This document shows positions 1 to 64,000 of a DNA stretch of 64,000 nt, one piece after another (position 1 is the first letter of the stretch; every line of letters begins with the position of its first letter). The DNA comes from a virus. Under the pieces are notes generated by a model, which saw nothing but the letters and a program-made list of their open reading frames with translations, ran no database searches and was not told the DNA's origin. The stretch spans positions 62,001 to 126,000 of IMG/VR virus record IMGVR_UViG_3300049845_000291; one strand, 5' to 3'. A program made the translations under genes and the position numbers.

Positions 1-261
1 GACGTTGTCTTTACGCGCCGAGTAGTCGTTTGAGTACACCATCGCCACGTAGTAGTTGAAGAGCTTTGGGTTCAGATCAAGCTCGTTGCGAGCAACGTCT
101 CGCAAGCTCTTGATGGTTTCTTGCTCGAGCTGGATCTTGGTCTTCGACCGAACGGCCTCATCAACCAGGTTTGTCAGCTTGGCCTTTGCCGCCGGGTCTT
201 TGAGGATGTCCTCAATCGGGCGAAAACGGCGAGTGGGCGGTTCTTTGGTGATCAGGTTCAA
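1..261 (-). CDS. dsbA: DsbA-like double-stranded DNA-binding protein (3' end cut by window)
   Basis: Likely homologue of T4 DsbA, a small dsDNA-binding protein that helps late transcription. The visible 87 codons carry a core like T4 DsbA: a helix ending in RDVARNELDLNPKLFNYY followed by VYSNDYSARKDN, matching the RAKDELGVDGKMFNRLLALYHKDNRD pattern in order and spacing. I start it at the TTG at 261 because AGGAGA lies just upstream; no ATG fits. The stop codon lies outside the window. The many TAAATA late promoters here fit a late-transcription factor. Family assignment is by eye. Confidence 0.72.
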   Translation of the reverse strand, partial: MNLITKEPPTRRFRPIEDILKDPAAKAKLTNLVDEAVRSKTKIQLEQETIKSLRDVARNELDLNPKLFNYYVAMVYSNDYSARKDNV

Positions 262-285
262 GGCTTTCTCCTAGTACGAAGAAAG

Positions 286-312
286 ATTGTAACGAACGCG
301 TGATGACGTAAC
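286..312 (-). promoter_or_regulatory. host-type promoter upstream of dsbA
   Basis: The minus strand reads TACAAT (286-291), about 24 nt before the TTG start, with GTGTTA 17 nt further upstream as a poor -35. The gap contains TGTAACG (288-294) and a second GTAAC (308-312), the heptamer found in most early-type gaps of this window. Confidence 0.45.
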
Positions 313-326
313 ACCCAGCCGGTGGA

Positions 327-716
327 TCAGTTCAGTGTACGTTCTTGTTGGACCTCGATCAGCTGCGCCAGGCCAAAGGCGTGAATTGCCTTACCCTCAG
401 CTGGGTCTACATTGGAATCTACCACCCAGACCTTCGCGATCTCGTTGGCGCCCCAATCCTTCGAGATCGTTGGCTGCCCGCTGTGTTTTGGATTCACCTC
501 ACTGAGGAGCTTGAACTGCCGGGAGGTGGAGGCCTCATTCAGCGCACGCGTCAGGTCGCCAAGCACCCCATTGCATGACTCGACCGCTGCTTGCAACGTG
601 TCAAATTTCTTCGAGCTCAAGATCAGGTCCTCGGCCCCCGGGACGATGGCCTTGAGCTTCGTTGGAATCACACCTGCTTCTGAGAGCTTGACGCTCATGG
701 CGAACTGGTACTGCAT
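327..716 (-). CDS. hypothetical protein (129 aa)
   Basis: I do not recognise the family. Mixed alpha/beta protein without membrane segment or signal peptide; no catalytic motif visible. The ATG at 716 overlaps the stop of the upstream gene (TGATG) and has AAGGTG six nt before it, so translation is probably coupled; a TTG one codon earlier is possible. It is the last gene of a minus-strand run that begins with a late virion-type gene, so a late or virion-associated role is possible but unproven. Confidence 0.75.
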   Translation of the reverse strand: MQYQFAMSVKLSEAGVIPTKLKAIVPGAEDLILSSKKFDTLQAAVESCNGVLGDLTRALNEASTSRQFKLLSEVNPKHSGQPTISKDWGANEIAKVWVVDSNVDPAEGKAIHAFGLAQLIEVQQERTLN

Positions 717-1165
717 CAATGCACCTTCAACGGTTCAAACTCGTACAGCTCCTTGAGGGGTGGCAGTGGGAACTGGTGATAGCAGACCTTGGCCTCAATG
801 AAATCCTGGTCCTCGTGCTTGACGGTGACCTGGCTGAAGATGAAGGGGTTGTTGAAACCTGACACCGATACGATGTCACCTTCTTCGTCGAACTCGATCT
901 TCGAGTCGTCTGGCTCGGCCGTCGGCAGGTACATCGGGTTGAACTCGGTCGAAGGTTCAAGCTTGACCTTTGACAGCTCCAAGATCGTCTCCACGGCTTT
1001 GTGAAGCTCCTTTGCAGCCTGAATGTCGGAGTCGTATGAGGTGCTTGTCACGAGCACTGTGCTGATCGCATCTTGGTTCGTGAACAGCTCAAGCAGCGAG
1101 CTTGCGGCCCGCTCATGCAAGAGCAGCGTGTAGAACGACTTTGTGGTGCTTGGAGGGGTGATCAT
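716..1165 (-). CDS. hypothetical protein (149 aa)
   Basis: Unrecognised, acidic in the middle (residues ~85-105 rich in D/E), ending in a Pro/Leu segment. Start ATG 1165 overlaps the stop of the upstream gene by 4 nt (ATGA), and its own stop overlaps the next start, so the three genes 327-2289 form one coupled unit. That unit is preceded by a TAAATA late promoter, which suggests late expression. Confidence 0.78.
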   Translation of the reverse strand: MITPPSTTKSFYTLLLHERAASSLLELFTNQDAISTVLVTSTSYDSDIQAAKELHKAVETILELSKVKLEPSTEFNPMYLPTAEPDDSKIEFDEEGDIVSVSGFNNPFIFSQVTVKHEDQDFIEAKVCYHQFPLPPLKELYEFEPLKVH

Positions 1166-2289
1166 GAGTCAGGACCTATGACAAGCTCGTGATCCAAGGA
1201 GACTGCTTCATCCGATCCTGAAAGGCCAGTTCGGATGAAGGTCGGCTCGTTGTGTCGCTGCACCACCAGCGCCGGGAAAACTTCAGCCAGGGCTGTTGCC
1301 GTGACCATCAGGGTCTTCACGGCGTCATTGAGCTTCACGACCAAGTACCCATTCACCAAGGAGCTCAGAGGTGCCCAGATTGATCGCTCGCGGTCCAGGG
1401 ACGTGTATGGCGAGCGGGCAAACAGGATTGCCACATCGCTGAGTGGCGTGCCGGCGCCGGCAACTGTGACGCTCTTAACACGGAGCTTCACGTCGTTGAT
1501 GGGCTGAACGATCTCGTCAAAGTCGAGATAGAACAGGTGCCACTGGTCGGTGCTGGGTAGTTTCCTGACGTAATCAATGCCTTCCCACGACCCAAGGCCA
1601 ACGCGCGAGTCGTCGTCAATCACGTGCTCTAGTGTGAACAAGACCGTGCTGGTGGCCGAGGCCTTGCGCACGATAATGTCGACCTGCGTGTTTGTGCCGG
1701 TGATCTGGGTGTTGAACAGCACCGAGTTTGGCGGAACTGGCGACCCAACGGACCCGTCATACAACTGGTACTGATTTGCGCCGGTGCCGGCGGTTCGCTT
1801 GACACCGTTCACGTACACCTCAACTTGATCGGGCGTTGGGCCGGTAAGGTCGTACCTCAGCACCTTTCGGTTTACACCATCTTCGACACCGTTGATGATT
1901 GTGAACGCACCAGAGCGACGGTAGGTGTACTGCCGATAGTCCTGGGCCGTTTGATTCTCGGCCTCGAGCTCCAGTACGCACGGCCCGACGGACTTGTTAC
2001 GAACAGCCAAGACGAGCTGCCCTTTAGAACCAGTGCTCGTGCTGAGAAGCTCGCTTGGTTGAATCGAGCTCGATCCCGTGATCTGCTGACCGCGCTGATA
2101 CCAGTTCGTCAGGCCGGTTGGCGGCACGCCGAGGATCGACGAACCGTTCGAGAGGTATCCAACGGGTGACAGCCGACCCTCACAAAGCAGCGTGATCGTG
2201 CACCGATCAGGCTCATACCTTGTGACGTTGATCAGTTGGTCTTTGGTGCGCTGACAGACAGAGCACTTGAGTTGGACGTAGCGTTTCAG
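1162..2289 (-). CDS. putative late virion-associated protein (375 aa, CTG start)
   Basis: The reading frame continues 54 codons past the first GTG (2127) with protein-like sequence, including a CSVC pair and a second Cys (CTITLLCEGRLSP). I therefore place the start at CTG 2289, which has AGGGG five nt upstream; the only alternative upstream is an ATT at 2313. The body is beta-rich with many V/T/S alternations and short NGV turns, like accessory head or tail proteins, but I cannot name a family. A minus-strand late promoter (2332-2337) sits 43 nt upstream, inside the oppositely oriented homing endonuclease gene. Confidence 0.68.
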   Translation of the reverse strand: MKRYVQLKCSVCQRTKDQLINVTRYEPDRCTITLLCEGRLSPVGYLSNGSSILGVPPTGLTNWYQRGQQITGSSSIQPSELLSTSTGSKGQLVLAVRNKSVGPCVLELEAENQTAQDYRQYTYRRSGAFTIINGVEDGVNRKVLRYDLTGPTPDQVEVYVNGVKRTAGTGANQYQLYDGSVGSPVPPNSVLFNTQITGTNTQVDIIVRKASATSTVLFTLEHVIDDDSRVGLGSWEGIDYVRKLPSTDQWHLFYLDFDEIVQPINDVKLRVKSVTVAGAGTPLSDVAILFARSPYTSLDRERSIWAPLSSLVNGYLVVKLNDAVKTLMVTATALAEVFPALVVQRHNEPTFIRTGLSGSDEAVSLDHELVIGPDS

Positions 2290-2301
2290 GTTGTCCCCTG
2301 C

Positions 2302-2307
2302 TAAATA
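2302..2307 (+). promoter_or_regulatory. late-promoter-like TAAATA, plus strand
   Basis: CTAAATA ends only 4 nt before the ATG of the GIY-YIG gene, too close for a normal T4-type late start, which lies several nt downstream of the box. It may be a remnant of the site before endonuclease insertion, or may drive translation from a downstream codon. Confidence 0.35.
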
Positions 2308-2311
2308 GGCA

Positions 2312-2983
2312 ATGACTTCTTCAGTAGCAGTTATTTACGTGGTGTACTTGACCGCCTACTCAGGCAATCTACTGCCGCCGTTCTACATTGGGTCCACGTC
2401 AATGGGCAAGATCCATGCGGGCTACAATGGATCCGTGACCTCAATCGCCTATGGTTCAATCTGGAAGAATGAGAGGAAGGACCACCGTCATCTTTTTAGG
2501 ACAGTGATCATTAGCGAACACGACAGCCGTCAAGCCGCCCTTGACGCTGAACGTCGGCTGCACGAAATGCTAGATGTAGTCAACAGCCCTCTCTTCATTA
2601 ACCAGGCAATCGCTGGTGTTCATCCTCGCAATAGCGGCCGCGGTAGGAAAATGTCAGACAAGACACGCGCCGCGCTAAAGGCTGCTAATACAGGCCGTAA
2701 GCAGAGCGAGGACGCCCGCGAGAAGATGAAGGTAGCTTGGGAAAGCCGACGTCAAACGCCAGTAAGCGAAGAAACACGCGGCAAGCTGTCTGCTGCTCAC
2801 AAGGGGCGAAAACGCAAGCCTATGTCAGAAGAGACTAGAAAGAAAATATCGGCTTCAACGAAGCGCAGGCCGCCACCGTCCCCTGAATCGCTAGCAAAGC
2901 GATCAGCAACCCAGAAAGCTAGGTGTTCTACACCAGAAGCTAGAGCCAAACTATCGGCTGCCGGAAAGGCTAGGTGGACTTGA
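2312..2983 (+). CDS. GIY-YIG homing endonuclease with NUMOD3-like repeats
   Basis: Free-standing homing endonuclease, 223 aa. The GIY-YIG catalytic core starts at once: VVYLTAYSG (10-18) and FYIGST (24-29). Residues ~110-223 are a DNA-binding tail of basic repeats, each SxETRxKxSAAxKGRK-like, the NUMOD3 pattern seen in T4 Seg-type enzymes; at least five units are visible. It is a lone plus-strand gene among minus-strand genes and its 5' end covers the late promoter of the gene at 1162-2289, as expected for a mobile intron-less nuclease. Start at ATG 2312 lacks a clear Shine-Dalgarno; a later start (GTG 2339) would damage the first motif. Confidence 0.88.
   Translation: MTSSVAVIYVVYLTAYSGNLLPPFYIGSTSMGKIHAGYNGSVTSIAYGSIWKNERKDHRHLFRTVIISEHDSRQAALDAERRLHEMLDVVNSPLFINQAIAGVHPRNSGRGRKMSDKTRAALKAANTGRKQSEDAREKMKVAWESRRQTPVSEETRGKLSAAHKGRKRKPMSEETRKKISASTKRRPPPSPESLAKRSATQKARCSTPEARAKLSAAGKARWT
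2332..2337 (-). promoter_or_regulatory. late promoter (TAAATA), minus strand
   Basis: Minus strand CGTAAATAAC, 43 nt before the CTG start of the 375-aa gene. It points toward the plus-strand TAAATA at 2302-2307, so the two late boxes are convergent within 36 bp. Confidence 0.6.
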
Positions 2984-2984
2984 A

Positions 2985-3227
2985 CTAGGGCTTTTCAACC
3001 TGCGTCCGGTACTGACGAAGCACGACACCGAGATCGTTGCAGGTGAAGGCGTGCCCGTTCTCCACGTTCACCACCGAGATGCATTGCCCAAGCTGGTCCA
3101 CCTGCACGATCGGCAGCATCTCGCGCTTATACCAGATCGTGAAAGAAATCGTAAGCAGGCTGCTGATGATGCCAATCAACATCGCAAGCACGAAGAGCTG
3201 CGAGCTCGTGATGATGGAGTACTTCAC
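2985..3227 (-). CDS. small membrane protein (80 aa)
   Basis: Residues ~9-33 form one strong hydrophobic helix (LFVLAMLIGIISSLLTISF), followed by WYKRE and a soluble C-terminal domain with two cysteines. Probably an inner-membrane protein with its C-terminus in the cytoplasm under the positive-inside rule. It begins with an ATGA overlap on the upstream gene and ends one base from the stop of the convergent endonuclease. No family recognised; a holin, spanin or host-takeover role cannot be told apart. Confidence 0.75.
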   Translation of the reverse strand: MKYSIITSSQLFVLAMLIGIISSLLTISFTIWYKREMLPIVQVDQLGQCISVVNVENGHAFTCNDLGVVLRQYRTQVEKP

Positions 3228-3406
3228 ATCCCACCTTTCTCTTTGATCTCGAACAACGAAGAACGGTTGACCCAGCGCTTCCAGGTCCCATCGTCTTCAC
3301 GCGCTGGGGTGACCTCGACGAGCTCTTGGGTCTTACCCACCACCTGTCGGTGGGCAACCCTGCCGGTGAGCTTGACCTCGATGTCATTCAGGACGTACGT
3401 GCTCAT
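3224..3406 (-). CDS. hypothetical protein (60 aa)
   Basis: Short basic protein opening MSTYVLNDIEVKLTGRV and ending EIKEKGGM; the beta-strand pattern with GR and KT turns is compatible with a small SH3/KOW-like fold, which is only a guess. It overlaps the upstream cREC gene by 23 nt and the downstream membrane gene by 4 nt. A TAAATA late box lies 27 nt upstream, inside the cREC coding region, so this gene and the next can be transcribed late on their own. Confidence 0.7.
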   Translation of the reverse strand: MSTYVLNDIEVKLTGRVAHRQVVGKTQELVEVTPAREDDGTWKRWVNRSSLFEIKEKGGM

Positions 3407-3707
3407 GTGCGTTGATGAAGCATTTCCAGAGGCTATTTAGGTTCTCAAGACCCACTGGGTTTGCTGAGTGCACGTGCATCCTGATCCGCATGACCTCTTG
3501 ACTAAAATGGCCATCAAGGAACCCGTTGATCAGGAACCAAAGGTACCCTGGAGCGTCAGCCCCATCACCAAGGTCATGATCCAGGCTCATCGCCAGTGGC
3601 AAGCCATAGGTCTTGGTGTGCTCTGTAGCGGCAGCAACCGACCGAGCTACCACCCATGAACCATCAGGCGGGGCGCGCAAGTCATCCAGGAAGAGCTTCC
3701 AGGTCAT
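3384..3707 (-). CDS. cyclic-phosphate-processing receiver-domain (cREC) protein
   Basis: 107-aa protein with the signature of the cREC family: WKLFLDDLRAPPDGSW at the N-terminus (acidic pair in LDDLR), then SLDHDLGDG in the middle and a conserved late VHSANPVG strand. This family is related to response-regulator receiver domains and was predicted by comparative genomics to process cyclic phosphate ends in RNA repair or nucleotide signalling. The same window holds RNA ligase 1, KptA and a macro domain, so an RNA-repair role fits. There is no Shine-Dalgarno; a TACAAT box ends 5 nt before the ATG. Confidence 0.72.
   Translation of the reverse strand: MTWKLFLDDLRAPPDGSWVVARSVAAATEHTKTYGLPLAMSLDHDLGDGADAPGYLWFLINGFLDGHFSQEVMRIRMHVHSANPVGLENLNSLWKCFINAHEHVRPE
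3434..3439 (-). promoter_or_regulatory. late promoter (TAAATA), minus strand
   Basis: CCTAAATAGCC on the minus strand, inside the 3' part of the cREC gene and 27 nt before ATG 3406 of the 60-aa gene. Confidence 0.6.
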
Positions 3708-3712
3708 ATGTC

Positions 3713-3718
3713 ATTGTA
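3713..3718 (-). promoter_or_regulatory. early-type -10 box with leaderless start
   Basis: TACAAT on the minus strand ends 5 nt before ATG 3707 (GACAT between). No ribosome-binding site can fit, so the mRNA would start at or next to the A of ATG. -35 is weak (GTGTAC region). Confidence 0.55.
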
Positions 3719-3741
3719 CCCAGACCAAGGCCCGGTGTACA

Positions 3742-4362
3742 CTACGCCGTGGCGGTCAACCCAGCGGTGAAGATCTTCTTCGCGTTCCGTAGTACCGCGA
3801 GACAGGCCCGTGCGTCGTTAAGCGGGTTGTGCAGGCCGCGCTTGTCGATCCCGCCAAGAAGCTCGAAGACCACGTCTGACTTGTACTCGCCAATCAGGGC
3901 AAATGAGAACCCACTGGTGTCCACCAGCACGTGATGGAACTTCAGTGCGTCTTCCAACCCATGATCACGGAAGAGCTGCATCGTGAAGTCGTTGTCAAAG
4001 CTCACGTTGTGGCCGATCGACATGATCTTTGAACCAGGAGCGAAGTACCGCATGAGCAGCTCGATCAGCGCCGCAAGCGCTTCCTCCCGAGGCATGCCGT
4101 GTTCCGCCAGGTACTCACGCGTCAGCCCGTGAATCTTCTGCGCACCCTCAGTCCACTTGTACTTGGTCTCATCGAACCGTAGCTCGCAGTGCAAGCTGTC
4201 AACCTCTTCCCAGGTCTCGGTGTTGACGATCAGTGCGCCAAAGGACAAACCTTGGTGCGCGATGCTGGAGTCTCCACCGAAGTCTGACCCTGATGTCTCC
4301 CAATCGATCAGCAGCCCGTACTTTCCTGGATGTGCCTTGCTGTACCCGCGTTCCCAAGCCAT
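3742..4362 (-). CDS. DnaQ-like (DEDDh) 3'-5' exonuclease
   Basis: 206 aa. Exo I is LLIDWETSG (17-25, D20 and E22), Exo II is IGHNVSFDND (~117-126), and Exo III is the HNPLNDARACL block near residue 180 supplying H and the last D; together these are the metal-binding DEDDh residues. An isolated exonuclease of this type in a T4-like phage may act like DexA or in nucleic-acid recycling; it lacks a polymerase domain. It follows the P-loop kinase gene, whose stop lies in the AGGAAC Shine-Dalgarno region, so the pair is co-translated. Confidence 0.82.
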   Translation of the reverse strand: MAWERGYSKAHPGKYGLLIDWETSGSDFGGDSSIAHQGLSFGALIVNTETWEEVDSLHCELRFDETKYKWTEGAQKIHGLTREYLAEHGMPREEALAALIELLMRYFAPGSKIMSIGHNVSFDNDFTMQLFRDHGLEDALKFHHVLVDTSGFSFALIGEYKSDVVFELLGGIDKRGLHNPLNDARACLAVLRNAKKIFTAGLTATA

Positions 4363-4363
4363 G

Positions 4364-4951
4364 TCAGTTCCTGTTCAAAAAGTTGATCACTTGATCAGCG
4401 CGCTCAGCTGTAGTTTTCGCACTGATCTCGAAGTACGGGGTGCTTGACATCAGAACGAAGTTCACCTCGTTCTGATACACCTGCTCGGCGCTGTTTCTCC
4501 TCGCGCGATGCGGGTCATCGACGAACTGCACGTGCTCCATGAGTGGAAGCAGCAGCACTGAGCTGTAGATCCTGTTCTGGGCTTCGAGACACATGAGGGT
4601 GTACTCTCTGAGCCATGCCATGGCCGGCCCGAGTGAGATCTTCCTGGCGTCAACTAGCTCCCACGTCCAGTACTGGGTGTACGCCACGATGTCTGCAAAC
4701 GTGCGCTCCACTAGGATCGGTCCCTTCAGGGCCTCGTCGTTCTCGGTCTTTCTGGTCCTCACAAGATCCTGGAACTTGCGCATGGTGTCCCAGGACTCCA
4801 TCACCTGATGAAGATTAGACCAACCGAGCTCGTTCTGGACGGCGCGCGAAACCTTGTACGGGTCGACTGCCCACCCACGTGCCTTGAGCTCCTCCAACAG
4901 GGTGCTCTTCCCGGCGCCCTGTGCGCCCGTGAGACCAATGATCATCATCAT
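4364..4951 (-). CDS. P-loop ATPase/kinase, NadR/AAA_28-like
   Basis: 195 aa with GAQGAGKST (9-17) at the N-terminus, a Walker A typical of small nucleotide or NadR-type kinases. An ERTFADIVAY segment (~80-90) resembles the D(R/F)...D lid motif of this group and a PHRARRNS region could be the LID. The substrate is unknown: nicotinamide riboside, a nucleoside or a nucleotide would all fit. Three tandem ATGs (4951, 4948, 4945) overlap the upstream stop; the exact start is uncertain. Confidence 0.72.
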   Translation of the reverse strand: MMMIIGLTGAQGAGKSTLLEELKARGWAVDPYKVSRAVQNELGWSNLHQVMESWDTMRKFQDLVRTRKTENDEALKGPILVERTFADIVAYTQYWTWELVDARKISLGPAMAWLREYTLMCLEAQNRIYSSVLLLPLMEHVQFVDDPHRARRNSAEQVYQNEVNFVLMSSTPYFEISAKTTAERADQVINFLNRN

Positions 4952-5289
4952 CGTAATGGCAGTAGCTCCGGTAGATCACGAAAAAGCTCTTCCTTCGTGA
5001 GGTGTGCCACCGCGTCGAAGAGCTCGTCTTCCTGGTACTCAGTGAAGGTCCACTGCAGGAAATGGCCTTCATACGACATCGAGCAAGTGAACCAGCTCGG
5101 GCGCTCACGAAGCGTTTCCAAGCTGAGAGATGGGCGCTCACGCAACTCTTCGGCGCCGATCTGAGTCTTGAAGTCCGTGGCGAACTCGCGCAAGGTGACC
5201 CCACGCTTCAGCTTCTTGATTCCAGAAGCCGTTCGTGTTCCTCGAACCGAGGCATCCACCGCGGTGACCAAGACAAATCGACGGGCCAT
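4948..5289 (-). CDS. hypothetical protein (113 aa)
   Basis: Opens MARRFVLVTAVDASVRGTR, followed by a repeated ELRERPSLSLE/LRERPSWFTC segment (~48-67) that looks like a short internal duplication. No family recognised. The upstream sequence lacks a Shine-Dalgarno; a weak TACAGT box (5296-5301) ends six nt before the ATG, the geometry seen at other early genes here. First gene of the run 4948-3742 with the kinase and exonuclease. Confidence 0.72.
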   Translation of the reverse strand: MARRFVLVTAVDASVRGTRTASGIKKLKRGVTLREFATDFKTQIGAEELRERPSLSLETLRERPSWFTCSMSYEGHFLQWTFTEYQEDELFDAVAHLTKEELFRDLPELLPLR

Positions 5290-5346
5290 GCCTGAACTGT
5301 ATCTTGGCGGGCACTCATTTCCTGCTCAATCGAGGTCAGAGGGCGA

Positions 5347-5352
5347 TAAATA
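5347..5352 (+). promoter_or_regulatory. late promoter (TAAATA), plus strand
   Basis: GCGATAAATAGATC, 22 nt before ATG 5375; it starts a lone plus-strand late gene that ends in a palindromic terminator. Confidence 0.65.
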
Positions 5353-5374
5353 GATCCAAATTCCTGGATTCGCT

Positions 5375-5722
5375 ATGGGTTCCTTCAAACAATTCATCCA
5401 GCTTCTTGATTCAGACCTGAATGAAGAGCAGCTCAATGAGATCTTCGGGTTGTTTAGAAACAACAAAGAGCAGAATGCTCAGAAGATCGCCGACCTGCGA
5501 AAACAACGGGCCGCCTTGGCTGGCAAGAAGAAGATGACTGACGCCGAGCTCAAGGCTGCCATGGATGCTTGGGCCGCTGGTCAGAAGAAGGTCCCCGGCA
5601 AGATCAGCCATGATGACCTGGAAGCTGCGCTCTCGGCCAACGACAGGAAAGCACTGACTCGCATGGACCGCGAGCGTGACGTGAAGAACGCCGAGCTGGC
5701 CAAGAGGCTTGGCCGAGCATAA
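5375..5722 (+). CDS. small late basic protein, possible internal head protein (115 aa)
   Basis: Begins MGSFKQFIQLLDSDLNEEQ, loosely like the capsid-targeting N-termini of T4 internal proteins and prohead-core components (MKTYQEFIAEA type), then becomes Lys/Arg/Ala-rich and helical. It is transcribed alone from a late promoter and closed by a strong palindrome. A packaged internal protein is therefore a reasonable guess, but a gp21-type cleavage site (E followed by A/G) is not obvious after the leader, and the family is not recognised. Confidence 0.7.
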   Translation: MGSFKQFIQLLDSDLNEEQLNEIFGLFRNNKEQNAQKIADLRKQRAALAGKKKMTDAELKAAMDAWAAGQKKVPGKISHDDLEAALSANDRKALTRMDRERDVKNAELAKRLGRA

Positions 5723-5743
5723 CCCGGCGACACCAGACAGCAC

Positions 5744-5765
5744 CGAGGGGCCCTAGGGCCCCTCG
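5744..5765. terminator. bidirectional palindromic terminator
   Basis: A perfect 22-bp GC-rich palindrome (cgaggggccc / gggcccctcg arms) between converging genes, followed on the plus strand by TCTGTTT. It closes the late gene at 5375-5722 and could also stop minus-strand reading. A related hairpin with the same GAGGGGCC arm lies after phoH. Confidence 0.7.
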
Positions 5766-5784
5766 TCTGTTTGGCTCAACACCT

Positions 5785-5961
5785 TTACGGTTTTGGTGTC
5801 ACCGGTGGCACCATGTCAATCAGCTCGGCTGGCACCGTGTCGAGCTCTTGAATGTCGGCGCCGGTCGTCAGCTCGATCGAGCTGTCCATGTACGTGTATC
5901 TCTCCTCGGACTGGCGAGGTTGACGCAGCAGCGAGTTTGCCCAGGACTTGATGTCGCTCAC
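5785..5961 (-). CDS. hypothetical protein (58 aa, GTG start)
   Basis: Opens MSDIKSWANSLLRQPRQSEE and ends with a Pro/Thr-rich tail (PPVTPKP). I choose GTG 5961 because GGAGAGG precedes it and the GTG overlaps the TGA of the 35-aa gene (GTGA). Longer readings in this frame run through the upstream genes and lack a ribosome site. Third gene of a short early-type operon 6277-5785. No known family. Confidence 0.62.
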   Translation of the reverse strand: MSDIKSWANSLLRQPRQSEERYTYMDSSIELTTGADIQELDTVPAELIDMVPPVTPKP

Positions 5962-6065
5962 GTCCTCTCCAGGTACCAGATCTGCACATCGATCCAGGCG
6001 ATCTTGATCGCGTACCAGCGGCTCTCCAACCAGAGCCTGATGATCACCAACAGCAGGTCCATCAT
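5958..6065 (-). CDS. very small membrane-like protein (35 aa)
   Basis: MMDLLLVIIRLWLESRWYAI then KIAWIDVQIWYLERT: almost entirely hydrophobic and Trp/Ile-rich, so probably membrane-bound. Both ends are coupled: ATGA with the upstream gene and GTGA with the downstream one, which is the main support for such a short gene. Start at 6065 or 6062. No function can be assigned; size and composition resemble small phage membrane peptides of lysis or host takeover. Confidence 0.55.
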   Translation of the reverse strand: MMDLLLVIIRLWLESRWYAIKIAWIDVQIWYLERT

Positions 6066-6277
6066 GCGTACTCCGAAAACTCCTCGTGCTCATGGATGAG
6101 CATGCGGTCGCGGTATCCTTCGGCTGCCGTCTCGGTCACCAGGTTGTCCGGGCTCGGCGAGTTTGTGGGGTACCGCATGGCGATTAGGGTTTCCGCCAGC
6201 CGCCAGCCGCGAACGTACTCCTCGTCGGCTTCGCCAGGGCTCAGCGCTTCAACCGGGATCAGTGCAAAGGTGCTCAT
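6062..6277 (-). CDS. hypothetical protein (71 aa), leaderless start
   Basis: Acidic protein starting MSTFALIPVEALSPGEADEE and ending HEHEEFSEYA. I start it at ATG 6277: the TATGAT -10 box ends six nt upstream, so transcription would begin at this ATG and no ribosome site exists. An in-frame ATG at 6292 lies inside the promoter and is rejected. First gene of the operon 6277-5785. No family recognised. Confidence 0.68.
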   Translation of the reverse strand: MSTFALIPVEALSPGEADEEYVRGWRLAETLIAMRYPTNSPSPDNLVTETAAEGYRDRMLIHEHEEFSEYA

Positions 6278-6283
6278 GGTGGC

Positions 6284-6324
6284 ATCATACACCGCTTACG
6301 GCTTGAACTTGTAACGCGTTACAA
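6284..6324 (-). promoter_or_regulatory. early promoter with TGTAACG palindrome
   Basis: Minus strand TTACAA (6309-6314), 19-nt spacer, TATGAT (6284-6289), 6 nt, ATG. The -35 is half of a perfect 16-bp palindrome TTGTAACGCGTTACAA (6309-6324), a candidate operator. A plus-strand late box begins 4 nt beyond it, so the divergent early and late units share this site. Confidence 0.68.
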
Positions 6325-6327
6325 CTC

Positions 6328-6333
6328 TAAATA
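6328..6333 (+). promoter_or_regulatory. late promoter (TAAATA), plus strand
   Basis: CTCTAAATAG directly after the CGTTACAA palindrome and 24 nt before the TTG start at 6358. Confidence 0.62.
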
Positions 6334-6357
6334 GTTCGTCCGTCTAGGAGCCAGATC

Positions 6358-6780
6358 TTGACCAACGAACAACGAGCGAAGCTGCTCCACCAGGCTGGAG
6401 CAGCCGCTCTCGAGCTGAACAGGCAACTGAACCTGCTGTATGATGGGTACGATTTCTGCATCTCTCGATATCACTTTGACGGTGCGCTAGAACAGCACGA
6501 GCTCAAGGAGCTGCAGGCCTCAATCAAGGAGCTTTCAACCCTACCCAAGATGGTGGCGTTGGAGCTCAATGCTTGGAGTCAAGATCTCGAGCAGACATTC
6601 AGCCGAATCGGGTTTGAGATCCACGTGCTGAATGAGATCATGATTCACATGCACGCCGTTGCGTTTTTCCTGCAGCGGTACAAGATCGATCTTGAGCCGT
6701 TCAGCCTCAAGCTCTCGGCGGAGTCAATCGCTATCCTGAGAATGACCAACCGACTGCTCAGTACGCCTGCCAAGGCCTAA
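6358..6780 (+). CDS. hypothetical late helical protein (140 aa, TTG start)
   Basis: Mostly helical, Leu-rich, with no membrane segment. TTG 6358 is chosen because AGGAGCC lies just upstream and the frame has no earlier start after the late promoter. The TAA stop is itself the first half of the next late box (TAAATA, 6778-6783). Function unknown; late timing suggests a virion or assembly role. Confidence 0.72.
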   Translation: MTNEQRAKLLHQAGAAALELNRQLNLLYDGYDFCISRYHFDGALEQHELKELQASIKELSTLPKMVALELNAWSQDLEQTFSRIGFEIHVLNEIMIHMHAVAFFLQRYKIDLEPFSLKLSAESIAILRMTNRLLSTPAKA

Positions 6781-6783
6781 ATA
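6778..6783 (+). promoter_or_regulatory. late promoter overlapping a stop codon
   Basis: CCTAAATAC: the TAA is the stop codon of the upstream gene. It lies 21 nt before ATG 6805. Confidence 0.58.
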
Positions 6784-6804
6784 CTCAAAAGCACGCGAGA
6801 CCCC

Positions 6805-7869
6805 ATGAACCTGATCAAGTCCCTGTCACAACCAAAGTCAAGTGTGTTGGACATCAAGCCTGGAGCGCTCGTCCAGCTCAAGGAAGACGTTGAAGGATTG
6901 AGCACGATCAAGGAGATCTTGACCGACGTCGAAGGCGCGGTGCGTGTACACCCTCCATTGAACGGGTACCAGTACTGGCGACTCGAGGAGCTCGAGGCCA
7001 CCGAGGTCTTCGAGGCCAAGCTCTCAACAGATCGGATCTTCATGGTCTCGGTTCCGGCCACCGTCTTCAATGGACGGCACTATGAGTTCGGTTCGACGCC
7101 CATCAAGGTCATGGCCTCAAGCGCCGATGAGGCTGCTAGGTTGATCAATGATAATCGAGACGATGTGCTCCGGTTCTTGGGCACTCGCCGTGTGCAACCT
7201 AGCGGCAAGCCACTGCTCGATCCAAAGTGCGACGCGAAGAAGTGCGTGTTCTTCAAGGACACGTACTACACCAAGAGCTACCCGGCGAAAAGCAGCCGCG
7301 ACGTGCTGACCCGCCATGGCGGGTTCAAGATGGTGAAGATCCAAGAGCAGGTCGAGACCTCGCTCTTGAAGCGCGCGCAGCTTGATGAAGGGACTTGGGT
7401 CGTCAAGAACAAGGACGGCAAGGAGAAGCGTTTCAAGGACACTGATTCACCAGAAGCCTTGGCCTGGAAGAACTCCTCAGCAGCTCCTAAGAAGAAAGCT
7501 GAGAAGTACTCCGACGAATGGTGGGAAGCTCAACGTGCCACCGGCAAACACGATGGCAAGATGCCATACACTGCGATCGACCAGGCCGAGCTCGAGTTTG
7601 GTGTTCTCGCGGATCTCGTCAACCCAAAAGGATACGAGATCAACGACTTCTACATCACGTCAAAGGGCGACATGATGATCGACGGAACCACGGTTGCTGT
7701 GGCCACGGTGCGCATGACGTACGAGTACGACATGAAGGAGCTGGGGTACACTGACGCGGACATCGAGCGCTCTGGAGCTCAAGATGGTCGAGGTCTTGAG
7801 TCCATGTATCTCAAGGTTCGTCGTGACCGGGCGAACCCAAACAAGATCGTGCTTGTCGGCGAATTCTAA
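6805..7869 (+). CDS. hypothetical late protein (354 aa)
   Basis: N-terminal MNLIKSLSQPKSSVLDIKPG leads into a beta domain (~20-110), a middle with CDAKKC (~139-144) and a Lys-rich linker (~195-245), then an acidic C-terminal domain with MTYEYDMKELGYTDADIE. I do not recognise it. A dedicated late promoter and the similar N-termini of neighbouring late genes point to a virion or internal-head protein. It ends convergently, its stop overlapping that of the minus-strand gene 7866-8237. Confidence 0.74.
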   Translation: MNLIKSLSQPKSSVLDIKPGALVQLKEDVEGLSTIKEILTDVEGAVRVHPPLNGYQYWRLEELEATEVFEAKLSTDRIFMVSVPATVFNGRHYEFGSTPIKVMASSADEAARLINDNRDDVLRFLGTRRVQPSGKPLLDPKCDAKKCVFFKDTYYTKSYPAKSSRDVLTRHGGFKMVKIQEQVETSLLKRAQLDEGTWVVKNKDGKEKRFKDTDSPEALAWKNSSAAPKKKAEKYSDEWWEAQRATGKHDGKMPYTAIDQAELEFGVLADLVNPKGYEINDFYITSKGDMMIDGTTVAVATVRMTYEYDMKELGYTDADIERSGAQDGRGLESMYLKVRRDRANPNKIVLVGEF

Positions 7870-8237
7870 TCCTCGTCGAAGTCGTCCGTCTCGATGACGG
7901 TGTTGCCGAGGTAGAACGTCCCGTTCTCCTCGCTAACCGTGAGCCCATTGGGGGCTTCGATCATGCGGCCATCTTCCTCGCCGACGGGAGACTCGATGAG
8001 CTCGATCGGCACGGCGCCAAGCATCCCACTGTCGACACCGTACTCCGCCCCGTTCTGATCACGGTATGTGCCGTCACCGTACTTGGTCGACGCGGCCCAG
8101 AGCTGGTGGCCCTCGAACTCGACGACCTTGCCGTCGCCGAATCCCTGGACCGTGAGCAATCGATCCCACGTATCTCGATCGTTGTCGAACACGTAACACG
8201 GATCGCCGATGAAGTACGTTCCGGGTGGCAGCTTCAT
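7866..8237 (-). CDS. small phage protein with IGDPCYVF motif (123 aa)
   Basis: Starts MKLPPGTYFIGDPCYVF, a motif I have seen in many small phage proteins of unknown function, followed by a beta-rich body and a very acidic tail (TDDFDED). I use ATG 8237, with CAGGAGACG upstream, rather than a start 6 codons earlier. It overlaps the upstream gene by 4 nt. Nothing visible suggests an enzyme. Confidence 0.75.
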   Translation of the reverse strand: MKLPPGTYFIGDPCYVFDNDRDTWDRLLTVQGFGDGKVVEFEGHQLWAASTKYGDGTYRDQNGAEYGVDSGMLGAVPIELIESPVGEEDGRMIEAPNGLTVSEENGTFYLGNTVIETDDFDED

Positions 8238-8599
8238 GATGCGTCTCCTGTCCAAGGACGGTCCTTGATCTTGTGGCCGAGTCCGACCAAAATCGCACGC
8301 ACTGGGGTGGTCATGACCGGTCGAATGGTCACCTCAACGACGAAGAGAGGGCTCGACCAGCGCATGCCGTCGATGGCGTTCCAGAGCTGCACACTGCTCG
8401 CGGCACTGTTCGCTTCCTGCTCAGTGGCGAACAGCGCCGCGTTCTCCTTGTGGCCGGTCCACGATCGATCGGCACGCAGCAGCATCCCATCAGGCTTGCC
8501 AGACCAGCCACGCTTGCCGAACCACTTCGACCCGCGTACGACGTACATGGTTGGCGGGTGGTGACCGGATGGTCCAGTCGGAGGCCATGTCGTGCTCAT
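8234..8599 (-). CDS. hypothetical protein (121 aa)
   Basis: Unrecognised; Trp-rich N-terminal half with KWFGKRGWSGKPDGM, then an Ala-rich helix and a beta strand segment FVVEVTIRPV. Start ATG 8599 has GGAG six nt upstream. Its 5' gap carries one copy of the ~30-bp GTGTCGCCGG interspersed repeat. Confidence 0.72.
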   Translation of the reverse strand: MSTTWPPTGPSGHHPPTMYVVRGSKWFGKRGWSGKPDGMLLRADRSWTGHKENAALFATEQEANSAASSVQLWNAIDGMRWSSPLFVVEVTIRPVMTTPVRAILVGLGHKIKDRPWTGDAS

Positions 8600-8621
8600 C
8601 ACAGCTCCAGAATCGGGTGCC

Positions 8622-8650
8622 CTGTCGTCGCCTGGTGTCGCCGGATGTCA
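8622..8650. repeat. interspersed GTGTCGCCGG repeat, copy A
   Basis: Intergenic copy reading CTGTCGTCGCCT then GGTGTCGCCGG on the plus strand, between the gene at 8648-9154 and the start at 8599. It is the most diverged of four copies (others at 9702, 31821, 36648). Confidence 0.5.
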
Positions 8651-9154
8651 GCGTGCCGACATTGCTCGGCTGACTGGGCCACCGGACTTCGATTCGGAGA
8701 CCTTGGGCGCGACGCCGACGCCGCGAACCTTGAGGCGCTTGGCGGGGAGGAAGCGTTGCGCCGCCTCTTGTGGCTTGTCCTTGTTGGCCTTGGTCTCGAC
8801 GGCGAAGTACACGCAGCCGTTGATGAACGTGGTCTTACTGACCACGTGCCCACGAAAGCCCGAGACCACGTCTTCGACCTCGGCGCCGAGTTGAATGCCT
8901 ATGTCGTCGGCTGGAACCGCCTCGATCGGTTGGAAGTCCTTGTACCCGGGGATCTTCTTGGGATCTGCGATCTCGACGATCTGGATCTCGTCGATGTTGT
9001 ACCCATCGGGGTACTTGCCGTCCTTGAAGTCTGTGCCACGAGGCTGGAGCGCGAACTGCGTCATGCCGCCGATGTAGTCGATGCGCTGCGTGACGACGCC
9101 GATGTAGCCGCTGACGACGTCTCGGCACAGGGTTCCGAGTTTGATGGAGCTCAT
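8648..9154 (-). CDS. two-repeat KOW/SH3-like phage protein (168 aa)
   Basis: Two tandem related domains: LGTLCRDVVSGYIGVVTQ (6-23) and LGAEVEDVVSGFRGHVVS (~90-107), each followed by an aromatic strand (MTQFALQP / CVYFAVET). The G..V.D.VSG..G.V pattern matches small SH3/KOW beta barrels that bind nucleic acid or protein; this is inference. The C-terminal 40 residues are basic and probably disordered. Translation is coupled to a 29-codon gene upstream (ATGA). Confidence 0.75.
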   Translation of the reverse strand: MSSIKLGTLCRDVVSGYIGVVTQRIDYIGGMTQFALQPRGTDFKDGKYPDGYNIDEIQIVEIADPKKIPGYKDFQPIEAVPADDIGIQLGAEVEDVVSGFRGHVVSKTTFINGCVYFAVETKANKDKPQEAAQRFLPAKRLKVRGVGVAPKVSESKSGGPVSRAMSAR

Positions 9155-9240
9155 TGCTGGTCCTCGTGTGAAGCCCCAAGCGGGGCGGTTAAGGGGTTCT
9201 TGGACTGGGAGCGCTGCGGCTGTCTGGAGCGGTAGGCCAT
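9151..9240 (-). CDS. micro-gene, 29 aa
   Basis: Encodes MAYRSRQPQRSQSKNPL and a short tail ending HEDQQ. It exactly fills the gap between two genes: its ATG overlaps the stop of the upstream gene (TGATG) and its stop overlaps the ATG of the downstream one (ATGA). Such double coupling is unlikely by chance, but the composition (Ser/Gln/Arg) is unlike a folded protein, so it could be a coupling leader. A short GCCCC/GGGGC hairpin lies inside. Confidence 0.45.
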   Translation of the reverse strand: MAYRSRQPQRSQSKNPLTAPLGASHEDQQ

Positions 9241-9671
9241 CACGCGGGGCGCAGCGTCAGACCGCGGCGGCGCGCGATTTCGTTGATCTGCTCAATGCTG
9301 AGCGCCTGCGCGACCAACATCGGCTTGCGGGCGCGCAGATCTTCACAGGCCTCGCGCCACTGCTGCTCGCCGTACCTGGCGCGGCACGACGCGTCGAAGT
9401 ATGGGTCGCCAGCCGTGATGTTCCCGGGATCGGCGTACGGGGGCGCGGCGATGAACTTGCGCGCGTCGTCCTCGAGCTGCGACCAGCCCTTCTCGCTGAC
9501 CTTCAGCTGGTTGTACCTCGCCATCGCCGCGACCGCGTCGCGGCGAGCGTCCATGATGTTGATGGTCGGTCCTTTGATCTGCATGCCATCGTGACCACCG
9601 GTTGCAGCCAGCAGGGCCAACAGCGCCGTGTACAGCTCGTCGGCGACGCTCGGTTGAGCTTGCGTGTTCAT
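9240..9671 (-). CDS. hypothetical protein (143 aa)
   Basis: Helical, Ala-rich protein from MNTQAQPSVADELYTALLAL, with a C-terminal IEQINEIARRRGLTLRP helix that resembles a short DNA- or protein-binding tail. Start ATG 9671 has GGAG upstream; a GTG-type extension to 9716 would cross the hairpin repeat and is rejected. It is the first gene downstream of repeat copy B. No family recognised. Confidence 0.7.
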   Translation of the reverse strand: MNTQAQPSVADELYTALLALLAATGGHDGMQIKGPTINIMDARRDAVAAMARYNQLKVSEKGWSQLEDDARKFIAAPPYADPGNITAGDPYFDASCRARYGEQQWREACEDLRARKPMLVAQALSIEQINEIARRRGLTLRPA

Positions 9672-9701
9672 GTGAGGGCTCCTATGTGGACGTGCTGTTG
9701 A

Positions 9702-9729
9702 TGTCGCCGGCGACACGAGGTGTCGCCGG
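9702..9729. repeat. interspersed GTGTCGCCGG repeat, copy B, forming a hairpin
   Basis: Contains a perfect 10-bp stem, ccggcgacac - gag - gtgtcgccgg (9707-9729), between the stop of the AAA ATPase gene and the start at 9671. No T-run follows, so it may be a processing or attenuator hairpin rather than a classical terminator. Confidence 0.6.
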
Positions 9730-9738
9730 CTCGGTGCT

Positions 9739-10740
9739 TCAGCTGTTCACCATGGCGTACAGACCGATGCGGCGCCACGTGTCGGGCTTGTTCACGCGGG
9801 CCTTGACCACGTTCACCAACGAGCGCAGGTTCAGCTCCTGCACCATCGGGTTGTTCGCGTTCTCGGCCACGAACTCGAGCGCCTCGAGCTTGGCGTCCAT
9901 GTCGAACTCGGGCATGAACTCCTCGGACTGCACGATCACACGCATGCGCTCGATGACCTCATCGCGCGTCATGCTCACGTCGGCGCACATGGCACGGGAG
10001 CGGATGGCCTGCGGAACCTTGTGCTTCGGCATGTTCGAGATGAACACGACACCACCTTCGAACTCGAAGGTCTTGGGCAGGTCCTCGTCGCCCCAGCCTT
10101 CGGCGTTCCAGGTCACGATGCGCGTGTCGTAGCTGTCGAGCGCCGCCTTCAGGATGTTCACGGCGTTCGGATCCTTCAGGATCGAGTCGCAGTCGTCGAA
10201 CACGCAGATCTGACGGCGGTTCTCGTACAGCGTGCGGAACAGACCCTTGGCCGTGCTGTACCCCTTGACCACGACGTAACCGCGCTGGCCGTCGAACTTC
10301 GCGCCGATCTCCATCTTGGAGATGTCCTTCAGGCCGCTCTTGCGCAAGGTCTTCATGACCGTGAAGGACTTGCCGAGACCACCTTCGCCCGTCACCAGGG
10401 CCGAGGCCATCTGGTAATGCGCGACCATGTCGACGTAGTCGCTCATGATCTCGAAGCGCTCGTTGATCGGGAACTCGTCCTCGACCGACGGTACCGGCTC
10501 GGTCGGCTCGGTGGCAGCGGCGCTCGGAGCGCCTTCGACCGAGGGGGCCTTGCCGATGACCTCGAGCTTGGTGATGCCGTAGTTCTTGGCCTTCTGGCTG
10601 AAGCCGCCTTCGATCACGCGGCGCAGGTAGTCGGGACCACCGACGGGATCGCGATTCGAGGCGAGGACCTTGCCGTCGGCGGCGCGCGCTTCCCAGCGGC
10701 CCATCGAGTCGTTCCAAACGGCGGTGCAGGTCTTGCTCAT
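9739..10740 (-). CDS. AAA-type ATPase (333 aa)
   Basis: Walker A GEGGLGKS (118-125), Walker B ICVFDDCD (178-185), then a sensor-like VVFISNMPKHKVPQAIRSR segment with likely arginine-finger residues. The first ~60 residues form a small separate beta domain, followed by an Ala/Pro/Glu-rich linker (65-90). It lies upstream of a MoxR-type ATPase and a VWA-like gene, but with its own promoter. Probably a remodelling ATPase; substrate unknown. Start ATG 10740 has GGAGAAC before it. Confidence 0.83.
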   Translation of the reverse strand: MSKTCTAVWNDSMGRWEARAADGKVLASNRDPVGGPDYLRRVIEGGFSQKAKNYGITKLEVIGKAPSVEGAPSAAATEPTEPVPSVEDEFPINERFEIMSDYVDMVAHYQMASALVTGEGGLGKSFTVMKTLRKSGLKDISKMEIGAKFDGQRGYVVVKGYSTAKGLFRTLYENRRQICVFDDCDSILKDPNAVNILKAALDSYDTRIVTWNAEGWGDEDLPKTFEFEGGVVFISNMPKHKVPQAIRSRAMCADVSMTRDEVIERMRVIVQSEEFMPEFDMDAKLEALEFVAENANNPMVQELNLRSLVNVVKARVNKPDTWRRIGLYAMVNS

Positions 10741-10773
10741 GTAAGTTCTCCAGGTCGACGTGATGATAGATGA

Positions 10774-10838
10774 ATCATACGTCGGTTTCTGGCCAGAGAA
10801 CACCAGGTTTCTGTAACGGCGCTCTGAAAACTGTAACG
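10774..10838 (-). promoter_or_regulatory. promoter region of the AAA ATPase gene
   Basis: TATGAT (10774-10779) 33 nt before ATG 10740, giving a leader with a normal GGAGAA site. Upstream are two direct TGTAACG copies (10812-10818, 10832-10838) spaced 20 bp, about two helical turns. Confidence 0.55.
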
Positions 10839-10839
10839 A

Positions 10840-12102
10840 TCATTCGTACACCACGCGATCGATCGCGAACCAGCGCGAGTGGTACGGCACGTACGTCTGC
10901 CTGTACGGCGGCGTGAGCAGCCAGATCCAACGACCCGGCTTCGAAGGAACTACACGATTGCCCGCGCCATCGGTAATCACCACGACGCAGTCTGGGTAGC
11001 GCCGTTCCTTGGCAAGCTCGGTGCATTTCTGCTCGATGATGTGGAAGTACGTGCCACCACCGATGCCGAGCTTCTCACCGGTCTTGACCTCGTTGACGGA
11101 GGTATCGAACGCGAAGGTGCGAGTCTCGAACAGGTCCTCTTCCTCTTCGAATGCCTGGCGGATCCGACTGAAGTGCTCGATGTACTTCATACACGAGCCA
11201 GACACGTCGAAAAACACGGCGGCCAGCAGCTTGTCGGGATCGGGCTTGGACTCAACCCGGCCAGGCAACATCATGGTCGAGCTGCTCAGGCGGCGGTTCG
11301 TTCTAGCGAAGCTCTCTTGCTCCTTCTGGGCGCGTTTGCGAAGCTCGCTGCGCTTGAGACCGGCGACGATGTCCTTGAAGTTCACCTTCGGCGGGATGCG
11401 TCGCTCGAGCTCGATGTTGAAGGGCGACAGCGAGATCCCGCGGCCGCCTTCAGGCCCCATGTTCTTGATCATGGCCTGGAGCTCGTCCCAGGACAGGTCC
11501 TGAGCAAGCTGTCCTGCCAAGGCGTCGGGGTCGTTGTCGTCCGCGTACCCACCTTCGTCGGAGTCGTCGTGCTCATCGAGAGTTTGCACGCCCTCGGGGA
11601 CACCTTGCTCGATGAGCTTGCGCAGGTAGTACAAGAACACCTGATTGGGCTCGATCTGCTCGGGGTTCCTGAAGCAGGTCTCAATCCAGCAGTACTTGCT
11701 CCAGTCTCGCAGCAGACCACGAGGAAAGCTGAACAGGTTCACGATCATCTCGTTGATCGTGATGTCCTGCGCGATGTTCACGATTCGTGGAGTGGCGCCA
11801 GGGATGTGCCGTGCGTTTCGCACCCCGTGATCGAGCAAGACGTGCAAGCACTCGTGGATGATCACGAAGATCCGCTCATCCTCCTCGAGCGCGGCCCAGA
11901 ACGCCTCGCCAAGGATCATGTGTGACCGCCCACCGGGCGGGAAGGCCACGCAAGCGGTCTTGGTCTTCTTGCCGAAGTAGATCTCGGACAACGACCAGAA
12001 CGTGTCGAACACGCGGTGGTACTGCTCCAGTGATTGGCTGAGCTCGCGCTTCAGCTCCGCCGGGATCGGCCGGATCGTGGGTTCTGGCAGGTCCTTGAAC
12101 AT
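10840..12102 (-). CDS. metallopeptidase-like/VWA-like protein (420 aa), partner of MoxR ATPase
   Basis: N-terminal half has a zinc-peptidase motif HECLH (83-87) in an IIHECLHVLLDHG helix; a DE-rich acidic linker spans ~176-192; the C-terminal half has the VWA MIDAS motif DVSGS (299-303), a GGGTYFH turn and the VVVITDGAG strand. This N-terminal peptidase-like plus VWA-like arrangement is known from bacterial proteins encoded next to MoxR ATPases, as here. In those systems the pair acts as a chaperone or metal-insertion machine; its role in phage is unknown. Confidence 0.82.
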   Translation of the reverse strand: MFKDLPEPTIRPIPAELKRELSQSLEQYHRVFDTFWSLSEIYFGKKTKTACVAFPPGGRSHMILGEAFWAALEEDERIFVIIHECLHVLLDHGVRNARHIPGATPRIVNIAQDITINEMIVNLFSFPRGLLRDWSKYCWIETCFRNPEQIEPNQVFLYYLRKLIEQGVPEGVQTLDEHDDSDEGGYADDNDPDALAGQLAQDLSWDELQAMIKNMGPEGGRGISLSPFNIELERRIPPKVNFKDIVAGLKRSELRKRAQKEQESFARTNRRLSSSTMMLPGRVESKPDPDKLLAAVFFDVSGSCMKYIEHFSRIRQAFEEEEDLFETRTFAFDTSVNEVKTGEKLGIGGGTYFHIIEQKCTELAKERRYPDCVVVITDGAGNRVVPSKPGRWIWLLTPPYRQTYVPYHSRWFAIDRVVYE

Positions 12103-12290
12103 CAGAGGCTCACCAGGATCGAGGCCAAGAGCGCCAAGACCCAGAACTTCCAGGTAAAGCTCAGCAGCAGCTTCAGCAGACGCTGCCTGATCGTCGGCCC
12201 GTTGACATCAGGGCCGAGCGCGATGCACACCATCAAGAAGAACGTCAGGAAGTACCCAACGCCGTTCAGGGCAAGGATCAAGTTCTCCAT
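12102..12290 (-). CDS. small membrane protein (62 aa) within the MoxR/VWA operon
   Basis: Starts MENLILALNGVGYFLTFFLM and has two hydrophobic helices (~3-24 and ~44-62) separated by a basic loop with RQRLLK. ATG 12290 sits just after the MoxR stop codon; the gene ends with a TGATG overlap on the VWA gene. Its position between the two suggests it may place that machine at the inner membrane, which is inference. Confidence 0.7.
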   Translation of the reverse strand: MENLILALNGVGYFLTFFLMVCIALGPDVNGPTIRQRLLKLLLSFTWKFWVLALLASILVSL

Positions 12291-12291
12291 G

Positions 12292-13554
12292 TCACATCCA
12301 TTTCTGTGCTGCAACGCCGAGCAGGTACGTGTGCCCGTTGACCTTCTTGCGCTCGTCCTTGGAGAAGAACGAGAAGGTCTTGTCATTCGACGAGATCAAC
12401 AGCGCCAGGACCGTGAAGTTCGTGTTCGACCCGTCCTCGTTCTTCATGGCCGCTTTCAGCGGGCCGGCCGCGAGAGTTGACATGGCGGCCGCCATGTGCG
12501 ATGCCAGGAGCTTGAGTTGCGAGTTCTGCGCCTGCACCAGGCGTTTGATCTCGTCAGCAACCGACCCATGCTGCTGCGACAGCACCACCGAGTTCACTCG
12601 CCGCGTGATCTCAGGGTCGCCGATCTTGAGACCCTTGAGCTGGTTCATGAGCTCTTGCATGGTCACGATCTGCTTGTCCTGGTTCGTGAGCACTGGGGTC
12701 AGAGCCTCGATGAGCTCCTGCGGCATGACGTCGCGGTACGTTTCGAAGAACTCGATGGCCTGCTTGTTCTTGGCGTTCACGAGCTGCAGAAGCTTCGTGG
12801 CGTTGTTGATCTGGTTCACGAAGGCCTTGGCCGCCGCGCGAGTCTTGATCTCGGCAAGCTGTTCTTGGAAGGTCTTCGAGCGAATCGAGGCGACCAGCTT
12901 CGAGATGTTCACACCTTCCGGCAAGAAGTCCTGCAGTGTGCACCCATGCTCGTGTGCCCGCGCCGCGTACTCGAGACGTCGAGGAGAGATCTTGTGCTGT
13001 TGGTCTTTCGGCAGGTCGCGCCACCAGGTCACGAACGCGTGTCCGGTCTCAGGGAACTGGCGCTTGAAGTACGCCTCGTCCACGTCGTAAGGGACCGCGA
13101 TCTGCACCTGGAACCGGTCCTTGATGGCGCGGTCGAGCTCGTTCACAGTGTAGTCTTCGCTGTCAGCCGGGTTGATGGCCGCCCAGATCAGACGAAGCTT
13201 GTTGAGCTTGAAGCCGTTGATGCTGCGGAACTGGATGAGCTCCATCAGCGCGTTCAAGACCTTGTCCGGCGCGCGGTTGAGCTCGTCGATGAAGATCGCC
13301 TCGATCTCATCAGCCTTGACGAACTCGGGGCGCACTAGGTCGAGCATCTGACCACCACGCTTCTCGTCGCTGATCGCGCGCGGCACACCAACGAGGTCAA
13401 CCCACGGGTCCATGGTGGGGGCCGAGAAGTACTTCGACTTCAGGCCGGCGAAGGCCTCGTTGATCAGCGCGGTCTTGCCGACGCCGGCATGACCCTCGAG
13501 CATGACGTTGTACCCCAGATCGCGGTACATCGCGAGTCGTTCTTGAAGCTTCAT
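12292..13554 (-). CDS. MoxR-type AAA+ ATPase (420 aa)
   Basis: Starts MKLQERLAMYRDLGYNVMLE; Walker A GHAGVGKT (21-28), Walker B AIFIDELNRA (~87-95), then an AAINPADSEDY sensor 1 block and DRFQVQIAVPYD, all typical of MoxR/RavA ATPases. The C-terminal ~180 residues are helical and phage-specific. ATG 13554 overlaps the stop of the upstream gene. With the VWA-like gene downstream it forms the classic MoxR-VWA pair. Confidence 0.85.
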   Translation of the reverse strand: MKLQERLAMYRDLGYNVMLEGHAGVGKTALINEAFAGLKSKYFSAPTMDPWVDLVGVPRAISDEKRGGQMLDLVRPEFVKADEIEAIFIDELNRAPDKVLNALMELIQFRSINGFKLNKLRLIWAAINPADSEDYTVNELDRAIKDRFQVQIAVPYDVDEAYFKRQFPETGHAFVTWWRDLPKDQQHKISPRRLEYAARAHEHGCTLQDFLPEGVNISKLVASIRSKTFQEQLAEIKTRAAAKAFVNQINNATKLLQLVNAKNKQAIEFFETYRDVMPQELIEALTPVLTNQDKQIVTMQELMNQLKGLKIGDPEITRRVNSVVLSQQHGSVADEIKRLVQAQNSQLKLLASHMAAAMSTLAAGPLKAAMKNEDGSNTNFTVLALLISSNDKTFSFFSKDERKKVNGHTYLLGVAAQKWM

Positions 13555-13733
13555 TTGGTCGGCAGAATGATGAAACGCTTGACGTCGGGCACGCTGAAGT
13601 GCTCTTGACGGTGTACGCGGAACTCGCCCTTGGTCCACACCGCAGCTTGGGCACCGGTCACCCCGAACACCCAGCACACCGTGCCTTCTTCGAGGCGGGC
13701 CAGCGCCTCTCGGGTTGCCTTGGTCCAGTTCAT
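13551..13733 (-). CDS. hypothetical protein (60 aa)
   Basis: MNWTKATREALARLEEGTVC then a beta-rich half with WVFGV and KGEFRVHRQEHFSV. Its 4-nt overlaps on both sides tie it to the MoxR operon. No family recognised. Confidence 0.72.
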   Translation of the reverse strand: MNWTKATREALARLEEGTVCWVFGVTGAQAAVWTKGEFRVHRQEHFSVPDVKRFIILPTK

Positions 13734-13981
13734 CTGAAGCTCTCGATGCGCTCTATCGCCAGGTTTGTTTCGTGCATGCTCTCGCAGTTGACTTGGATGT
13801 ACCGACTGCCGTCTTTATCTGCCCACAGCATGATGCATTCTTTCCATGGTTTACCGTAGATCTTGACAAAGGTGCCGCCTACCAAGACCCGGTACCAGCG
13901 GAACTGCACGAGCCTCTGCTCAATGTTTTCCAACAAGGCGAACGGGTCGAAGCTGACCAAACGACGGATCAAGAGAAGCAT
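13730..13981 (-). CDS. hypothetical protein (83 aa)
   Basis: Begins MLLLIRRLVSFDPFALLENI with a strong GGAGGAAGA ribosome site, then alternating strands (YRVLVGGTFVKIYG, ECIMLWADKDGSRYI). The N-terminus is hydrophobic but contains Arg pairs, so it is not a clear membrane helix. It overlaps the upstream gene by 13 nt. Unrecognised. Confidence 0.7.
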   Translation of the reverse strand: MLLLIRRLVSFDPFALLENIEQRLVQFRWYRVLVGGTFVKIYGKPWKECIMLWADKDGSRYIQVNCESMHETNLAIERIESFR

Positions 13982-14334
13982 GCGTCTTCCTCCAAGCGGC
14001 GCTCCCACGCGATGGTGTCTTCCTCGCTGTACGCGGCCGAGCCGTACGCCGGGAAGGTTTCCTCCCAGCTCTCGAAACAGACAGGGAGCTTGTTGAAGTT
14101 CTTCAGGCGAGCGGTCAGCCGCTCGGCCATCACACCAGCGTCCTGCAGCAGCTCGCTCTCGATGCGACCAGAAGACACGTGCAAACGGCGACGATTGCCG
14201 AGCTCGTCCTCTGCTACCACGTACGCGGCAAACCCGTAGATATGACCGCGCGGGTTGTCGAAGTCCGCGTTCTCGGGGTTGGTGCCAAGAACGACGATGT
14301 CGGTCATCGGCGCGAAGGTCAGGTTGGTGTGCAT
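13969..14334 (-). CDS. hypothetical protein (121 aa), leaderless start
   Basis: Opens MHTNLTFAPMTDIVVLGTNP; a GHIYGFAAYVVAED strand pair and an acidic C-terminus follow. ATG 14334 lies six nt after a TATGAT box, with no ribosome site; the frame is open further upstream but only through the promoter. This is the first gene of the operon leading to MoxR and VWA. No family recognised. Confidence 0.7.
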   Translation of the reverse strand: MHTNLTFAPMTDIVVLGTNPENADFDNPRGHIYGFAAYVVAEDELGNRRRLHVSSGRIESELLQDAGVMAERLTARLKNFNKLPVCFESWEETFPAYGSAAYSEEDTIAWERRLEEDACFS

Positions 14335-14340
14335 GCTTGC

Positions 14341-14390
14341 ATCATACACCAAGAACCAATTCAATCTGTAACAGCACAGAGAGTGTAACG
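14341..14390 (-). promoter_or_regulatory. early promoter with paired TGTAAC elements
   Basis: TTACAG (14366-14371), 19-nt spacer, TATGAT (14341-14346), six nt, ATG. A second TGTAACG (14384-14390) repeats the -35 element 17 bp upstream in the same orientation. Confidence 0.68.
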
Positions 14391-14424
14391 TACAATCAAG
14401 ACATGCCGTCACCGGAAGACGGCC

Positions 14425-14874
14425 ATGACCCCTATAAGTTTGAATAGCGTCGCGATTCAGTGGCGCGAATTTTTGAAGGACGTGCCAATCAAGACGGCCC
14501 TCAATGAGGCTGGGCACGTTCAGGGCGCGTGTTCGGTGTACAAGCTTCAGATAGACCTAATCGCCGAGCGCACAACAAGCTGGTGGTACGTTGGGTACAC
14601 CGCGCGCGACCCCAAGATTCGCTTGATCGAGCACTGCTCTGATCTTCGAACCTGCCATGTTACCGTGAACAACTCAAAGTCCAAGCTCTACGACCCAGAG
14701 TTCATGCACGGGCTGCAGCTCATCAGCCTGAACATGTCAGTCGTTCAAGGTGGGCTGGATGCGAATCAGGCGCCCATGATGGAGCGCCTGATTGCGATGG
14801 GGCTACGGAAATCAGTTGGTGAGGCATTACTCACCAAGCAGCCAGACCCTAAGTTTAGGGTAGTCTACGGCTGA
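14425..14874 (+). CDS. GIY-YIG-like nuclease (149 aa)
   Basis: The segment CSVYKLQ (36-42) followed by WWYVGYTARDPKIRLIEH (~52-70) fits a GIY-YIG domain: the two strands, the Arg helix, and a later Glu in APMMERL. There are no NUMOD repeats. Size matches T4 endonuclease II (DenA, 136 aa), which cuts host cytosine DNA, but similarity beyond the core is not convincing. ATG 14425 has GGAAG upstream. The gene is divergent from the MoxR operon. Confidence 0.6.
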   Translation: MTPISLNSVAIQWREFLKDVPIKTALNEAGHVQGACSVYKLQIDLIAERTTSWWYVGYTARDPKIRLIEHCSDLRTCHVTVNNSKSKLYDPEFMHGLQLISLNMSVVQGGLDANQAPMMERLIAMGLRKSVGEALLTKQPDPKFRVVYG

Positions 14875-15349
14875 TGTACTCGGCCAGCGCGTACTTGAAG
14901 TTCTCTTCGAGCTGATCTTCTCGAATCTCGATCAGCTCGAGCTGTTCAGGAATCGAGGCGTGATCTCCAACATCGACCAACAGCACGCCCTTGTGTGTGG
15001 CCCCGTTCAGGAGCACGTCAAGCGCGACCTGAAAGTCTGGATCGGCCGGGTCAATGGTGCCCAGACGCTTCATTTGTTGCGCCAACGCTCGAACCTCTGC
15101 AGAGATTGCCGCCTGCATTTCAGCAGCCGCAACGAGTTGCTCTACAGCACGCCGGTGCATCTCATTCAGCTCGGTGTTCGCTATGCACATCGTGATGACT
15201 GCCTCCTCAAGGCGGTCAACAAGATCAGTAAGACCTAGCTCCCCGTCTTCAGTTTGCTCTTCGAATGTCTCCAGGATGGCGTTCAAGGCTCCAAGGAGCC
15301 TAGCATGGAGATCGGGGACCTCGTTCTTTGGTCTTGAGCTCAGGATCAT
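14855..15349 (-). CDS. helical hypothetical protein (164 aa)
   Basis: Long heptad-rich helix (~55-95: EEAVITMCIANTELNEMHR onward) suggests a coiled coil; the C-terminal region is acidic. GGTGAGAA precedes ATG 15349, which overlaps the upstream stop. Its 3' end overlaps the convergent nuclease by 20 nt. No known family. Confidence 0.72.
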   Translation of the reverse strand: MILSSRPKNEVPDLHARLLGALNAILETFEEQTEDGELGLTDLVDRLEEAVITMCIANTELNEMHRRAVEQLVAAAEMQAAISAEVRALAQQMKRLGTIDPADPDFQVALDVLLNGATHKGVLLVDVGDHASIPEQLELIEIREDQLEENFKYALAEYISRRLP

Positions 15350-15966
15350 TTCTCACCTCGTTCGCGCTTCAAGCGCGCCTCATGGTCACCTGGGAAGTAC
15401 CTAGCGTGACACCTCGTCCAATCATCACGAAAGCAGGCCTGAGCTTCTTGAATCGTGATGCTCTTCGCGTTGCAGACCTCCTTGCGAAGGCGGACCTCCA
15501 ACCTGGTCTTTTCGTACACCGTCCACTCAGCACGGTACTCATGGGGCCAGAGGTTCTCGATGTCGTTTGAGCCACCAACCGCGAGCGGGATCAGGTGGTC
15601 GATCTTGCAACCGCCGCGGCACTTGCTTTTCTCAACCCCATAGTTCTGGTACACCTTGTTCAGGCGGGACCGTGGTACAACGCGTGCGCGTTCTGTGTAT
15701 CCCTTCTGGCAGACGAGCGCGGTGTCGGTTGTCGCGACAGCGCCAGGGGTCAGCACTGGATCGGGTAGGTGGTAGTACGATCGAATGGTTCGCGTCTCGG
15801 AGGCGTGCGCTAGATTGACGTTCGCCAGGCCGACGAGAACCAAGACAGCAACGACGATTAGACCGACCCAGAGCAAACCGCGCTGTTGCTGAGTCAATGG
15901 CTTGAAGTTCAACACCATCAACCCCGCTAACAGCGCTACTGCTAGTAGGAAAAACAGACCGCTCAC
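15346..15966 (-). CDS. membrane-anchored HNH nuclease (206 aa)
   Basis: Two N-terminal hydrophobic helices (~3-20 and ~31-50) precede a soluble domain. CRGGCKIDHLIPLAVGG (116-132) plus SNDIENLWP is an HNH active site of the DHxIPL/eNLWP class; cysteines 116, 120 and others could form a metal or disulfide site. A nuclease attached to the membrane with its domain outside or inside could attack incoming or host DNA, as in superinfection exclusion; this is inference. GTG start overlaps the upstream stop. Confidence 0.78.
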   Translation of the reverse strand: MSGLFFLLAVALLAGLMVLNFKPLTQQQRGLLWVGLIVVAVLVLVGLANVNLAHASETRTIRSYYHLPDPVLTPGAVATTDTALVCQKGYTERARVVPRSRLNKVYQNYGVEKSKCRGGCKIDHLIPLAVGGSNDIENLWPHEYRAEWTVYEKTRLEVRLRKEVCNAKSITIQEAQACFRDDWTRCHARYFPGDHEARLKRERGEK

Positions 15967-16244
15967 GCAAATTCCTCCTCTTCATCTTCTTCTGGGGCAA
16001 CCCAGCCGATCAGCAGCTCGTGCTGATCGGCCAGTCCCCGCAGCTCAATTGCCTCATCATCTTCCAGATCGACCGGATCAACGGGACCGCAACGCTCGAG
16101 AAAGATCTCGACGTCGTTCATTCCGTTGAAACCATGACCAGAGAAGTACACGTTGGTTCGACGAACCCCCGTGATCACGACGTACTCGTTGTTCTCGGTG
16201 TGCAGATAAACCTGACCGACTTGGATGATGGGGGTACGCTGCAT
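15963..16244 (-). CDS. hypothetical protein (93 aa)
   Basis: Beta-rich: MQRTPIIQVGQVYLHTENN, then VVITGVRRTNVYFSG, ending in a strongly acidic tail (EEDEEEEFA). Such short beta proteins with VG..Y and V.I.....V.F patterns often adopt an SH3-like fold; not certain. ATG 16244 has GACGAGGAA before it. First gene of the operon with the HNH nuclease. Confidence 0.72.
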   Translation of the reverse strand: MQRTPIIQVGQVYLHTENNEYVVITGVRRTNVYFSGHGFNGMNDVEIFLERCGPVDPVDLEDDEAIELRGLADQHELLIGWVAPEEDEEEEFA

Positions 16245-16279
16245 TTCCTCGTCTCCTCGTTGAAAGTATCGTGAAACCG

Positions 16280-16309
16280 ATTCTATGCTCATGAAAACAG
16301 AACGTACAA
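16280..16309 (-). promoter_or_regulatory. host-type promoter
   Basis: TTGTAC (16304-16309), 18-nt spacer, TAGAAT (16280-16285), about 36 nt before ATG 16244, leaving a leader with a normal ribosome site. The TGTAACG element is absent here. Confidence 0.5.
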
Positions 16310-16333
16310 CTACATTATTGGGTCTGAGGTAGG

Positions 16334-19300
16334 TTAGGTCACAGTCAAAGTCAAGGTGTAGTCAGTGAAGTCCGGGGTTGCAACGCTGTTGTTGTCCCAG
16401 TTCACGCGCAGGGTGAAGTTGTACGTGCCGACCGTGTTCACCGTTGAGTTGTTGGTGATCTTGACCCGGTTGGACGTGAACGCAACTGTAGAAGAAGCAC
16501 CGGAGTTCCAGTCGGCCAGCGACACCAACGACATGCCAGGCGGCAGCGAGCCGCTGACGACGCTGATCGCGGTAGCGCGCGGGTTAGACATGTTACCGGT
16601 GATCGATGAGGCCAGGTACACCGTTGCGGCACCCTGTGCGACCGTCGCCGTGGTAGTTCCAGCGCCGCTCGTTAGAGAACCAGAGTTGGCGTACCAGCGG
16701 AACTGGGCCGGGACTGTGCGTGGCTGAACGTTCAAAGTAAACGTGCCTGTGGTGGTTCCAACCGGGCTTGTTGCCTGGACCACCATGGTTCCGCCGTTCT
16801 GCGAAAGCGTGACCGCGGTCGTTGGCAATTGCGACAAGTTGAAGTTCGGCGCGGTGCCGGTCCACGTCATGCCGGCGATTGGTGTGCCGTTGATGGTGAC
16901 CGTCGCGGTTGGAGTCGTGGTGCTCGTGACCGCGATTGGGTCCACATGCGCCGCGATGTCTGGCTGCGGGGCGACCGTGACCGTTGTACCGCCGGCCAGA
17001 CGGAATGGTGCGCCAAGCACTGCTGGCGAGTTCACTGTCAGCGAACGGGTCGTGATGTTCGAACCAGCCGCGTTCGTGGCGCGCATGCGAATCGTGTACG
17101 TGCCAGGTGTGTAGTTCTGGACACGTGTATCGCCCCCAACACCAACTGCGTCGAATGAGCCGTCGTTCGTGTAGTCCCACTCGATCAGCGTTGGGCTGTT
17201 TGTTGAGGTATCGACCAGCGTGATGGCTGCTGGGTTGCCAGTTGCTGGGCTCGGCGTCACGGTGAAGCTGGCAACAGGTGCAGAGACTGGAGGCGGCGTC
17301 ACGGTGCCAATCACGAACTGCGTGGCGCTTGAACCAAGCTCGTCAGTCGAGGTGAAGGCCAATGGGGCTGGGTACAGTCGCAGACCAGCGCCATAGGTTG
17401 TCGAGTCGTCAATCCAACGCCAAGACACCGAGAACACACCAGTTGTGGCGCCGGTTGTTGAGACTCGGACGAACAGGTCAATTGAGTCGGGGCTCGAGCC
17501 GTTTGCGCCAATGTTACCTTGGATCGATACCGTGGCGGCACCGCTGGTCACCGTTTGCATGTCCGTCTTGGTGGTGCTCATGGTGGAGTACCCGCCATCA
17601 ATCACGCTCACCAAGGTTGGTGAGGCCGCCGTGCTCAAGTTGTACAGCGCGTCAAAGGTCAAACGCCAACGGCCCCTTGCTGAGCACAAGGCCACAAGAT
17701 CAGTGTCACTTGCGCCTGAACCGGTTGGGGCATGCGTCAAGAAGATCTCGATCGCCTGGCCAGAGGTGAAGAACCGCTGACGCTCGGCCGCGCTGAACCT
17801 AAAGCGAAGACCATTCTCGCGCAGCGTCGCAAGGCTGTTCGTCGTGGCGTCGATTGAGAACAGCTGGTGGTTTGTGATGCCGACACCTGGTGCGAAGTCA
17901 TCGTTGGTGCCACTGGTTCCGAGGATACCTCGGAGCTTATACCGGCTAGCGATCGCCGCACCAAGCACGTTCACGGTCTCTTGGTAGAACTGCAGCAGCG
18001 AAATTGATCCCCAACGCGTGCGTGAGTGCCGTTGTAGACGAGCTGCAAGTGGACTTGTGGTTGACACACGAGTGATCGGTGCCGGTGGCAGACCATCTTG
18101 AATGAACGGAAGCGGGCTGATGCGATCCAGCATGATCTCTGGGAGCTCATAGCGTGCGATCGCCCAGCGGCAGGCCGACAACAGCTTGTCCCAGTCCTGC
18201 GAGTTTGGATCAACGTCAAGGGTCCCAAGACTGTCGTCGCTGAGCTGGATCAGGACGTTCATGTCTTCTGGAATTGCCGCACGGTATGCACGGCGCAAGC
18301 TTGCGTCAAGTGTGTCGAACGGGGTCAAGAAATCGATGTATCGCCCAAAGGCGCCAGAACCGCCAAATCCAAATTGATCACCAATCAGGCGCATCAGTAG
18401 CCCGTTGATGTAGTCGTACTCACGGCGTCCGGCACCAAGATCGATTGGAGGGTACACCTGTTCCCAGCCACCGATCGCACCCTCTACCAACGTGCTAGGC
18501 ACCAGGAGCAAGTCATTCACAGGAAGCGCCGTGGTCCAGAGCGTGATCGAAGAGATGCCTGCTCCACCAGTGGCTTCCATCGTCGTCGACACGATTCTGC
18601 CGATAGCAAGGGTGCGTTCACCGGGTGTGGTGCCGGGCGTGAAGTCCACCCATGCGATGTTGTTGTCGTACTGCCAGCGGTCATCGGCCAAACGTCGAAC
18701 TGAGAAGAACCTCGAAGCTGCATCGCCGGTGGAGGTCATGAGCGCACCTCCCGATTCGTCCCAGACAAGGAAGCCGTCGTTAGGGAAGTTCGTCCAGAGT
18801 GCGCCGCGCGGAATTGTGATGGCGGTGCCAGTGCGCGAGTCAATGATGGAACCGTTCACGTCGGCTGGCGACGCGCCAGTGTAGCCACTGATGTACGCTT
18901 CGCTCATATTTGAGCCAACCGCGCCAGCAAACGTGCTGGTGTTCAGCTTGACGGCCAGCGTTGTGGTGTTTGCTGGTGGGTAGTACCCGGTGCTATCCCA
19001 CTGGATCTGTGGGTACCGACCGACGCCAGTGTAAACGTACAGCGTGCCTGAAGCCGAACCGGTCTTTGAAAACCAAGTGTCGCCGAGTGTCGCCGGAGAA
19101 GGGGGTGCAGCCCCAACCTCGGTGACCTGCATGCCGCCCACTGCCTTCCACGTCCGCGCCGTCGTCACGGGCGGCGAGCTGGTGCAGACCTTCATGACAC
19201 CGCTGCTCGTGTCGTACCAGATCTGGCCGACGGTGGCATTTGCCGGCTCAACGTTCGATGCGAAGTTCTCCAAGAGCCGCATCAGGTTCTCTTGCTGAAC

Positions 19301-19438
19301 CTTGCCGTAATTCGGTGCACCCTTGCCTGTGAAGATCAACGAGGCCTGGTTTGAAACCACCGCGCCAGGTGGTACGTTGATTGAGACCTGCTTCTGCAGG
19401 TACGGGAGCGAGGGGTTGCTCCAGGTCAATAAGAACAT
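16334..19438 (-). CDS. large virion/tail-fibre-type protein with PKD domain (1034 aa)
   Basis: N-terminal region has VGQIWYDTSSGVMKV, a motif common in fibre and whisker proteins of T4-like phages. The middle is an unassigned mixed domain; residues ~720-805 are a PKD domain (VASFTVTP, LIEWDYTNDGSFD, GTYTIRMRATN), and the last ~230 residues are Ig-like, Thr/Ser-rich. PKD and Ig-like domains on phage particles bind surface carbohydrates. ATG 19438 has GGAGA upstream; a late promoter lies 66 nt before it. The exact place on the virion cannot be told. Confidence 0.82.
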   Translation of the reverse strand: MFLLTWSNPSLPYLQKQVSINVPPGAVVSNQASLIFTGKGAPNYGKVQQENLMRLLENFASNVEPANATVGQIWYDTSSGVMKVCTSSPPVTTARTWKAVGGMQVTEVGAAPPSPATLGDTWFSKTGSASGTLYVYTGVGRYPQIQWDSTGYYPPANTTTLAVKLNTSTFAGAVGSNMSEAYISGYTGASPADVNGSIIDSRTGTAITIPRGALWTNFPNDGFLVWDESGGALMTSTGDAASRFFSVRRLADDRWQYDNNIAWVDFTPGTTPGERTLAIGRIVSTTMEATGGAGISSITLWTTALPVNDLLLVPSTLVEGAIGGWEQVYPPIDLGAGRREYDYINGLLMRLIGDQFGFGGSGAFGRYIDFLTPFDTLDASLRRAYRAAIPEDMNVLIQLSDDSLGTLDVDPNSQDWDKLLSACRWAIARYELPEIMLDRISPLPFIQDGLPPAPITRVSTTSPLAARLQRHSRTRWGSISLLQFYQETVNVLGAAIASRYKLRGILGTSGTNDDFAPGVGITNHQLFSIDATTNSLATLRENGLRFRFSAAERQRFFTSGQAIEIFLTHAPTGSGASDTDLVALCSARGRWRLTFDALYNLSTAASPTLVSVIDGGYSTMSTTKTDMQTVTSGAATVSIQGNIGANGSSPDSIDLFVRVSTTGATTGVFSVSWRWIDDSTTYGAGLRLYPAPLAFTSTDELGSSATQFVIGTVTPPPVSAPVASFTVTPSPATGNPAAITLVDTSTNSPTLIEWDYTNDGSFDAVGVGGDTRVQNYTPGTYTIRMRATNAAGSNITTRSLTVNSPAVLGAPFRLAGGTTVTVAPQPDIAAHVDPIAVTSTTTPTATVTINGTPIAGMTWTGTAPNFNLSQLPTTAVTLSQNGGTMVVQATSPVGTTTGTFTLNVQPRTVPAQFRWYANSGSLTSGAGTTTATVAQGAATVYLASSITGNMSNPRATAISVVSGSLPPGMSLVSLADWNSGASSTVAFTSNRVKITNNSTVNTVGTYNFTLRVNWDNNSVATPDFTDYTLTLTVT

Positions 19439-19504
19439 GCTGTCTCCATCCGTTGGCTGAATGTCATGGACTTCGTCGACCAACTCTCTCAAGACGAAGC
19501 AGGC

Positions 19505-19510
19505 TATTTA
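19505..19510 (-). promoter_or_regulatory. late promoter (TAAATA), minus strand
   Basis: AACTAAATAGCC, 66 nt before ATG 19438 of the 1034-aa virion protein. It is back to back with the plus-strand late box at 19578-19583. Confidence 0.66.
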
Positions 19511-19577
19511 GTTTCACGTGCTGAAAGACGACCCAAAGGATCCGGGACTTTGGAAACACGGATGAGACATCGTGACC

Positions 19578-19583
19578 TAAATA
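19578..19583 (+). promoter_or_regulatory. late promoter (TAAATA), plus strand
   Basis: ACCTAAATACACC, 23 nt before ATG 19607, with AAGGAG in the leader. Confidence 0.66.
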
Positions 19584-19606
19584 CACCGTGACCTTAAGGA
19601 GCTCAC

Positions 19607-19849
19607 ATGAAGACGATTGAAGATCAAGTTGATGACCTTCTTGAGGAGCGTCCACAAGACGTCCACGAAGACCCTGGTGTGCCGCCGTTGCGCGTGCCGG
19701 ATGACGAAGATCTGGAGGAGATCGTTGAGGACGCGTACAACTTGCTCTCAGACCTGCTCGACAGACCCATGCCAAAGGGTCTGAAGGAACGTCTCGTTGA
19801 GCTGCACGGTCGTCTCGAAGAGATCACCGGCTGGTCAACATTCCATTAG
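19607..19849 (+). CDS. small acidic late protein (80 aa)
   Basis: MKTIEDQVDDLLEERPQDVH; very acidic and helical. Own late promoter and a good AAGGAGCTC site. Ends 4 nt into the convergent gene at 19846. No family recognised; acidic small late proteins often act in assembly or late transcription. Confidence 0.72.
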   Translation: MKTIEDQVDDLLEERPQDVHEDPGVPPLRVPDDEDLEEIVEDAYNLLSDLLDRPMPKGLKERLVELHGRLEEITGWSTFH

Positions 19850-20052
19850 CGGTTAGGGTCATTCAGCCTTAGGGTGATCAGGGCCTCAACGCGCTTGAGC
19901 GCTTCATTGAGTGGTTTCAAGTACGCCTGATTGCCTTTGGCCATGAAGACCTTGTCAAGCAGCTTGTTCTTGACGTCGATCAGCTGGTCAAGATTAAGCC
20001 TGTCCCAGTCAGCTGGCGGCGGCAGTTCAACGCGTTGTTGGTCAACCCACAT
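19846..20052 (-). CDS. hypothetical helical protein (68 aa)
   Basis: Begins MWVDQQRVELPPPADWDRLN then an amphipathic helix LDQLIDVKNKLLDKVF and a second helix. GGAGGAAGT precedes ATG 20052. It is a lone minus-strand gene between two plus-strand late genes, without a clear own promoter. Unrecognised. Confidence 0.66.
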   Translation of the reverse strand: MWVDQQRVELPPPADWDRLNLDQLIDVKNKLLDKVFMAKGNQAYLKPLNEALKRVEALITLRLNDPNR

Positions 20053-20094
20053 ACTTCCTCCGTTCAGTTCTTGAGTACTTACTACGACCGGTCG

Positions 20095-20100
20095 TAAATA
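20095..20100 (+). promoter_or_regulatory. late promoter (TAAATA), plus strand
   Basis: GTCGTAAATACGC, 24 nt before ATG 20125; it starts the late unit that contains phoH. Confidence 0.62.
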
Positions 20101-20124
20101 CGCAGACAACAACTTGGCAAGACC

Positions 20125-20514
20125 ATGCAGCTACTTCGTCAAATCGTTCATGAAGCCACCTGGTGCCTTGGCCCTCCCGGGCACAGCACCCAGCAAGTTG
20201 ACCTAACTCTTCAAGAGATTGTCGACGCTGGCAGGGTCACGAATCCATACCAGCTCTTTGTGCTTGGTCGCATGGCGATGTTCTTCAAGCGTGGTCTCAA
20301 AAGCGCGGATCTGCAGCTCGAGAACCCTGTGAACTTTGAATCAGGTGAGACCTCCTCAGAGCTCAAAAGCGAGCTTGAAGGCCTCAGCGACGCTGAGCGT
20401 GTTTCGCTGGCGCAGTACCTGCTGGACTGCATCAAAGCTGGCGAGTGCATGCTGTATGACCAGCAGATGAAGATCGGCGAGTGGATTCGCTTCGTTCTTC
20501 GCAAACAAGATTGA
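20125..20514 (+). CDS. hypothetical late protein (129 aa)
   Basis: MQLLRQIVHEATWCLGPPGH; helical with a Ser/Glu-rich middle. First gene of the late unit 20095-21506 leading to phoH. The leader has only a weak ribosome site (GGCAAGACC). Unrecognised. Confidence 0.7.
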   Translation: MQLLRQIVHEATWCLGPPGHSTQQVDLTLQEIVDAGRVTNPYQLFVLGRMAMFFKRGLKSADLQLENPVNFESGETSSELKSELEGLSDAERVSLAQYLLDCIKAGECMLYDQQMKIGEWIRFVLRKQD

Positions 20515-20516
20515 GC

Positions 20517-20678
20517 GTGCAGCTCAGACCAAACTCTCCGGTGTGCCCAAAGCAGCACGCCGTGCTTGAGGCAATCAAGGGCAATTCCTACTACTATGGT
20601 GCGGACATCTTCGTCGCACAACGGCTTTCTCGTGCCCCGCTGATTGGCTTCGTACGTCGCATGGAGGAATCCACGTAG
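20517..20678 (+). CDS. small protein (53 aa, GTG start)
   Basis: Open frame from GTG 20517, two nt after the upstream stop, to TAG 20678: VQLRPNSPVCPKQHAVLEAI then YYYGADIFVAQRLSR. The composition is protein-like and it fills the space before phoH; no Shine-Dalgarno is visible, so coupling to the upstream gene is assumed. Unrecognised. Confidence 0.5.
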   Translation: MQLRPNSPVCPKQHAVLEAIKGNSYYYGADIFVAQRLSRAPLIGFVRRMEEST

Positions 20679-20712
20679 ACGCACTCCACCGCCCATTCCT
20701 GTAGGAGGAACC

Positions 20713-21462
20713 ATGGGTCGTAGACTACTCAACCGCGAAAACAAGTACCCTCAACCGGTAAACCCAGAAGGATCCAAGATCATTCGACTGAAATTCACAC
20801 CACAACCAAAGTCCCTAGCTCAAGAGCTCTATCTTGAGTCGCTTCGTGAGCAAGGCCTCACGATTGGCGTTGGACCTGCTGGTTCTGGCAAGTCATTCCT
20901 TGCCATGGCGATCGCCCTCGAAAAGCTCCTGCACAACGAGGTCTCGAAGATCGTTCTCACCCGCCCTGTCTGTGAGGCCGGTGAAAGCCTAGGCTTCCTG
21001 CCAGGTACCTTTGAAGAGAAGGTTGCTCCATACCTTCGCCCACTCCTCGATGCCCTTGAAGATCTTGTTGGCCCCACCATGGCCAAGAAGTTGCTTGACG
21101 GCGGCAAGATTGAGTTCGCCCCATTGGCGTACATGCGGGGACGAACGTTCAACAACTGCTACGTGATTCTGGACGAAGCACAGAACACGACAGTCGAGCA
21201 GATGAAGCTCTTCGTGACTCGGATTGGCGAGTTCAGCCAGTTCGTGGTGAACGGCGACATATCACAAAGCGATCTGCGTGGTGTTCCTGAGAACGGGTTG
21301 GAGTACATTGTGCGTCGACTGCGTGGTCGCTCGAATCACATCAACGTGATCGAGTTTGGACACAGCGACATCCAACGTTCGGCCATGGTCAAGGAGATCC
21401 TCCTGCACCTTGACGGGCCAGATGAACGCGTCAGCAAGGGCGGTGTGCGCCGGCAAGCGTAA
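20713..21462 (+). CDS. phoH: PhoH-like P-loop ATPase/RNA helicase-like protein
   Basis: 249 aa, single-domain PhoH. Walker A GPAGSGKS (54-61), then LTRPVCEAGESLGFLPG, the PhoH signature, and VILDEAQN (~155) as Walker B, followed by VVNGDISQSDL. ATG 20713 has a strong TAGGAGGAA. PhoH-like proteins are frequent in large phages and act as ATP-dependent RNA enzymes or in phosphate stress; here it is in a late unit. A hairpin terminator follows. Confidence 0.93.
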   Translation: MGRRLLNRENKYPQPVNPEGSKIIRLKFTPQPKSLAQELYLESLREQGLTIGVGPAGSGKSFLAMAIALEKLLHNEVSKIVLTRPVCEAGESLGFLPGTFEEKVAPYLRPLLDALEDLVGPTMAKKLLDGGKIEFAPLAYMRGRTFNNCYVILDEAQNTTVEQMKLFVTRIGEFSQFVVNGDISQSDLRGVPENGLEYIVRRLRGRSNHINVIEFGHSDIQRSAMVKEILLHLDGPDERVSKGGVRRQA

Positions 21463-21484
21463 GAAAAGCCGCGCCGAAAATAGT

Positions 21485-21506
21485 CGAGGGGCCAAACGGC
21501 CCCTCG
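21485..21506. terminator. hairpin terminator after phoH
   Basis: cgaggggcc - aaa(c) - ggcccctcg hairpin between convergent genes, related to the palindrome at 5744-5765. T-rich sequence flanks both sides (TATTTG on plus, TATTTTC on minus), so it may work in both directions. Confidence 0.68.
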
Positions 21507-21542
21507 CGCGCTATTTGTCAGCTAATGCCTGTATTCGGTGCG

Positions 21543-21821
21543 CTACTTGGTCAAGATCTTGTATTGCATGTTCTGCACGATGCAAAACAGGTTGTCATCA
21601 GACGCGCGGCGCAGGGCTGGCACAATAGTGCCAGCGTTGAGGGTGACTTCCAGATAGTGGAATTCAGGCGTTTTGGAGGTCATGACGACGGTGCCAAGCG
21701 ACCCCTTGGCTTCTGCCATCGCTTCGAAGAGCTTCCCATCTTGCTCATAGCACATGAGCGGGAGGAGACGCGGAGAGTAGTGTTGACGGGGCAGGCGCTT
21801 GACGAAAGGCTGCTTGTACAT
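21543..21821 (-). CDS. hypothetical protein (92 aa)
   Basis: MYKQPFVKRLPRQHYSPRLL, basic N-terminus, then strands with VVMTSKTPEFHYLEVTLN. CGGAG lies before ATG 21821. Early-type promoter sequence upstream. No family recognised. Confidence 0.72.
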   Translation of the reverse strand: MYKQPFVKRLPRQHYSPRLLPLMCYEQDGKLFEAMAEAKGSLGTVVMTSKTPEFHYLEVTLNAGTIVPALRRASDDNLFCIVQNMQYKILTK

Positions 21822-21844
21822 GTGGTCTCCGAAGTTGAGAGCAC

Positions 21845-21874
21845 ATTTTACAACGGGATCTGTAACCCGTTACA
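21845..21874 (-). promoter_or_regulatory. early promoter region with TGTAAC inverted repeat
   Basis: TAAAAT (21845-21850), 23 nt before ATG 21821, and an inverted repeat TGTAAC-cc-GTTACA at 21861-21874 upstream. The normal -35 distance is not met, so the inverted repeat is more likely an operator. Confidence 0.5.
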
Positions 21875-21876
21875 TG

Positions 21877-22299
21877 TCAGCGTCGGTACCTGACACGCAT
21901 GCCACAAGCTTCCCAGAACTCCATGCTGCCACGTGCCCCTTCGTGCAGCGACGGATTGACCAGTGGTGAGAGCGTGCTCAGGTGCTTGATGAGCTTCGTG
22001 CCGTACCCCTTGCGGCGGTGACGTGCTCGGCAGAAGATCTGCACGGAGTTCGCACGTCGATATGCCACCGCTACCGGTAGATCACCAAGGAACGCGATCG
22101 CGAGAACCGCGTAGTCCACCGGCACCCGCTTCAGCAGACCCTTGAACTCCTTGTACAGCTGCCATCCTGGCACGTAAAGCCGGTGCTCAAGGGCGAGCTT
22201 GGCTCCAGCATAGAGGTCCTTGCCCTCAAAGTGCCGGACCGTGCACGGTGTAGCCAGCGTCCCTGAAGACCCTTGCGCTTTGCTCGTCAAAGACAACAC
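21877..22299 (-). CDS. GNAT-family N-acetyltransferase (140 aa)
   Basis: A beta strand AVLAIAFLGDLPVAVAY leads into the acetyl-CoA pyrophosphate loop RRKGYGTKLI (~97-106), the GNAT motif A signature, and a C-terminal SMEFWEACGMRVRYR typical of the last strand. Substrate unknown: host protein, polyamine or modified base. GTG 22299 with GGGGAGC upstream is the likely start; TTG alternatives follow. Confidence 0.75.
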   Translation of the reverse strand: MLSLTSKAQGSSGTLATPCTVRHFEGKDLYAGAKLALEHRLYVPGWQLYKEFKGLLKRVPVDYAVLAIAFLGDLPVAVAYRRANSVQIFCRARHRRKGYGTKLIKHLSTLSPLVNPSLHEGARGSMEFWEACGMRVRYRR

Positions 22300-22332
22300 T
22301 GATGAGCTCCCCTCTGAACAGGACTTCCCAGC

Positions 22333-23478
22333 TCAGATGACCTCGAGACCCCAGTCCTTCTCGAGGTGGTGTTTCACGTACCACTCCATCCAGCTGGGTT
22401 CCTTCCCCCGGAACTTGGTCATGATCAACCCGAAAAGCGGGTTGTCCTTGTACGTCAGCGCCGTGGTCTTCGCGTCGAAGTTCTGCTGCTGCGCGTCCGC
22501 CACGATCGAGTTCACGATCATCTCGGCCTGTTCGATTCGCTGTTTGATCTGGCGCTCCACTGCCAGAATCGGGTCGATTGATCGTCCACACAGTACAAAA
22601 GCACCCTTAAGGTCGTCGGTCTTGTCGTCACATACGGCGCGCGCCACGTCGCGCCAACGGGTAAAGGTCACGGCGTGATGGAGCTCGTTGTACCACTTGG
22701 TCTTGAGCTTCACCATCTCACCGTTCTTGAACTGGATCACCCAGCCCTCGAGGTTCTCGGTGGTCTCAGCCGCTTGCTTGAGCAGGTCCCAACGGACCTC
22801 CACAGTCTTCGGGATGCCAGCGTCCGCCATGCCCCAGCTGAACTGCTCGATCAGGTTCGGTACGATCGGGAATGGTGAACCCAGCGCTTGGAGCTCTTGT
22901 TCCGTCAGGTACCGACCAGAGACATTTTCACGGACGTGCAGCAGCGTCAGCTCGTCCTTGTCGTACTTGATCACGATCGGGAAGCGCGGCGACGTGATCT
23001 CGAAGGTAGGTGTAAAACCATCGAGCAGCAGCTGCTCGATCCACTCGCAGCCGCCAGGCGTTGCCACGGCAACTTGGGCCGCCAGGGCCGCCTCTTTTGT
23101 CTCGAACGACTTCTTCGTCTTGAACCACGGGAACCTGATGACACCGTTTGTCATCATGACCGGCGTGACCATCGAACCGTCACGTTTCTCCATGATCCGC
23201 GTTACTTCGTGCCATGGCAGCACGTGAGGTTGTGTGTCCTCACGCTCGCCGATGTTGAAGAACTTGTGCAGTGTTCTGGCGGCGATCGTCCCGTCAGGGT
23301 TGAACGTGATCCCACGGCACTCGCGCTCCATGTGCTCGTGCTCGCCGCTGAACGTGTCCTCGTCCTGCACCATGTAGCACACGACGGTCATGCCGTTCTC
23401 TTCGGTCTTGACACGGATCTGCTTGTTCCCTTCGATGAAGGGAAGCAGGTCAGAGAGCTGCTTGATGGTTGGGATCAT
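22333..23478 (-). CDS. rnlA: T4-type RNA ligase 1
   Basis: 381 aa, the size of T4 Rnl1 (374). Nucleotidyl-transfer motif I is EKRDGS with K98 (T4 uses K99); ECRGITFN is the preceding conserved strand; motif IV LEGWVIQF and motif V VKLKTKWY follow at the expected distances. Rnl1 rejoins tRNA broken by host anticodon nucleases such as PrrC. A polynucleotide kinase-phosphatase partner is not in this window, but KptA, macro and cREC genes are. Start overlaps the 78-aa gene by 4 nt. Confidence 0.92.
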   Translation of the reverse strand: MIPTIKQLSDLLPFIEGNKQIRVKTEENGMTVVCYMVQDEDTFSGEHEHMERECRGITFNPDGTIAARTLHKFFNIGEREDTQPHVLPWHEVTRIMEKRDGSMVTPVMMTNGVIRFPWFKTKKSFETKEAALAAQVAVATPGGCEWIEQLLLDGFTPTFEITSPRFPIVIKYDKDELTLLHVRENVSGRYLTEQELQALGSPFPIVPNLIEQFSWGMADAGIPKTVEVRWDLLKQAAETTENLEGWVIQFKNGEMVKLKTKWYNELHHAVTFTRWRDVARAVCDDKTDDLKGAFVLCGRSIDPILAVERQIKQRIEQAEMIVNSIVADAQQQNFDAKTTALTYKDNPLFGLIMTKFRGKEPSWMEWYVKHHLEKDWGLEVI

Positions 23479-23711
23479 GATCTTGGCACCGAAGGCAGTG
23501 ACACACGCTGCCAGATGCCGACAGCTTCTTCTCTGGTCAGAACAACGCCAGGTGTGCTGAACACCAGGTCAGGTTCGATGTTGTACTTGGTCGGCGCTGG
23601 GCGCACAGCCTTGACCAGGTACAGGTCAGGCTGTTCTTGTGATGGGTACAGCCGTCCATGGAACCAGTACGCTCCAGGTTCCGTTGGCCAAGTTGCGCTC
23701 CATGTACTCAT
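23475..23711 (-). CDS. hypothetical protein (78 aa), leaderless start
   Basis: MSTWSATWPTEPGAYWFHGR, a Trp-rich small protein with YPSQEQPDLYLVKAV; the pattern recalls small phage proteins that begin (W)..PGWYWF. ATG 23711 is seven nt from a TACAAT box and lacks a ribosome site; an ATG at 23732 lies inside the promoter. It precedes RNA ligase 1 and overlaps it. Confidence 0.7.
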   Translation of the reverse strand: MSTWSATWPTEPGAYWFHGRLYPSQEQPDLYLVKAVRPAPTKYNIEPDLVFSTPGVVLTREEAVGIWQRVSLPSVPRS

Positions 23712-23718
23712 GAGGCGC

Positions 23719-23751
23719 ATTGTACGCCGCAAAGAGCACGAACTTGTAACG
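23719..23751 (-). promoter_or_regulatory. early promoter driving the RNA ligase operon
   Basis: TTACAA (23744-23749), 19-nt spacer, TACAAT (23719-23724), seven nt, ATG. A single TGTAACG (23745-23751) forms the -35. Confidence 0.68.
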
Positions 23752-23907
23752 TCAGAAGGTTCGGAACAGCGCCCAGCAGGCTAGGAATAGGTTCAGCGCC
23801 GCTGAAATACCGACCACCAAACGCAGGTTGCTGATCTGCTTGGACTGCTTCAGGTCGATGTCTTTGAGCTGTGTCGATGTGACAACATCATTGCTCAGGA
23901 TCTTCAT
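23752..23907 (-). CDS. small membrane protein (51 aa)
   Basis: Open frame MKILSNDVVTSTQLKDIDLK with a polar first half and a hydrophobic C-terminal helix (LVVGISAALNLFLACWALF). ATG 23907 has GGAGAAATC upstream and overlaps the 3' end of the Pro-rich gene, so it belongs to that late operon. One-span C-tail proteins of this kind can be holin- or antiholin-like; unproven. The stop abuts the early promoter of the RNA ligase operon. Confidence 0.6.
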   Translation of the reverse strand: MKILSNDVVTSTQLKDIDLKQSKQISNLRLVVGISAALNLFLACWALFRTF

Positions 23908-24712
23908 ATACGATTTCTCCTTCTTCCAACTTCAGCAATCCTACCTTGGGTGTTGCTGGCTGGAAAACGGTCTTTGGTTGGTGTTTCGTGTCAGCCACCG
24001 ATGCTGCCACCTCGGTCATGGTGATCTTCAGTTCCTTTGGTGGAGCTGCCTTGATCTTAGGTGGAAGCACTGCAAGCTGCTCGAGCTTTGTTGACCGTGG
24101 TACCGGTGCGCTTTTCACGATCTCAAGCGGGTCAAGCTCAACCTTGTGCTCGGTCACAGGCACCGGGAGCTTGAAGTCTAGTCTCTTTGACTTTGGCTTA
24201 GGCGTAGCGATCTCTGCTGGTTTCCTTTCTTCTGGAACTTTGAGGACAGACTTGAGCAAAGAGATAGGGGCCGCTGGCACCTGTGAAGGAGCCGGTGTCA
24301 GAACTGGCGCCGGAACAGGTGGAGATACAGCGATCGCAGGAGCTGGGGCTGGAGCTGGAGGTTGAGTGAGCGCAATAGTCGGCTCTGGCATTGGCGCTGG
24401 CATTGGCGCTGGAGCCAGTGTGATGGTCGGTTCTTGCTGAACCGGCGCTTCCGTAAATCCAACGCTGATGCTGTGGTTGATCGGGGTAAAGATCCTTCCG
24501 TTGATCAAGACCTCGATCTTGAACGGATGCGCCCCTTCACGGAAATCAGACGGAAGATCGATGGTGACCTCCCACTCATCGCCAGACAGCTTGACAGCTG
24601 GGAACATGAGAGCCGGAGATTCACCAACGACGCACCGGCATGATGGTGTTGCAGCGGTTCCCATCACGTTCACATTGAACGTGACTCGATTCGTTTGATC
24701 AACGTACAGCAT
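23888..24712 (-). CDS. Pro/Ala-rich late structural-type protein (274 aa)
   Basis: An N-terminal beta domain (~1-90, ending SISVGFTE) is followed by a Pro/Ala low-complexity stretch (~95-150, many PAP and APAP units) and a Lys/Pro-rich region, closing with a short conserved-looking tail LLKLEEGEIVYEDPEQ. The linker and tail suggest an extended connector on the particle. Late promoter 22 nt upstream, inside the preceding gene. No family recognised. Confidence 0.7.
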   Translation of the reverse strand: MLYVDQTNRVTFNVNVMGTAATPSCRCVVGESPALMFPAVKLSGDEWEVTIDLPSDFREGAHPFKIEVLINGRIFTPINHSISVGFTEAPVQQEPTITLAPAPMPAPMPEPTIALTQPPAPAPAPAIAVSPPVPAPVLTPAPSQVPAAPISLLKSVLKVPEERKPAEIATPKPKSKRLDFKLPVPVTEHKVELDPLEIVKSAPVPRSTKLEQLAVLPPKIKAAPPKELKITMTEVAASVADTKHQPKTVFQPATPKVGLLKLEEGEIVYEDPEQ

Positions 24713-25055
24713 GGTTCACCCTGAGGTTCTCGATATTTACGACGACCTTGGTGGGCTGAACATGGACGTCGGTCACGGTCACCAGCTCGAGCTGTGACCT
24801 GACCTCTTGGGTACTTGATCCACTGAGTTCTTGGAACTGCGCTGTAACCAGGATTCTTTCGAGCTCTGTTGGTAGTGCAGGAGGTTCCCACTTCTGCGGT
24901 GGCCGGGCGGTGATCCATTTCGATTGTGGGTTGCTTACCGCTGGGCCGATGACCGGTCTGAGCTCATCAATGAGCCTCTCCAGGACTATTGCACGCCGGT
25001 TCCCGCAGAACGCGTCAAGCGTGCTGCTGGTCAGGGTGCAGTAATTGATAGCCAT
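24699..25055 (-). CDS. hypothetical late protein (118 aa)
   Basis: MAINYCTLTSSTLDAFCGNR; two early cysteines, a helical middle, and C-terminal strands LELVTVTDVHV / KVVVNIENLRV. TAATG overlap with the upstream amidase-like gene, 14-nt overlap with the downstream gene. Could be a baseplate- or tail-associated small protein judging from the neighbours; unproven. Confidence 0.7.
   Translation of the reverse strand: MAINYCTLTSSTLDAFCGNRRAIVLERLIDELRPVIGPAVSNPQSKWITARPPQKWEPPALPTELERILVTAQFQELSGSSTQEVRSQLELVTVTDVHVQPTKVVVNIENLRVNHAVR
24734..24739 (-). promoter_or_regulatory. late promoter (TAAATA), minus strand
   Basis: GTCGTAAATATCG, 21 nt before ATG 24712, inside the 3' end of the 118-aa gene. 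Confidence 0.58.
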
Positions 25056-25690
25056 TAGACCCGCTTCTCGTAGATGACCTCGAAGTCAGGGCAGTGATAG
25101 AACATTGAAGGGGTCAGGTTCTTCTTGCGCTTGATCATCGCTTCGAAGTTTGCAAAGTCCTGCTCATAGTTCGGTTGGCCCTTGAGGACATTGCGAACAA
25201 GCTCGACGCAGCTCACGCGAGTGGCGTCGGCGATGTCGAACAGGTTGTCGTACTCCTTACCAAGCTCCCCAATCGCCGCGTCAAGCACGGTGCGCCACTC
25301 ATCCAGCGTCATGCTCTTAGGCTTGAGGAAGGCGACGCCTTGAATACCGCCAAAGACCTCGTCGAATGATGGCACCCGTGAACCTGAACCAACGGCCTCA
25401 ACCATGTCCCTTGATGCTGGCATCAGACGGAAGTCAGCATCAGTCTTGACCTCATCTTCGAGGTTGATCAGCACGTGTGACCAGCGACCCCAACGCCCAG
25501 TCAGGAACAGGTCACTCAGACCAATGAAGAACGATGACAGGTGGTTGCTGCGATACGTGCAGATCACCAGGTAGTTCTCTTTGAGCTGCGATCGGATGAA
25601 CTCCAGATCCTCATCAGGCAACCGACGTTTGGTGCTCCAGTGAATCTTGCCAATAAATTTGACGACCGCCTCAGTAATCCCTTTGAACAT
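25055..25690 (-). CDS. permuted papain-like (YiiX/C92-type) cysteine hydrolase (211 aa)
   Basis: H72 in RWSHVLINLE and C161 in RVSCVELVRNVL are in the order of circularly permuted papain-like enzymes (YaeF/YiiX group): His first, Cys later, followed by Glu. Such enzymes act as amidases or peptidases on murein or lipids. Within a fibre/tail block it might be a virion-borne wall or envelope hydrolase. ATG 25690 with GGGGTGATC before it is chosen over a longer reading that would overlap the upstream gene. Confidence 0.65.
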   Translation of the reverse strand: MFKGITEAVVKFIGKIHWSTKRRLPDEDLEFIRSQLKENYLVICTYRSNHLSSFFIGLSDLFLTGRWGRWSHVLINLEDEVKTDADFRLMPASRDMVEAVGSGSRVPSFDEVFGGIQGVAFLKPKSMTLDEWRTVLDAAIGELGKEYDNLFDIADATRVSCVELVRNVLKGQPNYEQDFANFEAMIKRKKNLTPSMFYHCPDFEVIYEKRV

Positions 25691-25694
25691 GTGA

Positions 25695-26213
25695 TCACCC
25701 CGTAAAGATGGCTGGCCAGAATCCGCTGAAGTTATAGGTTTCCGGCGCTGTTGAAGCGAGCATATTGACACGGTGTTGCTCCGCAACACCAAAGGCCGTC
25801 ATATCTAAAGTTGCAGCGGCGTTAAAGATGGACAGAGCGATAGCTGGTGTCATCTCGATGAATGATCCATCCATCGTTTTCCATTGAATTCCAGTAGGCA
25901 ACCCAGCGCCCATCATCACGAGACCAAGTTGTTGAATTCGCGATGTTTGATCAGAGTGAAACCACTTATTGATGGATGCGATAAACACACCACCATTTTG
26001 GCGCCGCGTGCGTTCATCCTGAATGGCAAGCCACATTCGATCCTTCTTCATTTGAAGGATCTCAGCGTCTAGTAATTCTTTCGTGGGGAGAGCTCCAGCG
26101 CCCTCGACAAGAAGGCTCTGATAATCTGCTGCCGAGCCCTGAGCTCGTACCACAAGCTCAGGGTGGTTCTGGACAATTGCATCAAGGTAATTTGGAATTT
26201 GGATGACGCTCAT
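25695..26213 (-). CDS. fibre-associated DUF4376-like protein (172 aa)
   Basis: Central block WKTMDGSFIEMTPAIALSIF (~108-127), preceded by RRQNGGVFIASINKWFHSD, matches the arrangement of DUF4376 domains found beside tail-fibre genes (a W..DG..I.LT...A..I pattern). These are thought to be fibre chaperones or small fibre parts. It lies right behind the repeat-rich fibre gene, with stop-start overlap. Confidence 0.68.
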   Translation of the reverse strand: MSVIQIPNYLDAIVQNHPELVVRAQGSAADYQSLLVEGAGALPTKELLDAEILQMKKDRMWLAIQDERTRRQNGGVFIASINKWFHSDQTSRIQQLGLVMMGAGLPTGIQWKTMDGSFIEMTPAIALSIFNAAATLDMTAFGVAEQHRVNMLASTAPETYNFSGFWPAIFTG

Positions 26214-28273
26214 CAGCCCACCTCTGTAATTTCATAGCTAGACACGAGAGCCCCGCCAAGATCGTTTCCGGCGCTTGTTGAATTGACATACCAAGTTCCA
26301 GAGCCCGCACCAATACCAACACGCATTGAGTACGTGATTTGATTAGTGGTGGCTGGACTATCAGACACCGCTAGCGTAATTGTTGTTGGGCGACCGCCAC
26401 CAGTGGCGTACCAGACCGCAGATCCAATGTTAAGGGACCCACGAAAGAGCGAAGCAATAACGATGCGGTTTGAGGTGCTGCTGTCAACCGTAAATGGTAC
26501 CGTGAACTTCATTGTTGAAGTTGACTTTGACGGCGAAATTGCGGTGCTCCAGATCTCCGATCCTTCAGTGATCGTAGGGGTAGTGTTATCGTAAGGGACA
26601 GCTGACGTACCTGAAGTCGACGGAATTATTCCCGTGTAGACCGCAAGAATACCGACGCCGCCTGAAACAACCGTGCCGATTTGATACCACTGTCCGTTTT
26701 GGTAGATTTCTGTCGCATTGAGCGTGCTGTTGTACCTAATTTCGCCATTGAGCGGCACTGCTGGCCGCTCAGCTGTTGTTCCAGTTGGAACAACCACACC
26801 CTCTGTTCCAGGAAGAACCGGATTTGGTGCTATGGCAACGGTTGGGTTGGCTGAGGTTCCTGCTCCATCTGCGACCGTGATCTGATTGGTCGTTCCTTGA
26901 ATGGCGCGGGTTGCCCATGTGTCCGCACCTGTGCGGACAGCAATACCCGTTGTGGTAAGCCCCTCAACTGCCGCTAGATCGTTAGCAAGAGCAAATGTTG
27001 GATTTCCACCAACACCAGCAGGGTGGGTGATGGTGATACCGGATGCTGGAGCCGTTAGTGAACGTGCTGCCCAAGTGTCTACATCAATTCGCGTGTAGAA
27101 ACCGGTGCCATTGAGCGTTTCGATGGCAGCGAGATCATTTGCAAGAGCAAAAACCAGCGTCCCGGCAGAAGTTATAGGGGCGCCAGTAATTGTCAACCCA
27201 GCTGCAGGCTGTGTCACATCTACAGAGGTAACGGTTCCATTTCCTGCTGATGCGTACTCCAAAGCAGTACCAGCGGCATTGACCCTGAGCACCTGCAGTG
27301 CTGTTCCGATCGTTGCGAGTCCTGTTCCACCATTTGCAGTCGGAATAATGCCGCTCAGTGCAATTGTTGGGTTAGCGGTGCTACCATCAGCAACTGAGAT
27401 GGTGATATTCTGTCCACCAACTAAAGTGCGGGTTGCCCATGTGTCCGCGCCCGTACGTACCGCGATGCCCGTTGTGGTAAGCCCCTCAACTGCCGCTAGA
27501 TCGTTAGCGAGCGTGAAGACCAGTGTACCAGCTGTAGTGATTGGCGAACCGCTGATCGTGAAGCCGGCTGTTGGAGCCGTTGCCGCAACCGAGGTAACGG
27601 TGCCAGTGCCACCAGTTTGGGCGCTGTTAACCCATGCCACACCGTTATATGACAGCACCTGCCCATTAGTTGGAGAGCTGATGATGACATCAGACAGGTC
27701 ATCTAAAGACAGAGAGATAGCTGCAGGTGCCACGGAGACCACACGACCAAATGTGTCAGTCGTGAAGACAGGAACCGAGTTAGCTGAACCGTAGGTTCCA
27801 GCTGCGCCGGCGGGAACCAGGTTGATTGTCGGATTGCCTGCAATCCCGTCACCATTATCGACGACAACGTTACCAGCGGTCCCGGTAAGAACGCGGGTGA
27901 CCCACGTATCAGCTCCAATCCTAGATGCGAGACCAGAACTAGACAGACCTTCTAGAGCGGCAAGGTCATTTGCCAGCGTGAATGTTAGCGTGCCAGCATT
28001 TTGAATAGGCCCACCAGAAATGGTGAGACCGGAAGATGGTTGAACAACGTTGATCTCAACGTCGCCATTTTGCAGGTGCCAATTCCAACTGGCGTCAGAT
28101 TCGCCTGACTTGATGTAAAGTTCGCCGTTGTCTCTTAGAAAGAGAGAACCACGCGGAGCTGGCGTGCCAGCTCCGACGCTTGGATCGACGTTCCCTGAAA
28201 AGATCGCGATGTCAGTTTCAGTGAATGCAAGACCATTCTCGAACTGAAACGCTAGTGATAGATCTGTCGCCAT
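26213..28273 (-). CDS. repeat-rich tail-fibre protein (686 aa)
   Basis: N-terminal ~60 residues contain PAPRGSLFLRDNGELYIKSG, a module also found in the next fibre gene. Then come four tandem ~70-aa units, each TISGxPIxxAGTLxFxLAND, LAAxExL, and ADTWxTR, typical of beta-helical fibre shafts. The C-terminal ~150 residues (NGEIRYNSTLNATEIYQNGQ onward) resemble a fibre tip. The ribosome site is weak. Adhesin role is inferred from repeats and neighbours. Confidence 0.8.
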   Translation of the reverse strand: MATDLSLAFQFENGLAFTETDIAIFSGNVDPSVGAGTPAPRGSLFLRDNGELYIKSGESDASWNWHLQNGDVEINVVQPSSGLTISGGPIQNAGTLTFTLANDLAALEGLSSSGLASRIGADTWVTRVLTGTAGNVVVDNGDGIAGNPTINLVPAGAAGTYGSANSVPVFTTDTFGRVVSVAPAAISLSLDDLSDVIISSPTNGQVLSYNGVAWVNSAQTGGTGTVTSVAATAPTAGFTISGSPITTAGTLVFTLANDLAAVEGLTTTGIAVRTGADTWATRTLVGGQNITISVADGSTANPTIALSGIIPTANGGTGLATIGTALQVLRVNAAGTALEYASAGNGTVTSVDVTQPAAGLTITGAPITSAGTLVFALANDLAAIETLNGTGFYTRIDVDTWAARSLTAPASGITITHPAGVGGNPTFALANDLAAVEGLTTTGIAVRTGADTWATRAIQGTTNQITVADGAGTSANPTVAIAPNPVLPGTEGVVVPTGTTAERPAVPLNGEIRYNSTLNATEIYQNGQWYQIGTVVSGGVGILAVYTGIIPSTSGTSAVPYDNTTPTITEGSEIWSTAISPSKSTSTMKFTVPFTVDSSTSNRIVIASLFRGSLNIGSAVWYATGGGRPTTITLAVSDSPATTNQITYSMRVGIGAGSGTWYVNSTSAGNDLGGALVSSYEITEVG
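26911..26986. repeat. intragenic fibre repeat, copy 1
   Basis: 76 bp nearly identical to 27433-27508, 522 bp (174 codons, in frame) apart; encodes the end of one shaft unit and the ADTWATR motif. Low divergence points to recent duplication or gene conversion. Confidence 0.7.
27433..27508. repeat. intragenic fibre repeat, copy 2
   Basis: Second copy of the 76-bp element at 26911-26986. Most of the differences cluster in one 15-bp stretch; the last ~35 bp are identical. Confidence 0.7.
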
Positions 28274-28298
28274 TCACAATCTCTTCAGGTGCTGTTCA

Positions 28299-29633
28299 TT
28301 AGAACGCGGCGATAGCTGAGATTCGCTGGGCCTTGACGTCAACGGCTGCGGTTGATTGGACGTTCAGCACAAGCGAACCACCCGACAGCGTAACAGTCGC
28401 TTGGAACCCAGTGATGTTTCCACCGCGGGTGAGAGCGGCAAAGATCGTCGAATCAACGCTGGTACCATTGTGCATCGCGAAGACCTTGAAGGAACGGATG
28501 CGGGTTGGGGTGGCGGTTTCACGAACGTAGACATCCCACTCGGCAGCAACTGCAGCAACGGTATCGACCGCAGAGATCGAGGTGACGTTGGTCAGCGTGG
28601 TGGTCAGGCTGGTAGCCGCGATGGCTGCGTCAAGCTTGCCAACAGCTGCGGTGACACTGTCGCCATCAACGATGTAGTTGTTGGTGCTGTAGTCAGGAGT
28701 GCCAACCCCGGCGGTCTTACCGAGATAATCGTTGATCGAGGCAACTTCACCATCTAGCGCAGTAACGTTCTGGTTGACGGTGTTGGCTGCAAGAATGACT
28801 TCGCCGTTTGCAACGGTACCGCCGATCTCAGCATCGAGCTTACCAATGGCAACTTCAAGGTTGTCACCGTCAGCGACGATGTTGACCGAGCTGTAGTCTG
28901 GCAGCTCGTTGCCAGCACCAGTCTTGCCCATGAAGGCATTGGCAAATGCCGATTCAGCATCAAGCTTACCAATGCCAGTTTCCAGGCTGTCGCTATTGGC
29001 AACTACTGTGGTGCTGGTGTAGGTTGGGAGCTCGTTACCTGGACCATCTTTACCGATGAAGGCGCGAATGAAGGCGTCCTCGTCAGAGGCGGAGCCCTGA
29101 ATCCAGATCCAGTCCGTACCGTCGTACTGGTAAGTCTTGCCAGCGTCAACACCGCCAACAACGTAGGTGGTGTCACCAGAAGATTCTGGGTTCAAGTCTT
29201 CTGTGAGAGTCCAGTTGCCAGACGTGCCGCTGACAACGAAGATGTTCTTGTTGCCGGTGACGCTTGCGCCAAGGATCCGCATACCGAGCGTGACTGGAAC
29301 GCCCTGGATCAGGTCATCGGCGTCAAGATCGGCCTTCAGGCTCGCGACATCGGTTGCCGTCGTGTCGATGACCGAAACCGGTTCACGCCAGGAAAGACCC
29401 GAAGACGCAACTGTGTTGACATAGTCCTCAGTTGCAATCTTCTTCCACTTGTCAGTGCCGACACCAGCGGCAACCTTCATGTAAAGGTCGCCGGAGGTGG
29501 TATCCGTGAAGTACGAACCGCGTGGGGCGGTGGAAGTATCACCGGAAGCGCCTGGAGCGCCTGCGCCGGTGAGGAATTGCGCTGCTTCATCGAGCTCAAG
29601 GCCACGATAAATGCGGAAGAAATCTGCTGCCAT
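28299..29633 (-). CDS. repeat-containing virion/fibre protein (444 aa)
   Basis: N-terminal ~60 residues include TAPRGSYFTDTTSGDLYMK, related to the neighbouring fibre. Residues ~200-340 hold three ~40-aa repeats of GKxGxGNELPxY ... VAxxDxLExxIGKLDA. The C-terminal ~90 residues (EWDVYVRETATPTRIRSFKV) form a beta domain seen in fibre or spike ends. AGGAGACAC and a late promoter precede ATG 29633. Confidence 0.78.
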   Translation of the reverse strand: MAADFFRIYRGLELDEAAQFLTGAGAPGASGDTSTAPRGSYFTDTTSGDLYMKVAAGVGTDKWKKIATEDYVNTVASSGLSWREPVSVIDTTATDVASLKADLDADDLIQGVPVTLGMRILGASVTGNKNIFVVSGTSGNWTLTEDLNPESSGDTTYVVGGVDAGKTYQYDGTDWIWIQGSASDEDAFIRAFIGKDGPGNELPTYTSTTVVANSDSLETGIGKLDAESAFANAFMGKTGAGNELPDYSSVNIVADGDNLEVAIGKLDAEIGGTVANGEVILAANTVNQNVTALDGEVASINDYLGKTAGVGTPDYSTNNYIVDGDSVTAAVGKLDAAIAATSLTTTLTNVTSISAVDTVAAVAAEWDVYVRETATPTRIRSFKVFAMHNGTSVDSTIFAALTRGGNITGFQATVTLSGGSLVLNVQSTAAVDVKAQRISAIAAF

Positions 29634-29670
29634 AGTGTGTCTCCTACTGGATCCTAAGGATCAATGCCTC

Positions 29671-29676
29671 TATTTA
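29671..29676 (-). promoter_or_regulatory. late promoter (TAAATA), minus strand
   Basis: TGACTAAATAGAG, 37 nt before ATG 29633; it drives the 444-aa and 686-aa fibre genes. Confidence 0.66.
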
Positions 29677-29677
29677 G

Positions 29678-30388
29678 TCAATGTTGAATGCGGGTGACAG
29701 TAACTTCGACGTCGAATGCCTCGTCGTTCTGCCAAACCAGTCTGATCTTTTTTAGGGCCGTGTCCAACACAATGCTGGCCGTTCCCAAAAACCGGTCGCC
29801 AACTCGCGAGCTGACATTCCAAGTTCCTGATTCAAGGTCATTCAACAAGTCACCGCGGACATTGCATAGAACCTCGAAGGTTGTTGAGTTGAAGTTCGAC
29901 GGCGCATACAGCGTCACGAAGAACTTGAAGCCGCGTTTTGTCGAGCTGTAATCAGCTTCATCGACGATCGCGGTCTGTGCGCCAAGTACGGTACTTGTTG
30001 ATGTTCCACCGGGCACGTCTCCAGCACCAGTCGAAACAGGCAGCTGCATTGCGCGCTGCATCGTCTCGGCTGTGACGCGATGGTCGACAAGCGTCTCATT
30101 TCCAACGGCGCTGGACCAAGCTTGCGCCGTTGTCCCTTCCATTCCACGATCTGAAAGGCTAAAGTACAGCGTATCGCCAACGCGCTGCGTGACCTTGATG
30201 ATCTCACGGGTGGTGGCCGCCTGGTCTTCAAGCGTGACTAGGAAGTACTCGCCAGGCCCTGGATTTGGGAACAGCGCACCATACCCCGCCATCACCGTCA
30301 ATGACGTTGAAGTCGCGCTAATAGGTGCGGTCAGGAGGCTGACCGCGTTGTTCGAAAACAGCTGAACCTCTGAAAGCGATACTGGCAT
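29678..30388 (-). CDS. virion-type protein (236 aa)
   Basis: Beta-rich; the GEYFLVTLEDQAATTREIIKV block and the later RGMEGTTAQAWSSAV segment (~82-96) match a pattern in phage tail proteins where a small-molecule or sugar domain joins a fibre. The C-terminal half resembles the end domain of the 444-aa protein (KRGFKFFVTLYAP, DEAFDVEVTVTRI). Directly upstream of the fibre genes, coupled to a small gene (overlap of one base). Confidence 0.72.
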   Translation of the reverse strand: MPVSLSEVQLFSNNAVSLLTAPISATSTSLTVMAGYGALFPNPGPGEYFLVTLEDQAATTREIIKVTQRVGDTLYFSLSDRGMEGTTAQAWSSAVGNETLVDHRVTAETMQRAMQLPVSTGAGDVPGGTSTSTVLGAQTAIVDEADYSSTKRGFKFFVTLYAPSNFNSTTFEVLCNVRGDLLNDLESGTWNVSSRVGDRFLGTASIVLDTALKKIRLVWQNDEAFDVEVTVTRIQH

Positions 30389-30588
30389 TATGCTCTCACT
30401 TTTCCTTGGTGTTCAGCAAGAACCTGTAGGAATCGCTGCTTCGACATCGTCGAATCAACTGCTTCCTTAAAGGCATCGACCTGATCAAGAGGCACCAGCA
30501 CCTCTAAACGATCGATCCCATGTTGAATCTTAAAGACTCGAAATGGCCTTTTACTTAGCGTGTTGTTTAGGTCCGCGATGAGCTTCAT
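30388..30588 (-). CDS. hypothetical protein (66 aa)
   Basis: MKLIADLNNTLSKRPFRVFK; two short strands and two helices, no membrane segment. One-base overlap with the next gene, four-base overlap with the previous, so it belongs to the late virion operon 31046-29678. Confidence 0.72.
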   Translation of the reverse strand: MKLIADLNNTLSKRPFRVFKIQHGIDRLEVLVPLDQVDAFKEAVDSTMSKQRFLQVLAEHQGKVRA

Positions 30589-31046
30589 CGAGCCCCCAAG
30601 TACTCAGCGTAAGTGGAAAGTACCGCGCGAATGGAATGTCCACGCCCAGATGGTGACTCGATCTGCGTGACCTGCTTCAGCGGCAGAGTTTTCAGGTCCC
30701 CAGCCTCATCTTCGCCATGCACCTGAAGCCCTTCGGCTAGCCTGGTCTTGACGAGCTTGTAAGCTTTGAGGCGGATCTTGAGCTGCCCGAAGAACACAAT
30801 GTCGTCAGGCTGCGGAAGGTGAACCTTGCGCGAGAAGGCACCGACTGTTTCAAAGGCCCCACCATCAGGGTGAACAGGGGTCTTATTGATCCCGATGATG
30901 TCCTTGAAGGACACCGCCAAAGGCTCGGGGCCGTCCTGCTCTACGAAGACGGCTGGACTAGCACGGTACGGTGCGTACGATAGAACGCGCAAGACTTTCT
31001 TGTCTCGCGTCGTGATCGTGTCATTTTTGATTGGAACGACGAGCAT
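30585..31046 (-). CDS. hypothetical late protein (153 aa)
   Basis: Opens MLVVPIKNDTITTRDKKVLR; the VSFKDIIGINKTPV and DIVFFGQLKIRLK blocks are beta strands of a small barrel-like fold. No family recognised. Late promoter 20 nt upstream and virion genes downstream suggest a structural or assembly role. Confidence 0.72.
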   Translation of the reverse strand: MLVVPIKNDTITTRDKKVLRVLSYAPYRASPAVFVEQDGPEPLAVSFKDIIGINKTPVHPDGGAFETVGAFSRKVHLPQPDDIVFFGQLKIRLKAYKLVKTRLAEGLQVHGEDEAGDLKTLPLKQVTQIESPSGRGHSIRAVLSTYAEYLGAR

Positions 31047-31066
31047 GCTAACCTAGGTCCTTCCTG

Positions 31067-31072
31067 TATTTA
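31067..31072 (-). promoter_or_regulatory. late promoter (TAAATA) inside a small palindrome
   Basis: The box lies within CCTGTATTTACAGG (31064-31077), a 14-bp inverted repeat, 20 nt before ATG 31046. Confidence 0.62.
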
Positions 31073-31083
31073 CAGGTGCTAGG

Positions 31084-31257
31084 CTATTTCACGTTCAGCT
31101 CGTCGTCGTCATCCTTAAGGTCATCGAGCTCCTCTTCGAGTAGCTCTTCCTCTAGATCGCGCAGGTACTGCTTAAATGAAGCACGTCGCTTGCGCGCACC
31201 TTCATCAAAAACCTTGTCCTTTTTCTTGCGACTACGTGTGTCGACGTGGCTTCCCAT
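31084..31257 (-). CDS. small highly charged late protein (57 aa)
   Basis: MGSHVDTRSRKKKDKVFDEG, then ARKRRASFKQYLRDLEEELL and a run of Glu/Asp to the C-terminus: a basic half followed by a very acidic helical half. ATG 31257 has GGTTGGGA just upstream; a TAAATA box lies 27 nt before it. Such bipolar small proteins occur among late-transcription and assembly factors, but no family is recognised. Confidence 0.62.
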   Translation of the reverse strand: MGSHVDTRSRKKKDKVFDEGARKRRASFKQYLRDLEEELLEEELDDLKDDDDELNVK

Positions 31258-31283
31258 TCCCAACCTGCATGTTACGAGGCTCC

Positions 31284-31763
31284 TTATTTATCGCCTTCAG
31301 CAGGTGTACGGGTGTCCAGCACCCAAAGAGTGCTGTCAGGAAGGTAGCGTGAGATCAGGGCGCTGACAACCTGCCAGTCAGCGCCGCCCAGGCCGCAGCC
31401 GATTAGTGGGTGATGGCAATCAGCAGAGGTAAGGCTCAAACCTTGCAGCTGCCAGGCCAGGGTGGCAAGTGCTTCATCGAGGGCGTCGTACGACGTGTAC
31501 CGACGCTTCTCGCGGCCGTAATACCGCTGACCGAACAGGTTCGCCACGTAAAGATCGGGAGTTACCTTCAAGACCTGAACCAGACCAAGCAGCTCATGGT
31601 CTGAAAAGAGCTTGCAGCGCTCCTCGTACCGCTCCCAGACAATGGGGTACTTGGCGCGCAGCTCCTTTGCAATCCCGGAGGCCATGACTCCCTGGCAGTT
31701 CACCTGGTGCATGATGACGCCTTTGGTGACGCCTGTAACGAGATTGCCGTTCACGATCTTCAT
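31284..31763 (-). CDS. macro-domain ADP-ribose-phosphate hydrolase-like protein (159 aa)
   Basis: Single macro domain: GNLVTGVTKGVIMHQVNCQG (6-25) then VMASGIAKELR, VANLFGQ, and GCGLGGADW near residue 123, all ligand-loop motifs of the Poa1p/ADP-ribose-1''-phosphatase branch. In tRNA splicing such enzymes act downstream of Tpt1 and cyclic phosphodiesterase. KptA lies 1.5 kb away and Rnl1 is in the same window. An upstream AAGGAG serves a 6-codon mini-ORF whose stop overlaps this ATG. Confidence 0.85.
   Translation of the reverse strand: MKIVNGNLVTGVTKGVIMHQVNCQGVMASGIAKELRAKYPIVWERYEERCKLFSDHELLGLVQVLKVTPDLYVANLFGQRYYGREKRRYTSYDALDEALATLAWQLQGLSLTSADCHHPLIGCGLGGADWQVVSALISRYLPDSTLWVLDTRTPAEGDK
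31285..31290 (-). promoter_or_regulatory. late promoter (TAAATA), minus strand
   Basis: GCGATAAATAAGG at the very end of the macro-domain gene, 27 nt before ATG 31257. Confidence 0.6.
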
Positions 31764-31820
31764 GGCGACGACCGGTGCATCCGGTCTCCTTGGTGGTTGG
31801 TACTGTGTCGGTAGCGATTC

Positions 31821-31850
31821 GGTGTCACCGGCGTCGTCTGGTGTCGTCGG
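31821..31850. repeat. interspersed GTGTCGCCGG repeat, copy C
   Basis: 30 bp identical at 26 of 30 positions to copy D (36648-36677). It lies in the 87-bp gap between the macro gene and the next gene's stop. Confidence 0.62.
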
Positions 31851-32300
31851 TCAGGCGTCTGCATATTCCTTGGAGATTGACAGGAACTCGATTCGATCGA
31901 GCTCCCGCTGCAGCCGCTCCTCGGTCTTGACCGCGCGCTTCATGATCCTGAGCAAGGCGTACGCCAGGTCACGGTACTCGTGCCCAAGGTACTCGTGCGC
32001 CACGCTGCCGTCGCCTTTCCAGGACAAGCAGTAATCGATGACCTGCTCAATCAACAGGTGCTTGTCGGCGATGTTCTCGATCTTCGGTTCGTCAACAGCC
32101 CTGAGCGCCCGCTCATCGGCAACTCGCTTCGCGACTTCCTTGGAGAACAGCTCGTTCTCATGACAGCGTGAAAACGAGAACTTCAGGGTCTCATCGCCGT
32201 TGCGCTCAAACCGAAGACACACGCCGCCCTTTGGGTCAGTTTCGATCTCACAACGCTCAAGGTTCAGTCGAACAGGTCGTACATACCGATAGAAGATCAT
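31851..32300 (-). CDS. hypothetical protein (149 aa)
   Basis: Begins MIFYRYVRPVRLNLERCEIE with strands, then a long helical part (ELFSKEVAKRVADERALRAV). No motif recognised. ATG follows the thyA stop by 2 nt, so it is co-transcribed with thyA; repeat copy C abuts its stop. Confidence 0.72.
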   Translation of the reverse strand: MIFYRYVRPVRLNLERCEIETDPKGGVCLRFERNGDETLKFSFSRCHENELFSKEVAKRVADERALRAVDEPKIENIADKHLLIEQVIDYCLSWKGDGSVAHEYLGHEYRDLAYALLRIMKRAVKTEERLQRELDRIEFLSISKEYADA

Positions 32301-32301
32301 G

Positions 32302-33234
32302 TCAAGCTGCCATTTCAGCCTTGATGGGCGGGTGGGGGTTGTAGTTCAGGACGTTGAAGTTCGCTGTCGTGAACTGGTCGAAACGCGGCACGTCGCCATT
32401 GATCTCAATGATCGGCGGAACTCGGGTCGTCCTCCTAAGCTGCTCACGCACTTGATCAAAGTGATTGTGGTAAATGTGCGTGTCGCCCAGCACCATAATC
32501 AACCGATCAGCGATGCAGCCCGTCGTGTACGCCAACATGTACGTCAACAGGGCGTACGACGCGATGTTGAATGGCAGCCCGAGGAACGAGTCCACTGAGC
32601 GCTGGTACATCTGGCACGACAGCCGACGATCAGAGGTCACGAAGAACTGCGCGAACATGTGGCACGGTGGCAAGGCCATCTGGTCGAGCTCACCTGGGTT
32701 CCAGGCGCTAAGCACGATTCGGCGGTCCGTTGGGTTGTTCACAAGCTTGTCGGCGACCTGCTGCAGCTGATCGATCTGTGACTTCAGGACCTTCGCCCCG
32801 AAGTACGTCGTGCTGCCATCATCATGCGTCAGGTAGTCCTCGTACCCGTGAAGGCGGAAACTTTGCCAGTTCCGCCACTGCACACCGTACACGCGCCCCA
32901 GATCACCTTTGAAGGCCGGTTTGAAGCTCGAGCCAGAGGTGTGCTCAGCGTTCGGAGACCAGATCGTCTTCTTCTCTGGATCACGCGTCCCATGAAGCAG
33001 CTCAGCAAGGCGACGTTCGTCACCACTGCCCTCGATGAACCAAAGCAGCTCGGTCAGCACGGCCTTGAATGGCACTCGCTTCGTGGTTGCCAGCGGCAAC
33101 ATGCCGCCCAGCAGCTCAATCTCCAGGCGCTCACCGAACAGCGCCCTGGTTCCAACACCAGTCCGATCCATGCGGTCATCACCATGACGTAGGATCTTGT
33201 CGTACAACGCAAGCAGTTGATCTTCCCAGAACAT
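32302..33234 (-). CDS. thyA: thymidylate synthase
   Basis: 310 aa, ThyA/td type. DRTGVGT (23-29), WRNW, the nucleophile ALPPCHMFAQF (C191), SYQRS-like QMYQRSVDSFLGLPFNIASY with N223, and HIYHNHFDQ are all present. The Asn retained in LPFNIASY marks a dUMP enzyme; dCMP hydroxymethylases have Asp there. It supplies dTMP, or a modified dUMP derivative, for phage DNA. Neighbours KptA and a 149-aa gene overlap closely. Confidence 0.94.
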   Translation of the reverse strand: MFWEDQLLALYDKILRHGDDRMDRTGVGTRALFGERLEIELLGGMLPLATTKRVPFKAVLTELLWFIEGSGDERRLAELLHGTRDPEKKTIWSPNAEHTSGSSFKPAFKGDLGRVYGVQWRNWQSFRLHGYEDYLTHDDGSTTYFGAKVLKSQIDQLQQVADKLVNNPTDRRIVLSAWNPGELDQMALPPCHMFAQFFVTSDRRLSCQMYQRSVDSFLGLPFNIASYALLTYMLAYTTGCIADRLIMVLGDTHIYHNHFDQVREQLRRTTRVPPIIEINGDVPRFDQFTTANFNVLNYNPHPPIKAEMAA

Positions 33235-33752
33235 TATTCGATCCTCTTAATATTGGAGATTGGGACCTCGGTGACCAACCAGACCCCGTTGTCGGCTTGA
33301 TAGAACGGACACAACATGGACCTTGTGCTGATCTCAAGCAGCACCAGATCGCGTTTACGTCGGCCCCCGACGGCCCGTGCGTCGTCTTGGTTCTCTGAGA
33401 GATGGACGTGATGCCGCCTCATGCTCCGCAGTCCCTGCTTTTGGATGGTCTCCCAGGCCTGGTCATTGGTGCCATGGAAGAGCACAGGCGGCGGGGTCTT
33501 GATCGCGTACTTGACGCGCACCAGAGGTGTGCTGTGCCCTTGTACTGCCCGGATCTTCGTTCGATCCGCGTTCAGCGCGTACCGCTGCTTGTCGTCCTGC
33601 TCAACGATCTGCAGGATCTCGTCCAACTGCAGCGCGGTGTTTTGCAGAAGCTGCTCGATCGACACCCAACCCTGGGTGTCGATCGAGAGGTTTGCGGCTT
33701 CGGGCTTGTGCCGCAGCAGGTACGACAGGTACTTTGACGACTCGGTAAGCAT
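33234..33752 (-). CDS. kptA: RNA 2'-phosphotransferase (Tpt1/KptA)
   Basis: 172 aa. Signature LLRHKPEA (R14, H15) in the N-terminal winged-helix part, LFHGT (~92) and HVHLS (~115) in the NAD-binding half, and RKRDLVLLEI. Tpt1/KptA moves an RNA 2'-phosphate to NAD+, giving ADP-ribose cyclic phosphate. With Rnl1, macro and cREC proteins this forms an RNA-repair set; it might also act on ADP-ribosylated or phosphorylated targets. Leaderless: TAAAAT ends 6 nt before the ATG. Confidence 0.92.
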   Translation of the reverse strand: MLTESSKYLSYLLRHKPEAANLSIDTQGWVSIEQLLQNTALQLDEILQIVEQDDKQRYALNADRTKIRAVQGHSTPLVRVKYAIKTPPPVLFHGTNDQAWETIQKQGLRSMRRHHVHLSENQDDARAVGGRRKRDLVLLEISTRSMLCPFYQADNGVWLVTEVPISNIKRIE

Positions 33753-33758
33753 GCGCCG

Positions 33759-33764
33759 ATTTTA
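33759..33764 (-). promoter_or_regulatory. early-type -10 with leaderless start (kptA)
   Basis: TAAAAT, six nt (CGGCGC) before ATG 33752; no TTACA element at -35 and no ribosome site. Confidence 0.5.
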
Positions 33765-33798
33765 GCATCGCGCTGCTTTCCGAGCCCCAACGATTGGG

Positions 33799-34335
33799 TT
33801 ATGTCATTGGATCGGCTAGCTGATCTGCTAAGCGAAGCAGTTGGATGGCCGTTCCGACGATGCCTTCCGCCACCGTGGTCATGCGCAGGTCGTCGAAGCT
33901 TTCACGGTTACCGGCGACGTTCAGCACACCGATCTTGGAGGCCACAACGAAGGTGGCAAGCTCACGTGCAGACTTGTCGACGAGGCCGGACCACACGGTC
34001 CCGCCCGTAGAGTTCTTCAGATGCTCGGAAACGTCGATCACCAGCACGGGCTTGTTCGCGCGCCTGCACTGGTTCACGGTCAAGACCGAGCCCGGCGATG
34101 AGAGCTTCCACGAGATCAGGACCGTACCGTCGGAATCCGCGATGTTCCGGATCGTACGAGAGCGCAGGTCACCGCTTGCTTTCAGGTTCAGGAGTTGCAG
34201 CAGCGGATTCGGCCCCTTTGCCGTCTGGAACCCATCCGGTGCGGTGCCGCCGGTCGGCACGCTTTCCTTGAAGGCCGCGATCAAGCCGCCCTGGTCCGCG
34301 CCGGTCTGCCCGCCGCTGATGATCTTGCGAAGCAT
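33799..34335 (-). CDS. SLOG-superfamily / putative molybdenum-carrier-like protein (178 aa)
   Basis: ISGGQTGADQGGLIAAF (6-22) followed by PTGGTAPDGF is the nucleotide-binding start of the YspA/putative Mo-carrier branch of the SLOG superfamily; RTIRNIADSDGTVLIS and GSVLTVNQCRRANKPVLVID follow as expected. SLOG proteins bind or make nucleotide-derived signals, including cyclic ADP-ribose species sensed by anti-phage effectors. Next to kptA this suggests handling of an NAD-derived ligand; unproven. AAGGGC precedes ATG 34335. Confidence 0.8.
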   Translation of the reverse strand: MLRKIISGGQTGADQGGLIAAFKESVPTGGTAPDGFQTAKGPNPLLQLLNLKASGDLRSRTIRNIADSDGTVLISWKLSSPGSVLTVNQCRRANKPVLVIDVSEHLKNSTGGTVWSGLVDKSARELATFVVASKIGVLNVAGNRESFDDLRMTTVAEGIVGTAIQLLRLADQLADPMT

Positions 34336-34344
34336 GAGATGCCC

Positions 34345-35181
34345 TTAGGTGTTTGACCTGGTGGCATTATACAGCTCTTCAACCTTCTTGGGATCAATTT
34401 CTGTAACGGGCTGGAAGCGTGGCACGAGTCGCAGATACAGATCTCCACGGCCGGCTGTGGAGTCGCGGTTCCAGTTCCAGTACCCTCGGCCGGCGACCTT
34501 CAGGCGCTGCGTTCGGTACTCGAACGCGCTTGGCACGCGAACCTCGAGCTCCTTGTCGAGGAAGTCCTTGACCTTGATCCAAGAACCAACCATCATGTCG
34601 ATCGCGTTGACCTCGACTGGCAGCTCAAGATCGCCGCTGTAGAACATGCCGTTTGGGCTGCCCATCATGCGGAACTCAAAGGGCTCGGTCCGAATGCCGA
34701 TCCGGACGATGATACGACGAACGCGATCACCATCTGGGATTTGGTCCTCGTACGCCACCCCATGTGGCAGTCCCTGTCGAACATTGTACGACACGCTGCG
34801 CCCGTTGATGTTGATCGGAACACTGCAGCCCTCGTACGCCATCTTGAGCGTCAGCCCAAGGGTCACGGTAGGAGTGAACTCTTGGCGGTGCGCCTCATGG
34901 AAGGCCCGCAGGATCTCGTCGATCTCGCTTGGGCTGCCAGCAAACGACCATGACCCATGTGGCCCACGTTGTGGTCCTCGCTGTGCGCGATCCGCTGCAC
35001 CGCTGGTGATCTGCTCGTACGCCTCGCTGATCTGCTTGAACTTGACCTCGGCAGCGGCCTTCTCAGCCGCGTCTGTGAACTTGTCAGGATGGTGCTTCTG
35101 TGCAGCGCGACGATAAGCTTTCTTGATGTCCTCTTCGCTGTCGCCGCGCTTGACGCCAAGGACTTCGTATGGATCAGTCAA
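34345..35181 (-). CDS. DnaJ-family co-chaperone (278 aa)
   Basis: J domain at 1-65 with HPD (31-33) in [10 protein letters not shown]; a Gly/Pro/Arg linker follows; residues ~110-260 form DnaJ C-terminal substrate domains ([20 protein letters not shown] block). The zinc-finger CxxCxGxG repeats of type I DnaJ are absent, so it is type II (CbpA-like). It may direct host DnaK to phage proteins. Overlaps the membrane gene upstream by 4 nt. Confidence 0.9.
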
Positions 35182-35549
35182 GCCCAGTCTCCATTTCGGT
35201 ATTTCGTGATCACGGTGAGCATCAAGTACGTTGGGATCATCAGCATGATGAACAGTGTGCTGAGACCAAAGAACGAGTTGTACAGCAGGTACGTCAAGAT
35301 CCCGACGTTGATGACCACCCCGAGCGCGATTTTGCCGACCTTGGTCGGCTTACCACGCAATGCCTTGTGGATGTTTGACGTGTTGTCGGTCAGGTACATG
35401 ATGAGCAGGAAGCCCAGTATGGCGCTGATCATCAGGCCAATCAGCACGATCCAGACACCGAACAGGTACAAGAAGGCGCCGTGACCAGTGACCTCATGAA
35501 GAGCCAGCAGGCTCGGCGAGACCAGGATCAGCAGATCAGACAGTTTCAT
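35178..35549 (-). CDS. multi-span membrane protein (123 aa)
   Basis: Four hydrophobic segments (~4-14, 22-52, 72-90 and 95-113) with a basic [12 protein letters not shown] loop between the second and third. ATG 35549 ([19 protein letters not shown]) is preferred to a GTG/ATG 22 codons upstream that lies in the preceding gene. No family recognised; inner-membrane location predicted. Confidence 0.7.
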
Positions 35550-35814
35550 AGCACCCACCCAGCACGCCCTGCGCGTCGATCCATTCGTCAGAGCCTCGAC
35601 GCAGCACGTGACCATCAGCGATGATCGTGATTTGCAGCGGCTTCAGCCAGTCCTTGTACTTGGCCTCGTCCTCATGGCGCTTGAGAAACGCCTGAAGTGC
35701 ATCTCGTTCAGCTGGTAGGCTGAAGCGAGCATGGACGCTTGGTTCGTACTCATACACGCAACCAAGCGACACATTCAAGGTCTCTGGTCGATAGATGACG
35801 TACAACAAGTTCAT
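35536..35814 (-). CDS. hypothetical protein (92 aa)
   Basis: MNLLYVIYRPETLNVSLGCV; beta-alpha pattern with ITIIADGHVLRRGSDEWIDA near the end. Start overlaps the previous stop by 4 nt, and its stop lies 14 nt inside the membrane gene. No family recognised. Confidence 0.72.
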   Translation of the reverse strand: MNLLYVIYRPETLNVSLGCVYEYEPSVHARFSLPAERDALQAFLKRHEDEAKYKDWLKPLQITIIADGHVLRRGSDEWIDAQGVLGGCYETV

Positions 35815-36092
35815 GCCTTCTCCTCGTACTCGATTGGGTGCCCAAGTGCGTCTAGCACCACTACCAGGTCCTGCAGGGTGAAACCAGCGTCCAGCGACTT
35901 ATACAGCAGCAGCTCTTCTGGGTACGGCCAGACAGCTTCTTGCACGATGGAGAGCGTGGGTGGGTCGATCACTCGATCGACCGTGATCTTGATCATCGGG
36001 CCGGCGTGGCCACCAAGATCCTCTAGGTTTGGGGCTACAACCGTATCCCCATCGTTGATCTCGTTGCCTTTACGGCTTGAAAGAGTTCCCAT
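35811..36092 (-). CDS. hypothetical protein (93 aa)
   Basis: MGTLSSRKGNEINDGDTVVA then a beta-rich middle and a C-terminal helix DLVVVLDALGHPIEY. GGGGACC lies before ATG 36092. First gene of the short operon to DnaJ. Unrecognised. Confidence 0.7.
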   Translation of the reverse strand: MGTLSSRKGNEINDGDTVVAPNLEDLGGHAGPMIKITVDRVIDPPTLSIVQEAVWPYPEELLLYKSLDAGFTLQDLVVVLDALGHPIEYEEKA

Positions 36093-36157
36093 GTTCGGTC
36101 CCCGTCGTCATGCCGTATCTTACGCATCGACGACGAGAACTTACAGGAAACAGAGGA

Positions 36158-36703
36158 TCAGTACGAGATCAGCTGATCGTACGCGTCAGTCTTTCGGTCC
36201 TTGAACTGTAGGAAGAAGAACCGCAGGACGTCATGCATCACCTTCTGGACAGCTGGCGGCAGGCTCTTGTACTGCTCCAGGTTGTTCAGCGGCATGGCGT
36301 CGACGTTGAACACCGCGGCCACGAACTCGCGCTCGGCCACCGCTGTGATCCTGAGCTGGCCTTGCTTGAACAGCATCAGGAGCGTCGGCTCACGGTTCAC
36401 GAGCACGCAGTACTCGACGAAGTCCATGCAGTCGTCGGCCTCAGTGATCGTGATCTTCGAGTTGACCTTGATCCCTTCAGTCCGACCAGAGACGTATCCC
36501 CAACCCATGAACTTGACCGGTGTCTCCACCTTAGGGATGCGTTGCCACGGGACCAAGGAACGCAACGAGTACGCGTGCGCCTTGAGCAGGGTGATCGCGG
36601 CGGTGAGCTCGCCGTCCGACATAGTGGCCTTAGGCGGTGGCGGCTTCGGTGTCGCCGGCGTCGCCTCGTGTCGCCGGAACAGTGCCAGAAAGTTCTTGAG
36701 CAT
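36158..36703 (-). CDS. hypothetical protein (181 aa)
   Basis: Starts MLKNFLALFRRHEATPATPK; the RHEATPATPKPPPP stretch is encoded by repeat copy D, which seems to have been absorbed into the frame. The rest is mixed, with KITITEADDCMDFVEYCVLV and a helical C-terminus. It follows gene 52, one base after the stop. No family recognised. Confidence 0.72.
   Translation of the reverse strand: MLKNFLALFRRHEATPATPKPPPPKATMSDGELTAAITLLKAHAYSLRSLVPWQRIPKVETPVKFMGWGYVSGRTEGIKVNSKITITEADDCMDFVEYCVLVNREPTLLMLFKQGQLRITAVAEREFVAAVFNVDAMPLNNLEQYKSLPPAVQKVMHDVLRFFFLQFKDRKTDAYDQLISY
36648..36677. repeat. interspersed GTGTCGCCGG repeat, copy D, inside a gene
   Basis: 30 bp, GGTGTCGCCGG-CGTCGCCTC-GTGTCGCCGG, in the 5' part of the 181-aa gene, encoding a Thr/Pro-rich peptide in frame. 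26 of 30 positions match copy C. Confidence 0.62.
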
Positions 36704-36704
36704 G

Positions 36705-38048
36705 TTAGAACGGCAGCTTGAGCGCCTTGAGCTCACGTTTGAACATCTCGACCGCGCTGTCGTTCTGCAGGCCGGCCAGGTCTTGCTTCAGGTTCTCGAC
36801 GTCCTGCTCGAGCTCCTTGATCTTGTCGTGTGTCAGGTTCCGCATCGGCATGGCCAGCAGCTCGTCGTGCCGTTCAAACCCCTCGTTCACCAACCGCGCG
36901 ACCAGCTCCTTGTTCGGTGTGTCACGGAAGAACTTGTAGTTCGCCAGGTAGAACCGAATGAAGCGGATCTTGAGCGAGGCCCAGGCGATGTCAGCCGAGA
37001 TCTTGCGTAGCAGCGCCTGCCGACGGTCCTCGTACCGAGCGGTACGCCACTCAGTCCAGTGCTTGAGCAGGTCCTCGACGCTCTCAAACCTGGTCAGGAT
37101 CCCTTCGCCGTCCCACACCGTCAGGTTCTCGGTCGCGCGTGACACGAGCTTGAAGAGCTTCTTAAGCTCCTCATCGGTCTTCTGCAGCGTGCTGCGCGGC
37201 ACGCGGATCACGAACTCGAACCCGTTCTTGTCTGACAGGTTGTCGTAATCGGTGATGACGCCACGATCTTCGAGCTTGTCGAGATGTGCCTTGTACTGGT
37301 CGCTCTGCAAGCCAATCGGGAGCTCGGTCACCGTGATGGTGCAGGTCCGACCTTCCTTGACGGTGTACTTGCCTTCGATCACGACCTGACCAGTCTCGCG
37401 ATCGCGACTGATGGTCCCAGCAAACCCGCGCCACCATGGCGTCAGGGTGTGCGGCTTCAGCGCCCGCCCGTCAAGAACCTTGAGGATTGCGGCGCGCAGC
37501 TCCTCTGGGTTGTACGCCAGGATGTTGGTGCTGTGCCCGGTGCCCATGCCCTCGGCCCCGTTCACCAGGACCAGCGGGAGAATGGGACAGAAGAACCGTG
37601 GCTCGACGGCCATGCCGTTCGACATCACGTGCTCGAAGATCAGGTCATCGTCCTTGCGGATGAGCTGGCGAAACCATGGGGCGAGCTTGGTCTTGATGTA
37701 CCGTGAAGCTGAGGCGCGCTTGTTCAGCCGATCACCGAACTGACCGAACTTCTCGAACAACGGGATGTTGTTGCTGCCAGCGAAGTCCTGCGCCAGACCA
37801 ACGATCGTGCCCTCGAGCGACCCGACGCCATGGTGGTAATCGGTGGTGCTGGCCGCGGCGGCCGCGATGCGCTCGACAGTGTCCTTGTCGACGTTCTCAC
37901 CGCGCTTCATCATGCCCCAGACCGCCTTGCGGTGCGCCTGCTTCATGCCGTCCCCGATGAAGGGGATGCCACGCACGTTCGAGTGCGCGCTGTACAGGCG
38001 CAGCTTGTCGTCGATGAACTCCGACGCGGAGAGTACTTGATGGGTCAT
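36705..38048 (-). CDS. 52: DNA topoisomerase II, breakage-reunion subunit (gp52-like)
   Basis: 447 aa, close to T4 gp52 (442). GyrA-type core: MTHQVLSASEFIDDKLRLYS, HRKAVWGMM, DYHHGVGSLEGTIVGLAQ, and the active Tyr117 in ASASRYIKTKLAP. The C-terminal beta-propeller of GyrA is absent, as in T4. ATG 38048 lies five nt after TACAAT with no ribosome site, and matches the T4 protein's N-terminus; a 14-codon upstream extension is rejected. Confidence 0.95.
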   Translation of the reverse strand: MTHQVLSASEFIDDKLRLYSAHSNVRGIPFIGDGMKQAHRKAVWGMMKRGENVDKDTVERIAAAAASTTDYHHGVGSLEGTIVGLAQDFAGSNNIPLFEKFGQFGDRLNKRASASRYIKTKLAPWFRQLIRKDDDLIFEHVMSNGMAVEPRFFCPILPLVLVNGAEGMGTGHSTNILAYNPEELRAAILKVLDGRALKPHTLTPWWRGFAGTISRDRETGQVVIEGKYTVKEGRTCTITVTELPIGLQSDQYKAHLDKLEDRGVITDYDNLSDKNGFEFVIRVPRSTLQKTDEELKKLFKLVSRATENLTVWDGEGILTRFESVEDLLKHWTEWRTARYEDRRQALLRKISADIAWASLKIRFIRFYLANYKFFRDTPNKELVARLVNEGFERHDELLAMPMRNLTHDKIKELEQDVENLKQDLAGLQNDSAVEMFKRELKALKLPF

Positions 38049-38053
38049 AGTTG

Positions 38054-38059
38054 ATTGTA
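38054..38059 (-). promoter_or_regulatory. early-type -10 with leaderless start (gene 52)
   Basis: TACAAT ends five nt (CAACT) before ATG 38048. It overlaps the stop-proximal region of the upstream gene; no strong -35. Confidence 0.55.
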
Positions 38060-38323
38060 TCATCGCATCGTTGTAGGGGTCAGCACGCACGGCACGATCT
38101 CGAGAACCGGAGAGACCTGGCTGTTCGAGCGCTCAACGCGACGACCAAGGTTCCACCAGATCGGAGTACGCCGAAGCAAGTCATTCATGCGGTCAAGTGC
38201 CTCTTGCGCCTGGATGCTTGTATGGAAGATGTGTGCGGTGTCAAAGGTCCCTAGTGCCACCCACCGAGTGGACTCAAGCCAGCTACCGCTGACCGCGTCT
38301 CGAATGGCGTACATGTGTCTCAT
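38060..38323 (-). CDS. hypothetical protein (87 aa)
   Basis: From MRHMYAIRDAVSGSWLESTR: a small alpha/beta protein with a helix AQEALDRMNDLLRRTPIWW. ATG 38323 overlaps the stop of the 27-aa gene (ATGA). Longer readings through the upstream genes are rejected. Unrecognised. Confidence 0.68.
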   Translation of the reverse strand: MRHMYAIRDAVSGSWLESTRWVALGTFDTAHIFHTSIQAQEALDRMNDLLRRTPIWWNLGRRVERSNSQVSPVLEIVPCVLTPTTMR

Positions 38324-38403
38324 ACCGTTCCTCGGTACTGGCCGCAGGCCGCACAGAACCTGAGCTCCTTCATGTTCAGCTCTGACGGCAGCGGAAAGAT
38401 CAT
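38320..38403 (-). CDS. micro-gene with zinc-knuckle-like CxxC (27 aa)
   Basis: MIFPLPSELNMKELRFCAAC followed by GQYRGTV. One CAAC pair resembles half of a zinc ribbon, as in very small phage proteins. TGATG overlap with the upstream stop and ATGA overlap with the downstream start support translation. Very short, so uncertain. Confidence 0.45.
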   Translation of the reverse strand: MIFPLPSELNMKELRFCAACGQYRGTV

Positions 38404-38768
38404 CACTTCGACTCCTTCTTGGCCTTGACCTTCTTTTCGCGTTCGTTGAAGAACTGAGAGCACAGATCATCGGTCAAGGAGTTCATGTGTGAGATCAGCG
38501 ACAGCACGTCGCGGATCTCACCAGCGATGAAGAACTCCTTGACCTTCATGGAGCTCGTCTGCAGCAGCCTGATGGTGGCGCCGCGACGCTCACCAAGCGA
38601 AACGCGTCGGCCAGTCGTGACGTTGATCGAGTACAGGTACTCAGTTGACGAGAGCTTTGGATAGACCTTGAAGCTCTCATCACCAGCCACGACGTGCGTG
38701 CCGTCATCGCTTAGCGAGTACTCCTTGAGCACCCGACCGTTTGGTGCGCGAACGGTGCCGGCTCGCAT
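38403..38768 (-). CDS. hypothetical protein (121 aa)
   Basis: Opens MRAGTVRAPNGRVLKEYSLS with a beta domain, then a helical C-terminus ending in Lys-rich KKVKAKKESK. ATG 38768 overlaps the gene 39 stop and has GGAGGAG upstream. Sandwiched between the two topoisomerase subunits. No family recognised. Confidence 0.72.
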   Translation of the reverse strand: MRAGTVRAPNGRVLKEYSLSDDGTHVVAGDESFKVYPKLSSTEYLYSINVTTGRRVSLGERRGATIRLLQTSSMKVKEFFIAGEIRDVLSLISHMNSLTDDLCSQFFNEREKKVKAKKESK

Positions 38769-40657
38769 CACTCCTCCACGTGGAAGTACCGGATGTTTTC
38801 CAGCCAGACCTTGCGCTCGTCTTGGAAGGTGTTGCCGAACACGAGCTCGAACTTCTCGAGGTCAGCGGCCTCGAGCTCCGTGACGCGGACCAGGTACCTC
38901 TCGCGATTCTCAAGGAAGCGCTCGAAGATCTCGGTGTCGAAGCCGCCAAGACCCTTGTAGTACTCGGCCTTGTGCTTCGGCGCCTTGAGGGCCCAGGCCT
39001 TGTATTCGTCCTCGGTGAAGAACTCGTGGATCTCACCGCGGCCCGTTGTTGCGATGTACAGCGGGGTGTTCATGCGGTAGATCACGCCGAGCTTAAACAG
39101 CTCAGGCCAGTACTTGGCCCAGAACGACAGCAACAGCGATGAGATGTGGAAGCCATCGAGGTCCTGGTCACTTAGGATCACGAGCTTGCCGAACCGCAGC
39201 TGCGTGACCGAGTGCACCGTTTCGCCGATCTGCAAACCAGTGACCGTGAGCATGTTCGCGATCTCGTTGTTCGCGATCACCTCCTTGATCTCGGCATCGT
39301 ACACATTCAGCGGCTTGCCTCGCAAGCTGAACGAGCCGATGTACTTGTTCTTGCCGCGTGCGGACTGGATGGAGTTCCGAGCTGAGTCACCCTCGGTGAA
39401 GTACAGCTCGCACAGGTGCCGATCGCGCTTCTCGACCGCGTCATCGAACTTGTCGACACGCTTTGGGTTCGTCTTGGCCGCTTCCTTGTTCAGCTTCCGC
39501 AGCTCAGCCAGCTCAGCCGCCTTCTGCTTGGCCTCCACCCAGTCCAGCACCGCTTGGATGATCGGGGACTTGATCAACTTCTTGACCATAGCCTCGGGCA
39601 CGGACCACGTGGTCTTGTACGTGCCAGGCTGGCTGATCATGTTCTCCTTGGTCTGCGACGAGAACTTCGGGCGGTTGATGTTCGCGCTGATGTACACGCG
39701 GATGTGATTCCGAATGTCAGCAGGCTTGACCTCGACCTTATGCTTTTTCTTGATGTACTCGCGCACCGCTTCCGTGATCTGGTCGGTGACGTACCAGACA
39801 TGCGTGCCACCTTGGTAGGTCTCGACGGAGTTCACGAAGCTGACCTGCTCGAAGCCGTCGCTGTGTGACACGCCGACCTTCCAGTCCTCGGTGTCATCGT
39901 ACACGTACTCGTCGGTGTACAGCGCGATGTAGTCCCCGAAGTCGCGAATCAGGATGCGCTCGCCGTTCACGTAGAACTTGACCTTTGGATTGCACGCCGC
40001 GGCGTCGGCAATCTTCTTGGTCATCTTGAGCGCATGATCGGCGTCGAGCCCCTTGAGCTTGAAGAACGTGTAATCGGGCACGAACGAGATCTTCGTGCGG
40101 TTCTTCCCGTCAGGCTTGATCTTCGGCTCGGTGCGCTCGCGCATACCGTTGAAGAAATCCTGAGTGAGGACCTTCTTGCCGTCGCAGCTCTCGACGCGAA
40201 AGTGCGTGCTCAGGATGTTGGTGAGCGTGCTGCCGACACCGTTCGTGCCGATGAGCTGCTGGTCTTCGGCGTCGTTGAAGTTCGAGCCAGCCCGTAGGTT
40301 CGAGAACACGGTCTCGGCGACGTACGTACCGGTCTGCGGGTGCTTCTCAACCGGGATACCGCGACCGTTGTCGGTCACACTGATCATGCCGCTCTGATCG
40401 AAGTCCACGCGAATCGAATCGAGCACGGTTGGTGCGCGGCGATGCTCGTCAATCGCGTTGTCGAGAATCTCGCTGAAGATCTTGACGAGCGCCGGGATGT
40501 ACGAGATCCGACGCTTAACCATCTTCTTCGCGGCTGGATCGTACACCCACTCCTCGGAGGTGCTGAGCTCGGTCGAGCCGGCGTACATGCCTGTGCGACG
40601 GCGTACGTGCTCAATCTCGTCGAGCACCTGATATGTTTGGGCGATGTGCTTGGTCAT
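38768..40657 (-). CDS. 39: DNA topoisomerase II, ATPase subunit (gp39-like, uninterrupted)
   Basis: 629 aa. GHKL ATPase: EILDNAIDE (63-71), DNGRGIP (96-102), GTNGVGSTLTN; then the Toprim acidic motif ELYFTEGDSARNS and LSDQDLDGFHI, and a C-terminal segment as in the T4 gp39+gp60 products joined. T4 splits this gene (39 and 60); here it is one frame. No ribosome site: TATAAT ends six nt before ATG 40657. Confidence 0.95.
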   Translation of the reverse strand: MTKHIAQTYQVLDEIEHVRRRTGMYAGSTELSTSEEWVYDPAAKKMVKRRISYIPALVKIFSEILDNAIDEHRRAPTVLDSIRVDFDQSGMISVTDNGRGIPVEKHPQTGTYVAETVFSNLRAGSNFNDAEDQQLIGTNGVGSTLTNILSTHFRVESCDGKKVLTQDFFNGMRERTEPKIKPDGKNRTKISFVPDYTFFKLKGLDADHALKMTKKIADAAACNPKVKFYVNGERILIRDFGDYIALYTDEYVYDDTEDWKVGVSHSDGFEQVSFVNSVETYQGGTHVWYVTDQITEAVREYIKKKHKVEVKPADIRNHIRVYISANINRPKFSSQTKENMISQPGTYKTTWSVPEAMVKKLIKSPIIQAVLDWVEAKQKAAELAELRKLNKEAAKTNPKRVDKFDDAVEKRDRHLCELYFTEGDSARNSIQSARGKNKYIGSFSLRGKPLNVYDAEIKEVIANNEIANMLTVTGLQIGETVHSVTQLRFGKLVILSDQDLDGFHISSLLLSFWAKYWPELFKLGVIYRMNTPLYIATTGRGEIHEFFTEDEYKAWALKAPKHKAEYYKGLGGFDTEIFERFLENRERYLVRVTELEAADLEKFELVFGNTFQDERKVWLENIRYFHVEE

Positions 40658-40663
40658 GAGGCT

Positions 40664-40669
40664 ATTATA
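40664..40669 (-). promoter_or_regulatory. early-type -10 with leaderless start (gene 39)
   Basis: Consensus TATAAT, six nt (AGCCTC) before ATG 40657, inside the end of the upstream gene region. Confidence 0.58.
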
Positions 40670-40672
40670 GCG

Positions 40673-40948
40673 TCAGCGCTCGAGCTCGCTTAGTTGCCTG
40701 ATGTGCACTCGGGAGGCCTTGGTGACCTCGAGCATCCGTTGAAACTCGAGGCCAACTGCCCGATAACCGACGTGAGAGTACGACTCGTACTCGTCAGGCA
40801 CCGGTCCCGTGCGCCCCGCAAGTTCCCTGGTAAGAAATTGATCCGCGGCGGCCTTGTTCTCGAAGATGTAGTACCCATCAGGCCGCACGCCCCAACCACG
40901 CTCGTGCTCGGTGATCTCAAGCACGTACACCGACGAGGTCGGTGTCAT
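40673..40948 (-). CDS. hypothetical protein (91 aa)
   Basis: MTPTSSVYVLEITEHERGWG then DGYYIFENKAAADQFLTREL; a beta hairpin plus helix arrangement common in small phage early proteins. One-base overlap with the YqeY-like gene upstream. Its stop precedes the gene 39 promoter. Unrecognised. Confidence 0.72.
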   Translation of the reverse strand: MTPTSSVYVLEITEHERGWGVRPDGYYIFENKAAADQFLTRELAGRTGPVPDEYESYSHVGYRAVGLEFQRMLEVTKASRVHIRQLSELER

Positions 40949-41373
40949 CAGAACCTCGCCTTGACGAGCGTGCTGGCCATGGCGCCGTCGTACTGGCCGC
41001 CGGCCCGTTCCTTGAGAAGCTTCATGATCTCACCGACGCTCTTGGCGCCGTTCTGCACGAGCTGGTCGATCAGCGCTCCCAGCGCCGCTTCATCGAGCTG
41101 CTGTGGGAGGTACCGCAGCAAGACGTGCTTCTCGTACTCGAGATCGAGCTCGCGGTCGTCGGCACGACCGGCTAGGACCTTCAGGGACTCGTCGATGTTC
41201 TTGACGGTTTTCTTGACGGCCGCCACGACCTCGGCATCAGTTGGCTCGTGTCCCGTGTTCTTGGCTTGGGTTTCGAGCTCACCGATCAAGGTTGTCAAGG
41301 TGGCGGCGGTCTTGTGCTGGCGGGCCTTCCTTGCGGTCAGCGCGTCAGCCTTGATGGTGCTCAGCAGGCTCAT
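40948..41373 (-). CDS. GatB/YqeY-domain protein (141 aa)
   Basis: Starts MSLLSTIKADALTARKARQH; the helical body with LLRYLPQQLDEAALGALID and the final GQYDGAMASTLVKARF fit the YqeY/GatB C-terminal domain, which binds tRNA in amidotransferases; stand-alone YqeY has an unclear role. ATG 41373 has GGAGGAGCC. Length agrees with YqeY (~150). Confidence 0.85.
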   Translation of the reverse strand: MSLLSTIKADALTARKARQHKTAATLTTLIGELETQAKNTGHEPTDAEVVAAVKKTVKNIDESLKVLAGRADDRELDLEYEKHVLLRYLPQQLDEAALGALIDQLVQNGAKSVGEIMKLLKERAGGQYDGAMASTLVKARF

Positions 41374-41433
41374 TGGCTCCTCCATTGGTGTCGTTGAACA
41401 ATAACACCTGTGTGCACCATCTGGTGCCTGATC

Positions 41434-42252
41434 CTAGGACGATGTCACCAGGTCTTTGACACGACTCGGCGCCCACCACACGGTTCGACCGTGCCGGTCG
41501 GAGTACGACTCCACCGGCTCGCCGTAGTGCCCACGCTGTTGGCCGTAGCACACGTTCCGGTACGAGGCGCCGTTGATCAACGGATGGCGGTCCTCGAGTG
41601 CCGAGTGGCTCAGGTCGTACAGCGCACACCAGATCTTGACGCGCTCGGTGCCAGTGATGCTTGTTGCGGCCCGGCGCGGATCGATCTGAGCCATGTACAG
41701 TCCATCGGCCCGCAGGTAGTTCCCACAGCCGGCGGCAATCCGCTGGTCGAGCAGCGCCTCGGCGATGGTCACGTTCTTGCCGAACCGGTTCAGCCGTTCC
41801 TCGAACTGCGGGATGCACAGCTGAAGCTGTTCTGCCGGGGTCATGATGTCCGGCCCGAGCTCGTTCAGCTTGCGCTTCGCCTCAGCGAGGGACACGACCT
41901 TGAACGTGCCAAAGTTCCGCGGGTCACAGAAGCACAGGAACTGCGGGCTGCCCTCGAGCTCGAGCTCGATCCGCAGGTGCTGCAGCGAGTTCGTGTGCTC
42001 CAGGTACCACCAGCCCGTCATGCCGAGGGTGCTGAGCACCGCGAAGCGCTCGTTCCCCTTCATGAAGTACAGCACGATCAGCTTGCCCTTGACCTTGATG
42101 CGCTCCAGGAAAGCGCCCTCGATGTTCGAGATCTCGGGGATGGGGGCGCGCATGTACCGACCGCTCTTGATCGACACACGCTTCACAGTGCGGCCAATGA
42201 CCGGTTGCACGTGAGTTCGTGCCACGTGCAGCACCTCAGGTCCTTCGGGCAT
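41434..42252 (-). CDS. Fpg/Nei-type DNA glycosylase, zincless-finger variant (272 aa)
   Basis: Begins MPEGPEV: Pro2 and Glu3 are the catalytic residues, so the start must be ATG 42252 (GGAAG upstream), not earlier codons. K57 in KVKGK, the H2TH block AAGCGNYLRADGLYMAQIDP, and a C-terminal RHGRTVWWAP finger follow. The four zinc cysteines of Fpg are missing, leaving a zincless finger as in some Nei/NEIL enzymes. It may repair oxidised or modified bases in phage DNA. Confidence 0.88.
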   Translation of the reverse strand: MPEGPEVLHVARTHVQPVIGRTVKRVSIKSGRYMRAPIPEISNIEGAFLERIKVKGKLIVLYFMKGNERFAVLSTLGMTGWWYLEHTNSLQHLRIELELEGSPQFLCFCDPRNFGTFKVVSLAEAKRKLNELGPDIMTPAEQLQLCIPQFEERLNRFGKNVTIAEALLDQRIAAGCGNYLRADGLYMAQIDPRRAATSITGTERVKIWCALYDLSHSALEDRHPLINGASYRNVCYGQQRGHYGEPVESYSDRHGRTVWWAPSRVKDLVTSS

Positions 42253-42290
42253 GGGATCTTCCAGGTTCTTGATGAGCTCGAGAAATTCGG

Positions 42291-42509
42291 TCATATGAGG
42301 TACCACAGGGTGTCGGCGGCCGCGACCAACAGGCCAAGAACTCCCAGGGTCAGCATCACGTTTCGGAGGAAATCTGAACTTTGGTCCCCGCCAAAGATGG
42401 TCTCGTGGCTTTTCACGTGTGTACGGTGCGCGAAGAACGCGATGCCAAAGCACATGAGCGGCCAGATCCAGGATGCCAGGACCTTGATGAGCTCGTGGTC
42501 GATGTCCAT
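42291..42509 (-). CDS. small membrane protein (72 aa)
   Basis: Two hydrophobic helices (~8-26, and ~50-72 ending LVAAADTLWYLI) around a polar HRTHVKSHETIFGGDQSS loop. ATG 42509 overlaps the upstream stop (TGATG). Inner-membrane location predicted; no family recognised. Confidence 0.7.
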   Translation of the reverse strand: MDIDHELIKVLASWIWPLMCFGIAFFAHRTHVKSHETIFGGDQSSDFLRNVMLTLGVLGLLVAAADTLWYLI

Positions 42510-42784
42510 CACGCTCGATGCTCCTTGAGGTAACGGTTCTTGGCAGGCACCAACGGCACGAAACCGGGCTTGATGGCCGGCAGATGCATCTTCAGCGCGA
42601 GCTGGTTGTCAGCGAAGTGCTCGTGCAGGAAGTGCACGAGCCGGTCCTTGGCCGCGAGCAACCGAACCGTGGTCAGATCGGACTTGGGGACCTTGAGGAA
42701 GATCTGCACGTCGACGCCGTGCGGCTTGGCGCGCTTCGTGAAGGTCCCAACGTGCCCGTGAATGGAGATGTCGATGTAGCTCAT
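42509..42784 (-). CDS. hypothetical protein (91 aa)
   Basis: MSYIDISIHGHVGTFTKRAK with alternating strands (VDVQIFLKVPKSDL) and a helix LAAKDRLVHFLHEHFAD. Upstream CAAGCAATG lacks a strong ribosome site. Overlaps the membrane gene downstream. No family recognised. Confidence 0.7.
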   Translation of the reverse strand: MSYIDISIHGHVGTFTKRAKPHGVDVQIFLKVPKSDLTTVRLLAAKDRLVHFLHEHFADNQLALKMHLPAIKPGFVPLVPAKNRYLKEHRA

Positions 42785-42803
42785 TGCTTGCAGCCAAAGC
42801 CCA

Positions 42804-43088
42804 TCAGAACCCCAGGCGCTTCAGGTCGGCGTTCAGGTACCTGCCCATGACCTGCGAGCCGTCGAACGTGACGTACTCGACATCGTGCACATCACGGACG
42901 ACCTGCGGGTTGGTCCACGCGGCACCGGCGTTGATCGCACGGACGAGACGCTCGGCCAGCAGTCGGCTCTTGCCGCAGCTCATGCCGAACCTGGTGCTCA
43001 GCTCCGGACGCTCGTTGCATTTGGACTCGACGACGAAATGGCCGTCGTCGGCAGTCTTGATGAAGGCGGTGAGGGTCAGCGTGCTCAT
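42804..43088 (-). CDS. hypothetical protein (94 aa), near-leaderless
   Basis: MSTLTLTAFIKTADDGHFVV then a Cys-containing middle (SKCNERPEL, GMSCGKSRLL) and a C-terminal VTFDGSQVMGRYLNADLKRL. ATG 43088 lies seven nt after TATGAT; two earlier ATGs are inside the promoter. Unrecognised. Confidence 0.68.
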   Translation of the reverse strand: MSTLTLTAFIKTADDGHFVVESKCNERPELSTRFGMSCGKSRLLAERLVRAINAGAAWTNPQVVRDVHDVEYVTFDGSQVMGRYLNADLKRLGF

Positions 43089-43095
43089 GCCTTGC

Positions 43096-43138
43096 ATCAT
43101 ATCATGAACCTGTAACGACCGGTTTGGTCGTTACAGGT
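43096..43138 (-). promoter_or_regulatory. promoter with 13-bp perfect TGTAACG hairpin
   Basis: TATGAT (43096-43101) next to acctgtaacgacc - ggttt - ggtcgttacaggt (43108-43138), a perfect 13-bp inverted repeat containing TGTAACG on both arms. It starts two bases after the stop of the nucleotidyltransferase gene. Operator is more likely than terminator because no T-run follows. Confidence 0.62.
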
Positions 43139-43139
43139 G

Positions 43140-44765
43140 TCACGTGGTGTACTGTGTGTCTGAGAACACCTCGTTCGGCGTCAAGCCCTGCAACAGGAGC
43201 TGACCAATGGACAACCCGTGGTAGTGCGCCGCCACTGACTTCACTGGATCGTTCTTGATGTACTGCGCCAAGCCGATCCAGATCACCGCCAGCCAGAGGT
43301 AATGCACCTCGGTGAAGCGCTCCATGAGCAAAGCACAGCCGCCCAAATCCGGCTTGGGGATCTTGAACTTCATCCCCCAGCTCGCACCGTGAACGCCATT
43401 GTGGTCCAGATGGAACTCACGCGAGTAGTTGAACAGGTCGTACCCGCTGAGCGCGTACGCCAGCTTTGCGATGTCGTACTCTGGTACGCCGTACGTCTTG
43501 GTCTGACCAAAGTACCCGCGTGGATCGATCAGCGTGATCTCCAGCGTGTCGGGATCGATCATGCTGTTCGACATCTGCAGGTCACCATGGATCATGCTCA
43601 TGGTGTTGACGCCTTGGTAGTGCTTGGCGAGCTTCTCATACAGCCCGTTAATGATCTCCAGCGGAGACATGCGTAGGTACAGTCCATTGACGTTCTGAAC
43701 CGGGCCGAAGGCATCGATGACGCCAGCAATCTCACGGTACCGATTCAGGAGCTTCTCATGCGCCTCGATCTTGACATCACGCTGCACGATCTCGGTGGTG
43801 AACTCTTCCTTGATGCTGTGCAGCCTATCTGCTTGGTCAAAAAGGCGGCGCAGCACGAGGCGTCTGTTCTCAGCATCAAGGGTCCCCCAGTGCTGCCAGA
43901 CTGGGACACCTTTGACCTTGCTCATCACGAACGAGTCGCGGTCCATCGACACCCAGACCTTTGGCCGGCGGACCAATGTCCGCCGACGGTCGAGTTCCTC
44001 GTACCACGCGATCTCTTTCTTGATGAGCTGCTCGCCTTGGGTGTTCAACGCGCGCTTGAGCACCAGGTCTCCATGGATCTCAACCGAGTTGAACGAACGA
44101 GCGGCGTCGGCCGTTGAGCGAACGCGCTCAAGCTTTGGCTTGTCACCCCAGTCAATGATCGACGGCATGGGGAGCTGGAACACACCGTCCTTGGAGTACT
44201 GTGTAAGCAGCTCGACAAAGTCTTGGCCCTTGGTGTACGGCTTCGGGTGGTACTCAGCCACCGCGTACACACCGAAAAGCCCGCCACGACCGTCCTCTCG
44301 CAGCACTGGGACCTTGTGCTTGACACCGGGTCGATCAGCAAGATCGTATCGGTTTGGGTGATCGTAGTTCGTGAACGCGACGGCCTCGTGCCCAACAAGA
44401 TCCTCTGGGCGGAAGTGCTCACCAGGCAGCACATCACACCAGGTGAAGAGCACTGGACTGCCTTCAAGATGCTGGCATGAGCTGAAGATCGCGTGCGCCG
44501 AGCCATGCGCGCCATCGACTGTCACAACATGAAAGGGCAGCTCTGGTTGCGACGCCCCAAAGTACATGTTGTAGTACTCGCGGACCAGCGTCCGGTAGCT
44601 GGAGTGCACGATCACCGTGATTGAACTGGCGTACTGCGTCCAGTACTCGATCTGCTTGACAAAGCCAGTTTCCTTCCCGATGTTCACGAAGAACTTTGGG
44701 ATGTGGTTCGTGAGGGGAGCAAGGCGGCTTCCAAGCCCGCCGGCGACGATGACGACGTTCATCAT
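43140..44765 (-). CDS. bifunctional nucleotidyltransferase + APH/choline-kinase-like protein (541 aa)
   Basis: N-terminal sugar-phosphate nucleotidyltransferase: VAGGLGSRLAPLTNHIPK (7-24), DVLPGEHF, and a later GLFGVYAV. C-terminal small-molecule kinase of the aminoglycoside/choline-kinase fold: MIHGDLQMSN (~391-400) and LIDPRGYFG (~412-420). Such pairs activate sugars or choline for surface polymers. It is coupled to the KdsD-like isomerase gene, suggesting a phage sugar-nucleotide pathway. Two tandem ATGs (44765, 44762). Confidence 0.82.
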   Translation of the reverse strand: MMNVVIVAGGLGSRLAPLTNHIPKFFVNIGKETGFVKQIEYWTQYASSITVIVHSSYRTLVREYYNMYFGASQPELPFHVVTVDGAHGSAHAIFSSCQHLEGSPVLFTWCDVLPGEHFRPEDLVGHEAVAFTNYDHPNRYDLADRPGVKHKVPVLREDGRGGLFGVYAVAEYHPKPYTKGQDFVELLTQYSKDGVFQLPMPSIIDWGDKPKLERVRSTADAARSFNSVEIHGDLVLKRALNTQGEQLIKKEIAWYEELDRRRTLVRRPKVWVSMDRDSFVMSKVKGVPVWQHWGTLDAENRRLVLRRLFDQADRLHSIKEEFTTEIVQRDVKIEAHEKLLNRYREIAGVIDAFGPVQNVNGLYLRMSPLEIINGLYEKLAKHYQGVNTMSMIHGDLQMSNSMIDPDTLEITLIDPRGYFGQTKTYGVPEYDIAKLAYALSGYDLFNYSREFHLDHNGVHGASWGMKFKIPKPDLGGCALLMERFTEVHYLWLAVIWIGLAQYIKNDPVKSVAAHYHGLSIGQLLLQGLTPNEVFSDTQYTT

Positions 44766-45385
44766 GCCACCCCACTTTCGGCCTTGAGCATCGCCCCAAG
44801 GGCACCGTCAGGGTGCAGCTTGAGGAAGTCCATGCGCTGGAAGTTCAGCCCATGCGAAACTTGGACCGCAATGCAGTCCAAGATGCACAGCAACGCGGTG
44901 GTGCTGGTAGTGGGAGCCAGCCCGTGCTCATCGCCCTCGACGACCGCTCCGATGCACAGCTCGCGGTGCACATGCGGATTTCGAGGCTTTGTTGGCTTGC
45001 AGTGAATCAGGATCTGCTTGACGTTCGGTCGAATGACCGTCACGTGCTGGATCGTCTCTAGCATCTCTCGAGTTGTGCCAGAACGCGAGATGTGGATAAT
45101 CAGATCCTCATGCCCGATATGACCGTAATCTCCGTGTCCGGTATGGGCGGTGTTTAGGTACAGAGACGGGATACCTAGGCTCGCCATGGTTTCGCTGATT
45201 TTGGCAGCGATGTTGGCGTTCTTGCCAACACCCGTGATGATCACACGAGCTCGATATTCTTTACGGGCCGTCTCGAGGACGTCTTGAACAATTGCTTCGT
45301 ATTCTGCTGAAGCAACGACAGGCTTCAGCGCCAAGAGCGCTGAAGCCTGTCGTTCAATGTTTGTAAGAGCTAGACTGTTACCCAT
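44762..45385 (-). CDS. SIS-domain sugar-phosphate isomerase, KdsD-like (207 aa)
   Basis: SIS fold: ITGVGKNANIAAKISETMAS (~50-69), ISRSGTTREML (~98-108), APTTSTTALLCILDC, and the C-terminal LKLHPDGALGAML, a signature of arabinose-5-phosphate isomerase KdsD. The two CBS domains of KdsD are absent, as in short A5P isomerases. ATG 45385 has GGAGGCAAC buried in a perfect hairpin, and another 18-bp hairpin lies in the early coding region. It makes or uses an aldose/ketose phosphate for the neighbouring nucleotidyltransferase. Confidence 0.82.
   Translation of the reverse strand: MGNSLALTNIERQASALLALKPVVASAEYEAIVQDVLETARKEYRARVIITGVGKNANIAAKISETMASLGIPSLYLNTAHTGHGDYGHIGHEDLIIHISRSGTTREMLETIQHVTVIRPNVKQILIHCKPTKPRNPHVHRELCIGAVVEGDEHGLAPTTSTTALLCILDCIAVQVSHGLNFQRMDFLKLHPDGALGAMLKAESGVA
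45314..45354. repeat. 18-bp perfect inverted repeat inside the SIS gene
   Basis: Arms 45314-45331 and 45337-45354 are exact complements with a 5-nt loop (caaga). It lies 31 nt after the start codon on the coding (minus) strand and codes for part of QASALLALKPVV. An mRNA hairpin this strong inside an early coding region is unusual. Confidence 0.85.
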
Positions 45386-45386
45386 G

Positions 45387-45436
45387 TTGCCTCCTAATCT
45401 AGGAGGCAATTGTAACCGAGACTAGCTCTCTATCAA
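45387..45436 (-). promoter_or_regulatory. promoter plus ribosome-site hairpin before the SIS gene
   Basis: TTGATA (45431-45436), 16-nt spacer, TACAAT (45409-45414). From 45409 to 45387 the sequence is a perfect inverted repeat, ttgcctccta - gat - taggaggcaa, whose right arm holds the AGGAGG ribosome site just before ATG 45385. Depending on the exact start it is an operator at +1 or a hairpin hiding the ribosome site. Confidence 0.66.
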
Positions 45437-45473
45437 CTCAATTCTCGGATCAAGAAGTGCGAGGACTGGCGCT

Positions 45474-46217
45474 TCATTTGCGCTCGAACCTCGACAAGAT
45501 GTCCTTCCTGAACTTTTCCTCGGTGGAGCTCATCCACGACGCAGGCGCCACCCCGTCAGGTTCCAGGTACTCCATGATCGACATGTTGTGCGATCGGTTC
45601 AGGTACCAACCGGCGGCCAGGTGCTTCGCCTCCTCGATCGCGTCGCCGCCCAACAGGATCGCGAACATCATGATCTCGCGGTTGAAGTGCGAGAGCTGCT
45701 CGTGCAGGTGGTCGCTGAGCTGATGCCAGGCCTCGACGTTGTCGACGCTCGCCAGCACCATGACCGTGTACAGGGTGACCAATCTGGACTGGATGACGGC
45801 GGCATTGCGTTTGGCCTGGCGGAACGCGCCCTCAACTGTGTTGGTCTCCGTTTTGTACGGTTGCTTGGTGCAACCGGCGCCCTTCAGGCGGTCCAGGGCG
45901 GCCTTCGGCATGTCGAAGTACGGGAGCGCGGTGCTCTTCGAGCCGTGAATCAACAGCTCGTCGAGCCACTCGTCGATGAACTGCATGTACGGGTCAGTTT
46001 CGTCCTTCATGAACTTGGCGGGCCAATCGACCGAATTCATGATGGCATGACCTGAGACTGCGGCCAGCGAGTGCCGAGCCTTGAGCGCGAACTCCGGCAA
46101 GTTCCGTCGACCGACAAGATGCACACCGTTCAGGACGAACTTGAGCGCCTCGGACAGCAGGACGCAGCGGCCGATCAGCACCTGCCGATCGACCTGAGAG
46201 TTCAGGTACTCGTTCAT
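45474..46217 (-). CDS. hypothetical protein (247 aa)
   Basis: Helical throughout (MNEYLNSQVDRQVLIGRCVL; LVTLYTVMVLASVDNVEAWH), with no membrane segment or motif I know. It ends EEKFRKDILSRFERK. Coupled by overlap to the DUF4262-like gene upstream, so it ends the operon from 49842. Function unknown. Confidence 0.74.
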   Translation of the reverse strand: MNEYLNSQVDRQVLIGRCVLLSEALKFVLNGVHLVGRRNLPEFALKARHSLAAVSGHAIMNSVDWPAKFMKDETDPYMQFIDEWLDELLIHGSKSTALPYFDMPKAALDRLKGAGCTKQPYKTETNTVEGAFRQAKRNAAVIQSRLVTLYTVMVLASVDNVEAWHQLSDHLHEQLSHFNREIMMFAILLGGDAIEEAKHLAAGWYLNRSHNMSIMEYLEPDGVAPASWMSSTEEKFRKDILSRFERK

Positions 46218-46672
46218 GCGGCGACCTTGAAGAACAGCGGTTGTCGCGGGTCCATGTACTCGGTGTCGTACTTCTCGTCACCAGGGAAGTTGCCCTCCTT
46301 GTCAGGCATCACGATCTGCACAACCGGTACCGTGGTGCCGTAGTACTGATCAGCCTGCACGAAGTACTCCGTGCGCATGAGATCCTCGTTCTCGTTCGTG
46401 CGCTTGAACAGCACGGGGAGATTCGCCCAGCGCTCGTCCGGCAGATCGAACTGCAACGGCCAACCGTCACGGATCTTGGAGGCAACCTCGTTGATGATCA
46501 CGCACGCCAGGTCGGGGCGCAGGCCGACGATCATGAGCTCGAAGCCGAAGGCCTTGTCGCTGAACAGCCCGATCGTGTACGCGAACGGGTGCTTGCCATC
46601 GGCAACCCCGATCACCGTGTGCCCGTAGGAGCTGATGTCTTCGAGAATCTTGGCCAAGAGTCGGTCGTGCAT
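46214..46672 (-). CDS. DUF4262-like protein (152 aa)
   Basis: GHTVIGVADGKHPFAYTIGL then FELMIVGLRPD and, near the end, VQIVMPDKEGNFPGDE: the FAYTIGL and (P)..E..I pattern of DUF4262, a family of bacterial and phage proteins of unknown biochemical role. Length agrees. Start ATG 46672 follows the previous stop with GATC spacing only; coupling likely. Confidence 0.78.
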   Translation of the reverse strand: MHDRLLAKILEDISSYGHTVIGVADGKHPFAYTIGLFSDKAFGFELMIVGLRPDLACVIINEVASKIRDGWPLQFDLPDERWANLPVLFKRTNENEDLMRTEYFVQADQYYGTTVPVVQIVMPDKEGNFPGDEKYDTEYMDPRQPLFFKVAA

Positions 46673-46674
46673 GA

Positions 46675-47025
46675 TCAGTTCTCCGTCAAAAAGTCGACCA
46701 AAAAGTGCGCGTCATCAGCCGTCAGCATCACCATGTTGCCGCGCGCGGCCTTGGCTAAGCTGATCAAGGTGATGGCGCGCTCGGAACGAAACGCTGACGC
46801 CAGCTCAATGTGCTTCAGGTCAGAGTTCCCGTTGCTCTTCATCCAGGAGTAGGCCTGCTCCCAGGTCTTGAAGCGGTTGCCGAACAAGGTGATTCGAGTC
46901 CCGACCATGCTCTCGCACAGCTGTCTGACCTCAACCTCAGCGCTGGCTCGCTCCTCGGCGAGATAACGCTCGCAGGCCGCCCGCAGTCGCTCGGGCTCGA
47001 TCACGGTGAAGCTCTTGATTCCCAT
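46675..47025 (-). CDS. hypothetical protein (116 aa)
   Basis: MGIKSFTVIEPERLRAACER, a long helix of Glu/Arg repeats, then FGNRFKTWEQAYSWMKSN and a C-terminal ADDAHFLVDFL. ATG 47025 overlaps the upstream stop (ATGA). Longer readings in this frame run through the preceding gene and are rejected. No family recognised. Confidence 0.72.
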   Translation of the reverse strand: MGIKSFTVIEPERLRAACERYLAEERASAEVEVRQLCESMVGTRITLFGNRFKTWEQAYSWMKSNGNSDLKHIELASAFRSERAITLISLAKAARGNMVMLTADDAHFLVDFLTEN

Positions 47026-47495
47026 CACGCCAACCTGAAGGACTTGAGGAGCTTGATGAAGCTGTACTCGCTGGAACCTTGACCCCAGTTCCTGTTGGCG
47101 GCTGGGTTGTCGACGTTCACGTGCTCGTACGCCTCCGGAATGTTGGTCAGGCCATCCATGATCGGGCGAACATCGTACAGCTCGGCGGGCACGACCACCG
47201 CCACTGCCGTGGTGGCGCACGCCAAGGACGGTCCATCTTCCTTGAAACGCACGACGGGCAGGGTGAGGGCGTTCTCGGCCAACACCTGCAGAGCGGTGTA
47301 CAGGCCGTCCAGCTCCATGCTGTTCCCGCCGTTGCAGATGATGATGGTCTTGTGCTCATACGCCCAGCGCAGCGCCAGCTGTCGCTGGACCGTACGGTCC
47401 TCGTACTTGGTCAACATCTCGGAGACACAGTGCGCGGTCTGCAAACCGAGCTGCAGCTGCGACAGGTAGTAATTGGTGAAGGAGTACAGGCGCAT
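47025..47495 (-). CDS. conserved phage protein, possibly PTH2-like (156 aa)
   Basis: MRLYSFTNYYLSQLQLGLQT followed by AHCVSEMLTKY, then a KTIIICNGGNSMELDGLYTA block and a TAVAVVVPAEL strand. The Q.aH helix followed by strand-GGN pattern recalls peptidyl-tRNA hydrolase 2-like phage proteins; the match is weak and catalytic residues are not certain. ATG 47495 overlaps the upstream stop. The frame is open further upstream but only inside the next gene. Confidence 0.6.
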   Translation of the reverse strand: MRLYSFTNYYLSQLQLGLQTAHCVSEMLTKYEDRTVQRQLALRWAYEHKTIIICNGGNSMELDGLYTALQVLAENALTLPVVRFKEDGPSLACATTAVAVVVPAELYDVRPIMDGLTNIPEAYEHVNVDNPAANRNWGQGSSEYSFIKLLKSFRLA

Positions 47496-47944
47496 CACTT
47501 GTCCAGTTGTTGTTTCAAAGCTCGCTCTTGAATCTTTTGACGTTCGATCTTTTCCCACATGTCGGCGCAGTCGCTTTGGGTTTGCTTGATGTCGCCGACC
47601 GTGATTGGTCGTTGCCATTGCGCGGCACGGCGCACGATCGTGTTGTCAAAGCACGAGTCGGCCAGACGGGCTGCACGAATCTCCTCAGGCGTCGCATCAC
47701 GTGTGAGATGCCAGTTCCACATGAAAATGGAACCAAAGAAGAACACGATGACCTGTAAAATGGTGCCGCCCCAGAAACCGTCACTGCTCTTGTTCGCAAA
47801 GGTTCTAAACCAAGCGCGATAGAACCAGAAGACCCAGACCGGCGGCAGCAGGTACATGATGAAAGTTAGCACCTTCGTGATGACCAGCATCAGCCGCCTG
47901 GATCGTCTGATCCAGAGACGCTGGGTTGCAATCGACATCGACAT
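47495..47944 (-). CDS. membrane protein (149 aa)
   Basis: Two adjacent hydrophobic helices (~19-38 VITKVLTFIMYLLPPVWVFW, ~55-74) with Arg-rich N-terminus, then a soluble helical tail ending RALKQQLDK. ATG 47944 overlaps the upstream stop (TGATG). No family recognised; the two-span topology places both ends in the cytoplasm by the positive-inside rule. Confidence 0.7.
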   Translation of the reverse strand: MSMSIATQRLWIRRSRRLMLVITKVLTFIMYLLPPVWVFWFYRAWFRTFANKSSDGFWGGTILQVIVFFFGSIFMWNWHLTRDATPEEIRAARLADSCFDNTIVRRAAQWQRPITVGDIKQTQSDCADMWEKIERQKIQERALKQQLDK

Positions 47945-48126
47945 CACTTGTCCTTGAAGAACTTCGTGCCAAGCAGCGCGTTCACGGCAATCGATGCCAC
48001 GATGATCACGAAGGCCACCAGTGCGCCAAGGAGCATTCCATGTACAGGTCGACCGAAGACCAAGCCGGCCACACCGGTCAGCACCATCCAAAGGACAACG
48101 AAGGCGGTGATGAACGTGCGGTTCAC
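47944..48126 (-). CDS. small two-helix membrane protein (60 aa)
   Basis: Two hydrophobic helices, FITAFVVLWMVLTGVAGLVF (5-24) and MLLGALVAFVIIVASIAVNA (31-50), with a short basic tail. Size and shape are similar to holins, but no lysin neighbours it. Co-transcribed with the zinc-ribbon gene upstream. Confidence 0.7.
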   Translation of the reverse strand: MNRTFITAFVVLWMVLTGVAGLVFGRPVHGMLLGALVAFVIIVASIAVNALLGTKFFKDK

Positions 48127-48127
48127 A

Positions 48128-48454
48128 TCAGTCTCCCGAGTCGATGTCGAAAGTCGAGTGACAATGCTTGCATGTGTACACCGTGTAGCACCTGCCAGCG
48201 CTGCGACCCGTGTATTCGTGCAGACAGCCTTGGTCTGTCCCTGGCCTGGTCTTGGTGTACCCCAAGGCCTTCATGGACATGGTCTGTCCGCCGCAGTTGT
48301 CGCAGGTCTTGGTGTCGGTATCGGGATCGTAGTATGACAGACCGCCCTTCCAGGTCCGCATCCAGGCGTCGCCATCCGCCAACTTGACGCGCGTCGTGCC
48401 ATTGCACGCAGGACAGACCGAGCAGCCTTTGGGGATTTCCAGGTTCGGGTTCAT
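48128..48454 (-). CDS. zinc-ribbon-rich protein (108 aa)
   Basis: Three CxxC pairs: CPAC (14-17), CDNC (~51-54) and CKHC (~96-99), plus scattered Cys, so one or two structural zinc sites are likely. CPACNGTTRVKLADGD and CDNCGGQTM are DnaJ-zinc-like. It may bind nucleic acid or a protein. ATG 48454 overlaps the upstream stop. Confidence 0.78.
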   Translation of the reverse strand: MNPNLEIPKGCSVCPACNGTTRVKLADGDAWMRTWKGGLSYYDPDTDTKTCDNCGGQTMSMKALGYTKTRPGTDQGCLHEYTGRSAGRCYTVYTCKHCHSTFDIDSGD

Positions 48455-49842
48455 TCGGTCACCACCACGTCAAAGATCGCATGGTCATTGTACAGCTGCT
48501 TGAAGAACCAGTGGTACTCTTCAGGGGTTCGAGCTTCGAGGACCCTCGCGTGAATCGGGTCAGGGTAGCGATTGCTCGTGTACTGCTGGTGTCCACCATA
48601 CGTATTCGTGAATGAGGTCTCAAAGTCGTGGTTGACGGCGACAGCCCTGAGGGAGTTTTCCTCGAGAATCGCCGGCAGCGCGTACGCGACCTTACGCCGC
48701 CAACCTCGGAAGGTACTGCCACCAAGCGTTCCCATGTCGCTGTACAGTTGGTCCTGGATCACGAAGACGGCACCAGCACTCGGCCACCAGCCATAGTCTG
48801 ACCAGTTGTCATGCGGCAGCTTTGCCATGGCGGCCTGCACGCGCTTCCAGCGCTCTTCCGTCCACGGTCGGAGCTTGAGCACTGGGTTCTTGATCGGCTT
48901 GGCGGACAAGGTGACCCAAGCCGCGGTGGTTGCCGAGCTCGCAAAGAACACCGAGCACTCGTGTAGCCTTGCGATGTTTGGCGCGCCATTGAGTACCAGG
49001 TCATTTGCCGGGGGTGCTTCATCGAGCTCCTTGGCAAATGATGCTTGTCGGTAAAGTACCACCGCCGGCGTCTCACCGATCTCACGCTGGTCATTCACAT
49101 CCTCGCTCAAGCGCACGATGGCCTCGTACTTGACACTGGGTTTGGCCGCGTACTTGTACATCCAGGCGGTGGCTGGCCGGAGCTGCTTGGCGCCATCGAT
49201 CTCTGGGAAATGGACCTTAGCCTCGGCCACGTCCTTGTCGACGTAGTTCACGATGGAGGCATGGACCTCGCCGATGAACAGCGCCACCGTGCCGTCCTGC
49301 ATTAGGTACAGCTTGCCGGGTTGACGGGTCTTCAGGTTCGCCGGGCGCTTGAGCTCCTCAGCGGCCTTGATGGCGTTCTGGTACTCCTCGGAGTTCTCGT
49401 GCAGCAGCACGTTGTCGCCACCCGACCTGGCCAGGATGCACTTGCCGGGGATCAAGCCGCCCGCCTGCAGACCACAGGTCTGGATCAGCGCCATCAGGTT
49501 TCGAGACTGGATCTCGAGCTCGTACCCCAGCGGATCCATGACACGCCAGACCACGTTCCCTCCACCCCAGTACGTGCGCTTGATGTCGTCGGTGATGACC
49601 CATCCCGCACGCAGCTCGTTGTCCAGGACCTTGAGCTCGCCGTTCTTGGCCTGTTGACCCCAACCCAAGGTCCAGTTCTTGACGGTCTCCTGGCGCTTGC
49701 GACCCGCGGCGTTGTCCTCATACGGGGTCGCAAACCCAAGCGGTGCCTCTCCCGCGTTGTGCTTGATCCCCACATAGAGCTTGGAGAAGATCTTGAGCGC
49801 GGCATTGCGCTCGTACTGGAAGCTGTACAGAACTTGCGTCAT
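48451..49842 (-). CDS. conserved hypothetical protein (463 aa)
   Basis: Large soluble protein from MTQVLYSFQYERNAALKIFS; regions resembling beta-sandwich or nucleotide-processing folds are not clear. The long conserved-looking stretch with GYELEIQSRNLMALIQ and GLIPGKCILARSGG is unassigned, and no catalytic motif is visible. ATG 49842 has a weak ribosome site; an 11-codon earlier start is possible. First gene of the 49842-45474 operon. Confidence 0.72.
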   Translation of the reverse strand: MTQVLYSFQYERNAALKIFSKLYVGIKHNAGEAPLGFATPYEDNAAGRKRQETVKNWTLGWGQQAKNGELKVLDNELRAGWVITDDIKRTYWGGGNVVWRVMDPLGYELEIQSRNLMALIQTCGLQAGGLIPGKCILARSGGDNVLLHENSEEYQNAIKAAEELKRPANLKTRQPGKLYLMQDGTVALFIGEVHASIVNYVDKDVAEAKVHFPEIDGAKQLRPATAWMYKYAAKPSVKYEAIVRLSEDVNDQREIGETPAVVLYRQASFAKELDEAPPANDLVLNGAPNIARLHECSVFFASSATTAAWVTLSAKPIKNPVLKLRPWTEERWKRVQAAMAKLPHDNWSDYGWWPSAGAVFVIQDQLYSDMGTLGGSTFRGWRRKVAYALPAILEENSLRAVAVNHDFETSFTNTYGGHQQYTSNRYPDPIHARVLEARTPEEYHWFFKQLYNDHAIFDVVVTE

Positions 49843-49882
49843 GAGTGGGCGAAGAATACAGGCATTAGGTGACAAATAGCGT

Positions 49883-50428
49883 TCAGAGCGGCCGTAGGGT
49901 CAGTGGCCGCTCGTCTTCTGGCTTGCTGTTCAGCAACACGTACGGGGCCAGTTTTGGGGGCGGCTCGGACGGCTCCTCGGCGACGATAGGGGCCTCAGGC
50001 GACACCGAACCGACGACGGTGATAGGGCCCTCATCGGCCGAGCTGGTGTCACCGGCCCACTCCAGGTACACGTCGAAATCGACGTACGACCCATCACGCG
50101 GCAGCAGCTCGTCCGGGATCTCGTCCGGTGTCAGCTCCTGGCCCTCGGTCACGTCGTACACGAACTGGTTGGCTTGGACCTTGAAGACCTGCCGGGCCGT
50201 GAGGATCGCGTTACGCAAGGTGATGGCCTCGTCCAGCTTCTTGGACAGGACCTTGACGAGCGTCTCATGCGTCACGGGCACGACCAGCCAGGTCACGAAC
50301 TCCGTGGTCTCGTCCTGCCAGATCATCAGAAAGTTCTGCTCGATCGTGGGATCGACCCAGTGCTCGAGCAGTGGTCGATCGTAGTACGACAGCGTCTCAA
50401 CGTGCTTCAGGGTTTCAGCGAACTTCAT
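49883..50428 (-). CDS. hypothetical protein (181 aa)
   Basis: MKFAETLKHVETLSYYDRPL: N-terminal mixed domain with FVTWLVVPVTHETLVKVLSK (~43-62), then an acidic, Pro-rich tail (EAPIVAEEPSEPPPKLAPY). GGAGATCAC precedes ATG 50428, which overlaps the upstream gene. Unrecognised. Confidence 0.72.
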   Translation of the reverse strand: MKFAETLKHVETLSYYDRPLLEHWVDPTIEQNFLMIWQDETTEFVTWLVVPVTHETLVKVLSKKLDEAITLRNAILTARQVFKVQANQFVYDVTEGQELTPDEIPDELLPRDGSYVDFDVYLEWAGDTSSADEGPITVVGSVSPEAPIVAEEPSEPPPKLAPYVLLNSKPEDERPLTLRPL

Positions 50429-50637
50429 GTGATCTCCACCGTCCTCATGCACAGCGCCAGGACCTCATCGTACGACCTGCACTTCAGCGCCGCCGCGGAG
50501 AACTCCTTGGCCGCTTCCTTGTGGCCGGCGCGCTTGAGCGCCATGCTCACGGTGCCGATGATCGAGAACACGTTCCCGTCAGAGTTCGAGAGCTGGACCT
50601 CGATGTCAGGGAACTTGATGTCGGTGCTGTCACTCAC
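50425..50637 (-). CDS. conserved small phage protein (70 aa)
   Basis: DIEVQLSNSDGNVFSIIGTV then MALKRAG, AAKEF and SYDEVLALCMRTVEI, a compact alpha/beta pattern I have seen in many phages and plasmids. Function unknown; no catalytic residue. Four-base overlaps on both sides link it to the helicase operon. Confidence 0.75.
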   Translation of the reverse strand: MSDSTDIKFPDIEVQLSNSDGNVFSIIGTVSMALKRAGHKEAAKEFSAAALKCRSYDEVLALCMRTVEIT

Positions 50638-52169
50638 TTGGACTCCTTCTTCGGCAGCTCGATCAACACGAGCTCAGACTTCGCGCGGGTTGCCGCAACG
50701 TAGCACAGGTTGTTTTCCTGCTCGACCTCCCAGGCCTGACGAGCCCAGGCGCTGGGGCCAGATTGCAGCCACACAACGCGGTTCCACTCGCGGCCCTTGC
50801 TCTTGTGGATCGAGCTGAACAGCACGGCCTTGGCGTCACCTTCCTCGGTGAAGATCGCGTCGATCTCTTGGCAGACACGGTCGACGGGGTTGGCGCAGTC
50901 CGGATCGATGGCCAGCACTCGATTCACGATCGTGACCAGGCAGTTCACCTTGTCCTCGACCGCGGCGGCCTTGGCCTCCTGCTCCTTGACACGGTACTTG
51001 GCGGACTCGCGCTCCGAGTACGTGGCGAGCTTATCCAGCAGCGCGGTCAGCTTCTTGACCTTCCAGCGACGCGCCAGAACCTTCAGCCCGTTCCCGATCT
51101 CGCGGCCTTCGACCTTGGCGGGGATGCCAGCGGCGATGAACTTGTACACGTACTCGAGCAGCGGCGCGTTGAAGCGGCACAGGATGGCATCACCAGGCGT
51201 CGCGACATTCGACAGGTTCTCGATCGTGTCGGTCTTGACGGTGCCGTCCGGCGCGCTGTCGGCGGCTTGGATGTGGTTCACCCACTGTTGAGCGTACGTG
51301 ACGACGCTCTTGGGGCAGCGGAACGTCGTGGTCAGCGGCAGCTGCTTGGCGTTCACGGCCTTGGCGATCAGATCGAGGCTGTCGGCGTCGGCACCGGTGA
51401 AGCCGTAGATCGCTTGGTGACGATCACCGACAGCGACCAGGCGGCCGCCTCGCTTCAGCATCCGCAGGGCGAGCAGGCGACGCGTCTCGTTCGTGTCCTG
51501 GGCTTCGTCGATCAGCACCCAGTCATGTTCGAACATGCGCACGTTGTGCACGAGCGGCGCGTAGATCATGTCGTCGAAGTCCACGACCTCGGTGTCGCGC
51601 TCGATCGAGCGCGCCAGGGTCTTGCGCGCGAGCTGGATGATCAGGCGGGAGTTGTCGACACCGGTGTCCTCATCGTACACCTCGACGTCGAAGTGCTCGA
51701 CCAGGTCCATCCAGACGTTGAAGTCCTCGGCACGCTTGGTCAGACCGACACCGGCTTGCTTGGCCAGCGAGACCAGCTGCAGGACGGGGCCTTCGAAGTT
51801 CTTGTACCCGGCTTCGGGGTTGCGCTCGCACGCGGCGCGGAAGATCTCGCGGCACTTGTACCCGTCGACCTGCACCTTCGGTGCAGCGCGGCGCCAGGCC
51901 TTGAAACCGGCGGCGTGCATCGTGCTGATGAACAGGCCTTGACGCTGCGGCGCACGGGCTTGGATCTCCTCGGCGATCTTCTTGTTGTACGCACCGAAGA
52001 AGATCGAGCCGTTCATCAGGCTCAGACCGTGGATCAGGGTGCTGGTCTTACCAGCACCAGCGACCGCTTCGAGGATGCAGGACCCGATGCCGTTGATGAT
52101 CCAGTCGAAGAAGACCGACTGCTGCGGCGAGGGTTGGAAGACTGCGGCGATGGCGTTCGGCGTATGCAT
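50634..52169 (-). CDS. UvrD/Rep-like SF1A DNA helicase (511 aa)
   Basis: Motifs in order: Walker A EAVAGAGKTST (34-44), DFDDMIY, Walker B VLIDEAQD (~222-229), GDRHQAIYGFTGA (~250-262), TTFRCPKSV, FSSIHKSKGREW (motif V) and CYVAATRAKSEL (motif VI). An internal 2B-like domain is short. It fits phage UvrD-like helicases rather than T4 Dda. ATG 52169 lies seven nt after TATGAT; a 10-codon extension is inside the promoter. Confidence 0.9.
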   Translation of the reverse strand: MHTPNAIAAVFQPSPQQSVFFDWIINGIGSCILEAVAGAGKTSTLIHGLSLMNGSIFFGAYNKKIAEEIQARAPQRQGLFISTMHAAGFKAWRRAAPKVQVDGYKCREIFRAACERNPEAGYKNFEGPVLQLVSLAKQAGVGLTKRAEDFNVWMDLVEHFDVEVYDEDTGVDNSRLIIQLARKTLARSIERDTEVVDFDDMIYAPLVHNVRMFEHDWVLIDEAQDTNETRRLLALRMLKRGGRLVAVGDRHQAIYGFTGADADSLDLIAKAVNAKQLPLTTTFRCPKSVVTYAQQWVNHIQAADSAPDGTVKTDTIENLSNVATPGDAILCRFNAPLLEYVYKFIAAGIPAKVEGREIGNGLKVLARRWKVKKLTALLDKLATYSERESAKYRVKEQEAKAAAVEDKVNCLVTIVNRVLAIDPDCANPVDRVCQEIDAIFTEEGDAKAVLFSSIHKSKGREWNRVVWLQSGPSAWARQAWEVEQENNLCYVAATRAKSELVLIELPKKESK

Positions 52170-52176
52170 GACCTGC

Positions 52177-52225
52177 ATCATACCACGCCGGTCGGTCAAC
52201 CTGTAACGACTCCCCGGCCGTTACA
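52177..52225 (-). promoter_or_regulatory. early promoter of the helicase operon
   Basis: TTACAG (52201-52206), 18-nt spacer, TATGAT (52177-52182), seven nt, ATG. TGTAACG-N10-CGTTACA (52202-52225) forms an inverted repeat over the -35. Confidence 0.68.
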
Positions 52226-52751
52226 ACTTGACGGTGTTGTGCAGCGAGGCGGCGCGACGATCGAAGTAGTACGCGTCTTTGCCGGTTTTGATTGGTCGCC
52301 CCGGTGCGTTCAAGAGCTTCTTGAACGAGATCGCGCCCTTGTACTTAACCTCCTGATGCGAGGGGCTCGTGTACTCGAAGGAATGGATCAAGACGTCGCC
52401 ACCGTCCTTCACGATGTTGCTCCAGCACACATGCTCGTCCCAGGCGATGGTGTGGGTGCCGCTCAAGATGAGCTTTCCTCCCTGGCAGAACCAAGTCGCG
52501 GCCTTGTCGTCTTCAAGGATGCCATTCACGATACGGTCGTAGTTCGCCTTGCCAAACGACGGCTCAAAGGGCACCCCACGCCTGATGAGCTCCATGCTGT
52601 GCTCGTACTCAACGGCGAGACCCAATCGCCAGCGACCTTTGCGCTCCTCGTTCAAGATCCTGTGCGCTTGAGCCCAGAGCTCAGTTTCTTCGTTCGCGAG
52701 CTCTACCGCATCGTTGGTGATCGGCAGGATTTCGTTGTACTGCAGCCTCAC
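52221..52751 (-). CDS. hypothetical protein (176 aa)
   Basis: MRLQYNEILPITNDAVELAN: long helices, with KLILSGTHTIAWDEHVCWSN as a central strand region and a basic C-terminus. Overlaps the methyltransferase gene by 4 nt and ends at the helicase operon promoter. No family recognised. Confidence 0.72.
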   Translation of the reverse strand: MRLQYNEILPITNDAVELANEETELWAQAHRILNEERKGRWRLGLAVEYEHSMELIRRGVPFEPSFGKANYDRIVNGILEDDKAATWFCQGGKLILSGTHTIAWDEHVCWSNIVKDGGDVLIHSFEYTSPSHQEVKYKGAISFKKLLNAPGRPIKTGKDAYYFDRRAASLHNTVKL

Positions 52752-53566
52752 GCTTGAGCTCGACGGCGCCAGATCTTTGGCATCCGATTGAAGCCGTCAA
52801 AGACCTTGTCGAAATGCATCTCGATCGCCTTAGTGGTGATACGGCGGGCCTGTCGAAAGCCAACCAATCCATGCCCCTCGATATCGTACGTGTCGAAGTG
52901 CCCGATGTTTTCCGAGCTGCCATTAAAGCCGGAGCTCTCGGCCAAGTAACCACCAGGCTTCACGAGCCTGAGCAGCTCTCTCACGTGTGCCAGAGGATCG
53001 GTGTAGTGCTCAAGCACCTCGAATGACAACACCAGGTCGTATTGCTTCTCTGGAAAGGTGCTGTGCAGCTTAACGGGTGGCAGTCCGAAAAACTGCAGGG
53101 CGTGCTGCATGTACCTCGCCTGCGCCTCGTTATCGTTGAAAGCCTCGATTTTCTCGAAGCCATTGAGCTTCATGTGCGCCGTCGTAAGACCGCAACCGTT
53201 ATACATGTCTAGCACGTCCATCTCGGCCGGCTTTGCCCCCTCGTACCAGATCCCTTGAGTCACCCTGGTGTCAATAACACGGCCACCAATGACGTTTCCA
53301 GGCTTGTGGCGCCCGAAGTACTTGATTACCCCACCTGTGCAGGCCTTCGACTTCTCGAAGCAATGGATGCCCTCGTAGTTGTACTGCGGATCTCGATACA
53401 CCGAGTAGTCCGGCCGACCTGACTTCAGGGACGCGGTCCATTGGTCATGCAGGCGACTCTTGATCGTGAACATGTCGTCCTCAAGGTCAGCGTAAGTCTC
53501 GTACGACGTTCCTTCGAACGCGTTTGTGAGCTCGACGATTTCCTTCGGCGAGATGTTCGTTGTCAT
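52748..53566 (-). CDS. SAM-dependent methyltransferase (272 aa)
   Basis: Rossmann methyltransferase: motif I VLDMYNGCGLTTAHM (~118-132), acidic strand EAFNDNEAQ, then DLVLSFEVLEHYTDPLAHV (~177-195) and LVKPGGYL. The EVLEH and LKPGG patterns are of small-molecule or ubiquinone-type methyltransferases rather than DNA methyltransferases. The N-terminal 90 residues are extra. Substrate unknown. ATG 53566 precedes one 2 nt after the upstream gene. Confidence 0.84.
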   Translation of the reverse strand: MTTNISPKEIVELTNAFEGTSYETYADLEDDMFTIKSRLHDQWTASLKSGRPDYSVYRDPQYNYEGIHCFEKSKACTGGVIKYFGRHKPGNVIGGRVIDTRVTQGIWYEGAKPAEMDVLDMYNGCGLTTAHMKLNGFEKIEAFNDNEAQARYMQHALQFFGLPPVKLHSTFPEKQYDLVLSFEVLEHYTDPLAHVRELLRLVKPGGYLAESSGFNGSSENIGHFDTYDIEGHGLVGFRQARRITTKAIEMHFDKVFDGFNRMPKIWRRRAQA

Positions 53567-53568
53567 AG

Positions 53569-53976
53569 TCAGCGTCTTTGGAAGGTTGGTGCAGCCAGCT
53601 TCATCTTTGGCAGCTTAGCTTGCAGCTTCAGGATGTGGCGCTCCATCTCGAGAATCAGATCTTCCTTGGTCTGCACGCCGTAGAACCGCATCAAGCGCTC
53701 GAGGTCACGGTCCTCGAGTGTCGGCCCGATGAGCTCTTCGTTCTGGATCGTGTTCGTTTCTGGGGTGCCTTCGATCGGATCGATGTACCAGATCTTCGAT
53801 ACCCCTGGCCCATCGGGGACCGCCAAGCACTCCGTCTCGTACGTGCCGTACATGGAGCGGTGATAGAACGTGTGCGTGCTCTGCACCAGGTGCAGCTGGT
53901 CCAGATGCACACGACGCTCAACCTCACCAGAGTCGTACTGATCGGGCGATCGAACGATAGCAAAGCCGCCCTCCAA
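53569..53976 (-). CDS. hypothetical protein (135 aa, TTG start)
   Basis: Protein-like sequence starts at TTG 53976 with GAGG seven nt upstream (MEGGFAIVRSPDQYDSGEVE); the first ATG (MYGTYETECL) would lose that part, and the region upstream is out of frame with any start. The C-terminal half is a coiled-coil-like helix (KEDLILEMERHILKLQAKLP). Unrecognised. Confidence 0.6.
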   Translation of the reverse strand: MEGGFAIVRSPDQYDSGEVERRVHLDQLHLVQSTHTFYHRSMYGTYETECLAVPDGPGVSKIWYIDPIEGTPETNTIQNEELIGPTLEDRDLERLMRFYGVQTKEDLILEMERHILKLQAKLPKMKLAAPTFQRR

Positions 53977-54004
53977 CGATCGACCTCGATGAGCAGCTCG
54001 TCCA

Positions 54005-54274
54005 TCATCCCAGGATCTCGTTGAACTCAAAGAGCTCGAAGGTCTCATGTCCACGACAGCGCTGGTTCACGAACCCAGCGATTTCTCTTCTTGCGTGGTT
54101 TAACCGCCCGCCATCGAGGAACCGATTGACATTCTTACGTAGCTCCACCAGCTCGTGGCCGATGCCCCATCCTTCGGTGACCTTCTCGATGTTCTCGACG
54201 ATCTTGAGCAGCTCTTCCCGCCCACTGGCTCGGTACAGCCTCACGTTCCCATACGACATCCAGACCAGGATCAA
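54005..54274 (-). CDS. hypothetical protein (89 aa)
   Basis: Starts at TTG 54274, which overlaps the upstream TGA and has GAGG eight nt before it; ATG 54259 (MSYGNVRLYRASGREELLKI) is the alternative. Helical, with KNVNRFLDGGRLNHARREI. No family recognised. Confidence 0.62.
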   Translation of the reverse strand: MILVWMSYGNVRLYRASGREELLKIVENIEKVTEGWGIGHELVELRKNVNRFLDGGRLNHARREIAGFVNQRCRGHETFELFEFNEILG

Positions 54275-54837
54275 TTGAACCACCTCGGACGCTTAGAGTC
54301 ACCAGTCATGCGGTTCCACTGACGGAACCACCCCTCAACCTGAACCATCAGAACACGATCGTTCTGGTTATGAGCTTGTGATTCGAGCTCGGTCATCATC
54401 GTCCAGAACGAGCTGATCACGTCCTTATGCATGGACGGTTTGATCTTGTTCAGCTCGATCGCACCACCCTGCCGGCCTTGAACCAAGAGGAACTGCGATG
54501 CGTTCAGCCACTTGGTGACGCGAATCGCGCGTTCGGCGATCGGCAGGATCTGTGATCCCCGCAGCTTCTTGCCCTGATGCCATTGATCATTGTCCATGCG
54601 GAGCGCGATCCAGACGTCAAACGACTCATCTTCCTGATTGAAGGTCTGGAACGATTTGAAGTACTTTGCGGGGTGCCAATCTCTGGTCCAGTCATTGATC
54701 CTGACGATGTCGCTCGTGAGACGGCGGTCAATTGTGCCAAGAAGACGCAGCATGATCACCCCGTACTGCTGGTGATGGAACTGCTTCAGCGGCGCCGCGT
54801 CACCAACCAACCGCTCCTCGGCCAGCCCGGTGTTCAC
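54271..54837 (-). CDS. hypothetical protein (188 aa)
   Basis: MNTGLAEERLVGDAAPLKQF; helical with basic and aromatic segments (WHPAKYFKSFQTF, VQVEGWFRQWNRMTGDS). GTG start overlaps the previous stop (GTGA). No motif recognised; the Trp/Arg-rich C-terminus may bind nucleic acid, which is speculative. Confidence 0.7.
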   Translation of the reverse strand: MNTGLAEERLVGDAAPLKQFHHQQYGVIMLRLLGTIDRRLTSDIVRINDWTRDWHPAKYFKSFQTFNQEDESFDVWIALRMDNDQWHQGKKLRGSQILPIAERAIRVTKWLNASQFLLVQGRQGGAIELNKIKPSMHKDVISSFWTMMTELESQAHNQNDRVLMVQVEGWFRQWNRMTGDSKRPRWFN

Positions 54838-55340
54838 AGCAGCTCCTGCAGCTCAGCGACCAGGCTCTCGATGCGCAGCGCATTCCTCGAGCGCAGCGCC
54901 TTCGTGGGGTACACGACCTTCTCCTTGGAGACCAGGATCGATCCCTCGGGCGGCGTCAGGAAGTCTACCAGGTCGAGCGCGCAGTCGTACACGTCCTGCA
55001 GCCCAGCGGCGTGGCCTTCGGACCAGGCCTTCGAGTACAGCAGCTCTCGCATCGGGTGCTGCTCGATGTCGAGGTCCTTGAAGAGATCATGCTTGAAGCG
55101 TTCGTACATCTCGCGCTCCAGCGTCGCGTACTTCTCGCGCGCGGCCTTGAAGGCCTGCTCGTCGACGACGGTCTCGACGACGCAGTGCTTCAGGTCCGGG
55201 CCGAGGGTCTGCTTGCGCACCGGGACCTTGTCGCCGGGGTTCTGTTGCCAGCACAGCACGCCGCGGTTGTACCAGTACTTGGTCTGGAAGGCCGACTTGG
55301 ACGGGTAGTCCATCGGGACCTTGTAGTCCTTGAAGTTCAT
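54834..55340 (-). CDS. hypothetical protein (168 aa)
   Basis: MNFKDYKVPMDYPSKSAFQT then a Trp/Tyr segment KYWYNRGVLCWQQNP, a long charged helix (~55-100) and a C-terminal LRSRNALRIESLVAELQELL. ATG 55340 overlaps the previous gene's stop. Longer readings use a shadow of the upstream gene. Unrecognised. Confidence 0.72.
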   Translation of the reverse strand: MNFKDYKVPMDYPSKSAFQTKYWYNRGVLCWQQNPGDKVPVRKQTLGPDLKHCVVETVVDEQAFKAAREKYATLEREMYERFKHDLFKDLDIEQHPMRELLYSKAWSEGHAAGLQDVYDCALDLVDFLTPPEGSILVSKEKVVYPTKALRSRNALRIESLVAELQELL

Positions 55341-55624
55341 CCTTGCTCTCCGTTGGCATCTGTGTAGAAGAACCACTCGTCGATGGTCCAGATGTCCGGC
55401 GGAAAGTACTGGTCCTTGCCGCCGACACGATGGAAGAAGTCGGACGTGTCGAACGACCGGTTCAGGTACGAGAAGGTGCCAACCTTCGCGGCCCATGCCG
55501 CCTCAGCCGCCTCCTGGAATTCCAGGAGCGCATCCTCTTTCGAGGGGTGGACGATCGGCACGACGCGCTCACATGAGTACGTGCAACCATCGCCAATGGT
55601 GTGGATCAGGACCAGCTTGCTCAT
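55337..55624 (-). CDS. hypothetical protein (95 aa), leaderless start
   Basis: MSKLVLIHTIGDGCTYSCER; beta start, an AFQEAAEAAW-like helix and a Trp-rich end (DIWTIDEWFFYTD). ATG 55624 is six nt after a TACAAT box and lacks a ribosome site. First gene of the 55624-52221 operon. Unrecognised. Confidence 0.7.
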   Translation of the reverse strand: MSKLVLIHTIGDGCTYSCERVVPIVHPSKEDALLEFQEAAEAAWAAKVGTFSYLNRSFDTSDFFHRVGGKDQYFPPDIWTIDEWFFYTDANGEQG

Positions 55625-55630
55625 GTGAGC

Positions 55631-55669
55631 ATTGTACCCCGATCTAGGGGTGACCTTGTAACGTGTTAC
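55631..55669 (-). promoter_or_regulatory. early promoter, leaderless
   Basis: TTACAA (55656-55661), 19-nt spacer, TACAAT (55631-55636), six nt, ATG 55624. A near-perfect TTGTAACgtGTTACgA palindrome lies at the -35. Confidence 0.68.
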
Positions 55670-56337
55670 GAGAGCACGATGTACTTTGCGGTCTTGTCGC
55701 CTCGAGCCAGCAGCGCGGCGAAGCGGTGGTACCCGTCAATCAGACGCGGCGAGCCGTCAGGGCGGCGGTGAACAACGCCGACGGGAATTCCCGCCGCGAA
55801 CTCGTACTGCGTGCCGCGTTTGGCGCGCATGTACTCATCATTCCCCACGAGCCCATCGAGTGCCAGTTCTTCGATCTCGACGTTCTTGCACTCGTTGATC
55901 ACGTCGAGCACGAAGGAGTACTCAGCCTCCAGGACCTTGCGGATCTTTTGGAGGTCGCTCTCCAGGTTCAAGATCTCGTTGATTGCTGGCAACAGGTCGT
56001 GTGCACCCTCAAAGGTGATGTCGTCGATCTCTTCGCCGTAGTACCCACCCGTCACGGAGATGGAGAACTTTTCTGGCTCGTACGCCTTGTGCAGACGGAG
56101 CAGACGGTCGATGCAGTACATCTCAATCGTGCTGGCCGTGTCATGCACGAAACGGAGGCGCTTTCCTCCAGTCTGCTTTTGGACCTCGATCAGCCCCTCA
56201 AGATTTACTGAGGTGGTGCGCAGGTTCTCGTACCGACCACAGCGACAGATCGAGTCACAACCAGCTTCTTCGCAGTTCGTCACGTACTCATAGTCGTACT
56301 CGACCGCGTACCGGGCCTGAAGGGACGCCAACCTCAT
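55666..56337 (-). CDS. ParB/sulfiredoxin-like C-terminal domain protein (223 aa)
   Basis: Residues ~180-210 hold GIPVGVVHRRPDGSPRLIDG followed by YHRFAAL, resembling the strand-loop-GxHR core of ParB/Srx nuclease-like domains. The N-terminal 170 residues are unassigned; two Cys pairs (CEEAGCDSICRCG) may bind metal. It could cut or bind DNA, but ParB-type CTP residues are not clear. ATG 56337 overlaps the neighbour. Confidence 0.6.
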   Translation of the reverse strand: MRLASLQARYAVEYDYEYVTNCEEAGCDSICRCGRYENLRTTSVNLEGLIEVQKQTGGKRLRFVHDTASTIEMYCIDRLLRLHKAYEPEKFSISVTGGYYGEEIDDITFEGAHDLLPAINEILNLESDLQKIRKVLEAEYSFVLDVINECKNVEIEELALDGLVGNDEYMRAKRGTQYEFAAGIPVGVVHRRPDGSPRLIDGYHRFAALLARGDKTAKYIVLS

Positions 56338-56813
56338 CGAATTCCCCTTGGATGCAGCATGATGGCCTTGATTCGCTCGATGCCAAGATCAAGATCATCA
56401 AAGAGCTCCAGATGTTGGAACATCGAGCACAGCACCTGGACATTCCCGCGCCGCCAAAAGCCAGGTGGGCAGACCACCACCGTCCGTACCCCAACGCCAG
56501 CCAGAAGCCCAAGCTCCAGCAGTGAGATCGGTGATTGGGTGCCAGGCTGCAAGTACATCAGCACTGCCGTGCTGGTGCGAATGTAGTCCAGCTCCCACCG
56601 CACCTGGGTCTCAAACTCCTTGTTTGTGATGTCTTGGACCCATGACGCGTTCCACACCGGCCGGCGAGGATTCAAGACCGTGCAGTCAAGATCTGCTAGC
56701 TCGCTGATGACGCGTGCTTGCCAGTCTACAGCTAGGCCCTGTTCAATCGAACCGGCCAAGAACACAGCCGGCGGCGACACCGCGCCGCGCTCTGGAGCGA
56801 CTAGGACCTTCAT
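56334..56813 (-). CDS. nucleoside 2-deoxyribosyltransferase-like protein (159 aa)
   Basis: VFLAGSIEQGLAVDWQARVI (~17-36) with VLNPRRPVWNASW and QVRWELDYIRTSTAV, then SPISLLELGLLAG: the GS..., WQ, NPRR, E and LEL motifs of the nucleoside 2-deoxyribosyltransferase-like family. These cleave or exchange N-glycosidic bonds of deoxynucleosides, useful in salvage or in making modified nucleotides. The catalytic Glu in LELGLL is plausible. Confidence 0.8.
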   Translation of the reverse strand: MKVLVAPERGAVSPPAVFLAGSIEQGLAVDWQARVISELADLDCTVLNPRRPVWNASWVQDITNKEFETQVRWELDYIRTSTAVLMYLQPGTQSPISLLELGLLAGVGVRTVVVCPPGFWRRGNVQVLCSMFQHLELFDDLDLGIERIKAIMLHPRGIR

Positions 56814-57091
56814 CCAAAGCGCTTCTCAAGCAGCTCGGCGGCAGCAGCCAGCCCACGCTTGTACAGGGTCTTTGGGGTGCTGGCAAAGACCTGGCGGGCA
56901 ACGTACTCGTTGCTCAGCACGGCGCCGCTGGCGGTGATCTTGTACGACACCGGCTGACGCTTGATGCGGCCACGTAGCACAATGGTGCCGTTCTTGACCT
57001 GACGGCCAGAGCTTGTGAACTTCAGTCCACGATTCAGGAGCTCCTGCGCCTCTTTGGTTTGCAGGGCCGCGAGCACGTTCTTGACAGTCAT
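56810..57091 (-). CDS. hypothetical protein (93 aa)
   Basis: MTVKNVLAALQTKEAQELLN; helix then a beta part (NGTIVLRGRIKRQPVSYKI) and a helical end LAAAAELLEKRFG. Basic and possibly nucleic-acid binding. Overlaps neighbours by 4 nt. No family recognised. Confidence 0.72.
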   Translation of the reverse strand: MTVKNVLAALQTKEAQELLNRGLKFTSSGRQVKNGTIVLRGRIKRQPVSYKITASGAVLSNEYVARQVFASTPKTLYKRGLAAAAELLEKRFG

Positions 57092-57312
57092 GATGACCTC
57101 ACTTGACTTTGTTCAACGATTTGAAGGAGCGCCTTCAGCCGCTCCGCGAACTGACCAATCTCTTCAGGATTGATCGACCAGCGTTGTGTTTGCAGCACGA
57201 TGTACGGACCGCCTCCTGCATCGGCGATCTCAACGTGCAGCTCATGAATAGGTTCATTGCTGCAGCTGTCAGGATCTTGCGTCAGCAGGAACTTGGCACC
57301 ATCTATCCTCAT
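57088..57312 (-). CDS. hypothetical protein (74 aa)
   Basis: MRIDGAKFLLTQDPDSCSNE; strands (HELHVEIADAGGGPYIVLQT) then a helix IGQFAERLKALLQIVEQSQV. Both ends overlap neighbours (ATGA), in an operon headed by the guanylate-kinase-like gene. Unrecognised. Confidence 0.72.
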   Translation of the reverse strand: MRIDGAKFLLTQDPDSCSNEPIHELHVEIADAGGGPYIVLQTQRWSINPEEIGQFAERLKALLQIVEQSQVRSS

Positions 57313-57986
57313 CGATAGATCTCCGAACGGTTGTTGCGGATCACAACAACCTGCTGGAAATCAGTGAGCGCCTTGTCCAGGTCTTCACCTGAGAGGACCC
57401 CGTCCCAGATCATGCCATTGCCCCAGCCCCGTTCCTCATCGAGGACTGATTTGAGACGCTTGTTGTTGGTGTCGACTATCTTGCGAATCCTGGCCGTGAG
57501 CGACCGCATGGAGCACTCCCCGAGCTCCCCGTAGATCGCGCGAATGATCTCTTGAGAGGTGCGATCGGTCAGCCGCTGAAGCCTGACCGGTTCAGGTGTG
57601 CTCACGTACAACGTCACCATCTGCCAGCCCTTGGAGCCACAGTACTTGCGGTAGATCTCAAGGCCATTGGGCTCCAAGATCACGATTGGGGGAGGAAGAC
57701 CGGGTGCCAGCTTCGACTCCATCTCCTTGTGTGTCACCCCGTACCGCACACCGTTGAAGGTCACCAGCTCGGCAAAGAGCCCCTCAGCCTCCATTTCACG
57801 AGAGCGATCGGTCGTGATGAAGAAGTAATCAACGCCTTCACGCTCATCGACACGAGGCATGCGGTCCGTTGTGCTGACGATTCGTTCACACCCAAGCTTC
57901 GTGACCAGCGCCTCAAGGAGGTAGCTCTTTCCAGAGCAAGTTGGTGCGGTGATCGTGATTAGGGTCGGGTACTTGAATTTGATCAT
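57309..57986 (-). CDS. guanylate-kinase-like (d)NMP kinase (225 aa)
   Basis: P-loop APTCSGKS (14-21), then STTDRMPRVDEREGVDYFFI (~38-57), the GMP-binding block of guanylate kinases (TTR.PR..E..G.DY.F), and FAELVTFNGVRYGV. A LID Arg cluster follows at VRLQRLTDRTSQE. It may phosphorylate dGMP or a modified dGMP. The C-terminal ~50 residues are extra. GAGG precedes ATG 57986. Confidence 0.82.
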   Translation of the reverse strand: MIKFKYPTLITITAPTCSGKSYLLEALVTKLGCERIVSTTDRMPRVDEREGVDYFFITTDRSREMEAEGLFAELVTFNGVRYGVTHKEMESKLAPGLPPPIVILEPNGLEIYRKYCGSKGWQMVTLYVSTPEPVRLQRLTDRTSQEIIRAIYGELGECSMRSLTARIRKIVDTNNKRLKSVLDEERGWGNGMIWDGVLSGEDLDKALTDFQQVVVIRNNRSEIYR

Positions 57987-58015
57987 AGACAGCCTCGTGA
58001 GTACATGATGAATTG

Positions 58016-58498
58016 TTACATTTGCTTGGGCTGCAGGAACTTGATCAGGGGATAAGGATCACGGGCGTGAAACCGTTTCCAGGCTTGGGGGTGATGGACT
58101 TGGAGAACGTCGATACCAGCACCTTTGGCCCACTTGGAGGCGTTTGCCCCCAAGCAGATCCGCCGCCCCCATGGCAGGTCCAAGTACCTTGAATCGGTGT
58201 CATTGCCGTTGAAGTCAGCTGCGTTCAACCAGCCAAGCTGATCTTCAGGCACGCCGGCTCGCTCAAGTTGAATGTTCAGCCACAGTGAGCAGTTTTCAAG
58301 GGCGCCAAACGGAGTGTAATGAAAGTTCGGATCGTTCGGAGCAGATGGTGCTGGGCGATCACCAATCAGCAGCAGCTGTCCTTTCGGAACCCACTGACCT
58401 GCTTGCATCGCGAGAAATCGCCTCTTTCGGAAGGCGACCCGCATGATAAGGGCATGCTGCAGGTCTGGATCGAGGCGCTTGAAGGCGTTCAGTGCCAT
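58016..58498 (-). CDS. possible uracil-DNA-glycosylase-like protein (160 aa)
   Basis: LLLIGDRPAPSAP followed by TPFGALENCSLWLNIQLERA and, later, RRICLGANASKWAKGAGIDV and VHHPQAWKRF. This order resembles the family 4/5 UDG layout (GE.PG..., G.PF...., LG..A......HPS), with the acidic catalytic residue not evident. It could be a glycosylase-derived protein; the assignment is weak. Confidence 0.45.
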   Translation of the reverse strand: MALNAFKRLDPDLQHALIMRVAFRKRRFLAMQAGQWVPKGQLLLIGDRPAPSAPNDPNFHYTPFGALENCSLWLNIQLERAGVPEDQLGWLNAADFNGNDTDSRYLDLPWGRRICLGANASKWAKGAGIDVLQVHHPQAWKRFHARDPYPLIKFLQPKQM

Positions 58499-58758
58499 CA
58501 GTCGTACTCGTGCAGCTCTTCATCTTCGTCGTCGCCACCGCGCATCGCGCTCTTGATCTCGGCATCAGACATCGGCTGGAAGCCAACGACGGTGCCGCAA
58601 TCTAGGCAGATCTCCATGTCAATGTAGTCACCGCCACAGACACCAGTGATGTCAGGCGGATAGTCGTCGCGCTCGAGCCGCAGGTGCGGCACAGACGTGA
58701 AGCACAGGTCGTTGACCTTGCCGTTGATGCTCAGAACTCGGGTGTGGTTGCAGGCCAT
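58498..58758 (-). CDS. small CxxC zinc-binding-type protein (86 aa)
   Basis: Cys at MACNHTRVL, DLCF, VCGG and CLDCG (~51-55), a pattern for a zinc site, and an acidic tail DDEDEELHEYD. I have seen this type among phage proteins with a DxEICLDCGTVVG block. Its 5' end overlaps the stop of the BGT-like gene (28 nt), so expression is coupled. Confidence 0.75.
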   Translation of the reverse strand: MACNHTRVLSINGKVNDLCFTSVPHLRLERDDYPPDITGVCGGDYIDMEICLDCGTVVGFQPMSDAEIKSAMRGGDDEDEELHEYD

Positions 58759-59876
58759 TTGAAGGTGCTCAGGGTGTTGACGAAGTTCTCGCAGAACTGA
58801 ACTGGATCCCAGCCAAGGGCCAGCCGCTGTTCCTCGATGATGGTTTGACGGGTCTCCGGCGAGCTCTTGATCAACCGTAGCAGGTCAACCAGCATCGCCT
58901 GGTCCCTGACGTACAGATACTCATGCGCCGCGGTGCCTTTCGGGTAGATCCGTCGGCTCTTGTCGATGTTGGCGTCGATGAACACGATGTTCCCAGCGGC
59001 GATGCACTCGGCAACGCGCTGTGGAATCAGATCGAGGCTCTCGTACGATGGGTCACCAGTCACCAGATGCGCCAGCGCGCCTTGCATCTTTGGCAGTACG
59101 TCGCCGTACTTCACCATACCAGTGAACTGCGGGTACCGCTTGACAGGAAGCTTGCCGATCTTCGGATGCTTCTCGAAGTCGGTCTCGTCGATCTTACCGA
59201 AGATCTCAACGCTGATGTCGTCTGGCAGACCACAGTACCACTTGTACAGGTTTGGGATGCGCCGGCCGCCGCGTGCGGTTCCGCCGTACATCAGGTCAAC
59301 GGTGGGGTGCTCAGCAGGCGGCAGCCACGGGTTGAGCAGCGGGAATCGATCCATTGGGTAGTGCACGATCTGCCCAAGGGGGACGCCTTTCTTTGGCCAG
59401 TCCGCCTTCACGGCGAGCAGCGCGTACGGTTGCGAGACCAAGTGGATCGGCTTCTGGATCAGGATCTCGTCTTTGGTGTACTTCGTGCCCCACGGCTTCT
59501 TCTCGACGTTCTCCCAGATCTGAACGAACGGCAGCTCCGGATCACACATCAAGTACACCACCGGGCCAGTGAACGTGTTGATCAGCCGGTAGTTCGCGAT
59601 CTGCTCGGCGTCCTCAGCGCCACCGAAGAAGTTCACGTTCCCGTTGATGACGCACAACACATCCAGCTGCTGCAGCACCGATGGATCTGTCTCCATGATC
59701 TGGTGCCAGTGCAGGCTCTCGTGCAGAGTGTCCTTCTTCAGGATTTTGGTGAACACGTGCACCTCAGCGCCACCATTTCGCAGGGCCTTGCAGATGCTGA
59801 TGGCCTCACCCGAGGTCACTGAGTTGTCAAGGTCCCACAGAATGCGGGCACCCAGCTTCAAAACACCGATCTTCAT
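58731..59876 (-). CDS. bgt: beta-glucosyltransferase-like protein (T4 BGT family)
   Basis: 381 aa; T4 BGT has 351. Colinear matches to T4 BGT: NGNVNFFGG, LPFVQIWENV and KPWGTKYTKDEILI (T4: NSSINFFGG, LPFSQSWPNV, RPWAYLYTEEELLI), then PTVDLMYGGTARGGRR, VEIFGKI, FTGMVKY and the KSRRIYP region. T4 BGT adds glucose from UDP-glucose to 5-hydroxymethylcytosine. Homology implies a sugar-modified base or a related glycosyl target. No dCMP hydroxymethylase gene is seen here. Confidence 0.86.
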   Translation of the reverse strand: MKIGVLKLGARILWDLDNSVTSGEAISICKALRNGGAEVHVFTKILKKDTLHESLHWHQIMETDPSVLQQLDVLCVINGNVNFFGGAEDAEQIANYRLINTFTGPVVYLMCDPELPFVQIWENVEKKPWGTKYTKDEILIQKPIHLVSQPYALLAVKADWPKKGVPLGQIVHYPMDRFPLLNPWLPPAEHPTVDLMYGGTARGGRRIPNLYKWYCGLPDDISVEIFGKIDETDFEKHPKIGKLPVKRYPQFTGMVKYGDVLPKMQGALAHLVTGDPSYESLDLIPQRVAECIAAGNIVFIDANIDKSRRIYPKGTAAHEYLYVRDQAMLVDLLRLIKSSPETRQTIIEEQRLALGWDPVQFCENFVNTLSTFKWPATTPEF

Positions 59877-60475
59877 CAGTTCTCCAGGGCCTCAGCAATG
59901 ATGTCTTCTTTGCGGCGGAAACCACCAACGCCGCGATCAGTGACACACACGACGCGCTTGTCGCGGATGATCGAGCTCTCGAAGGCCGCCATGAACAGCT
60001 CTTGCTCTTTCTCGCGCTTCGTGATGTCAAAGGACTCGCCATCATCAACGAAATGCGATGAGACCGAGAAGTCCTCAGTCAACAGGATCAGCCGGATGCT
60101 GCCAACCTCATGCAACCGGAAGGCCCGCTCGAGCTCAAACACGTACGCGCCGTCATACCCACGGTACAGCGGTGCGTACACGTTCTCACCGAGATGCGCT
60201 CGGTTGCAGATCATGTGCGCGTACGGGGCCGAGGACAGCATCGTGAACAGGTTCCTGAACGAGCGTTCCTGGTACTCGCGCAGGGCGTACATGCGCTCCT
60301 CGGTCTCGTTCAGGTTCTGACGATGGTACGGACCACCAAGATAGCAGCTCAGGACCTTGGGCTTCGAGAAATGCAGGACCTCGTGGTACCCACGCTTGTG
60401 CAGGATCCCGTCAATCAGGGTGTCCTTGCCAAGACGGTCCAGGCCCTCAATCAGGTACTTGTTCACGACACTCAT
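59876..60475 (-). CDS. deoxynucleoside monophosphate kinase-like (TMK/dNMPK) protein (199 aa)
   Basis: Starts MSVVNKYLIEGLDRLGKDTL: a GLDRLGKDT P-loop (11-19) like thymidylate kinases, then a CNRAHLGENVYAPLYRGYDG block like the DR(Y/S) loop and SSHFVDDGESFDITKR as a LID. Together with the BGT homologue (one-base overlap) it may phosphorylate a modified dNMP, as T4 gp1 does for hm-dCMP, though it looks TMK-like rather than gp1-like. Confidence 0.78.
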   Translation of the reverse strand: MSVVNKYLIEGLDRLGKDTLIDGILHKRGYHEVLHFSKPKVLSCYLGGPYHRQNLNETEERMYALREYQERSFRNLFTMLSSAPYAHMICNRAHLGENVYAPLYRGYDGAYVFELERAFRLHEVGSIRLILLTEDFSVSSHFVDDGESFDITKREKEQELFMAAFESSIIRDKRVVCVTDRGVGGFRRKEDIIAEALEN

Positions 60476-60768
60476 GGGATGGTGATCTCCAGAAAGTTAT
60501 GAGACACGCGGTCGATGCGGTTCCCGTTTGCGTCCATGATCTCGACGTGGAAGTCGACCGTGTCACATGCCGCCAGCATGAACTTGTCGTCTCTGATGTT
60601 CTCGATCTTATCAATGAGCTGGAACGCTGCTTCCCGGTACTTGTTCCCACGCCCAAGACGAATGCAGCACACCAGCGCCGAGATCAACTCAAGCTCCTCA
60701 ACCGAGAGGGCATGCAGCGACAGCGTGCCCTCTTCCTCATCGGGCCTGGAGCTGATGACCCGAGTCAT
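60472..60768 (-). CDS. hypothetical protein (98 aa)
   Basis: MTRVISSRPDEEEGTLSLHA; helical, with a SVEELELISALVCCIRLGRG segment and an NRIDRVSHNFLEITIP strand end. ATG 60768 is 2 nt after the AAA gene's stop TGA. The preceding in-frame segment is a shadow of that gene. No family recognised. Confidence 0.7.
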   Translation of the reverse strand: MTRVISSRPDEEEGTLSLHALSVEELELISALVCCIRLGRGNKYREAAFQLIDKIENIRDDKFMLAACDTVDFHVEIMDANGNRIDRVSHNFLEITIP

Positions 60769-60769
60769 G

Positions 60770-61930
60770 TCAGAAGCCGATTTTCCTGGTACGACGCTGC
60801 ACGCTGACGCGCTGACCGAAGATCTCAGCCAACGTGAACTCCGAGCCATCACGCAGGTCGATGCCAACGTCCGACGCCACGTTCAAGGCCTCAGCGCGAG
60901 TCATTGGCCGGAACTCGACCACATCGAAGCAACGACCCGGACGCATGAGCGCCTCGTCGATGTCACGGATCGACGGCAGGTTCGTGCTGAACACGAGCTT
61001 CTTGCCTTCAGCGCTGATCAGACCATCAGACACGTTCAGGAACCGGTGCATCATCGTGTTCCCATCAGTGCGCGCCTTGAGGAACGTGTCTGCGTCCTCC
61101 ATGATCATGAACCTGGTATCGCTCTCGATGAAGTTCGCGAAGATCCCGTCGCTGTTCATGACGCGCTCATCGTACGTGACCTTGGCATCGCCACCTGAGC
61201 GGTGGATCAGGTTCTTGATGAAGGTCGTCTTGCCGGTGCCAGGCGGGCCGATCAAGATCAGCACACTGGCCGAGCTGTTCAGGTACTCGTCGATGTACTC
61301 GGGCAGCGGCTTCGGCAGCCACGGGTACGCCGAGTTGATCGCCGGGCGGAAGTTCAGCGGCACGTTGATGCTGTTTCCGCGCTCGTTGTACACCCACTCG
61401 ATCAGGTTCTCGGCACGCTTGTACATGCCGTCCATGCGCTCAACGAAGGCCTTGACCTCCTTTGGGTCGCCGTTGAGCTCCAGATCAAGCTTGCCACGCT
61501 GCAGGGCAGCCTCAACCATGCCCCAAGGGAACAGCATGACCGCACGGTTTGGCGAGAAGAAGTTGTACCGCTCCGTCAGGTCGGTGACCCAGTCACGAAG
61601 CTGGATCGTGACATCGATCATCCATGTACCCTCTTGCGCCAAGGTGTTACGGTTGTTCTCGAGCGAGCTCCGCATGAACGAGGAAGCCAGCCACTCATCC
61701 GGACCGTACGCGCCAAAGATCACGCCGGTGTCGATGTTGTTTTCATTCATGAGATGTGCATCATCCATGCAGGTGTCAAGATGGTCTCTATTGATCAGAG
61801 GACGTTCACGTTTGATTCGACGACGGCGCTTATCAACGCGTCTGACAGCCTGTAAACCTGTGGTTTTAGTGCTTCGCCTGATTCGACCGAGATCAACTGG
61901 GTCGAGGTCGATGTCATCATCGTCATCCAT
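60770..61930 (-). CDS. AAA+ ATPase (386 aa)
   Basis: Walker A GPPGTGKT (228-235), Walker B FMIMEDAD (~274-281), sensor 1 FSTNL (~314-318), and RPGRCFD (~330-336), all of classical AAA type (FtsH/BCS1-like). The first ~200 residues are acidic then basic and unassigned; they likely bind the substrate or a partner. No protease domain. ATG 61930 is six nt after TACAAT without a ribosome site. Confidence 0.88.
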   Translation of the reverse strand: MDDDDDIDLDPVDLGRIRRSTKTTGLQAVRRVDKRRRRIKRERPLINRDHLDTCMDDAHLMNENNIDTGVIFGAYGPDEWLASSFMRSSLENNRNTLAQEGTWMIDVTIQLRDWVTDLTERYNFFSPNRAVMLFPWGMVEAALQRGKLDLELNGDPKEVKAFVERMDGMYKRAENLIEWVYNERGNSINVPLNFRPAINSAYPWLPKPLPEYIDEYLNSSASVLILIGPPGTGKTTFIKNLIHRSGGDAKVTYDERVMNSDGIFANFIESDTRFMIMEDADTFLKARTDGNTMMHRFLNVSDGLISAEGKKLVFSTNLPSIRDIDEALMRPGRCFDVVEFRPMTRAEALNVASDVGIDLRDGSEFTLAEIFGQRVSVQRRTRKIGF

Positions 61931-61936
61931 TTGAGC

Positions 61937-61942
61937 ATTGTA
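61937..61942 (-). promoter_or_regulatory. early-type -10 with leaderless start (AAA+ gene)
   Basis: TACAAT, six nt (GCTCAA) before ATG 61930. The TTACA -35 element is not at the usual distance. Confidence 0.5.
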
Positions 61943-61971
61943 CGCGATCGACTTTGTTCTGGAACTTGAAT

Positions 61972-63711
61972 TTAGGTTCCAAGCATGGACACAAACCGGG
62001 TATCGAACTCGTCACTCCACTCGTTATTCTTTGCTGTCCACAAGCGTTGGATGTTTGTGTCCAGGAAGTACGTGGTGGCCCAGTCCTCAGGCGACCGAAC
62101 CGAGCGACCAGCGCCCTGGACCAGCTTCATGGTGCACAGCAGGTTGTAGATGTCTGGCCATTTGTCGAGGATCTCTTTCATGCGCGCTTCACCCAGCGAT
62201 CCAAATGGGGCCTTGACGATGATCTGGTACCTGCTCAGATCACCAGCAAGGTCAAGGCCCTCAAAGCCACTTGGCGTCAGCAGGATCGCCGGGCCCTTGT
62301 GGTTCTTGAAGGTCTGCAGTACGTCGGCCAGCTTCTGGCCACGCTGGTGCTCAACGAGCCGGGTGTTGAGCCCCATGCCTTGGAGCATCTGCGCGATGCC
62401 CTCGGTCAGCGCAAACGACGGCGCCAGCACGATGCCGCGCTCGCCCTTGTCCGTGTGGTGCTTTGCGATCTCATACACCGTGGCTTGAAGCTTCTTGACG
62501 ACTGATGGCTCCTTGAGTGTGCTGTAGCTCAGGTTCTGCGGCTTGTAGAACAGGACCTTCTTGTTCTCACGTGGAAAGGTCGGTGGCAGGCGCACGTGCT
62601 TAGCATTATCGAGGGTCAGCGTGCGACGCGCGTACTGCTCGCTGAGCGTGGCGCTCATCAGCAGGTTGTACCGAGCGTTGATCAGGTTCTCGAACATGTC
62701 GCCAACGAAGATCGGCTTGACGCTGACCTCGTGCTCGTGCTGCCCGTATTTTGGCTCCTTCGGCTTGTACTCGAAGGCGTGCGGGTACCCGTACTCGATC
62801 AGGTCGTTGATCTTGCACCCGAGGCCATGGTACTTCTTGGACAGCCGAGACAGCTCTAGGTACTTCTTCTGGTTGTGGATCGCCCTTTCGGCTTGGTTTC
62901 GCGCGGCCTCATGAACTTGGCCGTACGCATCAGCCAAGGCCATCAGGTGCTGCATGTAATTGTCACGTGTGATGTCACCCGAGATCAGATCGCCGGCCAC
63001 GTTCCGCAGGATCTTGAAGACCTCGGTGCTGCCAAGGGTCAACGTCTGGTTGATCTCCTCCGCCATCTTCTTGAGCCGAGAGTCGCTGAAGTAGATCGCG
63101 TTGTGCTCAGTGAACAGGTCGTTCAGCATGTGTGCTTCATCGAACACGCACACCGTGCGAGCCGGAAGCATCTGCGTGAACATCCGGTCGATGAAGTAAT
63201 AGGAATAGTTCGTGATCAGGTGCCGAGCCTTGTCACGCATCCGCTTCTGGAGCGCGAAATCGCAGCCGTCACAGAAGATCTTGATCTGCTCATCCATACC
63301 CTCCTTCTGGAACAGACGGAGGGCACAGACCTCAGCGGTCTGAACCTCAGATGGCGTGCTCAGGGCGGCGCACTCGAAGTTCCCAGCGCCCTTGAACATC
63401 CTGAACCGGGTATCAAGCGGATCACGTCCTTCTTGGAAGGTCCGATGGTACTGCTCACTGAGCACGTTCGTCGGTGTCAACAAGAAGCTGGCGCCGACGT
63501 GGGCATCTGGGTGGTGCAGTCGATGCAGTGCCTCGGCAACCACCGCGCCGATGATGGACTTGCCAGTGCCAGTTGGCGCTGATAGGATCACGGTCTTGTG
63601 TCCCTCATCGAGGAACGACGTCAGGATGGTGTTGATGTCCTGCACCTGTCTTCCGCGCGGCTTGTACCCGACCGCGTCATAGGCCTCAATGATTTGCTTT
63701 TCGTATTTCAT
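61972..63711 (-). CDS. XPD/DinG-like Fe-S helicase (579 aa)
   Basis: Walker A SAPTGTGKS (44-52), Walker B DEAH (191-194), four cysteines at 114, 129, 147 and 150 placed as in the Fe-S cluster domain of XPD/DinG (C...C...CxxC), then LITNYSYYF. C-terminal motifs: LLTPSGFEGLDL and QGAGRSVRSPEDWA. A 5'-3' DNA helicase for repair or replication restart. Overlaps the MSGGHFDY gene (ATGA). Confidence 0.88.
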   Translation of the reverse strand: MKYEKQIIEAYDAVGYKPRGRQVQDINTILTSFLDEGHKTVILSAPTGTGKSIIGAVVAEALHRLHHPDAHVGASFLLTPTNVLSEQYHRTFQEGRDPLDTRFRMFKGAGNFECAALSTPSEVQTAEVCALRLFQKEGMDEQIKIFCDGCDFALQKRMRDKARHLITNYSYYFIDRMFTQMLPARTVCVFDEAHMLNDLFTEHNAIYFSDSRLKKMAEEINQTLTLGSTEVFKILRNVAGDLISGDITRDNYMQHLMALADAYGQVHEAARNQAERAIHNQKKYLELSRLSKKYHGLGCKINDLIEYGYPHAFEYKPKEPKYGQHEHEVSVKPIFVGDMFENLINARYNLLMSATLSEQYARRTLTLDNAKHVRLPPTFPRENKKVLFYKPQNLSYSTLKEPSVVKKLQATVYEIAKHHTDKGERGIVLAPSFALTEGIAQMLQGMGLNTRLVEHQRGQKLADVLQTFKNHKGPAILLTPSGFEGLDLAGDLSRYQIIVKAPFGSLGEARMKEILDKWPDIYNLLCTMKLVQGAGRSVRSPEDWATTYFLDTNIQRLWTAKNNEWSDEFDTRFVSMLGT

Positions 63712-63950
63712 CAGATGGCCCGAATTTCGGCGATGAAGGTGTCAGCCCCAGTGTCGCCACTAAAGAGCCATTCTACCTCCTTCATCACCAGTGCCATTTC
63801 ACGCGCGCGGCTCACGATCACCTCGAGTTCCTCGAGCACCTCAGGGCCGAAGTCCTGAACCCACTCCTTGTCGCCACGTAGGTCGCGTTCCAGCTCGTCT
63901 GCGAACTGGTGCACGCGCATGTACGCGTAATCAAAGTGCCCACCGCTCAT
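63711..63950 (-). CDS. conserved small phage protein, MSGGHFDY family (79 aa)
   Basis: MSGGHFDYAYMRVHQFADEL, a start common to small proteins in many phages, followed by a helix EVLEELEVIVSRAREMALVM. ATG 63950 has AAGGGGC upstream. Function unknown; co-transcribed with the DinG-like helicase. Confidence 0.82.
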   Translation of the reverse strand: MSGGHFDYAYMRVHQFADELERDLRGDKEWVQDFGPEVLEELEVIVSRAREMALVMKEVEWLFSGDTGADTFIAEIRAI

Positions 63951-63965
63951 GAAAGCCCCTTGTGC

Positions 63966-63971
63966 TAAATA
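63966..63971 (+). promoter_or_regulatory. late promoter (TAAATA), plus strand
   Basis: GTGCTAAATAGGCC near the window end, reading rightwards out of it; it shares its gap with the minus-strand early gene at 63950. Confidence 0.6.
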
Positions 63972-64000
63972 GGCCATAATCTATATGACCGTCACTATGA

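Follow-up and report, generated by a model that had tools for sequence, protein, structure and literature searches.

The locus analysed here lies in a 64,000-nucleotide stretch (the window) of a 152-kb phage record and centres on a SIS gene and its 5′ end, which carry the following features:

44762–45385, minus strand: SIS gene starting with the ATG at 45385, a member of the arabinose 5-phosphate isomerase family phrog_5670
43140–44765, minus strand: NTP-transferase/APH (kinase) fusion gene, the partner downstream of SIS
45314–45354, minus strand: coding hairpin, 18 perfect base pairs around a 5-nt loop
45387–45409, minus strand: 10-bp hairpin with a 3-nt loop, pairing the Shine-Dalgarno (SD) sequence AGGAGG
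45365–45430, minus strand: outer stem formed by a 5′ arm (45422–45430) and codons 45365–45373, predicted in read-through RNA only
45408–45419, minus strand: promoter-like TCGGTTACAATT box
45409–45414 and 45431–45436, minus strand: −10 hexamer TACAAT and TTGATA, separated by a 16-nt spacer (promoter scan)
45399–45402, minus strand: start of transcription as predicted from the −10 box, lying within the SD hairpin

The SIS protein matches the phrog_5670 profile over its full length (residues 5–203, E = 1.9e-72). RB69 ORF055c and ORF53_52c have been proposed as UDP-arabinose synthesis genes for arabinosyl-hydroxymethylcytosine (arabinosyl-hmC) (PMC6024577), and the phage studied here encodes the same two protein families adjacently. 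Its proteins share about 52% identity with the RB69-type proteins of the ORF055c family (SIS) and 34–36% with known T4-like phage proteins (NTP-transferase/APH fusion), and DNA modification in this phage is putative. Two further genes of the record fit this picture: a beta-glucosyltransferase-like gene at 58734–59876 of the window (phrog_7922, E = 3.9e-49), a candidate sugar transferase for modified DNA, and a thymidylate-synthase-family gene outside the window (L036, 726–1769). Together, these four genes make a putative DNA-hypermodification pathway likely in this phage, in which the SIS gene probably helps to disguise the phage DNA with sugar. A formamidopyrimidine-DNA glycosylase-like gene also lies near the modification genes (41434–42453), and a perfect 13-bp hairpin is found directly 3′ of the NTP-transferase/kinase gene (43108–43138), where the consensus scan flagged no terminator.

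Bacterial genomes searched for SIS relatives returned distant SIS proteins only (28–40% identity), the phage collection held only short, distant Acinetobacter phage matches at the DNA level, and the covered parts of two additional contigs, which carry related topoisomerase genes, contained no SIS gene. The record itself is probably incomplete, because relatives run to 343 kb.

A predicted gate over the Shine-Dalgarno sequence

The hairpin at 45387–45409, overlooked in the original prediction, starts directly after TCGGTTACAATT. This box also stands upstream of the SIS gene in other related phages, and elsewhere in the searched genomes it hardly occurs; a second copy precedes the thymidylate-synthase-family gene of the same record. 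A broad regulon was considered for TCGGTTACAAT and rejected, with one or two copies per genome where it is present; the two copies unconnected with SIS precede the thymidylate-synthase-family gene (G000, the present record) and a YqeY-like gene (G004). If TACAAT serves as the −10 element, transcription would start at about 45399–45402, within the SD hairpin; the 5′ arm of that hairpin would fall between TCGGTTACAAT, a conserved promoter-like box, and this start. Read-through RNA from upstream would bury the SD sequence in the hairpin, and the predicted outer stem would enclose both hairpin and start codon; a transcript begun at the predicted promoter of the gene itself would lack the 5′ arm, leaving the SD sequence free and translatable.

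Folding predictions were compared for the two kinds of RNA. In read-through RNA, the predicted probability that the SD sequence is unpaired is 0.00 for the window and 0.02, 0.08 and 0.26 for the relatives L027, L018 and L015; in RNA beginning at the predicted own start it rises to 0.32 for the window and to 0.57, 0.69 and 0.58, respectively. L018 and L027 thus behave like the window and L015 does so in part, while the other five phages lack SD burial of comparable strength. A similar arrangement is present in three to four of nine phages and absent in five of the nine. The combined shuffle P, with the window left out, is 4e-4, and the SD hairpin and outer stem, taken without the 18-bp element, reach a z of −6.8.

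The arrangement resembles a known mode of control in phage T4. There, e, soc and I-TevI are silenced on read-through RNA and open on their own transcript (PMC2988022). As in these genes and in segB and mobE (PMC2988022), the SD sequence lies here in a stable hairpin, and a predicted internal promoter would start the RNA inside it and free the SD sequence. Unlike the T4 ribosome-site hairpins, ours is preceded by a sigma-70-like TACAAT box and not by a T4 late promoter; it belongs to a DNA-modification gene and not to a late or homing gene, and its transcript start is a prediction. The SD hairpin is a better supported candidate for regulation than the 18-bp hairpin, and it raises the possibility that a T4-type read-through gate times a DNA-hypermodification gene.

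The 18-bp coding hairpin and its absence from relatives

The longer hairpin has exactly the geometry originally reported: its arms (45314–45331 and 45337–45354) are complementary at 18 of 18 positions around a 5-nt loop, and it begins 31 nt downstream of the A in the SIS ATG. Folded as RNA, it gains a U-G pair to give 19 bp and a 3-nt loop. No longer perfect hairpin exists anywhere in the 152-kb record, and ten dinucleotide-preserving shuffles of the window produced hairpins of at most 10 bp. After GC correction, no other 120-nt stretch of the window is as structured as this region (residual z of about −5.2, both strands). With the protein fixed and codons weighted by their usage in this phage, an exact calculation over synonymous codons gives a probability of 2.4e-7 for 18/18 pairing, so the claim that the hairpin is not dictated by amino-acid coding alone was borne out (P ~2e-7). 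No exact copy was found in viral contigs. A search against Rfam returned no family; its only hit, SurC at 17.5 bits, fell below the gathering score of 80. We also rejected an intrinsic terminator: the gene strand carries neither a T-tract nor a terminator-like site, and the terminator scan flagged only a marginal site on the opposite strand.

Conservation of this hairpin was assessed in 12 SIS homologues from other large phages, about 44–69% identical. Their alignments span the hairpin, and none has an indel within the 18-bp element. Eleven of them pair at only 4–7 of the 18 positions in register; the remaining one, L015, pairs at 10, seven of which are contiguous inner pairs forming a 7-bp hairpin in the same register that the others lack. 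The protein is thus kept but the full pairing is not in 12/12, at identities of up to 69%, an outcome that the original prediction had named as refuting selection for the structure. At the resolution of homologues no more than 69% identical, the 18-bp hairpin is not a conserved regulatory element and is specific to this phage lineage. Full pairing can be attained by synonymous choice for this protein only, the homologues reaching at most 10–15 positions, and just 4 of 3000 random family-like composites permit it, so protein and hairpin changed together.

Perfect hairpins across the phage genome

The SIS hairpin has company. We counted perfect hairpins inside our own gene calls over the whole record and compared them with synonymous shuffles: 68 coding hairpins of at least 8 bp were observed against 21.7 expected, 28 of at least 9 bp against 6.1, and 12 of at least 10 bp against 1.5. 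The excess is present at all positions within genes, with a slight enrichment in the first 100 nt (7 hairpins of at least 9 bp against 3.3). A bias towards perfect arms is expected if template switching homogenises them, whereas selection acting on the RNA should also favour G-U pairs. Among stems of 10 positions, perfect arms are in 8.1-fold excess, and those with a single non-perfect pair reach 2.7-fold (G-U), 1.4-fold (A-C) and 1.5-fold (other mismatch). The strongest excess, seen with fully Watson-Crick arms, points to mutation as the source; the lean of G-U over A-C at 10 positions (15 versus 8) could reflect some minor selection at the RNA level. Setting perfect against one-mismatch hairpins, each measured against synonymous shuffles, offers a simple genome-wide test between mutation and RNA selection.

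Not all phages share this tendency. The stretches of RB69, lambda and phiKZ examined for such an excess showed none, and among seven phages with related SIS genes (40 kb each) it was clear in two (G005, G007) and small in five. These differences make the control of template switching in phage replication testable. A missing SbcCD palindrome nuclease was considered as a possible correlate of the excess. Neither subunit of the SbcC/SbcD-type palindrome nuclease families was matched in two records with the excess, the present one and G007; G004, however, matches neither subunit and yet shows no excess, and G005 has both subunits together with the excess.

Origin of the 18-bp hairpin

In our judgement, the 18-bp hairpin is probably the product of template switching during replication in this phage lineage and not a conserved RNA switch, and the start of the gene carries a separate, predicted T4-like SD gate. 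From the computational evidence, we infer the following course. A short imperfect inverted repeat may already have been favoured by the protein motif, in which A-L..A-L can be written as GCGC..GCGC and R-Q..V-V as CGACA..TGTCG; the polymerase would then have copied one arm from the other, yielding perfectly complementary arms, and the residues produced by the copying would have been tolerated. The 7-bp same-register stem of L015, absent from the 11 other homologues, is a plausible seed. Template switching is known to make perfect stems, to homogenise coding repeats and to alter coding genes (PMC8794818, PMC8604942). Like the quasipalindromes whose arms are homogenised in this way (PMC8604942, PMC8794818), the SIS hairpin is short, perfect and situated within a gene, with apparently tolerated amino-acid changes and in a phage where perfect arms are in greater excess than near-perfect ones. 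Here, by contrast, the single event is proposed and not reconstructed from an ancestral sequence; the searches yielded no homologue more than 70% identical, a point against this reading. The slight enrichment of coding hairpins in the first 100 nt of genes, the lean towards G-U and the position shared with E. coli inverted repeats (PMC6060812) also speak against it. The coding palindromes of Nematomorpha mitochondria (PMC6649704) similarly have two perfect arms and encode conserved protein, but they are numerous and reach 284 bp, against 18 bp at most in this phage. A striking coding hairpin can thus be explained by a mutation mechanism.

The original prediction had considered selection for an RNA or DNA structure likely, which our data do not support: the homologues, at most 69% identical, pair at 4–10 of 18 positions, perfect hairpins are in excess genome-wide, and the bias is towards Watson-Crick arms. 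Among the selective readings, we would still give some weight, well short of an even chance, to a selected RNA element in the SIS mRNA. It might be processed in the manner of RNase III sites, cause stalling or attenuation, or act with the SD hairpin to tune early translation. The appeal of this reading lies in the improbability of 18/18 pairing when codons vary freely (2.4e-7), the extreme folding energy, the slight genome-wide surplus of G-U over A-C variants and the location, adjoining the SD gate and within +25 to +60; in E. coli, inverted repeats are enriched 25–60 bp downstream of start codons (PMC6060812), the same position as here. An RNA element fits poorly, however, with pairing that is unconserved in 12 homologues, with a gene strand that has no T-tract and hence no intrinsic terminator, with the lack of an Rfam family, and with fully Watson-Crick arms of a kind in excess throughout the genome and at all gene positions. 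Slightly less likely again is a combined reading, in which the lineage accumulates long perfect coding hairpins, through switch-prone replication or genome-wide selection, and the SIS hairpin, as the extreme case, acts together with the SD hairpin, the two jointly controlling the DNA-modification genes.

The palindrome could instead act as DNA, as an operator, another protein-binding site or a cruciform site near the promoter, and a perfect dyad 55–95 bp downstream of the −10 box would be suitably placed. We consider this improbable: usual operators are shorter than this 41-bp dyad, which is also missing from relatives that share the promoter box and has no exact copy in viral contigs. Least credible of all is that the hairpin reflects chance or misassembly. 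The sequence does come from a single assembly of a metagenome-derived virus contig, and no second copy was found; however, neither the reading frame nor the protein alignment is interrupted at the hairpin, which does not lie at a contig end, and the probability of chance is very small.

The second longest perfect coding hairpin of the record lies in another gene of the window:

33234–33752, minus strand: KptA/Tpt1-type RNA 2′-phosphotransferase gene

This hairpin (33654–33687) has 15 bp and a 4-nt loop, and begins 65 nt into the gene.
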